DNA of 41,215 bases from Eubacterium sp. (GTDB lineage: Bacteria; Bacillota; Clostridia; Lachnospirales; Lachnospiraceae), in assembly GCA_016280325.1 (NCBI GenBank), contig JAEEGM010000072.1:1-41215 (forward strand). Reading direction: 5' to 3'. Every line of letters starts with the position of its first letter. The stretch's first letter is position 1. Under the pieces are notes generated by a model. The model made no database searches. It was not told where the DNA came from and saw only the letters and a program-made list of their open reading frames with translations. The position numbers and the translations under genes were made by a program. Positions 1 through 41,215 of the stretch are shown here, piece by piece.

Positions 1-60
1 CAACCCCGCCCAACCCCGCCCAACCCCGCCCAACCCCGCCCAACCCCGCCCAACCCCGCC
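1..60. repeat. 10-bp tandem repeat (CAACCCCGCC)x6, possibly extending beyond the window edge; diverged copies continue to about 135
   Basis: Six exact consecutive copies of caaccccgcc read directly; similar ccaaccccgcc units recur at about 97-130. Confidence 0.97.
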
Positions 61-66
61 CATCCT

Positions 67-86
67 CACCCCGGTTAGCCGGGGTG
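67..86. other. GC-rich hairpin CACCCCGG-TTAG-CCGGGGTG
   Basis: Perfect 8-bp inverted repeat with 4-nt loop. Confidence 0.7.
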
Positions 87-163
87 GGCGTGCGCCCCAA
101 CCCCGCCTAGCCACCGCCCAACCCCGCCCATCCGCCGCTTCCACGAGATTTTTCATTTTCTTG

Positions 164-192
164 TTGAAAGACGGGCGGTTTTCTGATACAAT
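164..192 (+). promoter_or_regulatory. Putative sigma-A promoter for secA: TTGAAA -17 bp- TACAAT
   Basis: -35 TTGAAA (164-169), -10 TACAAT (187-192), 17-bp spacer. Confidence 0.7.
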
Positions 193-327
193 AATGTAGT
201 GTATGTATGTTCACATATATAAATAAGAAATCGCGATACTGCTCAGCGAGGAGGAACAAGCATAAAAGTGCAGAAAACAAGATAAGAGCGGGGAGCAAGT
301 ACCAAGCGGGAAGCAAGTACCAAATCC

Positions 328-383
328 CGGTGGGGAAACCCACCCAAAAGAAATCCCGGTGGGGAACCCCACCCAAAAGAAAA
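328..383 (+). promoter_or_regulatory. Tandem duplicated hairpin units (ATCCCGGTGGGGAAACCCACCCAAAAGAA x2) in the secA leader
   Basis: Two near-identical units, each containing GGTGGG-GAAA/GAAC-CCCACC stem-loops, ending about 30 nt before the secA ATG. Confidence 0.7.
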
Positions 384-412
384 AAACAAAAGAAGAAAAG
401 AAGGATAGAACT

Positions 413-2968
413 ATGGGACTGATAACTAAGATTGTAGGAACACACAGCGAGCGCGAGGTAAAGCGCGTCACGCCGATCGTGGACAAGATCGAGGCGTTGG
501 AGCCGGAGATGCAGGCTCTGTCGGACGAAGAACTGAAAGCAAAGACCGACGAATTCAAAGGAAGATTGGCAGGGGGAGAAACCCTCGATGATATCCTGCC
601 GGAGGCGTACGCCGTCGTAAGAGAAGCATCGAAGAGAACCATCGGCCTCAGGCACTTTCGCGTACAGTTGATAGGTGGTGTGATCCTCCACCAGGGACGA
701 ATCACCGAGATGCGTACCGGTGAAGGAAAGACGCTCGTATCGACGCTGCCGGCTTACCTGAACGCTCTGGAAGGAAAGGGCGTCCACATCGTGACGGTCA
801 ATGACTACCTGGCACACCGTGATGCGGAGTGGATGGGAGCGATCCATCGTTTCCTCGGCCTGACCGTAGGTGTGATCCTGAACTCCATGGATAACGACGA
901 GCGCCGTGAGGCGTATAACTGCGATATCACCTATGCGACGAACAATGAACTGGGCTTCGATTACCTGCGTGACAACATGGTGATCTACAAGGAGCAGCTC
1001 GTACAGCGTGAACTCAACTACGCGATTGTCGACGAGGTGGACTCGGTCCTGATCGATGAGGCGAGAACGCCGCTCATCATCTCCGGATCGAGCGGAAAGT
1101 CGACCAAGATCTACGAAGCCTGCGACAACTTCGTTCGTCAGTTGAAGCGTGGTACCGAGAAAGAACTCTCCAAGATGGACCTCATTATGAAGGAAGAGGC
1201 CAATGAGACCGGAGACTATGTAGCCAACGAGAAGGAGAAGACCGCCAACCTGACACAGCAGGGTATCGAAAAGGCGGAGCGTTTCTTCCATCTGGAAAAC
1301 CTGGCGGATCCTGAGAACCTGGAGATCCAGCACTGCATCAACCTGTCACTTCGCGCGCACGCGCTGATGCATCGCGACAAGGACTATGTGGTACAGGATG
1401 ATCAGGTGCTGATCGTCGATGAGTTCACCGGCCGTATCATGCCGGGAAGACGTTATTCCGACGGCCTTCATCAGGCGATCGAGGCGAAGGAGAAGGTTAA
1501 GGTTAAGCGAGAGTCGAAGACATTGGCGACGATCACGTTCCAGAACTTCTTCAATAAATATAATAAAAAATGCGGTATGACCGGTACGGCGGTAACCGAG
1601 GAGAAAGAGTTCCGTGAGATCTATGGCATGGACGTCGTAGAAGTACCGACGAACCTTCCGGTTCAGCGTATCGATCAGCAGGATTCCGTATACAAGACAA
1701 AGCGTGAGAAGTTGAACGCCGTGGTTCATGATATTCAGGAAGCACATGAGAAGGGACAGCCGGTACTCGTCGGAACGATCAACATCGATTCGTCCGAGGA
1801 GATCTCAGCCATGCTGAACAAGGTCGGTGTCCGTCATAAGGTGCTGAACGCAAAATTCCATGAGATGGAGGCCGAGATCATCGCCGATGCCGGCCAGAAG
1901 GGAGCCGTGACCATCGCCACCAACATGGCCGGTCGTGGTACCGATATCCAGTTGGGCGAGGGCGTGAAGGAACTCGGAGGCCTGAAGATCATCGGTACCG
2001 AGCGTCATGAGTCGAGACGTATCGACAATCAGTTGCGCGGTCGTGCCGGCCGTCAGGGAGATCCGGGTGAATCGAAGTTCTATATCTCACTCGAAGACGA
2101 CCTGATGCGACTCTTCGGCGCACAGAATCTGATGAATATGTTCAACTCTCTGGGAATCCCGGAGGGCGAGCAGATCCAGCACAAGATGCTGACCAACGCC
2201 ATCGAGCGTGCCCAGAAGAAGATCGAGAGCAACAACTACGGTATCCGTAAAAATCTTCTCGACTACGATCAGGTCAACAATGAGCAGAGAGAGATCATCT
2301 ATGCTGAGCGTTTCCGTGTACTTGACGGAGACAACATGCGCGATGTCGTACTCGGCATGATCGAGGAGCAGGTAGAGCGTTATGTCGGTCATGTGGTCGG
2401 AGAAGATCAGGGACCGACAGCAGAGAATATGGCAGAGCTGAATGAGCTGCTTCTGCCGATCATCCCGATGGAGCCGATCCAACCGGCTGACTATGAGGGT
2501 AAATCAAAAGAAGAATTAATGCAGGAGATCAAGGAACGCGCAATCCACCTCTATGAAAGTAAGGAAGCGGAGTTCCCGGAGCCGGAGCAGATCCGCGAGA
2601 TCGAGCGTGTCGTAATCCTTCGTGTGACCGACTCGCACTGGATGAACCACATCGACGATATGGATCAGCTTCGCCAGGGAATCGGTCTGCAGAGTCTCGG
2701 CCAGCGTGATCCGGTGGTTGAGTACCGTATGCAGGGCTTTGACATGTTCGAGGAGATGATCACCTCGATCCGTGAGGAGACCGTCCGCACGCTGATGCAC
2801 GTGCGTATCGAGCAGAAGGTAGAGCGTGAGCAGGTGGCTGAGGTAACAGGAACGAACAAGGATGACTCGGCAGCACCGACGCAGCGCAAGGTGGAGCAGA
2901 AGATCGGACGCAACGACCCGTGTCCGTGTGGCTCCGGCAAGAAGTATAAGCATTGCTGCGGCCGCTAA
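413..2968 (+). CDS. secA: Preprotein translocase subunit SecA
   Basis: Full-length SecA with Walker A region (MRTGEGKT), [14 protein letters not shown] and C-terminal SEC-C metal motif [13 protein letters not shown]. Start moved from GTG 359 to ATG 413 (MGLITKIVG) with upstream AAGGA. Confidence 0.98.
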
Positions 2969-3011
2969 ACATAAGCTTGTGGCCTAAAGAAGTGACTGAA
3001 AGGATATAAAA

Positions 3012-4118
3012 ATGGTAGCACTGGATAACATTCGAATCGAGCTTCAGGGGTTCGAGAAGCCGCTCGAGGAAGTGAAAAACAGCCTGAACCTCGAGGATAA
3101 AAAGCTCCGCATCCAGGAATTGGAGCGAAACATGGAAGCGCCGAACTTCTGGGATGACGCGGACGCGGCATCGGCTTCGATGAAGGAAGCCAAGGATCTC
3201 AAAGGCATCGTGGAAGAGGCGGATAGTCTGACATCCGCTTATGACGATATCATGACGCTGATCGAGATGGGAAATGAAGAGAATGACGAATCTCTGGTGC
3301 CGGAGGTTGAAAACGAATTCGAAGAATTTAAAACCAGATTTGACACATTGCGCGTATCAACGATGCTGACCGGCGAGTATGATACGGAGAACGCGATCCT
3401 CACTCTCCATGCGGGAGCGGGCGGTACCGAGAGTTGTGACTGGGCAAGCATGCTCAGCCGTATGTATCAGCGCTGGGCGGATAAAAAGGAATTCAAGGTG
3501 GAGATTCTGGATTCCCTGGACGGCGATGAAGCCGGACTGAAGTCCATCACGATGCAGATCGAGGGGCCGAATGCCTACGGATATTTAAAGAGTGAGCACG
3601 GTGTACACCGTTTGGTGCGTATCTCGCCGTTCAACGCACAGGGGAAGAGACAGACCTCGTTCGTATCCTGTGACGTGATGCCGGATATCGAGAGTGATAT
3701 CGACATCGAGATTGCGGACGATGATATCCGTATCGATACGTACCGCTCGAGTGGAGCCGGCGGACAGCATATCAACAAGACATCCTCGGCAATCCGTATC
3801 ACGCACTTTCCGACCGGAATCGTGGTACAGTGTCAGAACGAGCGCTCGCAGCATATGAATAAAGACAAGGCGATGCAGATGCTGAAGACGAAGCTTCTCA
3901 TCCTCAAGCAGCAGGAAAACCTGGAAAAAGAGCAGGGAATCCGCGGCGAGGTGATGGAGAACGGCTTCGGAAGCCAGATACGTTCCTACGTCATGCAGCC
4001 ATATACGATGGTGAAGGATCTTCGTACTGAGGCGGAGACCGGAAATGTTCAGGCAGTCATGGACGGGGATATTGACCTTTTTATGAATGCCTATTTGAAG
4101 TGGGTAAATGAGAACTGA
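3012..4118 (+). CDS. prfB: Peptide chain release factor 2 (no internal frameshift)
   Basis: RF family with GAGGQHINKTSSAIRITH motif; RF2-like N terminus (LERNMEAPNFWDD). Single uninterrupted ORF. Confidence 0.95.
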   Translation: MVALDNIRIELQGFEKPLEEVKNSLNLEDKKLRIQELERNMEAPNFWDDADAASASMKEAKDLKGIVEEADSLTSAYDDIMTLIEMGNEENDESLVPEVENEFEEFKTRFDTLRVSTMLTGEYDTENAILTLHAGAGGTESCDWASMLSRMYQRWADKKEFKVEILDSLDGDEAGLKSITMQIEGPNAYGYLKSEHGVHRLVRISPFNAQGKRQTSFVSCDVMPDIESDIDIEIADDDIRIDTYRSSGAGGQHINKTSSAIRITHFPTGIVVQCQNERSQHMNKDKAMQMLKTKLLILKQQENLEKEQGIRGEVMENGFGSQIRSYVMQPYTMVKDLRTEAETGNVQAVMDGDIDLFMNAYLKWVNEN

Positions 4119-4184
4119 CGGTGAAGAAACACGGAACGACTGAATTATGGAAGCACTACCTTATCTCACCAGGAGGGATAGCCT

Positions 4185-4787
4185 ATGAAGGAAGTTGTTT
4201 GCTTTTTCTTGAAAGGACGCGAATTCGGCGTTGATGTCTCACAGATGAAGACGATCGCGCACAGAGCCGAGCTTCAGCCACGCGAGGGCCTGCCGGAATT
4301 TGTCAAGGGGATCGTCGATATTCACGGTGAACAGATCCCTCTGGTGGATGTGGATCAGCTTCTTCAGATCCCGACCGGCAACGAGCGGAACGAGAAGCGA
4401 AATGTGATCTTCAACACCTCGTGTGGCTCCTTTGCCATTGAGTGTGACGGCATCTCGGAGATTGTCTCGGTAGAGGATAGCAGTGTCCGGGGTGTGCCCG
4501 GATTTTTCAGTGAAGACAAGACGGACTATGCGGATTGCGTGATACAGAAAAAGAATCACGCACTCGTGTTGGTGATAAACCCCGACCGGCTTTTGAACAG
4601 GGAGCAGAGTGCTTCTTTGAAAAAGATCATCGACGAGATCGAGGAGGAACGTCGGGAAGCCGAAAGACTGCGCCGTGAAGAGGAGCGCCGTCGCAAGGAA
4701 GAAGAGAAGAAAAAACGCGAAGAGGAGATTGCTCGCATGCAGGAAGAAGCGGGCGAATCCGACGCGAAGGAGGATAACAATGAGTAA
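4185..4787 (+). CDS. CheW-like domain protein with C-terminal charged coiled-coil tail
   Basis: CheW-like core (FVKGIVDIHGEQIPLVDVDQLL) followed by an E/R/K-rich tail. Confidence 0.85.
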   Translation: MKEVVCFFLKGREFGVDVSQMKTIAHRAELQPREGLPEFVKGIVDIHGEQIPLVDVDQLLQIPTGNERNEKRNVIFNTSCGSFAIECDGISEIVSVEDSSVRGVPGFFSEDKTDYADCVIQKKNHALVLVINPDRLLNREQSASLKKIIDEIEEERREAERLRREEERRRKEEEKKKREEEIARMQEEAGESDAKEDNNE

Positions 4788-5982
4788 GATAGCAGTATTG
4801 GGATACGGAACGGTAGGATCCGGTGTGGTAAAGGTGCTTGAGACCAACGCCTCGATCATCACGGAGAAGGCCGGCGAGACAATCGAGGTGAAGCGGGTAC
4901 TGGATCTGCGGGATTTCCCGGGCGATCCGGTGCAGTCGATCGTAACCCATGAGTTCACGGATATAGAGCAGGATGAGGAGATCTCTGTCGTTGTTGAGAC
5001 GATGGGAGGTACTAAGCCGGCGTATGACTTTGTCAAGCGCTCCATCCTCGCCGGGAAGAGCGTGTGTACCTCGAATAAGGCCCTGGTGGCTGACCACGGG
5101 ACGGAGCTGATCCGCCTGGCGAAGGAGAAGGGAGTTCACTTCTTCTTCGAGGCGAGCGTCGGCGGCGGAATCCCGATCCTCAGACCGCTTTCGCGGTGCC
5201 TGGTGGCCGACGAGCTGCTTTCGATCGACGGAATCCTGAATGGAACGACCAACTTCATTCTGACCAAGATGGCGGATGAAGGTTCGGCGTATGAAGATGT
5301 GCTGAAGGAGGCACAGGCGCTCGGATATGCGGAGGCAGATCCGACGGCGGATGTGGAAGGTTATGACACCTGCCGCAAGATCGCGATCCTGACGGCGCTG
5401 GCGTACGGTGCGCAGGTTGATTATGAGGACATCACGACAGTCGGAATCTCGAAGATTACGGCTACCGATATCGCCTATGCGAAAAAAATGGGCCGGGTGA
5501 TCCGTTTGCTGGGATCCAGTCGGCGTGAGAACGGCAAGCTCTACGCTCTCGTAGCACCGTTCATCCTCGGTGAAGAGGACCCGCTTTACAGCGTAAACGG
5601 CGTATTCAACGCGATCAAGGTGACCGGAAACATGCTCGGTGAGGTGATGTTCTACGGACAGGGTGCCGGCAAGGAGGCGACCGCCAGTGCCGTGGTAACG
5701 GATATCGTGGAAGCCGTGAAGAACCGTGACATCCCGGTGGAGATCCGTTGGGACGAGAGAAAACAAGTAGTCGAGTCGATGGATACGATGAAAAATCGCT
5801 TCTTCGTGCGTCTTGAGACCGCTGAGAAGGACAAGGCAGTAGAGGTGTTCGGAGGAAAGACGGTCATCGACGGCGTGGCGGACGGAGAGTTCGGACTCGT
5901 GACCGAAGAGATGACAGAGAAGGAATTTGATGCAAAAATAGCCGGATTCGCGACATGCAGGTCGACGATCCGCTATAAATAA
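4780..5982 (+). CDS. hom: Homoserine dehydrogenase
   Basis: MSKIAVLGYGTVGSGVV NAD-binding N terminus, ILNGTTNFILTKM and ALGYAEADPTADVEGYD motifs. ATG 4780 overlaps the upstream stop. Confidence 0.96.
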   Translation: MSKIAVLGYGTVGSGVVKVLETNASIITEKAGETIEVKRVLDLRDFPGDPVQSIVTHEFTDIEQDEEISVVVETMGGTKPAYDFVKRSILAGKSVCTSNKALVADHGTELIRLAKEKGVHFFFEASVGGGIPILRPLSRCLVADELLSIDGILNGTTNFILTKMADEGSAYEDVLKEAQALGYAEADPTADVEGYDTCRKIAILTALAYGAQVDYEDITTVGISKITATDIAYAKKMGRVIRLLGSSRRENGKLYALVAPFILGEEDPLYSVNGVFNAIKVTGNMLGEVMFYGQGAGKEATASAVVTDIVEAVKNRDIPVEIRWDERKQVVESMDTMKNRFFVRLETAEKDKAVEVFGGKTVIDGVADGEFGLVTEEMTEKEFDAKIAGFATCRSTIRYK

Positions 5983-5994
5983 TGGAGATAACAG

Positions 5995-6903
5995 ATGGTT
6001 TCAAATGGTCAGATAACCGGGATGATCCTGGCGATCCTCGTTCCGATGATCGTGGTTTGCGCGCTCTTTGTCTATATGAAGCGTCGCGTCCGGCTGAAGG
6101 GGTTTATCATCGTATTTTTCTTCGGTGTGGCAGGATTCATCTGGCAGGCATTTATCAAGAGTTATATTATCGCCTTCGCGGTTTCGCCGCTGGGACAGAG
6201 TGAATTTTTCCAAAGTGGCGTCGGCCTTGTCTGCGGGCAGGCAATCTCGTCTCTTTTGGATGCTGCTTTTGTGGCGCTGGCGTTGGTATGGGCGCTGTAT
6301 TTCTGCAACCTGCGCGACGTTGAGTTGAAGAGGGCACCGATGATCGGACTCGGCTTTGGCTGTGCGTACGCGATCATGAATTATATCGTTCGTTATGCGC
6401 CGTATCTGGTGCGCGCGTTCAAGATCCGCTCGGGAACCTTTACGGGAACGGAGCAGGAACTCCAGGAGGTTCAGGGGCTCACGGTTGAGAACATGTATCT
6501 GTTCATCCTCTCGTGTGTGCTCTACACCGTGGTTATCGTCGGTGTGACGCTGCTGATGGGATTTTTCCATCGGAATCACTTCCGCGGCCGGACATTTTTG
6601 GCAGGCCTGATTCCGTCCTTCCTCATCGGATTTCTGAATGTCCTTTTCCCGGTCCTGATGTCGGACATGGTATCGGCGGTTATCTACAACGTATTGCTGG
6701 CGCTGTTCGCCTGCTATTCGATGTGGTTTTTGACAGGGTACTTCAAAACGGGAAAACTGATGATTGCAAAGGATAAGCCGGCGGATGTGCTTCTTCCGAA
6801 GGAGGACGGATCCGGTAAGGGCGGAAAAGGCGGTAAGGTTCAGAAAAATACCCAGAAGGCTAACTTTACCTATGCCGGGAATAAGAAGAAGCTAAAGAAA
6901 TGA
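5995..6903 (+). CDS. Multi-pass membrane protein, possibly YhfC-like
   Basis: Multiple hydrophobic helices with K/G-rich cytoplasmic tail; family assignment tentative. Confidence 0.6.
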   Translation: MVSNGQITGMILAILVPMIVVCALFVYMKRRVRLKGFIIVFFFGVAGFIWQAFIKSYIIAFAVSPLGQSEFFQSGVGLVCGQAISSLLDAAFVALALVWALYFCNLRDVELKRAPMIGLGFGCAYAIMNYIVRYAPYLVRAFKIRSGTFTGTEQELQEVQGLTVENMYLFILSCVLYTVVIVGVTLLMGFFHRNHFRGRTFLAGLIPSFLIGFLNVLFPVLMSDMVSAVIYNVLLALFACYSMWFLTGYFKTGKLMIAKDKPADVLLPKEDGSGKGGKGGKVQKNTQKANFTYAGNKKKLKK

Positions 6904-6940
6904 TTGAAAAATGAACACATGGCGTGAAAAAATGCATGAA

Positions 6941-6969
6941 AAAAAGGCATCCGTATGGATGCCTTTTAT
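6941..6969. terminator. Bidirectional rho-independent terminator
   Basis: AAAAAGGCATCC-GTAT-GGATGCCTTTT hairpin between convergent genes. Confidence 0.85.
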
Positions 6970-7043
6970 AATATGCTTTTAACTTTTGCCTGTCTGTTCG
7001 CCCGATGCATGGCTTCGCGTCGGATACGCCGTCGCTTGTCCGA

Positions 7044-7409
7044 TCAGCTCTCAGCCAGGATTGACTCGATCGTTGACTGAATCTGATCCGGATCGAACGG
7101 CTTCTGCATGAACTCAAGAGCACCACGCTTGATAGCCTCTACCATCTTTTCTTTCTGTCCGGCTGCGGTGACCATGATGACATTGGCGTCCGCGTCCTCC
7201 TCGATAATTAAATCCAGAGCTCCGAGTCCGTCCATCACCGGCATAGTGATATCCAGTGTGACGATATCGGGTTTCAATTCGCGGTATTTTTCAATACCTT
7301 CTTCTCCATTTTTTGCTTCACCGACGACTTCGTGTCCGAACCGCTCAAGGATGTTGGCTAACATCCTGCGTGAGGTACGGGAATCGTCGACAATCAAAAT
7401 CCTTGCCAT
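7044..7409 (-). CDS. CheY-like single-domain response regulator
   Basis: MARILIVDDSRTSRRML...PDIVTLDITMPVMDGLG...QKPFDPDQI; no output domain. Confidence 0.95.
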   Translation of the reverse strand: MARILIVDDSRTSRRMLANILERFGHEVVGEAKNGEEGIEKYRELKPDIVTLDITMPVMDGLGALDLIIEEDADANVIMVTAAGQKEKMVEAIKRGALEFMQKPFDPDQIQSTIESILAES

Positions 7410-7460
7410 GTTGATTCTTCCTCCCATTATTACTTTTATGACTTGTCAAATGCTGATAGT

Positions 7461-8330
7461 TTAATCGAATTTGACGATCAGATTGCATTTTTTACCTTCC
7501 AGGAATACCGGAAGAGAGTAGTATTCACCACTCGAGTCGATCGCCTCGTCGAAGGAGAGCTTCGGAGGCATCATATCCATTGAAATATTCTGGAAACTGA
7601 GCTCGGCAGCGTACAGGCCGTTGACACAGTTGGTGAACTCGGCAATGGAATCCAGCGCATCCTCGTCAACCACTCCAAACTCTTCCTTGGCATAGCCGTC
7701 TGCCATCATCAGGATATCATCGTCCTCGCCGGTAAATCCGAGCAGGCACTGATAGTCGCCGATGGTGTGCTGGTAAGCTGCGTACTTCGGCTTTCCACCC
7801 GATACGAACTCACCCGGTGCGATTCGGATAAAGGTGTTGATGAAACGCACGATATTCCGCAATGTCAGACCAATCAGGTCGAGATAGCGCTTGTCCGGCA
7901 CATCGACAAAGGCCGGCAGCATTCCTTCGATATTGGCATCACGAATAGCCTTCATGATCGAGTTCGAGAAATCGTTCTCTTTCTGGAAGGCTGTAAGGTT
8001 ATAGTCAATCTCATCGTGGCTTAAACATCCGTTCTCATCCAAAGCCTGCACGAAAAGCAGGTACGGATTGCTCTGAAGACCAAGCAGATAGTTGACATCG
8101 GACTCGGTCAGATACCCCTTTTTTACAGCGAGATCACCGAAACGTTCATCGGATTGCACCTGAAGGTAGTTTAGCTCCATCACCTGGCTGGATGTCAGCA
8201 ACCCTTCGCTCTCGGCGATAAGTCCTAGTTTAACGCGGTTCGCCTTGATGTAATTCATGCAAGAGTCGTATTGATCAGCGGTGATTTTCTGGTTTTCCAA
8301 AAGATAGTTTCCAAAAAACTGACTAAACAT
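7461..8330 (-). CDS. CheX-like chemotaxis phosphatase with N-terminal MshEN-like repeats
   Basis: C-terminal half has EFTN...MMPP, matching the CheC/CheX E-x2-N-x21-P pattern. N-terminal half has two 24-residue (K/R)-x-G-...-G-x-L-...-Q segments. Confidence 0.75.
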   Translation of the reverse strand: MFSQFFGNYLLENQKITADQYDSCMNYIKANRVKLGLIAESEGLLTSSQVMELNYLQVQSDERFGDLAVKKGYLTESDVNYLLGLQSNPYLLFVQALDENGCLSHDEIDYNLTAFQKENDFSNSIMKAIRDANIEGMLPAFVDVPDKRYLDLIGLTLRNIVRFINTFIRIAPGEFVSGGKPKYAAYQHTIGDYQCLLGFTGEDDDILMMADGYAKEEFGVVDEDALDSIAEFTNCVNGLYAAELSFQNISMDMMPPKLSFDEAIDSSGEYYSLPVFLEGKKCNLIVKFD

Positions 8331-8461
8331 AAAAAACTCCTTTCATTTCCGCTCATTTTATTATACAATAGATTAGGGAAAAAAACAAACAAAATTTTTC
8401 AAATATGAAAAAAAGTTGCTGCCGGCGTCGATTGGCGGTAAAATGGGAATGGAGAGTGCAT

Positions 8462-9676
8462 ATGGCTGGTTCGGAATTTGGAACGATTTTTAAGGTATCT
8501 ACTTGGGGAGAAACCCACGGAAAAGCGCTTGGTGTCGTGGTTGACGGGTGCCCGGCCGGAATCCCCCTTAAGGAGGAGGATTTCGGGGAGGCGATGGCGA
8601 GACGTCGACCGGGGCAGACGAAGTACGCGACGCCCAGAAGTGAGGCGGACGAGGTGGAGATTCTCAGCGGCGTTTTCGAGGGGATGACCACGGGGACGCC
8701 GATCTCGCTCATGATACGAAATACCTCGCAGCGTTCCGGGGATTATTCGGGGATGGACGGATACTATCGCCCGGGGCATGCGGACTACGGCTTTGATGCC
8801 AAGTACGGCTTTCGTGATTACCGCGGGGGTGGACGTTCCTCCGGGCGTGAGACGGCGGCCCGTGTGGCAGCCGGCGTGATCGCGGAGAAATTTCTCGCCG
8901 AACTCGGCATCCGGACGACGGCTTATGTCAAGCAGATCGGTCCGTGCGTATGTCAGAAAAATATTTACACACCGGGCGACCGGTCGGAGATCGGAAAGGG
9001 AGATGGCATCACCGGGCGGTTTGTCCCGGAGAGGGAACTGATCGAGAAGAGCCCACTTCGTATGCCGGATCCGGATGTATCGGCAAAGGCCGAGGAGTAT
9101 TTGGATAACTGCATGCGGGAGGAGGATTCATCCGGCGGTCTGATCGAGTGTGTCGTGACCGGGATGCCGGCAGGAATCGGAGATCCGGTCTTTGACAAGC
9201 TGGATGCGCTGATCGGACAGGCGCTTTTTTCCATCGGGGCCGTGAAGGGTGTGGAGATCGGAGCCGGATTCGAAGTGGTAGCGATGAAGGGATCGGAGAA
9301 CAACGACAGCTTTGTTCCGGAGAATCCGGAGCAATCGCCGGCGTTTATCAGGCGGAGGCCGAAAGGGCTGGCCGCAGGAGTTCCGCGTCCGTTCAAGGCA
9401 AGTAACGCGTCCGGTGGCATACTCGGAGGTATCAGCGACGGAGATGATATCGTCCTTCGCGCGGCGTTTAAGCCGACACCGTCGATCTCCAGAAAGCAGC
9501 AGACGGTGAATCGTGAGGGAGAAGCGGTGGAGATATCCGTGAAGGGACGTCATGATCCGATCATCGTTCCGCGCGCGGTGGTTGTTGTGGAATCCATGGT
9601 CAATCTTGTGCTTGTCGATCGATTGCTTCTCGGCATGGGAGCCAGGATGGATCGAATCAAAGGTTTTTACGTATGA
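8462..9676 (+). CDS. aroC: Chorismate synthase
   Basis: GTIFKVSTWGETHGKALGVVVDGCPAGI, YRGGGRSSGRETAARVAAG; start moved to ATG 8462. Confidence 0.97.
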   Translation: MAGSEFGTIFKVSTWGETHGKALGVVVDGCPAGIPLKEEDFGEAMARRRPGQTKYATPRSEADEVEILSGVFEGMTTGTPISLMIRNTSQRSGDYSGMDGYYRPGHADYGFDAKYGFRDYRGGGRSSGRETAARVAAGVIAEKFLAELGIRTTAYVKQIGPCVCQKNIYTPGDRSEIGKGDGITGRFVPERELIEKSPLRMPDPDVSAKAEEYLDNCMREEDSSGGLIECVVTGMPAGIGDPVFDKLDALIGQALFSIGAVKGVEIGAGFEVVAMKGSENNDSFVPENPEQSPAFIRRRPKGLAAGVPRPFKASNASGGILGGISDGDDIVLRAAFKPTPSISRKQQTVNREGEAVEISVKGRHDPIIVPRAVVVVESMVNLVLVDRLLLGMGARMDRIKGFYV

Positions 9677-9712
9677 TCACGGTATGTGAACGATCAACAG
9701 GAGTAAAAAGTT

Positions 9713-10597
9713 ATGGCTAATCTTAATAAAATACATATTGCTCATCAGAGCGGAAAGCGAAAACACAGTCGACTACATGTGTCGGCCAGGCTTTCAATCA
9801 GTCGGATTGCTGCGGCCGGATTGGCGCTTGCGATAGCATTGACCGCATGCGGTACGGGAGAGCCGGCGCCCAAGCGGGGACAGCCTCCGGCAGCGACGAA
9901 GCAGGCAGCGGAGGAGACATCGGAGGAGATGCCGGTTGTCAGCGGCCAGTCAGTCTCGATACCTAAATTTGTGATGAGCGGCGATCAGGCGCTGGAAGAG
10001 GCGGGAAAGATCATTTCCCGTATGTCACTGGACGAGAAGGTATCGCTGATGGTTGTGGGGTACATGGATATCCGGGATACGTTGCGGTATTTTCCTGAAG
10101 ATAATACGCCGACAACGGGAGAAGTGATCCCGGAGTCGCAGTATTCTCTGATGACGGTTCGCAGTAAGGTCGAAGAAACCTACGCGCCCTTCCTCGGAAA
10201 AGGTGCGGACAAGGTTATGATGAGTCTCACCTCGTATCCGAAGATCACCGCGATGATCACGCCGGCGTTTATGTCCTATGAGGTTGTGACATCGCTGCTT
10301 CGGACAGAACTCGGATATGACGGGGTAGTCTATACGCCGCCACTCAACGATCCGAGATTGCTGAAACGCTATCCGGGAGACACGGATGAATACCTGGCGG
10401 TGGAAGCAGTTAAGGCAGGATGTGATATTCTGTATCAGCCGAAGGATAAGAATAAGTCGATTCAGGCGCTTCGCATCGCGGTCAATACCGGTAATATGTC
10501 GGAGGACAGGATCGATGCTTCGGTCATACGGATACTGAAAAGTCGGTTGATGAGAGGCGAAGAGATAGAAACTAAGGAAGATATAAATTCAAAATAA
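9713..10597 (+). CDS. Lipoprotein with truncated, probably inactive GH3-like domain
   Basis: Lipobox LALAIALTAC; C-terminal GH3/NagZ-like pattern (LLRTELGYDGVVYTPPLNDP...AVEAVKAGCDILYQP...RIDASVIRILKSR). Confidence 0.65.
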   Translation: MANLNKIHIAHQSGKRKHSRLHVSARLSISRIAAAGLALAIALTACGTGEPAPKRGQPPAATKQAAEETSEEMPVVSGQSVSIPKFVMSGDQALEEAGKIISRMSLDEKVSLMVVGYMDIRDTLRYFPEDNTPTTGEVIPESQYSLMTVRSKVEETYAPFLGKGADKVMMSLTSYPKITAMITPAFMSYEVVTSLLRTELGYDGVVYTPPLNDPRLLKRYPGDTDEYLAVEAVKAGCDILYQPKDKNKSIQALRIAVNTGNMSEDRIDASVIRILKSRLMRGEEIETKEDINSK

Positions 10598-10620
10598 ATA
10601 TAATTTTGGGAGGAAAAACA

Positions 10621-12075
10621 ATGGCAACAAATGTATACTCAAGCCCGCTTTCAGAGCGGTATGCAAGCAAGGAAATGCAGTTCATTTTTTCACAGGACAT
10701 GAAGTTCCGGACGTGGAGAAAGCTTTGGATCGCCTTGGCAGAGACGGAGCAGGAGCTGGGACTGAAGGATGATAAAGGCAATCCGCGTATCACGGATGAG
10801 CAGATCGCCGAACTCAAGAGTCATCAGGACGATATCAATTATGATGTGGCGCGTGAGCGTGAGAAGATCGTTCGTCATGACGTGATGAGCCATGTTTATG
10901 CGTACGGACAGCAGTGCCCGAAGGCGGCGGATATCATCCACCTCGGGGCAACATCCTGCTATGTCGGAGATAATACGGATGTGATCTTAATGACCGAGGG
11001 GTTGAAGCTGGTTAAGAAGAAGCTGGTCAATGTGATCGACGAACTCTCAGCCTTCGCGATGCGTTACCGTGAGCTTCCGACGCTCGCGTTTACGCATTTT
11101 CAGCCGGCGCAGCCGACGACGGTGGGCAAACGTGCTACGCTGTGGATCCAGGAGTTTATGATGGATCTCGAGGATCTCGAGTATGTGCTCGGTGGAATGA
11201 AGTTGCTCGGTTCGAAAGGAACCACGGGTACGCAGGCTTCCTTCCTGGAGCTTTTTGACGGAGATGAGGAAAAATGTCGTCAGGCGGACAAGATGATCGC
11301 GAAAAAGATGGGCTTTGACGCGTGCTTCCCGGTATCGGGACAGACCTATTCGAGAAAGCTCGATACCCGTGTGGTTAATGTTCTGGCCGGGATCGCGGCT
11401 TCCGCACACAAGCTGTCGAATGATATTCGTCTTCTGCAGCATCTGAAGGAAGTGGAGGAGCCGTTTGAGACCGGACAGATTGGTTCATCGGCTATGGCAT
11501 ATAAGAGAAATCCGATGCGGAGTGAGCGTATCGCGTCTCTGTCACGCTATGTGATGATCGACGCGTTGAACCCGGCGATCACATCGGCGACACAGTGGTT
11601 TGAGAGAACGCTCGATGACTCGGCGAATAAGCGCCTGTCGGTAGCGGAAGGATTCTTAACCATCGACGGAATCCTTGATCTGTGCCTGAATGTCGTGGAC
11701 GGACTCGTGGTTTACGACAAGGTGATCACCAAGCACCTGATGGCGGAGCTTCCGTTTATGGCAACGGAGAATATCATGATGGACGCGACCAAGGCCGGCG
11801 GCAACCGTCAGGAGCTGCATGAGAAGATCCGACGGTTGTCGATGGAGGCAGGCACGAATGTTAAGGAGCGTGGTCTGGATAACAACCTTCTTGAGCTGAT
11901 TGCGGCAGATGACAGCTTCCCGATGACGCTTGAGGAACTGAAGAGCACGATGAATCCGGCACGCTACGTCGGACGGGCACCGAGTCAGGTGAAGGAGTAT
12001 ATCGAGGATGTGGTACGGCCGGTGTTGAAGGAGAATGAGGCGTTGTTAGGTATCAAGGCTGAGATTAATGTCTAA
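10621..12075 (+). CDS. purB: Adenylosuccinate lyase
   Basis: SPLSERYASKEM, IGSSAMAYKRNPMRSERI fumarase/lyase signature; ATG 10621 after GGGAGG. Confidence 0.97.
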   Translation: MATNVYSSPLSERYASKEMQFIFSQDMKFRTWRKLWIALAETEQELGLKDDKGNPRITDEQIAELKSHQDDINYDVAREREKIVRHDVMSHVYAYGQQCPKAADIIHLGATSCYVGDNTDVILMTEGLKLVKKKLVNVIDELSAFAMRYRELPTLAFTHFQPAQPTTVGKRATLWIQEFMMDLEDLEYVLGGMKLLGSKGTTGTQASFLELFDGDEEKCRQADKMIAKKMGFDACFPVSGQTYSRKLDTRVVNVLAGIAASAHKLSNDIRLLQHLKEVEEPFETGQIGSSAMAYKRNPMRSERIASLSRYVMIDALNPAITSATQWFERTLDDSANKRLSVAEGFLTIDGILDLCLNVVDGLVVYDKVITKHLMAELPFMATENIMMDATKAGGNRQELHEKIRRLSMEAGTNVKERGLDNNLLELIAADDSFPMTLEELKSTMNPARYVGRAPSQVKEYIEDVVRPVLKENEALLGIKAEINV

Positions 12076-12082
12076 TACAATA

Positions 12083-12159
12083 GGGGCGTCGGACGCGGTC
12101 GGAGATTTTCTCCCCGAACTGGAACAGTTCGTTGAGAAAACTCCTGCCGCCGACGCCCC
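12083..12159. repeat. Long imperfect inverted repeat / structured element without a U-tract
   Basis: Outer arms GGGGCGTCGG (12083-12092) and CCGACGCCCC (12150-12159); middle arms GGTCGGAGATTTTCTC and GAGAAAACTCCTGCC; apical GAACTG-GAA-CAGTTC. Confidence 0.85.
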
Positions 12160-12198
12160 GGGAACATAGGAACAAGAGAATAGAATGGAGCAGGTGTT

Positions 12199-12399
12199 AT
12201 GATCGATAAAGAGAAAGCGGAGAGAACTGTGGATAAGGCAGTTGATTTCCTGAACGAAAAAGGGAAGAAGGCCAAGGATTACGCGGATGAGCATGAGTTT
12301 GATCAGAAGGTGGAAGCGGCGGCGAATACATTGGAAAAAGGGGCGATGGATATTTTTAACAATATTAAATCGTCTTTTGGCAAGAAAACGGGAGACTGA
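12199..12399 (+). CDS. Small charged helical protein (66 aa), unknown function
   Basis: Short ORF in an otherwise uncovered gap between purB and a methyltransferase gene; amphipathic composition. Confidence 0.6.
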   Translation: MIDKEKAERTVDKAVDFLNEKGKKAKDYADEHEFDQKVEAAANTLEKGAMDIFNNIKSSFGKKTGD

Positions 12400-12402
12400 T
12401 CT

Positions 12403-13473
12403 ATGTGGGTAGCAGACGGGTGGCGTGATTATGAGGTGTTGGACACTTCGGGTGGAGAGAAGCTGGAGCGTTGGGGAAAGTATATCCTCGTGCGGCCGGA
12501 CCCGCAGGTGATCTGGAATACCCCTCATGATGCGCCGGAGTGGAAGAAGAAAAATGCCCATTACCATCGAAGCAGTAAAGGCGGCGGTCAGTGGGAGTTT
12601 TTCGATCTGCCGGAGCAGTGGGAGATCGGCTATGATCTGAATAAAGAGCTTCCACTGAAGTTTCATCTGAAACCCTTCCAGTTCAAGCATACCGGGCTTT
12701 TTCCCGAGCAGGCGGTGAATTGGGAATGGATGGCGGGACGGATTCGGGAGTCCGGCAAGGTGGTTCCTCCGGCCGGGCATACAGATGGAGTTGCCACGAC
12801 GGCAGATCGGCAGGATGGTGCAGGCCGAACAGCGGGAAAGAAGGACGGAGACGGCGATCCCTTCAAGGATCCCGGGCGCTTCCGCGTGCTGAATCTGTTT
12901 GCATATACCGGCGGCGCGACCGTGGCGTGTGCGGCAGCGGGAGCGGTCGTGACGCATGTGGACGCGGCAAAGGGAATGGTTGCCTGGGCCAAGGAGAACG
13001 CCGCGGCTTCCGGGCTTGGAGAGGCGCCGATCCGCTATCTGGTTGACGATTGTGTGAAGTTTGTCGAGAGGGAGATCCGCAGAGGTAACCGCTATGACGG
13101 TATCGTGATGGATCCGCCGTCTTACGGACGCGGACCGAAGGGCGAGATATGGAAGATTGAGGAGAAGGTTTATGACCTGATCCGCCTGTGTACGCAGATT
13201 CTGGCGGAAGACGCCAGCTTTTTCCTGATTAATTCCTATACAACCGGACTCCAACCGGCGGTGCTTACCTATATGTTGGATACGATGATCACACCGAACT
13301 TCGGTGGCCATGTGGAAGCGAGTGAGATCGGATTGCCGGTCAGGAATGCTTCGATCCCGCCGTTTGAGGGAGCTCAGCCGGGGAAAAAAGCGGGAGACGG
13401 ACAGGCGAACGCCGGGAAACAGCCGAAAATGGTGCTCCCATGCGGGGCGAGTGGCCGATGGTCCGGGCGGTAG
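12403..13473 (+). CDS. Class I SAM-dependent (rRNA) methyltransferase, RlmI/RlmK-like
   Basis: VLNLFAYTGGATVACAAAGA, DGIVMDPPSYGRGPKGE, C-terminal LPCGASGRW. Confidence 0.85.
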   Translation: MWVADGWRDYEVLDTSGGEKLERWGKYILVRPDPQVIWNTPHDAPEWKKKNAHYHRSSKGGGQWEFFDLPEQWEIGYDLNKELPLKFHLKPFQFKHTGLFPEQAVNWEWMAGRIRESGKVVPPAGHTDGVATTADRQDGAGRTAGKKDGDGDPFKDPGRFRVLNLFAYTGGATVACAAAGAVVTHVDAAKGMVAWAKENAAASGLGEAPIRYLVDDCVKFVEREIRRGNRYDGIVMDPPSYGRGPKGEIWKIEEKVYDLIRLCTQILAEDASFFLINSYTTGLQPAVLTYMLDTMITPNFGGHVEASEIGLPVRNASIPPFEGAQPGKKAGDGQANAGKQPKMVLPCGASGRWSGR

Positions 13474-13560
13474 GCAAGATGGCCGGTCCGGGCGGAAACG
13501 AAGTATACACGGTGTGTCTGGAGAGAAAACACACGGGAAGCACTCGGAGAGGAACTCATT

Positions 13561-13830
13561 ATGAGAAGAAGTTATCGATTCTACGGCCAGGTTCAGGGCG
13601 TCGGTTTTCGTTATCACGCGAGCATGGCGGCACGGGGACTGGGGCTGACCGGATGGGTGAGAAACGAATACGACGGAACCGTCACGATGGAGGCGCAGGG
13701 GCCGGAGCCGCTCCTGACGCAGCTGGTGAGCCAACTGCAGGGTGATCGGTATATCGATATTGACGGGGTGGAGATGAAAGAAATCCCGGAGAGAGAAGAC
13801 GAGCGGGAGTTTCGAGTGCGGATGCTGTAA
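13561..13830 (+). CDS. acyP: Acylphosphatase
   Basis: RRSYRFYGQVQGVGFRYHASMAARGLGLTGWVRNEYDGTV signature. Confidence 0.95.
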   Translation: MRRSYRFYGQVQGVGFRYHASMAARGLGLTGWVRNEYDGTVTMEAQGPEPLLTQLVSQLQGDRYIDIDGVEMKEIPEREDEREFRVRML

Positions 13831-13997
13831 CAACATGCGAGGCCGGGAAAACTCCGGTGTGCCGGGAAGAAGAGTTCGCGGTGCATGCGGATGCTGTAAA
13901 AAGTGAAATTGATAAAAAACAGCATTTGATAAAATAATATGTAAAGTCAGGAGAAGACTATCGTAGGTTACTGAAAATTACGTAGTCATTCAGTAGA

Positions 13998-14879
13998 ATG
14001 GAAAATGTTAAAACAAATGAAAAAGAGAAGAAATACCATTTGGGTGTGATATATCTGATCACATCCGCCTTTTTTTTCGCCCTGATGGCAGTTTTCATCC
14101 GTTTAGCGGGTGATTTGCCCTCCATGCAGAAAGCATTCTTCAGAAATGTGGTTGCGGTGGTGATCGCAGGGGTAACCTTAATTAAATCCAAGGAGAAACT
14201 TTCTGTGCCAAAACAGGCATGGCCATCCATCATAATGAGAGCCACGTTTGGTGTAGTTGGCATCGTGTGTAACTTCTATGCAATTGACAGACTACTTTTG
14301 TCTGACGCTTCGATCCTCAATAAGATGTCTCCCTTCTTTGCTGTGGTTGGATCGTATTTTATATTAAAGGAGAAATTTACAGTATTTCAGGGATTGGCTG
14401 TGTTTATCGCATTTATTGGCGGGATGTTTGTGGTTAAACCGTCCTTTTCAAGCATGGACTTCTTCCCGGCTGCGATAGGACTGTTGGGTGGTATCGGCGC
14501 GGGCCTGGCATATTCATTTTTAAGAAAAGCCGGTACGTATGGCACAAAAGGCTCATTCGTGATTTTATTTTTCTCCGGATTCTCGTGTATATTCCTATTG
14601 CCGTTTTTCATCATAAATTACACGCCGATGAGCTGGTATCAGATTCTGATGCTGTTGCTTTGCGGAGCGTCGGCAGCCGGTGGTCAGTTCATGATCACGG
14701 CCGCCTACTACCATGCACCGGCCAGAGAGATATCCGTCTTCGATTATTTGCAGTTGTTATTCTCGACTGCTTTCGGATTCTTCATCTTCGGTCAGGTACC
14801 GGATCTGTGGAGTATCATCGGCTACTGTATCATCGTCGCGATGGCGATCTGGATGTTCTTCTACAATCGAAAACGCTAG
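13998..14879 (+). CDS. DMT superfamily (EamA-like) transporter
   Basis: About ten hydrophobic segments; EamA-like N-terminal helix pattern (SAFFFALMAVFIRLAGDLPSMQKAFFRN). Confidence 0.85.
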   Translation: MENVKTNEKEKKYHLGVIYLITSAFFFALMAVFIRLAGDLPSMQKAFFRNVVAVVIAGVTLIKSKEKLSVPKQAWPSIIMRATFGVVGIVCNFYAIDRLLLSDASILNKMSPFFAVVGSYFILKEKFTVFQGLAVFIAFIGGMFVVKPSFSSMDFFPAAIGLLGGIGAGLAYSFLRKAGTYGTKGSFVILFFSGFSCIFLLPFFIINYTPMSWYQILMLLLCGASAAGGQFMITAAYYHAPAREISVFDYLQLLFSTAFGFFIFGQVPDLWSIIGYCIIVAMAIWMFFYNRKR

Positions 14880-14885
14880 TACACT

Positions 14886-14975
14886 ATGCCGGATCAGGAT
14901 CTGACGGTAAAGGCGCTGGTAGGCAAGAAATGGACGAAGATTACCAAGGTTGGTAAAGTAAAGGTTAAGGGGTAA
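14886..14975 (+). pseudogene. Possible C-terminal remnant of a larger (Ig-like/surface) protein
   Basis: Short ORF MPDQDLTVKALVGKKWTKITKVGKVKVKG* directly after the transporter stop, same frame; beta-strand-like K/V-rich tail. Confidence 0.35.
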
Positions 14976-15106
14976 CCGGCGTGAGACCGGCGTGTCGACT
15001 CGGATGCAAAGCATCCTCGTGACACGCCGGGTTCACATGATACTAAAAGAGTCCACTCGTATGCGAGCATACGGTGGACTCTTTTCAGTATCATCCTCAC
15101 GCCGGT
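14975..15106. repeat. Nested inverted-repeat element; includes terminator-like hairpin between convergent genes
   Basis: Outer arms ACCGGCGTGAG / CTCACGCCGGT; hairpin A CCGGCGTGTC...GGATGCaaaGCATCC...GACACGCCGG; hairpin B TGATACT-AAAAGAGTCCAC...CGTATGCgaGCATACG...GTGGACTCTTTT-c-AGTATCA. Confidence 0.85.
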
Positions 15107-15113
15107 AACGCGG

Positions 15114-15485
15114 TCAGTATATCTTCTTGTATCCCGGATTAGCCAGCAGCTCCAGCTTGTTGTAGTACAGGTAGAGCTGCTGGACGCCGTTTTCCAGGTT
15201 GAAGTAGTGAACGATGTATGGAACCAGCAACACGATGAACAGGCCGGTGAGCACCAATAAAGCGATCTCATGGGTGATCAGGTAGGCCGGAACGGTGATC
15301 ACGGTGGCCAGGCCGAAGAGCACGGTCACGATCAGGTGGATCAGACGTTCGTGTTGGAAAAACCCGATCTGAACCTTCAGTCGCTCCAGTTCTTCTTCGG
15401 CCACGACCGACGGCAGTTCACCCGCCTTTTGGCCGGTCAGTTCTTCATAGTACTGAAGCGCGACACGAAGCCTGTTCTTATACAT
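15114..15485 (-). CDS. Small membrane protein of unknown function (123 aa)
   Basis: Two hydrophobic segments; overlaps the 3' end of leuA on the same strand. Confidence 0.65.
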   Translation of the reverse strand: MYKNRLRVALQYYEELTGQKAGELPSVVAEEELERLKVQIGFFQHERLIHLIVTVLFGLATVITVPAYLITHEIALLVLTGLFIVLLVPYIVHYFNLENGVQQLYLYYNKLELLANPGYKKIY

Positions 15486-17484
15486 GATTGGTCTCCTTTT
15501 GGTCGTTTCGATACTGGACCGGTGTCATGTTGTACTTTTTCTTGAACACACGATTGAAATGCTCGACATTCGGATAACCGACGGAAAGAGCGATACTCTC
15601 GACGTTCATCGTGCCATTTTTCAGGAGTGTTCTGGCCTTCTTCAGACGTACAGCGGTTAAAAGCTCTTTAAATGTTTTGCCGCTCTTGTCATGGATGTAC
15701 TTGCTGATATACGGCTCGGAGAGATGCATGTACTCGGCCATATCCTCGAGCGTTACGGAGCGGTAATTCTCCTGGATATAATTCATCATCTGGATCAGAC
15801 GGTCATCGCGGAACTCTTCGTTGTTTCGGACGGCCGGCAGCTTGTTGACGCAGACGGTCAGTGCGTGGATGGAAGCGGTGATGATATCCTCGTGGATACC
15901 GACGCCCCAGTATACGTCGCCGTCGCAGGTGATGCTGACGTAAGCGATCGCCTTGGAAGAGGAGCCCTGTGTCAGCGCGTGCTCTTCATAGGTGGTCAGC
16001 TGGTAGCTGATCCCGAAAAACTGCTTGATCGTATTGCTGACGGCATCGAGACGTCCGTTTCCGACAGCATCCACGATCCGATCCTTGTCGCCGCAGGTGA
16101 TGGTCACCGAAGCCATGATGCCGTTTACCTGACGGAAGTGGCATTCGTTGATCTGGAATACCGGCGTCGGGTTGATGTAGTGATCGGCAAAAATATCGTA
16201 GATCCACTGAGGAGAAAGCTCCTTGTGTTCCTCGTCGGATACGCTCTTCATCAGGTAGCCGACTTCCTCGCGCATCTTTTCCGGAAGGATGATACCGAAG
16301 TTCTGCTTGAGTGTATAGTTGACACCGCCCTTGCCGGACTGTGAATTGATACGGATAACATCGGAATCGTAGGTACGGCCGACATCCTTCGGATCCACCG
16401 GCAGGTACGGAACGCACCACATATCCGTTTTGCCGTCCTCACGCCACTGCATGCCCTTTGCGATGGCATCCTGATGGGAGCCGGAGAAGGCGGTAAACAC
16501 CAGATCGCCGGCGTACGGCTGACGCGGCGGGACACTCATGCGCGTATAGGATTCGTAGCGCTCGCGGATCTCCTTCATGTTGGAGAAGTCCAGTCCCGGA
16601 TCGTAGCCGTGAGAGAACATATTCATCGCGATGGTCACGATGTCGACATTTCCGGTACGCTCACCGTTTCCGAACAGAGTTCCCTCGATACGGTCGGCAC
16701 CGGCCAGAACACCGAGTTCGGCAGTGGCGACACCCTCGCCGCGGTCATTGTGCGGATGGAGAGAGAGAACGACTCCGTCACGGTACTTCAAGTGTTTATG
16801 TACATACTCCAACTGGCAGGCGAAGACATGCGGCATCGCGTTCTCCACCGTCGTCGGGATGTTGATGATAACCTTCCAGTCAGGGGTCGGTTTCCAGACA
16901 TCGAGAACCGCGTTGCAGACCTCAACGGCATACTCAACCTCAGTGCCCGGGAAACTCTCCGGACTGTATTCAAATCGGAAGTTGCCGTCGGTCTGATCCG
17001 CCAGCTCCTTCAAAAGGATGGCGCCGTCAACGGCGATCCTCTTGATCTCTTCCTTGTCCTTTTTAAAAACCTGCTCGCGCTGCGCAACGGAAGTCGAGTT
17101 GTACAGGTGTACAACTGCGCAAGGAGCTCCCTTCACGGCCTCGAAAGTCTTTCGGATGATATGCTCACGTGCCTGTGTCAGAACCTGAACCGTGACATCC
17201 TCCGGAATCTTGTTCTGATCGATCAGTGCGCGCATGAATTCGTATTCGGTATCCGAAGCGGCCGGAAAACCAACCTCGATCTCTTTGAAGCCGACCTGAA
17301 CCAGGAGGTCGAAGTAATCCAGCTTCTCCTGCAGGCTCATCGGCTCGATCAAAGCCTGGTTTCCGTCGCGAAGGTCTACGGAACACCAGATAGGTGGTTC
17401 GGTAATCTCATTTTTCTTCACCCAGTCATAGGTCACCTCAGGTGGCATGAAATAGGGCGGTTCGTATTTTTCATATCCTTTCAT
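15478..17484 (-). CDS. leuA: 2-isopropylmalate synthase (LeuA2-like) fused to a C-terminal AraC-type HTH DNA-binding domain
   Basis: Residues about 1-559 are LeuA (SVDLRDGNQALIEPMS, LHPHNDRGEGVATAELG, C-terminal regulatory domain). Residues about 560-668 are AraC-type HTH_18 (SVTLEDMAEYMHLSEPYISKYIHDKSGKTFKELLTAVRLKKARTLLKNGTMNVESIALSVGYPNVEHFNRVFKKKYNMTPVQYR). Confidence 0.93.
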   Translation of the reverse strand: MKGYEKYEPPYFMPPEVTYDWVKKNEITEPPIWCSVDLRDGNQALIEPMSLQEKLDYFDLLVQVGFKEIEVGFPAASDTEYEFMRALIDQNKIPEDVTVQVLTQAREHIIRKTFEAVKGAPCAVVHLYNSTSVAQREQVFKKDKEEIKRIAVDGAILLKELADQTDGNFRFEYSPESFPGTEVEYAVEVCNAVLDVWKPTPDWKVIINIPTTVENAMPHVFACQLEYVHKHLKYRDGVVLSLHPHNDRGEGVATAELGVLAGADRIEGTLFGNGERTGNVDIVTIAMNMFSHGYDPGLDFSNMKEIRERYESYTRMSVPPRQPYAGDLVFTAFSGSHQDAIAKGMQWREDGKTDMWCVPYLPVDPKDVGRTYDSDVIRINSQSGKGGVNYTLKQNFGIILPEKMREEVGYLMKSVSDEEHKELSPQWIYDIFADHYINPTPVFQINECHFRQVNGIMASVTITCGDKDRIVDAVGNGRLDAVSNTIKQFFGISYQLTTYEEHALTQGSSSKAIAYVSITCDGDVYWGVGIHEDIITASIHALTVCVNKLPAVRNNEEFRDDRLIQMMNYIQENYRSVTLEDMAEYMHLSEPYISKYIHDKSGKTFKELLTAVRLKKARTLLKNGTMNVESIALSVGYPNVEHFNRVFKKKYNMTPVQYRNDQKETNHV

Positions 17485-17556
17485 GATTCCCTCTCATTCC
17501 GGAGCGCCGGTATAACGTGGCTCCTTGCTTTCAAATTATGGATAGTTGTGAAATCG

Positions 17557-17624
17557 GGCAGATACCATCTGCCAGTGTGCAACCCGCATGTACGGAAGGT
17601 GAAAAAAACCTTATGCGGATGCAC
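17557..17624 (-). promoter_or_regulatory. Structured leuA 5' leader (two hairpins)
   Basis: GGCAGAT-ACC-ATCTGCC (17557-17573) and GTGCAACCCGCAT...AAGGT/ACCTT...ATGCGGATGCAC (17577-17624). Confidence 0.6.
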
Positions 17625-17631
17625 GTATATT

Positions 17632-17712
17632 AAAAAACATCAAAATTGATGTTTTTTATGATAGTATCATAACACAAGAAAAACAAAAAGGGAATGATTA
17701 AATTTAATCATT
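17632..17712. promoter_or_regulatory. Three palindromes in the leuA/ftsH divergent intergenic region
   Basis: AAAAAACATCAA-AA-TTGATGTTTTTT (17632-17657), TATGATA-G-TATCATA (17657-17671), AATGATTAAATTTAATCATT (17693-17712). Confidence 0.75.
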
Positions 17713-17732
17713 TTACTTGATATTTTTTAATG

Positions 17733-17761
17733 TTGCCATTTTTTTCAAAATCGATTATACT
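17733..17761 (+). promoter_or_regulatory. Putative sigma-A promoter for ftsH: TTGCCA -17 bp- TATACT
   Basis: Consensus-like -35/-10 with 17-bp spacer upstream of ATG 17801. Confidence 0.7.
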
Positions 17762-17800
17762 ATTTCATATGTATATGTAGAAAGGAAACTGACAAAACTT

Positions 17801-19807
17801 ATGGAACCAAACAATTCAAATAACAACCGAAAAAACGAGGAAGATCGAAAGAGACGCCTGAAGATCAACATCCTGATCTCGGCGGCTGCGTTGCTTTTCG
17901 CATTTTTCATGATCATGTTTCTCAACGCGGAGATCAAGAGAAGCACCGAGAAAGAGATCACGTACACCAAGTTTATCGAGATGCTGAAGGATGAGCAGGT
18001 CAAGAAGGTCACCTTCAAGTCGAACATGATCTACATCGAGCCGAAGACGGATGCGGGGATGGACGCGTTCGCGATGTCGTATTATACCGGCTATGTGAAC
18101 GATACCAATCTGGTTCAGAACATGCTCGAGAAGTACAACGTGGAATTTACGGCGGAGATCAACGATTCCGATTCCGGAATCTGGGAGTTTCTGCTGACCT
18201 ATATCCTTCCGATCCTGGGGATATGGGCGCTGCTTTGGTTCTTCATGCGCTCGGCGACCAAGGGCGGCGGCCTGATGGGCGGCGTCGGAAAGTCGACGGC
18301 CAAGATGTATGTAGAGAAAAAGACCGGCGTGTCCTTTGCCGATGTGGCCGGTGAGGAAGAGGCCAAGGAGTCCCTGACAGAGCTCGTTGACTTTTTGAAA
18401 AATCCTGAAAAATACAAGCAGATCGGTGCGAGACTGCCGAAAGGAGCCCTTCTCGTGGGCCCGCCGGGAACCGGTAAGACGCTTCTTGCGAAGGCGCTGG
18501 CCGGAGAGGCCGGTGTACCGTTCTTCTCACTGAGCGGTTCGGATTTCGTGGAGATGTTTGTCGGAGTCGGTGCGTCACGTGTGCGCGATCTGTTTAAGCA
18601 GGCTACATCTATGGCGCCGTGTATCATCTTTATCGATGAGATCGACGCGATCGGTAAGAGTCGTGATACGCAGTACGGAGGCGGAAACGACGAGAGAGAG
18701 CAGACGCTCAATCAGCTTCTGTCCGAGATGGACGGCTTTGATTCCTCCAAGGGTATCATCATCCTCGGTGCGACCAACCGTCCGGAGGTTCTGGACAAGG
18801 CCCTTCTCAGACCGGGACGTTTTGACCGGAGAATCATCGTCGAGAAGCCGGATCTCAAGGGAAGAATTGACGTGCTGAAGGTACATTCGCACGATGTGCT
18901 GATGGATGAGACCGTCGATCTCGAGGAGATCGCGCTCGCGACATCCGGAGCGGTCGGCGCGGATCTGGCCAATATGGTCAACGAGGCGGCGATCATGGCA
19001 GTCAAGGACGGCCGCAAGGTTGTGAGCCAGAAGGATCTGTTCGAGGCGGTCGAGGTCGTACTGGCCGGTAAGGAGAAAAAAGACCGCATCCTCGGCAAGG
19101 AGGAGAAGCGGATTGTCGCTCATCATGAGATCGGTCACGCGCTGGTGATGAGTATGCTGAAAAATACGGAGCCGGTGCAGAAGATCACGATCGTTCCGCG
19201 AACGATGGGAGCACTCGGCTATGTGATGCAGGTACCGGAGGAAGAGAAGTACCTGATGAAAAAGGGAGAACTCCTCGATCAGATCACGGGACTGCTCGGC
19301 GGTCGCGCGGCGGAGGAAGTGGAATTCGAGGATATCACGACCGGCGCGTCCAACGATATCGAGAAGGCTACCTCGATTGCCCGCGCGATGGTAACGCAGT
19401 ACGGAATGAGCGAGCGCTTCGGCATGATGGGACTGGAGACGATCACCAGCCGTTATCTGGATGGTCGCCCGGTATCGAACTGTGGTGAGCAGACAGAGGC
19501 TGAGGTTGACGAAGAAGTTAAAGATATACTTAAGAAATGTCATGACAAGGCGAAGTCGATCATTGAAGATAACAAGGATGTTCTTGAGAAGCTTGCCGAG
19601 CATCTGATCGAGAAAGAGACGATCACCGGCAAGGAATTCGTGGAGATCTTCGAGGCTGAGACGGGAATCAAGTTGAAGCGCAAGAATCCGGACGGTACGA
19701 TCAAAGAGGATGACGAGGCCGAGAAGGCTGAGGAGACTGTTGAGGGAACAGTTGAGGGGACAAAGGAAGAGACACCCGAGGAGTCAGACGGTGAAACGGA
19801 AGAGTAG
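17801..19807 (+). CDS. ftsH: ATP-dependent zinc metalloprotease FtsH
   Basis: GPPGTGKT Walker [10 protein letters not shown], second region of homology, HEIGHAL zinc site. Confidence 0.98.
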
Positions 19808-19831
19808 TCCGGGCTCTGTGTGGAGGAGAAT

Positions 19832-21184
19832 GTGGAAAAAGAGAAGTATCATGTGGTAGTCGTTGATGACAACCCGGTATCGATCCGGACTGCCAAACGA
19901 CTGCTGAACGGAGAGGAAATACGCGTCAGCGGTGTACGCTCCGGTTACGACATGATGAAGCTGGTTGAGAACAACAAGCCGGACCTCATCCTGTTGGATA
20001 TTTTGATGCCCGAAATGGACGGATTTGAGACCTATCGCAGGCTTCAGGAGTTTGAAAAGGCTGAGAAAAGAGTGCCGACGCCCGTGATCTTTTTGACCGG
20101 AGAGAGAGATCCGGATACAGAGAGACGCGGACTGAAAGCCGGTGCGTCGGACTTTATCCGGAAGCCCTTCGACAAGGATATCCTGATCAAGCGTATCATC
20201 AATACGATTGAAAACAGCCGACGGATCGAGAGTCTGACTGAGGAGGCCACCGTAGACCGGCTGACGGGATTTTTGAACAAGTCCACGGGTACGGAAACGA
20301 TTGCGCGCCTCTGTGCGAATGACAGAGGTGCTCTGATGGTCTTTGATCTTGACAACTTCAAACTGGTCAATGATCTGTTCGGTCACGATATGGGTGACCG
20401 GATTCTGGTTGCTTTTTCCGAGATTGTAAGGAATAATACACGCGAGAAGGATGTTGTCAGCCGTATCGGCGGCGACGAATTTATCGCGTTTTTTATGGAT
20501 GTTGTCGATGAAAAATCGGTATCGGCGCTTTGTGAGAGACTGAACCGTCAGTTTGATGAAAGGGCGCTGATGCTTCTGGGGAAGGAACACGGTGTTCCCC
20601 TCGGAATCTCGATTGGTGTCGCGTTCGCGCCGGAGCATGAAAGAACCTATCGGATCCTGTTTTCCTACGCGGACAGCGCGATGTACAGGGCCAAGCAGAC
20701 AGGAAGGCATACGTTTGAGATTTACCGCGCCGAAGCCGGGGACGACCACGGTCAGGAGGAAGATATTGGTGCTGATTTTCTTCGTGCGGTCCGGATTGTC
20801 GAGGAGAGAGGTGACAACACGGGGGCGATGCTGGTGGGGCAGGAAGCCTTTTCCTGGAATTATCGCTATGTAGTGCGACTTTTGGAGCGCTTTAAGGGGA
20901 ACGCGGATCGGATCCTTTTTTCACTGAACATCAGGGAGCAGGGACCGATGGCGGCCGAGATCGTGTCGGAGTTCGCGGAGGTATTGAAAAAGACGCTCAG
21001 AAAGAGCGATATCATCTGGCAGAGCAAGCCACATCAGTTTTTCGCGTTATTACCGCAGCTGGTGGAGACGGATACGGAGGAAGTCATCCGTCGTATCAAC
21101 CGGGCATGGGAAGAGACGGGGTATCATAAGCGTGCGGAGGTAAATGTCTATTCGTCTCCTCTCTCAGAGGATGAGGAACGATAA
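19832..21184 (+). CDS. Response regulator with GGDEF diguanylate cyclase domain and C-terminal GGDEF-like degenerate domain
   Basis: REC domain (VVVVDDNPVS...LLDILMPEMDGFE...RKPFDKD), intact IGGDEFI; GTG 19832 preceded by GGAGGA. Confidence 0.9.
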   Translation: MEKEKYHVVVVDDNPVSIRTAKRLLNGEEIRVSGVRSGYDMMKLVENNKPDLILLDILMPEMDGFETYRRLQEFEKAEKRVPTPVIFLTGERDPDTERRGLKAGASDFIRKPFDKDILIKRIINTIENSRRIESLTEEATVDRLTGFLNKSTGTETIARLCANDRGALMVFDLDNFKLVNDLFGHDMGDRILVAFSEIVRNNTREKDVVSRIGGDEFIAFFMDVVDEKSVSALCERLNRQFDERALMLLGKEHGVPLGISIGVAFAPEHERTYRILFSYADSAMYRAKQTGRHTFEIYRAEAGDDHGQEEDIGADFLRAVRIVEERGDNTGAMLVGQEAFSWNYRYVVRLLERFKGNADRILFSLNIREQGPMAAEIVSEFAEVLKKTLRKSDIIWQSKPHQFFALLPQLVETDTEEVIRRINRAWEETGYHKRAEVNVYSSPLSEDEER

Positions 21185-21233
21185 CGGAAACGCTCGGACA
21201 TCGAAAGTCAAGGGAACAGAGGAGTAGATTGGC

Positions 21234-22346
21234 ATGGGGAACAATTATTCAAGGCGGATTCTGATCACGGCTATTGTCATACTGGTCGCAGTTGTCCTCG
21301 GGCTGATCCTGATTCGGAATGCCTCTGTGGATACGGATGTTACCAGACATACGACCAAGGTCGGCCTGTTGATCAATGGAAGTAAAGAAGATCATAGCTT
21401 TTGCCAGGCGCACTATGACGCGTTGATGCGGATCCGGGATGATTTGAATCTTGAGATCTGCTGCAGGGAGAACGTCCCGGAGGATGAGACCTGCTCATCC
21501 GAGATAGAGGGGCTGATCGGGGAAGGGTGTCGATTTGTCGTCGGCGCCTCATTTGGTTATGGGGATTACATCGTCCGGGCGGCGAAACGTCACCCGGACG
21601 TCTTTTTTCTGCATCCGGCGGGATCGGAAAAAGATACCAACCTGTCCAGCGCATTCGGAAGAATGTATCAGGCGAGATATCTGTCCGGTATCGTGGCAGG
21701 TAAGAGAACGAAAACCGGAAAAATTGGATTTGTGGCCGCGTTTCCCTTCTCGGAGGTTATCCGCGGTCTCAACGCGTTTACCCTGGGAGTCCGGAGTGTA
21801 GCGCCTGAAGCCGAGGTGTATGTCCGGTACTGCGAGTCGTGGGTGGATGACAAGATTGCTGAGAAAGCCTGTGTCGGGCTGCTCGATGCCCATCCGGATA
21901 TCGATGTTCTGTCTATGCATACAAATTCACTTAAACCCAATGAAATAGCGGAAAAGCGCGGAATATGGGCTGTGGGCTACAACGCGAACAACGCGGATAT
22001 TTTTCCGAATTCTTATCTGACATCGTGCGAGTGGCATTGGGATTCCTATTACAGAAAAAGTATATTGAGCGGCCTTCAGGGAAAGTTCCATGGTGAGAAT
22101 CTGTGGATCGAGATGGAGGAAGGTATCGTGGGACTCTCGGAGCTGACGAAAAATACGGTTCCGGGAACCGGCGAGGCTGTCGAAGAGGCGATGAAGCGCT
22201 TTAAGAGCAGGGAGTATGATGTGTTCTACGGGCCGATCGTCGATAATACCGGGAAGGTCCGTGTTCCGGAGGGTGAGTCCATGTCGGATGATGATCTGTT
22301 GAATCACTTTGAATGGTATGTGGAGGGCGTGACGGTTGAAGAATAA
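21234..22346 (+). CDS. Membrane-anchored BMP-family (PnrA/Med-like) substrate-binding protein
   Basis: N-terminal TM, no lipobox Cys; BMP-type fold pattern (GRMYQARYLSGIVAGKRTKTGKIGFVAAFPFSEVIRGLNAFTLGVRS). Confidence 0.85.
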   Translation: MGNNYSRRILITAIVILVAVVLGLILIRNASVDTDVTRHTTKVGLLINGSKEDHSFCQAHYDALMRIRDDLNLEICCRENVPEDETCSSEIEGLIGEGCRFVVGASFGYGDYIVRAAKRHPDVFFLHPAGSEKDTNLSSAFGRMYQARYLSGIVAGKRTKTGKIGFVAAFPFSEVIRGLNAFTLGVRSVAPEAEVYVRYCESWVDDKIAEKACVGLLDAHPDIDVLSMHTNSLKPNEIAEKRGIWAVGYNANNADIFPNSYLTSCEWHWDSYYRKSILSGLQGKFHGENLWIEMEEGIVGLSELTKNTVPGTGEAVEEAMKRFKSREYDVFYGPIVDNTGKVRVPEGESMSDDDLLNHFEWYVEGVTVEE

Positions 22347-23436
22347 CGAGATATTGTTTCGAGCCATATTTTTGATCGTTTCGCTGCTTTTAGTCGGCGG
22401 GATCATCATTTTGATCTACACGTTTCAGGTCGGACAGCAGGATGACAGTACGACAGTCGGTGTGGTATGTATCGGAACGAGTGATGATCACGGCTGGAAT
22501 GAAAGCCATTATAAAGGTGTGAAAAAGGCCGTGGAGGCGCATGGATGCGACATGTACGAAAAAATGTCCGTTCCCGAGGAGGAGGATGCGCTGAAAAAGG
22601 CGGTTTCCGAACTGGCGAAGGAGGGGTGCAACTGTATTTTTCTTACGAGTTACGGCTATGGGGCTTATCTCGATGATATCGCGAAGGAAAACCCGGATAT
22701 CGCGTTTTATTGTATCTCCGGTGAGGCTACGGCCGGCAATTGCGCGTCGTATTTTGCCAGGATGTATCAGGTGCGATATCTGGCCGGCATCGTTGCCGGT
22801 GCCGCGTCGAAGACCGGCACGCTTGCTTTCGTGAGCGCTATGCCGATCCCGGAGACGGTGCGATCGATCAATGCCTATACGCTCGGGGTCCGCAAGGCAA
22901 ATCCCGCGGCAAAGGTGATCGTAAAGTACACCGGTAGCTGGGATGATAAGGGAAAAGAAGAAGCAGCTGTGAAGGAACTGGCAGCGGTAGGGGCGGATGT
23001 CGTAACTTTTCACGAGGACAAGCCCTATGCCATAGATGTCGCGGATGAGATGGGGCTCTTCACGACGGGATATGACTACGTATCAAGGAAGTATTCCGAG
23101 AGGTTTTTAACGGCAGCGGTGTTTAACTGGGATGTTCTCTACGAGAAGGTACTGGGCGACTATCTGAGCGGAAGAGCGAATTTTTCCAAAAACTACTGGC
23201 TGGGGATCGCGGACGGAGCGGTTTCGATATATCCGTATTCGGAATTGGTGTCAAAGGAGACGGCAGCGTTGGTCGAGCAGGAGAAAAAAAGGATACAGAC
23301 CTGGCGCGATGTGTTCTCGGGCGAGATCTATGACAATGCCGGAACACTCCGGTGCCATAAGGATGAGAGGATCAGCGATGATGAGCTGTTCAACAGTATC
23401 GATTGGTATGTGAAAGGCGTGGAGGTATATGATTAA
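22336..23436 (+). CDS. Second membrane-anchored BMP-family substrate-binding protein (paralogue)
   Basis: ARMYQVRYLAGIVAGAASKTGTLAFVSAMPIPETVRSINAYTLGVRKANP; TTG start overlapping the upstream gene. Confidence 0.85.
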   Translation: MKNNEILFRAIFLIVSLLLVGGIIILIYTFQVGQQDDSTTVGVVCIGTSDDHGWNESHYKGVKKAVEAHGCDMYEKMSVPEEEDALKKAVSELAKEGCNCIFLTSYGYGAYLDDIAKENPDIAFYCISGEATAGNCASYFARMYQVRYLAGIVAGAASKTGTLAFVSAMPIPETVRSINAYTLGVRKANPAAKVIVKYTGSWDDKGKEEAAVKELAAVGADVVTFHEDKPYAIDVADEMGLFTTGYDYVSRKYSERFLTAAVFNWDVLYEKVLGDYLSGRANFSKNYWLGIADGAVSIYPYSELVSKETAALVEQEKKRIQTWRDVFSGEIYDNAGTLRCHKDERISDDELFNSIDWYVKGVEVYD

Positions 23437-26167
23437 GAATCTGATCTTTAACAAATACAGAACGGTGGTTGTCGTGGTCTTTTTCGCAGTGGCCCTGACG
23501 GTTGTCGGTATGGTTTTGAGGAGTCGTATCGGTGAGCTTCTCACGTCCTACACGGAGGATCAGACCGGCAAGCAGGCAAGGACCTGCGCCATGCTTATGG
23601 GTGAGAAACTGGACACTGAGCTTGAAGACCTCGAATATATCGCGTCCAGACTGGAAACCTCACTCGATGAACCGGGGGAATTGATGCCCCGTTTGGTCAG
23701 CAAATCCGGAGGCAGGCAGGGGTTACTTGGTATCAATGGAAAGGCTATCTTCGGAGACAGTCTGGATGTCAGCATTTTTGACGGAATTCAGTCATCCTTC
23801 CGGGGAGAAAAGGTCATCACCTTTGTGGAGGAGCAGGGGCTTCTTTTTACCTGTCCGGTATTCCACGGGCCGAATATCCGATATGTGCTGTACCGCCTGT
23901 ATCCGACGGCTTCTCTTGGTGAGCGGTTTTCCGAGCGGCTGGACGATGACCTCGGGAAATTCTGCGTGTCGACACGAGACGGTCAGATCGTCGTGCCGTT
24001 CCATGACAGCACCGATGAGGAATTGAACTGGTATCGGAGCAGGGAGATCCAGGATGACTTTACATCCATGCATCTGGAGATGGAGGTGTCGGTTGCCGTA
24101 GCGAGAAGCTTTGATACCGATCGCGGCAATATGCTGCTTTTTGAGGCAGAGATCCCGGGAACGGATTATCTGATATCCGGTTTTGTGTCGAAGTCCGTGG
24201 CTTCAGAGGGTATCGGGAACCTCAACCTTCTTGTCGTGTGGGTGTTCGGACTCCTGATGCTGCTGGTTTTGATCGGTGCGATCTATCTTACGAGAGCCCG
24301 CGTCAAGGTCCGCGAGAGCGATGCGCTGAGAGAAGCCAAGGCCGTGGCGGAGGAAGCGTCCCGTGCCAAGAGTGACTTCCTCGCCAATATGTCTCATGAG
24401 ATCCGTACGCCGATCAACGCGGTGCTCGGTATGGACGAGATGATCCTCAGAGAGAGTGACGATGAGTCGATCATAACCTATGCCAACAATATAAAAACAG
24501 CCGGGAATACGCTGCTCGGCCTGGTCAACGATATTCTGGATTTTTCAAAAATCGAGGCGAACAAGATCGAGATCATCCCTGTGGACTACGATCTCGCTGC
24601 CATGATCAACGACCTGGTAAACATGATCTACACCAGAGCGGATGACAAGGGACTCGAGATGCATCTCGACTTTGACAGCGAATTGCCGAGACGCCTGAAC
24701 GGTGATGAGATGCGGATCAAGCAGGTGATCACCAACATCCTGACCAATGCCGTAAAATACACGAAAAAGGGAAGCATAACCTTCCATATCGGTTATGAGA
24801 AAAATGTCTACGAGCCGGACAGTATCTTTCTTCATGTTTCGGTCAGCGATACCGGCATCGGAATCCGTGAGGAGGATATGAGCAGGTTGTTCTCTGAGTT
24901 TGAGCGAATCGATGAGGAGAAGAACCGCCATATCGAGGGAACCGGGCTCGGTATGAACATCACTAAGCGGCTGATCGAGATGATGGGTTCTACGCTGCAC
25001 GTGGAGAGTACGTACGGGGAGGGCTCCATATTCTATTTTTCACTGAAACAGCGTGTGGTTGACGACGAGCCGTTGGGGAATTATGAGATGGCTTACCGTG
25101 AATCCGTGCTCGGGCGAAAGGAGTACCATGAGAAGTTCATCGCGCCACACGCGGAGGTGTTGGTGGTGGATGATAATCCGATGAACCTGACGGTATTTAA
25201 GAGCCTCCTAAAGAGGACGCGCGTGCGTATCGACATGGCGGAGAGCGGCGATGAATGCCTGAAACTCACCCGTGAAAAGGCATATGATATCATTTTTCTC
25301 GATCACATGATGCCGGAGAAGGACGGTGTCGAGACGCTACGGGAACTCCGTGAACAGGAGGCGGATAAAAATACACAGACACCGGTTGTCTGTCTGACGG
25401 CGAATGCCATCTCCGGGGCAAAGGAGGAATACATCGCGGAAGGCTTTGATGACTACCTGAGCAAGCCGATCGACGCGGATCTTCTCGAGGATATGATGAT
25501 CATGTACCTGCCGACGGATAAGATCGAGATGACGGAGGAAGGCGTATCGGAAGACGATGGGGGAAGAAGAAGGGAACCCCTCCCTGATTTTCTGGAGGAG
25601 ATCGCCGAGATCGATACGAAAGCCGGGATCGCGAACCACGGTGGGGATATCGAGGCATATCTCGACACGCTGAGGGTGTATGGCGGCGCGTACGATAAGT
25701 ATGCCGAGGAGATAGAGACGTATTATCAGAAGAAAGATATGGAGAACGCGACGATCAAGATCCACGCGCTGAAGAGTACGGTGAAAGTCATAGGCGCTTT
25801 GGGACTCGGGGAACTGGCACAAAGCCTTGAGGATGCCGGTAAGGCTGGGGAACTGGCGTCGCGCGGTGAGGAGATGGAAGAGCTGCTCACATGCTCCCGG
25901 ACTGTCGGTGAGGCCCTGGCGCCTCTGGTTGAGAAAAAGGAGGAGGTCGATGACAGCGACCTGCCTTTGATCGATAGCGAAAAATTGCGGGAGGATTACG
26001 AGAGAATCCATCGTCAGGCCGATGAGTGTAACGATGTCGGAATCGAGGATATCCTTGAGGAGATGGGAGCGTTTCGCCTTCCGGAGGAAGAAAAAGAGCG
26101 CCTGAACCGGATTCGGGAGGCGCTGGACGAATTTGATTTTGTGGCGGTTAAGGACGCGCTTCGGTAA
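23429..26167 (+). CDS. Hybrid sensor histidine kinase (sensor-HisKA-HATPase-REC-HPt)
   Basis: SHEIRTPINAVLGMDEMI, GTGLGMNITKRLIEMMG, VLVVDDNPMNL...IIFLDHMMPEKDG, HPt-like KIHALKSTVKVIGALGLGELAQSLE. Confidence 0.93.
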   Translation: MIKNLIFNKYRTVVVVVFFAVALTVVGMVLRSRIGELLTSYTEDQTGKQARTCAMLMGEKLDTELEDLEYIASRLETSLDEPGELMPRLVSKSGGRQGLLGINGKAIFGDSLDVSIFDGIQSSFRGEKVITFVEEQGLLFTCPVFHGPNIRYVLYRLYPTASLGERFSERLDDDLGKFCVSTRDGQIVVPFHDSTDEELNWYRSREIQDDFTSMHLEMEVSVAVARSFDTDRGNMLLFEAEIPGTDYLISGFVSKSVASEGIGNLNLLVVWVFGLLMLLVLIGAIYLTRARVKVRESDALREAKAVAEEASRAKSDFLANMSHEIRTPINAVLGMDEMILRESDDESIITYANNIKTAGNTLLGLVNDILDFSKIEANKIEIIPVDYDLAAMINDLVNMIYTRADDKGLEMHLDFDSELPRRLNGDEMRIKQVITNILTNAVKYTKKGSITFHIGYEKNVYEPDSIFLHVSVSDTGIGIREEDMSRLFSEFERIDEEKNRHIEGTGLGMNITKRLIEMMGSTLHVESTYGEGSIFYFSLKQRVVDDEPLGNYEMAYRESVLGRKEYHEKFIAPHAEVLVVDDNPMNLTVFKSLLKRTRVRIDMAESGDECLKLTREKAYDIIFLDHMMPEKDGVETLRELREQEADKNTQTPVVCLTANAISGAKEEYIAEGFDDYLSKPIDADLLEDMMIMYLPTDKIEMTEEGVSEDDGGRRREPLPDFLEEIAEIDTKAGIANHGGDIEAYLDTLRVYGGAYDKYAEEIETYYQKKDMENATIKIHALKSTVKVIGALGLGELAQSLEDAGKAGELASRGEEMEELLTCSRTVGEALAPLVEKKEEVDDSDLPLIDSEKLREDYERIHRQADECNDVGIEDILEEMGAFRLPEEEKERLNRIREALDEFDFVAVKDALR

Positions 26168-26193
26168 ACCGCACGGATACACAACGCAGCTGT

Positions 26194-28110
26194 TTATGAA
26201 TCGTTTCGCGGTGTCTGATTTTCGAAAAATGTCACGACAGCGTGAGCCGCTTTTCGATCCATCCCCTCGACTTTGGCGAGTTCGTCCTCAGTCGCCTGAC
26301 GGATCGCGTCGAGGGATTCGAAAGAGCGCATCAGGGCCAGGCGGCGCTTCGGGCCGATACCCGGTATCTCGTCGAGGATCGAGTGCGTCTGTCCTTTACT
26401 CCGAATCTGCTTGTGATATTCGATCGCAAAGCGGTGCGTCTCATCCTGGATTCGTGTGATCAGGTGGAAGCCCTCACTGTGCGTGTCGATCGGGATTTCC
26501 ACGTCCCTAAAGTAGAGCCCTCTCGTCCGGTGATGGTCGTCCTTGACCATGCCGCAGACCGGGACATCGATTGCAAGGCGCGCTAACACCTCTTCACAGA
26601 TGTGTACCTGCCCTTTTCCGCCGTCCATAAAAATGATATCGGGGAGATGGGCGAAGGAATCGGCCTCGGAGAGGCCTTCTTTTTTACTGTGTTCAAACCG
26701 TCTTGTCAGCATTTCATCCATCGAGCCGTAGTCATCGGGGCCCGTCACGGAGCGGATGCGAAACTTTCTGTAGTCATTCTTTTTGGCCTTGCCTTCGTCA
26801 AAGACCACCATCGAACCGACGGTCTCGAAGCCGTTGATATGCGAGATATCGTAGGATTCCACGCGGTGGAGCTGCCCCTCCATCCCGAGGAGCTCTTCGA
26901 GTTCATCCATCGCGCCGCGGGTTCTGGCACGCTCGGCCTTCAGTTTATCCGCGTCCTGATTCAGAACCAGGTAGGCATTTTTCTTGGCAAGTTCAAGCAG
27001 GCGTTCTTTCTGGCCGCGCCTTGGTATCGTCATCTTCACCCGCTTCCCGCGCTTCTCGGAAAGCCAGTTTAAGATGGCCTCGCTGTCGGAGAATTCCTTC
27101 TCCGTGACAAGCTCACCGGGCAGGTAAGGTGTGCCTGCGTAATTCTGCTTGATAAAAGAAGATATAACATCTTCATCTTTTTCAAATTCTACTCCCGTAA
27201 GATAGTAATGTTCCCGACCAAGCAGCTTTCCGTTCCGGATGAAAAATACCTGCATCACGGCCTCGTTTCCTGACCTTGCGAGGGCCAGGATATCCCGATC
27301 CTCCTGCTCGCCGGAGGTGATCTTCTGACGCTCGGTCACACGTCGGATGCTCTCCAGCTGATCCCGGTATATGGCGGCCTCTTCAAAGGCCATCTGTTCG
27401 GAGGCGGCTTTCATTCTGGCCTCCAGCTCGTGACGTATCTCTGCCGTGTCGCCCTGGAGGAAGCGGAGCGCCTGCTCGAAGTTCAGACGGTAATCCTCCT
27501 CGCTGATCATACCCTGGCAGGGCGCATCGCACTGGCCCATCTCGTAGTAGAGGCAGGGACGGTTTTTAGCGTCGAGCGGCGTCCGCGATGTAGCGTCCGA
27601 TACGGTCGGTGGTTCCGCAGAAACAACCTTAGTTCCGCTTATCTTCCGGTTGCAGGTCCGCAGATGGTAGATCCGGTTCACCAGCTCGATGGCCTCCCGG
27701 ATCGCGCCCGCGCTTGTAAAAGGTCCGAAATACTTGTTGCCGTCGCGTTTTAACTGACGTGAAAACAAGAGCCTCGGGAAAGGCTCCTGTATGGTTGCTT
27801 TGATATAGGGATAGGTCTTCCCATCCTTGAGCATCGTGTTGTAGCGCGGCGCATGCTCCTTGATCAGGTTGCATTCGAGCACCAGCGCCTCCAACTCGCT
27901 GTCTGTCACGATGTATTCGAACCAGGCGATCCGCGAGATCATCTTCTCGATCTTCGGTGTCACCTGCCGGCTTTCCTGAAAATACTGCCTGACACGGTTC
28001 TTCAGGCTGATCGCTTTACCGACATAGATGATCTCATCGGACTTATCATGCATCAGATAGACCCCGGGCTTTGCCGGCAGCTTCTTCAGTTCGTCCTGAA
28101 TGTCAAACAT
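26194..28110 (-). CDS. uvrC: Excinuclease ABC subunit C
   Basis: LPAKPGVYLMHDKSDEIIYVGKAISLKNRVRQYF GIY-YIG domain; C-terminal HhH (IPGIGPKRRLALMRSF). Confidence 0.97.
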   Translation of the reverse strand: MFDIQDELKKLPAKPGVYLMHDKSDEIIYVGKAISLKNRVRQYFQESRQVTPKIEKMISRIAWFEYIVTDSELEALVLECNLIKEHAPRYNTMLKDGKTYPYIKATIQEPFPRLLFSRQLKRDGNKYFGPFTSAGAIREAIELVNRIYHLRTCNRKISGTKVVSAEPPTVSDATSRTPLDAKNRPCLYYEMGQCDAPCQGMISEEDYRLNFEQALRFLQGDTAEIRHELEARMKAASEQMAFEEAAIYRDQLESIRRVTERQKITSGEQEDRDILALARSGNEAVMQVFFIRNGKLLGREHYYLTGVEFEKDEDVISSFIKQNYAGTPYLPGELVTEKEFSDSEAILNWLSEKRGKRVKMTIPRRGQKERLLELAKKNAYLVLNQDADKLKAERARTRGAMDELEELLGMEGQLHRVESYDISHINGFETVGSMVVFDEGKAKKNDYRKFRIRSVTGPDDYGSMDEMLTRRFEHSKKEGLSEADSFAHLPDIIFMDGGKGQVHICEEVLARLAIDVPVCGMVKDDHHRTRGLYFRDVEIPIDTHSEGFHLITRIQDETHRFAIEYHKQIRSKGQTHSILDEIPGIGPKRRLALMRSFESLDAIRQATEDELAKVEGMDRKAAHAVVTFFENQTPRNDS

Positions 28111-28121
28111 CCTTCACGCTC

Positions 28122-28478
28122 CTACTTTCCTTCATTGCCCGCGGGACCACCTGACTCAGCCGCTCTGGCGTCGAGTGCCGCGATGCGATCTTTGCATTTT
28201 TCCATATCCTCAACAAGCTTTTCGCCTTCTTTTTCCTCATTTTTCCGCGTCCGATCTTTCACGGTCTCGTAGATCTTGAAGCGATTCATGTTGATAACGA
28301 AAAACAGAACCGCTCCGGTGAACCCGGCGACGATAACGACGACACCGAGCCAGAGTCCGCCCTGGATCAGCTTAATGCCGATGATGGCGCAGGCAAGCAG
28401 GATCAGGAATACCACCGCCAGAAAGCCGCGTCGCTTGGTCTGCTCGGGATTCTTCTCTTTTTTCTTTTTCTTAGCCAT
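28122..28478 (-). CDS. Small membrane protein of unknown function (118 aa)
   Basis: Lys-rich N terminus, two hydrophobic segments, charged tail. Confidence 0.65.
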   Translation of the reverse strand: MAKKKKKEKNPEQTKRRGFLAVVFLILLACAIIGIKLIQGGLWLGVVVIVAGFTGAVLFFVINMNRFKIYETVKDRTRKNEEKEGEKLVEDMEKCKDRIAALDARAAESGGPAGNEGK

Positions 28479-28568
28479 GGTCGCCCTCTTTTCATCGCTG
28501 AATTTGTGTTTCTACTCCCGATTATATACCATATGTTTGAAAATGTCACGAAAAAAGTGAAGACGGAT

Positions 28569-28749
28569 GTTACTATTCACGGCTGAACCACAGGAAAACC
28601 ACATGGAATGCTTGCATTCACATGTGGTTTTATCTGTGGTTCAGGCTGAAGGCTGTCACTCCCCAACATAAGGAGAGTGCTGCGAAGCAGCAGTAGAGCG
28701 CTGAAAGCGCGTACTCTCCGAATGGGGAGTGACAGCCGTGAATAGTAAC
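28569..28749. mobile_element. MITE-like non-autonomous element (181 bp)
   Basis: Perfect 17-bp TIR GTTACTATTCACGGCTG / CAGCCGTGAATAGTAAC; flanking direct repeat AGACGGAT at 28561-28568 and 28750-28757; two internal branched hairpins; no coding capacity. Confidence 0.85.
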
Positions 28750-28788
28750 AGACGGATTTCGATTTCACATAAATTGTGGAAAGAGTGT

Positions 28789-28817
28789 TTGCGGATTCTG
28801 AAAAAATATGCTATAAT
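28789..28817 (+). promoter_or_regulatory. Putative sigma-A promoter for prfC: TTGCGG -17 bp- TATAAT
   Basis: Consensus -10 and 17-bp spacer, 35 nt before ATG 28852. Confidence 0.7.
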
Positions 28818-28851
28818 CTGTAGTATCTGTCTGTAAATAGGAGTAGAAGAA

Positions 28852-30495
28852 ATGTCGGATTTGAAAAATGAAATCGAAAAAAGGCGTACTTTCGCCATTA
28901 TCTCGCACCCGGACGCCGGTAAAACCACACTGACGGAGAAGTTCCTTCTCTACGGTGGTGCGATCAATCTCGCCGGATCGGTCAAGGGGCGTAAAGCCGC
29001 GAAGCACGCGGTATCAGACTGGATGGAGATCGAGAAGGAGCGTGGAATCTCCGTCACCTCGTCCGTCATGCAGTTTGACTACGATGGTTACTGCATCAAT
29101 ATCCTGGACACCCCGGGACATCAGGACTTCTCGGAGGATACCTATCGGACGCTGATGGCAGCGGACTCCGCCGTGATGGTGATCGACGGCTCCAAGGGTG
29201 TCGAGGCGCAGACGATCAAGCTGTTCAAGGTCTGCGTCATGCGCGGGATCCCGATTTTTACCTTTATCAACAAGATGGACCGCGAGGCGATGGACCCGTT
29301 TGAACTGATCGACCAGATCGAGAACGTCCTGGGGATACATACCTGCCCGATCAACTGGCCCATCGGTTCGGGCAAGAGTTTCAAGGGTGTCTATGACCGC
29401 GAGACGGAGACAATACTGCGCTTCGTTGCCGGTGACAACGGCCAGAAGGTCGAGACGCACCAGGTGAAGCTCGGCGATCCGAGTGTGGATGAGCTGATCA
29501 CGGATCTTTTGCACCAGACGCTTGTCGATGAGATCGAGCTTTTGGACGGCGCGAGCGACGAGTTCGATCTGGAGAAGGTGCGTGTCGGAAAGCTCAGCCC
29601 TGTATTTTTCGGATCGGCGCTGACCAACTTCGGTGTCGAGGACTTCTTAAAACACTTTTTGAAGATGACCACCGCGCCTTTGTCCAGGGATTCGCTGAAG
29701 CTGGAGCTCAAGCCATCCGGAGAGACGGCCGTGGTTGAGAAGGACGGACAGCCGGAGACGACGACCGTCAGTCCGTTTTCGGAAGATTTTTCCGCCTTTG
29801 TTTTCAAGATTCAGGCGAATATGAATAAGGCACACAGGGACCGTATCGCGTTTATGCGGATCTGTTCCGGAAAGTTTGATGCCGGGATGGAGGTCATCCA
29901 CGAGCGCGAGGGACGCAAGATGCGACTGACGGCACCGCAGCAGATGATGGCGGAGAACCGCCATATCATCGACGAAGCGTACGCCGGCGACATCATCGGT
30001 GTCTTCGATCCGGGGCTCTTTCACATCGGTGACACCCTCTACACCGGCAAGACGCCGATACGTTACGAGGGAATCCCGACCTTCGCACCGGAGCATTTTG
30101 CCCGCGTGCGCCAGGTCGATACGATGAAGCGCAAGCAGTTTACCAAAGGAATCTATCAGATAGCGGAGGAAGGTGCGATCCAGATCTTCCAGGAGCTGAA
30201 CGTCGGGATGGAGGAGATCCTGGTCGGCGTGGTCGGCGTCCTGCAGTTCGAGGTGCTGACCTACCGCCTGAAAAATGAATACAATGTTGAGATCCGCATG
30301 GAGCAGCTCCCCTATGAGCACATTCGTTGGATCACCTCGCCGGATATCGATCTGGCAAGCCTGTCCTTAACCTCCGACACCAAGAAGGTGCAGGATCTGA
30401 AGGGGCATCCGCTGCTTTTGTTCCAGCATCCGTGGAGTATTCAGACGGCTTTGGAACGAAACGAGGGACTGACACTGGAATCTTTCTCACGATGA
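28852..30495 (+). CDS. prfC: Peptide chain release factor 3
   Basis: RRTFAIISHPDAGKTTLTEKFLLYGGAI, ERGISVTSSVMQF, NILDTPGHQDFSEDTYRTL. Confidence 0.97.
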   Translation: MSDLKNEIEKRRTFAIISHPDAGKTTLTEKFLLYGGAINLAGSVKGRKAAKHAVSDWMEIEKERGISVTSSVMQFDYDGYCINILDTPGHQDFSEDTYRTLMAADSAVMVIDGSKGVEAQTIKLFKVCVMRGIPIFTFINKMDREAMDPFELIDQIENVLGIHTCPINWPIGSGKSFKGVYDRETETILRFVAGDNGQKVETHQVKLGDPSVDELITDLLHQTLVDEIELLDGASDEFDLEKVRVGKLSPVFFGSALTNFGVEDFLKHFLKMTTAPLSRDSLKLELKPSGETAVVEKDGQPETTTVSPFSEDFSAFVFKIQANMNKAHRDRIAFMRICSGKFDAGMEVIHEREGRKMRLTAPQQMMAENRHIIDEAYAGDIIGVFDPGLFHIGDTLYTGKTPIRYEGIPTFAPEHFARVRQVDTMKRKQFTKGIYQIAEEGAIQIFQELNVGMEEILVGVVGVLQFEVLTYRLKNEYNVEIRMEQLPYEHIRWITSPDIDLASLSLTSDTKKVQDLKGHPLLLFQHPWSIQTALERNEGLTLESFSR

Positions 30496-30505
30496 GGAAA
30501 ACTAC

Positions 30506-33070
30506 ATGAACTACAGCGAGAAAAATGTCGAGAAACGCGCGAACCGGCTTTCTTCGAAGTGGATTCGTCGCGGCAAAAGGGTGCAGGTAGCTCTCTTGCG
30601 CCTTAGTTTTCTGTTGCTTGTAGCAGGTGTCATCTACGCCGGATATCTGGGCTGGCGCTATATGAGAGATATCCTGTCCGAGGTTCCGGACGTCAAAAGT
30701 ATCGAACTGATTCCCAAGGGCTATACCACCCATATTCTGGATGATGAAGGAGAGACGATCCAGGTGCTGGTCGGCGCGGACGCGAACCGCGAATATGTGA
30801 TGCTCGATCAGATCCCGACCGATCTTCAGAACGCCTTTATCGCCATCGAGGACGCGAGATTCCGTTCTCATGAGGGGATCGATCCGGAGGGGATCCTCCG
30901 TGCCTTTGTCGTGGGACTGACAAATGGCGGCAACTTCACACAGGGAGCCAGTACGATCACGCAGCAGCTTTTGAAAAATCAGGTTTTCTCCGGTGGCGAG
31001 GAGAAGGACTTCATGTCCCGTCTTCGTCGCAAGATCCAGGAGCAGTATCTCGCTCTGTGTATGGAGAACCGTTATTCGAAGGATGAGATCCTCGAATATT
31101 ATCTCAATACCATCAATCTTGGCCAGAACACGCTGGGCGTCGAGGCGGCATCGATGCGCTACTTCAATAAGCACGTAGGAGAGCTGACCTTGTCCGAATG
31201 TGCGACACTCGCCGGAATCGCGAAAAATCCCACGGGTTACAATCCAATCACGCACGCCGGCCGCAACCGCAACCGCGAACTGCTCGTTCTGACGGCGATG
31301 CAGGATCAGGGCTTCATCACCTCCGGTCAGTATGAGGAGGCAATCCAGGATGAGGTACAGACGAGGATCCAGAAGTACAACGAGGAGTATACGAAGAACA
31401 CCAAGACGACGTCTTACTTTACGGACGCTCTGATCCGGTCGGTGATCGAGGACATGAAGACAGAACTCGGCTACACGGAGACGCAGGCGGCCAACGCTAT
31501 CTATACCGGGGGCTTAAGTATCTACAGTACGCAGGATTCGCAGATGCAACAGATCTGTGATACCGAGTTGAATAACCCGGATAACTATCCCAAGGATGTT
31601 AAGTATCAGTTGGAATATCAGCTGACGATCGCTCATGCCAACGGAACGGAGAGTTCATACAACTTCTCCGACCTGAAGGAGTGGTATAAGGAGCGTGAAA
31701 AACCGATCAAGACGTATTTTGATTCTGAAAAAGACGCGCGAAGCGTGATATCGCCGTTCCGCCGTTCGATGTTGCGGACGAATGATCGTGTGATCGCGGA
31801 GACAATCCGCACGATTATTGAACCGCAGGCATCGTTTGTCCTAATGGATCAGTACACCGGCGAGATCAAGGCGCTGGTCGGAGGACGTGGCGAGAAGCTT
31901 GAGAGTATGTCCTTTAACCGCGCAACCGACGCGACGAGACAGCCCGGATCAACCTTCAAGATCCTCAGCACCTACCTGCCGGCACTGGATACGGCGGGCA
32001 TGTCACTGGGAACGGTCCAGGATGACGCGGAGTATTATTATCCGGGAACCGACCAGCAGGTTCGTAACTGGTACGGTGATTGCTATCGTGGCCTGACGCC
32101 GATCCGTGACGCGATCACCAACTCGATCAATGTCATCGCGGTCAAGACTTTGGATCAGGTGACACCGAAGATTGGGTACGACTATTTATTAAATCTGGGA
32201 TTTACAACACTGGTAGACGGCTACTCGGACGATGCCGGACGGAGTTTTACCGACATCTCGCTTCCGATGGCGCTCGGCGGCCTCACCAAGGGAGTCACCA
32301 ATCAGGAACTTACGGGAGCGTTTGCTACGATCGCCAGCGGCGGACTGTACCGCAAGCCGCATCTGTATTCGAGGATCGTCGATCATGACGGCAAGACTCT
32401 GATCGATCATTCGGATGAGCAGTCAAAGCGCGTGATGAAAGAGACGACGGCGTGGCTTCTGACCGATGCCATGGAAGATGTGGTTTCGGATATCAATGCC
32501 AAACATATCGCGTTTCGGGCATCGAGTATGGCGGTGGCCGGCAAGACCGGAACTTCCAACAACTCCAACGACCTTTGGTTTGTCGGCTATACACCGTATC
32601 TCACCGGGGGTATCTGGTGCGGATACGACGGGAACAAAACGCAGAGCAATACCACCTATCACAAGGATCTCTGGCGCAAGATCATGGAAGAGATCAGTGA
32701 GCGGTATGAGATCAAGAGTGAGTTTGAGAAGCCGGAAGGCATATACAGCGCTTCAATCTGTACCAAGTGCGGCAAACTCGTGATCGGCGATCTCTGTGAG
32801 GATGCCGTCGGCGGTTCGTGCTCGCGACTGGAATACTTCACGCGGGAGACCCTGCCCACCGACAGCTGTGACTGTCATGTCCGGTGCAAGATCTGTAAGG
32901 CTTCGGGAATGCTCGCCGGAGATGGTTGCCCCGAATCCGAGGTTTACGACGCGGTGTATCTGTTGAAAAAAGATGAAAAAGCCGGAGAAGGCAAGACGAT
33001 GGATTCGCCTCTGATCATGCCGGAGTATCTGGTTGATTCCATCTGTGATGTACATAACAACTCAAGATAG
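30506..33070 (+). CDS. Class A penicillin-binding protein (transglycosylase/transpeptidase)
   Basis: IEDARFRSHEGIDPEGILRA, QGASTITQQLLKN, transpeptidase SxxK (QPGSTFKI), SIN, KTGTS; Cys-rich C terminus. Confidence 0.95.
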   Translation: MNYSEKNVEKRANRLSSKWIRRGKRVQVALLRLSFLLLVAGVIYAGYLGWRYMRDILSEVPDVKSIELIPKGYTTHILDDEGETIQVLVGADANREYVMLDQIPTDLQNAFIAIEDARFRSHEGIDPEGILRAFVVGLTNGGNFTQGASTITQQLLKNQVFSGGEEKDFMSRLRRKIQEQYLALCMENRYSKDEILEYYLNTINLGQNTLGVEAASMRYFNKHVGELTLSECATLAGIAKNPTGYNPITHAGRNRNRELLVLTAMQDQGFITSGQYEEAIQDEVQTRIQKYNEEYTKNTKTTSYFTDALIRSVIEDMKTELGYTETQAANAIYTGGLSIYSTQDSQMQQICDTELNNPDNYPKDVKYQLEYQLTIAHANGTESSYNFSDLKEWYKEREKPIKTYFDSEKDARSVISPFRRSMLRTNDRVIAETIRTIIEPQASFVLMDQYTGEIKALVGGRGEKLESMSFNRATDATRQPGSTFKILSTYLPALDTAGMSLGTVQDDAEYYYPGTDQQVRNWYGDCYRGLTPIRDAITNSINVIAVKTLDQVTPKIGYDYLLNLGFTTLVDGYSDDAGRSFTDISLPMALGGLTKGVTNQELTGAFATIASGGLYRKPHLYSRIVDHDGKTLIDHSDEQSKRVMKETTAWLLTDAMEDVVSDINAKHIAFRASSMAVAGKTGTSNNSNDLWFVGYTPYLTGGIWCGYDGNKTQSNTTYHKDLWRKIMEEISERYEIKSEFEKPEGIYSASICTKCGKLVIGDLCEDAVGGSCSRLEYFTRETLPTDSCDCHVRCKICKASGMLAGDGCPESEVYDAVYLLKKDEKAGEGKTMDSPLIMPEYLVDSICDVHNNSR

Positions 33071-33095
33071 AGAGTATAATGAGTCAGGAGATACC

Positions 33096-34436
33096 ATGTT
33101 TGAAGATTTTTCCGGAGAATACCATAAAAAGCTTCGCACACCCGAAGAGGCGGTATCGGCCGTAAAGAGCGGGGACTGGGTGGACTACACCTCCACGCTC
33201 GGTATGCCGATCCTTCTTGATCGGGCACTTGCGAAGAGGCGGGATGAGTTGACGGATGTCAAGATCCGCGGCAATCTGATCGTCGGTCCGATCGAGACCG
33301 TCGAGTGTGACCCGACGCAGGAGCACTTTGTCTATCACTCCTGGCATTGTTCGGCCTACGAGCGCCAACTCTGTGACAAGGGTTTGTGTTATTATATCCC
33401 AATGGTCTTCCACAACAATGCCGCGTACTATGAATTTTTCATCAAAGTGAACGTGGCGATGGTCAGCGTATCACCGATGGATAAGCACGGATACTTCAAC
33501 TTCTCCGTGAACACCGGCGTGGCGGGGCCGATCTGTGAGAAGGCGGATATCGTGATCGTCGAGGTCAATAAAAATATGCCGAAGATCCACGGCGGCTACC
33601 ACGAGTGCATCCATATCTCGGAGGTGGATATGATCGTCGAGGGTGAGCACGAGCCGTTCACCAACTTCCTCCCGATCAACCCGACGGCGGAGGATAAAAT
33701 GATCGCCGAGCACATCATCCCCTACATCGTGGACGGAGCGAATCTCCAGCTCGGTGTGGGTGCCGTGCCGAACGCGATCGGTGAGGCGATAGCGGCCTCG
33801 GACATCAAAGATCTGGGGATGCATACGGAGCTTTGTACCGACGCGTATCTGGAGCTCCATCGCAATGGTAAGCTCACAAACAAGAAAAAGACGATCAACC
33901 GCGGCAAAGGTGTATTCGGTTGTGCGGTGGGATCAGCGGAACTCTACGAGTGGCTTGACGACAATCATGGGATCGCCGCTTATCCGTTGGAGTACGTGAA
34001 TCGTCCCAGCGTGATCGCGCAACTTGACAATATGGTATCCATCAACGCCTGCGTGGCGGTGGATCTGTACGGACAGGTGGCGGCCGAGAGCGCGGGCTCC
34101 AGACAGATCAGCGGAACCGGCGGACAGTTGGACTTTCTGGCGGGGGCGTCCGCGTCACGCGGCGGCAAGGCTTTTATCTGCATGAAGTCGGTTCACCGCC
34201 ATCGGGACGGATCGATCCAGTCGAGGATCGTGCCGCAGTTCAACGGTGACATCATCACGTCACCACGCAGTCAGGTGTACTTCATCGCTACCGAATACGG
34301 TGTGGTGAATCTGGAAGGACAGTCCACCTGGGAGAGGGCGGAGGCCCTGATCTCCATCGCGCATCCGGACTTTCGGGATGAACTGATCCGCGAGGCGGAG
34401 GGAAGACGGATCTGGCGAAGATCCAACAAGCGCTGA
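33096..34436 (+). CDS. Acetyl-CoA hydrolase/transferase family protein (butyryl-CoA:acetate CoA-transferase-like)
   Basis: SGDWVDY...LDRALAKRRDELTDVKIRG, QLGVGAVPNAIGEA, ISGTGGQLDFLAGA. Confidence 0.85.
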   Translation: MFEDFSGEYHKKLRTPEEAVSAVKSGDWVDYTSTLGMPILLDRALAKRRDELTDVKIRGNLIVGPIETVECDPTQEHFVYHSWHCSAYERQLCDKGLCYYIPMVFHNNAAYYEFFIKVNVAMVSVSPMDKHGYFNFSVNTGVAGPICEKADIVIVEVNKNMPKIHGGYHECIHISEVDMIVEGEHEPFTNFLPINPTAEDKMIAEHIIPYIVDGANLQLGVGAVPNAIGEAIAASDIKDLGMHTELCTDAYLELHRNGKLTNKKKTINRGKGVFGCAVGSAELYEWLDDNHGIAAYPLEYVNRPSVIAQLDNMVSINACVAVDLYGQVAAESAGSRQISGTGGQLDFLAGASASRGGKAFICMKSVHRHRDGSIQSRIVPQFNGDIITSPRSQVYFIATEYGVVNLEGQSTWERAEALISIAHPDFRDELIREAEGRRIWRRSNKR

Positions 34437-34541
34437 GAGATGAAAGCAGCAAAGCTCCAACAAGCGATGAGAAGCAGAACCACATGGCAACGGTGAGTTT
34501 GAATGACAGCAATATGTATGACAGGAAAGGAGAGAAGGCGT

Positions 34542-35315
34542 ATGGATAAAAAAGTAATGAGATCCGGCGCAACGTTGGCGCTGGCCGGCCTTTTGCTGGT
34601 ATCGACCGTGTCTGTGACAGGAAGTCCCCCCGGGATTTCTTTGGCGAAAAAGAAGATCGCCCTCAGCAGGACAAAGGCCGAAGTAAAGTCCGGTGGGAGC
34701 GTGACACTCACACTGAAAAATGTACCGGCGAAGTTCAAAAAGAAGGTCAAGTGGTCAACCTCGAATAAGAAGGTTGCTACCGTAAAGGCAAAGAAGAATC
34801 CGAGAAAGGCTGTGGTGAAGGTGGTTGCCGCGGGAGAAGCGACCATCACAGCCAGGTATAAGAAAAAGGCCTACAAGTGCCGGATCATCGCCAAGGATAC
34901 GAGCAGAGCGGAGCCGAGTGCGAGCCCGGAGGCATCAGCGGATTCGAGCGCAAGCCCCGATCCTGAAGCATCAACAGAACCGAGCGCGAGCCCCACGCCG
35001 ATACCGAGTTACAAGTCGATCACGCAGGAAGAGGCCAGGGAGATGATGAAGCGTGACGATGGCCATGTGATCGTGGATGTGAGACGACTCAGTGAGTACA
35101 CGACCGGGCACATCGAAGGCGCGATCCTCATTCCGAATGAGTCGATCACGACGGAGCGGCCGGCAAAGCTACCGGATCTGAATCAGATCATCCTGGTCTA
35201 CTGCCGAAGTGGCAATCGCAGCAAGCAGGCATCACAAAAGCTCGGAGACATGGGTTACACACAGGTATACGAATTCGGTGGGATCAACACATGGGCAGGA
35301 CCTATTGTAAAATAA
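34542..35315 (+). CDS. Secreted rhodanese-domain protein (signal peptide, Ig-like domain, Ser/Ala/Pro linker, rhodanese)
   Basis: Signal peptide MDKKVMRSGATLALAGLLLVSTVSVTG...; BIG2-like VKWSTSNKKVATVKA; linker of SAS/PSASP repeats; rhodanese VIVDVRRLSEYTTGHIEGAILIP...VYCRSGNRSKQASQKL. Confidence 0.9.
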   Translation: MDKKVMRSGATLALAGLLLVSTVSVTGSPPGISLAKKKIALSRTKAEVKSGGSVTLTLKNVPAKFKKKVKWSTSNKKVATVKAKKNPRKAVVKVVAAGEATITARYKKKAYKCRIIAKDTSRAEPSASPEASADSSASPDPEASTEPSASPTPIPSYKSITQEEAREMMKRDDGHVIVDVRRLSEYTTGHIEGAILIPNESITTERPAKLPDLNQIILVYCRSGNRSKQASQKLGDMGYTQVYEFGGINTWAGPIVK

Positions 35316-35353
35316 AAAAAATGATCAAAAAGATCAAAAAAACGGAGGTAATC

Positions 35354-37513
35354 ATGAAACAGAAGAGATGGATGAAAAAAGTGTTGGCAACCATGCTGAC
35401 AGCAGCGATGGCAATGACGGTGGCCGTGGTGGCACCGGCGAAAACATCGGAAGCGAAGAAGGCTGTAATCGACCCGGAATGTCTTCCGATCACACTCGAG
35501 TACAACAATCACGGTGACAGCAAGATCATGTATAACTCGAATTACGCACTGGAGGACTGCATCGGGTATCGGAAAGAAAAAGCAACCTATTCGATCAAGA
35601 TCAAGAATAAAAAGGTGGCAAAGGCCGTAAAGAATACGGACAAGGATAGGGATTCCCTCTATCTCATCGTCGCGACGGGTGTCGGAACCACCAAGGGAAC
35701 GGTCTATGAGAAGGTCGGAAAGAAAAAGAAGACCAAGCTCGGCGTGGTCAAGATCAAGGTCAAGAAGGCGAAGATGGCGGATGTTATCGACAAGTCAATC
35801 TCGCCGATCCAGGACGAGGATTTCGATCGTGACATGACAATCTCTCCCTTCCTGAAGCAGAACAGTATCGATTTCGCGTCCCGGATCCACAAGTATCTTT
35901 TGAACAGTGAGCACGGAAAGGTTCACTTCAAAAAGAGCGAATATAAGATTTCCTATGAGGTCCAGGGTGATCCGGAATATGACGATGAAGGAGAAATCAC
36001 ATCTTACAATCCTCCGACGGTATCGGTCAATGACAAGGGAATCGTTACCGCGCTGACGCCTGGACATTCCAGTGTGAATTTCGTGGTCACTTTCTCGGAT
36101 AAGTCGAAGTTTGAGTGGACGACAAACTTCGAAGTATTGGAATCGGTGCTGAAGAAAGAAAACAAGTATTCGCTTGACAACATTCGTGATCAGATCGTCG
36201 GTCTCGACAGCCTGGTTCCCGTTGTTCAGGATGGCGAGGAGAAGATGGTCCCGCAGATCGGTTTCGATAACGCGGCAACCACACCGGCGTTCAAGGCCGT
36301 AGAAGAGGAAGTACACAACCGTCTCGAGATGTACGGCTCGATCGGACGCGGTTTTTCGGAAAAATCCAATGAGAGTACGGACATATACGAAGGCACCAGA
36401 GACAAGATACTCGACTTTTTGGGCGCCGACCGTGGCACCTATACCTGCTTCTATACCAACAGCACGACAGATGGATTGAACAAGCTTGCCAGCGCGCTGA
36501 TCACCAGTAAAAATGATCTCGTACTGACGACACGCATCGAGCATCACGCGAATGACCTCTCCTGGAGAGAGCGCTGCAAGGTAGACTGGGCCGAGGTAAA
36601 AAAGTCAGACGGTCGAGTGAATTATGATCAGATCGAGAAAAAACTGAAGAAATACAAGGGTAAGGTAAAAGTTGTATCTATCTCCGCGGCTTCCAATGTG
36701 ACCGGATATGTGATGGATGTGCATCGTGTAGCCAAGATGGCACATAAATACGGAGCGATGATCGTAGCGGACGGCGCCCAGATCGTGGCACATCGAAAGT
36801 TCGAGATGATTGGTGATCCCGATGATCCGGATGACGATATCGACTTTATCGCCTTCTCGGCACACAAGATGTACTCGCCGTACGGCGGCGGTGCCGTTGT
36901 CGGCCTGAAGAAGGAGCTTTATAAGCACATGCCGACCTTCTACGGAGGAGGAACCGTTCAGATCGTGGGAGATACCTGGGTAGACTACAAGGAGAAGACG
37001 GTTGCGGTCTATGAGGCCGGTTCGCCGAACTATCCGGGCGTTGTCGGTCTCGGCAAGGCAATCGAGGTACTGAACGATGTCGGATTTGATGCCATCCGGG
37101 CACACGAGAAGGAACTGAACAGGCGTCTGATCGATGGCCTGAAGAAGTATCCGACGATCAAGATTTACGGTGATTCCGAGAATATCGATGACCGTGTCGG
37201 CGTGATCACCTTCAATCCGTCGGATGTCAATACGCAGCTTCTGGCTGAGGAATTGAGCAAAATCGGAGCCGTGGCAACCAGACGCGGACAGTTCTGTGCG
37301 CATCCGTATGTATGGCGCCTGATGGGGATTCCGGATTCCGAACTGGAAGGCTATGAAGGCTGCGCAAGCGCGAAGACACCGGGTATGCTCCGTATCAGCT
37401 TCGGTATCTACAATACGGTTGAAGAAGTGGATAAATTCCTTGAAATCCTGCCGAAGGCTTTGGAAAGCGCGAAGAAACGTCAGGAGATTTCGGATGCCGC
37501 ACCGGAATTCTGA
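35354..37513 (+). CDS. Secreted class V aminotransferase / cysteine desulfurase-like PLP enzyme with N-terminal Ig-like regions
   Basis: Signal peptide MKQKRWMKKVLATMLTAAMAMTVAVVAPAKTSEA; SufS/CsdA-like GFDNAATT, EHHAND, ADGAQIVAH, PLP-Lys FSAHKMYSPYGGGAVVG, RRGQFCAHP. Confidence 0.9.
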   Translation: MKQKRWMKKVLATMLTAAMAMTVAVVAPAKTSEAKKAVIDPECLPITLEYNNHGDSKIMYNSNYALEDCIGYRKEKATYSIKIKNKKVAKAVKNTDKDRDSLYLIVATGVGTTKGTVYEKVGKKKKTKLGVVKIKVKKAKMADVIDKSISPIQDEDFDRDMTISPFLKQNSIDFASRIHKYLLNSEHGKVHFKKSEYKISYEVQGDPEYDDEGEITSYNPPTVSVNDKGIVTALTPGHSSVNFVVTFSDKSKFEWTTNFEVLESVLKKENKYSLDNIRDQIVGLDSLVPVVQDGEEKMVPQIGFDNAATTPAFKAVEEEVHNRLEMYGSIGRGFSEKSNESTDIYEGTRDKILDFLGADRGTYTCFYTNSTTDGLNKLASALITSKNDLVLTTRIEHHANDLSWRERCKVDWAEVKKSDGRVNYDQIEKKLKKYKGKVKVVSISAASNVTGYVMDVHRVAKMAHKYGAMIVADGAQIVAHRKFEMIGDPDDPDDDIDFIAFSAHKMYSPYGGGAVVGLKKELYKHMPTFYGGGTVQIVGDTWVDYKEKTVAVYEAGSPNYPGVVGLGKAIEVLNDVGFDAIRAHEKELNRRLIDGLKKYPTIKIYGDSENIDDRVGVITFNPSDVNTQLLAEELSKIGAVATRRGQFCAHPYVWRLMGIPDSELEGYEGCASAKTPGMLRISFGIYNTVEEVDKFLEILPKALESAKKRQEISDAAPEF

Positions 37514-37565
37514 TGAAGTCGTAATCATATCCTGTAAAAGGATAGAGAGGAGAATGGCGTAACAT

Positions 37566-38042
37566 ATGAAAGTTTCATTTGATTTGGATGAAGTTCTTTT
37601 TGTTCGACCGGATAAATATGAGACGGAGCCACCGCTTCGCTTTCCGTACAACAAGCTGTATCCGGAACGACTGCGCAAAGGAACGGTAAAACTGATCCAT
37701 GATCTGCAGGAGGAAGGGTTCGAGGTGTGGGTATACACCTCGTCCTTCCGCACCGCAGTGTATATCCGCGCGTTGTTCAGACATTACGGCGTCCGGTTCG
37801 ATGACATCGTAAACGGCTATCGGCATCGCGACGAGATCCAGGGCAACAGAAAGGATCCGATGCCGCAAAAAACCCCCAACCACTACCGTATCGGACTTCA
37901 TGTCGATGACGAGGAGGGTGTCGTGAAAAATGCCCCGATGTACGGATTCCGCGCGATGCAGGTTTACGAACCGGACGATCAGTGGGCGGAGAAGGTACTG
38001 GAAGAGGCCAGGCGCGTTCGTAAGATTGAGGAAAAGGCATAA
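37566..38042 (+). CDS. HAD-like family protein (predicted phosphatase)
   Basis: N-terminal FDLDEVLF and later VDDEEG acidic motif. Confidence 0.6.
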   Translation: MKVSFDLDEVLFVRPDKYETEPPLRFPYNKLYPERLRKGTVKLIHDLQEEGFEVWVYTSSFRTAVYIRALFRHYGVRFDDIVNGYRHRDEIQGNRKDPMPQKTPNHYRIGLHVDDEEGVVKNAPMYGFRAMQVYEPDDQWAEKVLEEARRVRKIEEKA

Positions 38043-38055
38043 AGGGGGTGGACGT

Positions 38056-38436
38056 ATGACACCTGGCAATTCATTCATGGAACGAATGCAGGAAGATATG
38101 AAGAGATACCGGGATCGCCGTGAGGCCGTCCGCGTCAGTATCATTGAGCGTTTTATGGTGAAGAAAGTCTCGCCGGAAAAGCTGCACCCCAACCCGGATG
38201 ACGAGTTTACTTATGTCAATATCGGTCCCAGCGAGCGGATCATCGAGGAATATGCGCAGGAGGCCAGAATGTGTCAGGCGCGGGGAATGCCGATTTTTGA
38301 TGAGCCGATTATGATCCAGAAGATGGAATTTGGCGGTGAGTATATCATTCTGAACGGTCATCATAGGTGGGCAGCGGCGCTGAAGGCCCGTGTCCCGACC
38401 GTGCGGGTGACGATCGTTAATCCCGGCAAGAAATAG
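38056..38436 (+). CDS. ParB/Srx-like domain protein
   Basis: ILNGHHRWAAALKARVPTVRVTIV, resembling the ParB/sulfiredoxin-fold GxHR motif; ATG 38056 after GGGGGTGG. Confidence 0.65.
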   Translation: MTPGNSFMERMQEDMKRYRDRREAVRVSIIERFMVKKVSPEKLHPNPDDEFTYVNIGPSERIIEEYAQEARMCQARGMPIFDEPIMIQKMEFGGEYIILNGHHRWAAALKARVPTVRVTIVNPGKK

Positions 38437-38445
38437 GAGGAAAAG

Positions 38446-38940
38446 ATGAAGAAGATAAGTGTAGGAAAGGTCCTGGCCTTTACGGCACTGGCAGGTGTGG
38501 GAGCCTTCGTAGCTTATGATCTGATCCAATTAAAACGAGGCTATGCCAAGTATCAGGATGATCTGAACGAAGAAGCTTCCGATCGGATCCGGTCCAAGAA
38601 GGACTCGCGTGAGGAAAGGGTAAAGCGTACACTGGACAAGAATATCGAGTGTTTCGAGAAGGCGATGGAAGATTACGGAGCTAAGATCAGGAATGATCTT
38701 GACGAGTCGAATATTGATAAGTTTAAATTACGTCCGATCTTGGAATTCAAGGGGAATTTCTATCGCGTCGGAACGCTTGTTTTTGAAGAGGAAAAAGACC
38801 CCTACATCGTGATCAACGCGATCGACAATGAGCGATTCGCGAAGATCGGTGTGATGGAAGAGATCGAGGCATATCCGTATGATATGCCGGAAGAACGCAT
38901 CCGTGAGGTTGTAGCGGAAGTATTGGAAGCGGAACTGTAA
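38446..38940 (+). CDS. Membrane-anchored protein of unknown function (164 aa)
   Basis: N-terminal hydrophobic anchor, charged middle, folded-looking C terminus. Confidence 0.65.
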   Translation: MKKISVGKVLAFTALAGVGAFVAYDLIQLKRGYAKYQDDLNEEASDRIRSKKDSREERVKRTLDKNIECFEKAMEDYGAKIRNDLDESNIDKFKLRPILEFKGNFYRVGTLVFEEEKDPYIVINAIDNERFAKIGVMEEIEAYPYDMPEERIREVVAEVLEAEL

Positions 38941-39004
38941 GGAGGACTTCTATGGAGACATGTGTCTGAAACACATGGTCTTCAAAATAGGAGGATAAAC
39001 AAAA

Positions 39005-40420
39005 ATGGAAACTCTGGAAGAGGTTTTATCATCGATTGACGATTTTGTCTGGGGACCGGTAATGCTGGTACTTCTGTTGGGTACGGGTATATTTTTAACA
39101 ATTCGTACCCGGTTTATGGGATGGCGAAATCTCGGTTTTGCCCTGAAAAGCGGCTTAGGGAAGGAGGCCCGGACCAAGTCCAAAGGGACCGGAGATATCT
39201 CACCGTTTTCGGCGCTTACGACGGCGTTGGCGGCGACGATCGGAACGGGAAACATCGTCGGTGTCGCTACGGCTATGGTGGCCGGCGGACCGGGCGCTCT
39301 GGTATGGATGTGGATGTCCGCATTTTTCGGCTTGACATCGAAGTTTTCAGAGTGTATGCTTGCGATCAAGTACAGAGAGGTGAATGAGCAGGGCGAGATG
39401 TCCGGCGGACCGATGTACACGATGAAGCATGCGTTTAAGCATAAAAGCTTTGGTTCGATCCTGGGGTGGTTCTTTGCGTTCTTCGCGGTGGTAGCTTCCT
39501 TTGGAATCGGTAACCTGACACAGGCTAACTCGATCACGGAAGCGCTGAACAATACCTTCGGTTTTGAACCCTGGATCGTGGGAATCATCCTGACGGTGGT
39601 ATCTCTGGTTATCATCGTCGGAGGCATCAAGACTATTTCCAAGGTGTCGCAGTGGGTCGTGCCGCTGATGGCTATATTCTATCTCTTGGCCGGACTGGTC
39701 GTGATCGGATTTAATATCGGGAATATCCCGGAGGGCGTTGCGATCATATTCAAGAGCGCCTTTTCACTTGAGGCAGCAGGAGGTGCCGGTATCGGTATCT
39801 TCGTTTCCTCGATGATGCAGGCGATGCGCTTCGGTGTGGCCAGGGGGATTTTCTCCAACGAGGCCGGTATGGGTTCGGCAGCGATCACGGCAGCGGCCGC
39901 TACCACCGATAATCCGGTTCGTCAGGGATATATCAATATGACGGGAACCTTTTGGGATACCATCGTGGTTTGTACTGTCACAGGGCTCTGTATCGCCAGC
40001 TCCGGCGTACTCTCGACACCGGAAGTGATAAACGGCACGGTGAAGGGCGCCGGCGTCACGATCGCCGCGTTTGAGACGGCGCTGGGACCGGTCGGCGGAT
40101 GGCTGGTCACGATCGGGATCGCGCTTTTCGCATTTTCAACGATACTTGGTTGGGAGTATCACGGTGAGAAGGCGTTTGAGTATCTCTTCCATACGCATCG
40201 ATATAATATGGTCTATCGCGTGTTGTTTTCGCTGATCGTATATCTCGGCGCGACGACGACGCTGACCGTGGTATGGAACTTCTCCGATATCGCGAACGCG
40301 CTGATGGCAATCCCGAACCTGATATGTCTGTTGGTTCTCAGCAAGGAGATTGCGGACGATATGAAGGCGTTTCAGCCGACCATCCATGCTTCCGGGAAGA
40401 AACGCAGTAAAGCATCATAG
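39005..40420 (+). CDS. Sodium:alanine/glycine symporter, AGCS family
   Basis: GTGDISPFSALTTALAATIGTGNIVGVATAMVAGGPGALVWMW signature; multi-TM. Confidence 0.95.
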   Translation: METLEEVLSSIDDFVWGPVMLVLLLGTGIFLTIRTRFMGWRNLGFALKSGLGKEARTKSKGTGDISPFSALTTALAATIGTGNIVGVATAMVAGGPGALVWMWMSAFFGLTSKFSECMLAIKYREVNEQGEMSGGPMYTMKHAFKHKSFGSILGWFFAFFAVVASFGIGNLTQANSITEALNNTFGFEPWIVGIILTVVSLVIIVGGIKTISKVSQWVVPLMAIFYLLAGLVVIGFNIGNIPEGVAIIFKSAFSLEAAGGAGIGIFVSSMMQAMRFGVARGIFSNEAGMGSAAITAAAATTDNPVRQGYINMTGTFWDTIVVCTVTGLCIASSGVLSTPEVINGTVKGAGVTIAAFETALGPVGGWLVTIGIALFAFSTILGWEYHGEKAFEYLFHTHRYNMVYRVLFSLIVYLGATTTLTVVWNFSDIANALMAIPNLICLLVLSKEIADDMKAFQPTIHASGKKRSKAS

Positions 40421-40483
40421 ATTTCATGTCTTCCGTGTTCCGATTCGGGGCGCGGAAGGTTTATATAGGAGACGGACAGCGAT

Positions 40484-41131
40484 ATGCAGATTTTGTCACG
40501 CGGTGGAACCGCGGAATATGTCGAGAAACGCTCCAAATTCATCGCAACACTGATTCCGGTGACATCGGAAGAGGAAGCGATGGAGCAGGTGGAGGCGCTT
40601 CGAAAAAAATACTACGACGCGCGTCACAACTGTTATGCCTATATTGTCTTTTCGGAGGATGGCAAAGAGGTGATCGAGAGGAGTTCAGACGACGGAGAAC
40701 CATCCGGGACAGCAGGTCGTCCGATGCTGGATGTGTTGTCTGGAAATCAAATCCGAAATATACTTGCTGTCGTTACCAGATACTTCGGAGGAACACTTTT
40801 GGGAACGGGCGGTTTGGTGAGAGCATACTCGACCGCTGTGAAGGAAGCGGTTGACAATTCGGATTTAACCGAGATATCTGACGGAGTAAAACTTGTTTTA
40901 AGGCTAGACTATACCAACCTGGGGTCTGTACAGCACCTTATGAGAGAATGCCGCGTTTCGGAGGTTTCCAGCGAATATGGGGATGGCGTGAGCCTGACAT
41001 TGGTGGTGCCGCAAGACGAAATATCGCGGTTTAAAAAAGAATTAACGCAAATCTTCGCCGGTAAGGAACAAATCGAGGATTTGGGCCCGGTCAGATATGG
41101 AGGTGTCGCCGGAGAATTGTTTCTTTTGTAG
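40484..41131 (+). CDS. YigZ/IMPACT family protein
   Basis: EKRSKFIATLIPV, DARHNCYAY, SSDDGEPSGTAGRPML, RYFGGTLLGTGGLVRAYS. Confidence 0.95.
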   Translation: MQILSRGGTAEYVEKRSKFIATLIPVTSEEEAMEQVEALRKKYYDARHNCYAYIVFSEDGKEVIERSSDDGEPSGTAGRPMLDVLSGNQIRNILAVVTRYFGGTLLGTGGLVRAYSTAVKEAVDNSDLTEISDGVKLVLRLDYTNLGSVQHLMRECRVSEVSSEYGDGVSLTLVVPQDEISRFKKELTQIFAGKEQIEDLGPVRYGGVAGELFLL

Positions 41132-41215
41132 GTGAGATTTTTGACAGTTTTTGTTAGTGGATGGCACATGTGAGTTACGACGTAACACCTGTGATCGGCG
41201 ATAAAAAAAGTAAAG

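Follow-up and report, generated by a model that had tools for sequence, protein, structure and literature searches.

The window, the whole stretch of 41,215 nucleotides from Eubacterium sp. analysed here, carries on its forward strand a rhodanese ORF (34542-35315, 257 aa) followed, after a gap of 38 bp, by a pyridoxal phosphate (PLP)-enzyme ORF (35354-37513, 719 aa), the adjacent same-strand arrangement that an earlier note on this DNA had described. The features of the two genes are as follows:

34542..35315, + strand: rhodanese, predicted exported; 257 aa, with signal peptide, Big_2 Ig-like domain, Ser/Pro linker and rhodanese domain
34542..34646, + strand: predicted Sec signal peptide of the rhodanese, cleaved between ...SLA and KKK (from sequence)
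34653..34865, + strand: Big_2 (PF02368) Ig-like domain, residues 38-108; Pfam 37.7 bits
35022..35297, + strand: rhodanese domain PF00581, residues 161-252; Pfam 63.8 bits
35202..35222, + strand: rhodanese active-site loop CRSGNRS with Cys221 (from sequence)
35354..37513, + strand: SufS-like PLP enzyme, predicted exported; 719 aa, Shine-Dalgarno GGAGG just 5'
35354..35455, + strand: predicted Sec signal peptide of the PLP enzyme, cleaved between ...SEA and KK (from sequence)
35456..36157, + strand: Lys-rich double beta-sandwich spacer, residues 35-268 (234 residues); AlphaFold2
36263..37438, + strand: Aminotran_5 catalytic domain PF00266, residues 304-695; Pfam 256 bits
36866..36868, + strand: Lys505, PLP Schiff-base lysine (FSAHK), invariant in 95/95
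37295..37297, + strand: Cys648, aligned with the persulfide cysteine of B. subtilis SufS, Cys361; invariant in 95/95
37361..37363, + strand: Cys670, a second cysteine that marks the exported clade, in 95/95 exported sequences against 0/29 non-exported cousins

Read directly from the sequence, AGGAAAGGAGAGAAGGCGT-ATG stands before 34542 at the rhodanese start, with the Shine-Dalgarno AGGAAAGGAGAG 5' of the ORF, and ACGGAGGTAATC-ATG before 35354 at the start of the PLP enzyme; good ribosome-binding sites thus precede both signal-peptide starts, indicating that the signal peptides are not an accident of annotation. The predicted signal peptides read MDKKVMRSGATLALAGLLLVSTVSV, continuing to SLA before KKK, and MKQKRWMKKVLATMLTAAMAMTVAVVAPAKTSEA before KK; a positive n-region, a hydrophobic core and a cleavage site were recognised from the sequence and by a heuristic with controls. 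Sec-type export of both proteins, as the earlier note had proposed, therefore agrees with the sequences, with the Shine-Dalgarno motifs at those starts, and with exported-like N-termini in all 74 scorable relatives of the PLP enzyme; the motifs CRSGNRS, FSAHK, EHHAN and RRGQFCAHP were likewise all found.

The first protein is classed as a rhodanese by an above-threshold PF00581 match and a Cys-containing CRxGxRS loop, and its homologues are lipoproteins or Sec-Ig proteins. The exported rhodaneses that were scored retain the CR[ST]GxRS loop, save L167, a degenerate match without the exact motif. Exported rhodaneses with extra domains (Cyclophil_like2, Big_14) are found among L147 1354-2202, L153 1342-2178 and L168 1474-2550, the last being a rhodanese ORF whose long extension at the C-terminus has a TusA/DsrE-like look.

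The gene upstream of the pair (33093-34436, +) encodes a butyryl-CoA:acetate CoA-transferase homologue scoring 535 bits, below the curated cut-off of 675. A Na+/alanine symporter (39005-40420), 1.5 kb downstream, would fit alanine uptake, yet is given no weight because it was seen in none of the inspected relatives' neighbourhoods. Elsewhere in the window, a 668-aa ORF (15481-17484, -) joins a 2-isopropylmalate synthase (HMGL-like, IPMS_D2, LeuA_dimer) to an AraC-type HTH_18 domain at its C-terminal end, which makes an unusual fusion of LeuA with a regulator. An Rfam search of the window gave no regulatory RNA match, and promoter and terminator scans did not rise above chance.

Fold and active site of the PLP enzyme

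The AlphaFold2 model of the PLP enzyme, built from a 60-sequence alignment, has a mean pLDDT of 88.8; modelled alone, the N-terminal half forms two beta-sandwich domains (mean pLDDT 92.6), which Foldseek matches best, though weakly (TM about 0.3), to surface domains of S-layer, Rib and SraP type. Ig-like Lys-rich regions had been suggested for both proteins: this stands for the rhodanese through Big_2, whereas the N-terminal half of the desulfurase-like protein lacks a Pfam Ig match and is likened to such domains through its modelled beta-sandwiches. Foldseek matches the catalytic half best to B. subtilis SufS (5xt5; TMt 0.89, 31% identity), and SufS supplies the best PDB matches by both sequence and fold, in keeping with the earlier assignment of a SufS-like catalytic domain, every catalytic residue of which is present.

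Assignment to the class V fold-type I PLP domains follows from the PF00266 match (256 bits) and the Schiff-base Lys505 (95/95). By alignment to SufS, all members of the exported clade share Lys505, Cys648, Arg643, Arg680, His397/398, Asp473 and Gln476, apart from one sequence that stops short of Arg680; the B. subtilis residues Arg376, Arg356 and His121 thus have invariant counterparts in R680, R643 and H397. Changes specific to the family also lie near the site: Gly occupies the place of E. coli SufS His55 (90/95 exported members), Phe647 replaces His, and Cys670 is carried by an insertion forming a loop that is absent from SufS. Two further cysteines, C365 (89/95) and C408 (92/95), are largely specific to the exported clade; since six sequences lose C365 and three lose C408, never jointly, a disulfide between them is not claimed.

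Against the curated SufS model TIGR01979 the window enzyme scores 261 bits, below the cut-off of 475.1, and it is therefore called SufS-like, not a SufS member; its exported relatives score 266-298 bits, and the enzyme reaches no NCBIfam cut-off. SufS enzymes are cytoplasmic and work with a SufE/SufU acceptor, whereas signal peptides run throughout this clade and no suf genes were recognised among the neighbours. SufS-like catalytic competence, as predicted from the catalytic residues, is well supported.

Exported clade and pairing with the rhodanese

A scan of 84,980 species genomes returned 140 encoding stretches, the best 80 of which were kept; these derive mostly from ruminant-gut Clostridia and include the cultured strains Lachnospiraceae P6B14 (L015) and Ruminococcaceae P7 (L042), the latter with the dockerin form. 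Export was scored by a heuristic, with unrelated ORFs in the same loci as control: among the best 80 of 140, all 74 relatives with a visible N-terminus were exported-like, against 107/363 unrelated ORFs. Four export modules occur in the clade, namely Sec with an Ig-like/Lys-rich region, a lipoprotein signal with lipobox, dockerin (type I, PF00404, confirmed in L027 and L054), and plain Sec. In a tree of 133 catalytic domains the 95 exported sequences form one clade (support 1.0, branch length 1.03), within which parsimony requires at least six changes of export module, dockerin apparently having arisen twice (L054 as against the L027 type). Retention of the enzyme outside while its anchors are swapped is strong evidence that it works there, and export of the clade is well supported by these predictions. 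The wall-associated display suggested earlier finds partial support, in relatives of the window protein whose lipoboxes or dockerins do suggest surface retention.

The nearest sequences beyond the clade are Clostridia proteins with 36-47% identity, mostly of about 440-490 aa; the 38 non-exported relatives have no credible signal peptide, two heuristic matches falling inside the start of the conserved domain. Among these cousins, L174 and L176 directly precede DsrE_2 sulfur-carrier genes (7830-8279 and 7420-7893, respectively) and L180 adjoins a gene for a YgaP-like TM protein (5789-6013), neighbours as expected of persulfide producers; such cousins probably constitute an undescribed cytoplasmic desulfurase subfamily in Clostridia. 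Plasmid spread was considered and set aside, the lone match standing at 36%.

Of 39 genomes of the window genus, 9 carry the exported desulfurase; a close rhodanese was found in 5 of these and in none of the other 30 (Fisher p = 2.2e-4, uncorrected for shared ancestry). The two genes are adjacent in G000, G583 (L015) and G586 (L187), unlinked in G605, and fused in G589 (L012), where Big_2, rhodanese and Aminotran_5 domains share a single 907-aa ORF. In a second family, an exported lipoprotein rhodanese accompanies 6/12 desulfurase-positive genomes versus 10/103 negative ones (p = 0.0016, again uncorrected for ancestry). The secreted pair expected in other genomes accordingly recurs, by adjacency, fusion and gene-presence association in two lineages, but is not obligatory: no rhodanese was detected in 4/9 congeneric desulfurase-positive genomes. 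Beyond the window genus the two genes are unlinked and co-occurrence is weaker. Given a base rate of 61/391 genomes in the class, and a close exported rhodanese (E <= 1e-20) in 17/50 carrier genomes, many of them incomplete MAGs, the exported-rhodanese family is wider than the desulfurase, with a tight partnership only in the window genus.

Clustering of 683 neighbour genes from 80 loci yielded no broadly conserved partner, and an operon outside the window genus was accordingly rejected; a sulfur-import partner was likewise set aside, no YeeE-type PF04143 transporter being present in 18 congeneric genomes. Recurring neighbour lipoproteins outside the genus comprise an LRR protein, a HAD hydrolase and an L,D-transpeptidase-like protein. 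Secreted HAD-like hydrolases (PF12710) lie near the exported desulfurase in L024, L026, L028, L036, L056, L078 and L082, adjoining it in several; phosphorylated cofactors, PLP among them, could be their substrates. In L016, where the closest relative (74%) is truncated, the stretch downstream of it (1623-7328) encodes on the same strand a secreted Tyr-phosphatase/YkuD protein and, past that, products of sulfate assimilation genes: PAPS-reductase-type CysD, CysN/APS kinase and a solute-binding protein.

A proposed extracytoplasmic sulfur-mobilising module

The reading preferred here, to which a probability of about 60% is given, is that the pair forms an extracytoplasmic sulfur-mobilising module, generating persulfide at the surface from environmental cysteine and relaying it to the rhodanese. 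It draws on features established for the module computationally: predicted export signals and fold, invariant catalytic residues, monophyly, and genetic pairing and fusion. The PLP enzyme would be secreted via Sec, fold, and acquire PLP outside the membrane; it would then strip sulfur from L-cysteine (or a close analogue of it) in the environment, yielding L-alanine and a Cys648 persulfide. The exported rhodanese would take this persulfide onto Cys221 and, still outside the membrane, pass it on to a small acceptor: sulfide or thiol persulfide would form from a thiol, thiocyanate from cyanide. Cys670 probably helps to resolve the persulfide, by sulfide release or relay. There is precedent for single steps: sulfur transfer from a cysteine desulfurase to a rhodanese is described for A. 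vinelandii RhdA in a reference cited in PMC10215317, and BsrV is a PLP enzyme that works outside the cytoplasm, in the periplasm (PMC7890096). Weighing against the module are the sub-threshold TIGR01979 score, the Gly at the His55 position, a rhodanese that many carriers lack or keep unlinked, and the missing YeeE-type importer in the 18 congeneric genomes.

The closest competitor, held tentatively and as less probable than the module, is a stand-alone extracellular sulfide generator converting cysteine to H2S and alanine through Cys648/Cys670 chemistry and an outside reductant, with the rhodanese optional. In most lineages the enzyme stands as a lone gene with no conserved neighbours, a close rhodanese is missing from many carriers, and invariance of Cys670 is confined to the exported clade; against this reading speak the cases in the window genus where the exported rhodanese is fused to the enzyme, adjacent to it or co-occurring with it. 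It is unlikely that the substrate is instead a different one, whether selenocysteine, a disulfide such as cystine, or a modified amino acid, with the rhodanese lying nearby incidentally: the Gly at the His55 position, Phe647, the Cys670 insertion and the failure to reach any NCBIfam cut-off would suit such a role, but the cysteine, the lysine and both substrate-binding arginines are invariant, and the rhodanese fusion also speaks against it. Rather less likely still is cyanide detoxification, in which cysteine sulfur and plant-derived cyanide would form thiocyanate in the rumen and shield the producer's surface. Most carriers being ruminant-gut Clostridia, it is noteworthy that HCN removal has been linked to rumen microbial rhodanese and sulfur supply (PMC10618278) and that extracellular rhodanese has been reported in anaerobic cyanide metabolism (PMC5778177); none of the genes beside the pair was recognised as cyanide-related, however, rhodaneses are versatile, and cyanide crosses membranes, making export unnecessary. 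The sulfide and cyanide readings are partly the same chemistry, so that the confidences attached to them overlap. That both proteins are ordinary and cytoplasmic, as textbook cysteine desulfurases are, with artefactual start sites, is highly improbable, being rejected on the Shine-Dalgarno sequences at both signal-peptide starts, and countered by the four kinds of export module found clade-wide and by the differing non-exported cousins.

As a component of the preferred sulfur-mobilising module, the window enzyme resembles the SufS/CsdA group II desulfurases (TIGR01979; 5xt5, E. coli SufS) in its fold (TMt 0.89), PLP lysine, RxGxxC-loop cysteine, substrate arginine and EHHAN histidine; unlike them, it is predicted to be exported, shares about 30% identity, misses the curated cut-off, carries an extra loop with the invariant Cys670, has Gly at the His55 position, and has no suf genes recognised alongside. 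The Family 2A encapsulin cargo cysteine desulfurase (NF041166), the second-best NCBIfam match (188 bits), is also SufS-like and found in an unusual compartment, but that is a cytoplasmic nanocompartment entered without a signal peptide; the window enzyme reaches 188 of the 800 bits needed for membership, and no encapsulin was recognised nearby. PvdN (NF051467) and BsrV are likewise PLP proteins outside the cytoplasm: PvdN, which is Tat-exported and tailors pyoverdine, has the class V fold too and matches the window enzyme weakly (20 bits), and sulfur mobilisation is known for neither. BsrV is a racemase of different fold (PMC7890096). The rhodanese is predicted to be exported like E. coli PspE and the extracellular rhodanese of Coprothermobacter, which take sulfur from thiosulfate, whereas the window type has an Ig-like domain or is fused to a desulfurase. 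No exported desulfurase partner is known for either. PspE produces periplasmic sulfane sulfur (PMC10215317), and the extracellular enzyme of Coprothermobacter is reported from an anaerobe (PMC5778177).

New here are the commitment of a whole clade to export, by anchors that are interchangeable, and its second invariant cysteine. The earlier interpretation is partly supported, its observation being right and its idea broadly so. Cysteine desulfurases are an intracellular source of sulfur for Fe-S clusters, tRNA thiolation and cofactors, and no paper on an exported one was found in the open-licence literature; as such enzymes are known, as far as found, only inside cells, the clade points to undescribed cell-surface sulfur chemistry. 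At roughly even odds, gut Clostridia maintain a dedicated persulfide economy outside the cell, its members being a lineage of surface-displayed desulfurases, lipid-anchored, Ig-spaced or dockerin-bearing, for which Cys648 and Cys670 would be essential and which, with an exported rhodanese, would mobilise extracellular cysteine sulfur as H2S, thiol persulfide or thiocyanate. The clade poses a testable question, namely how a Sec-exported PLP enzyme acquires its cofactor, for which the L012 fusion and isolates P6B14 and P7 offer a ready system. If the reading is true, an exported clade brings persulfide chemistry to the surface of bacteria, with a supply of gut H2S or sulfane sulfur, effects on neighbouring organisms or cyanide detoxification as possible consequences.
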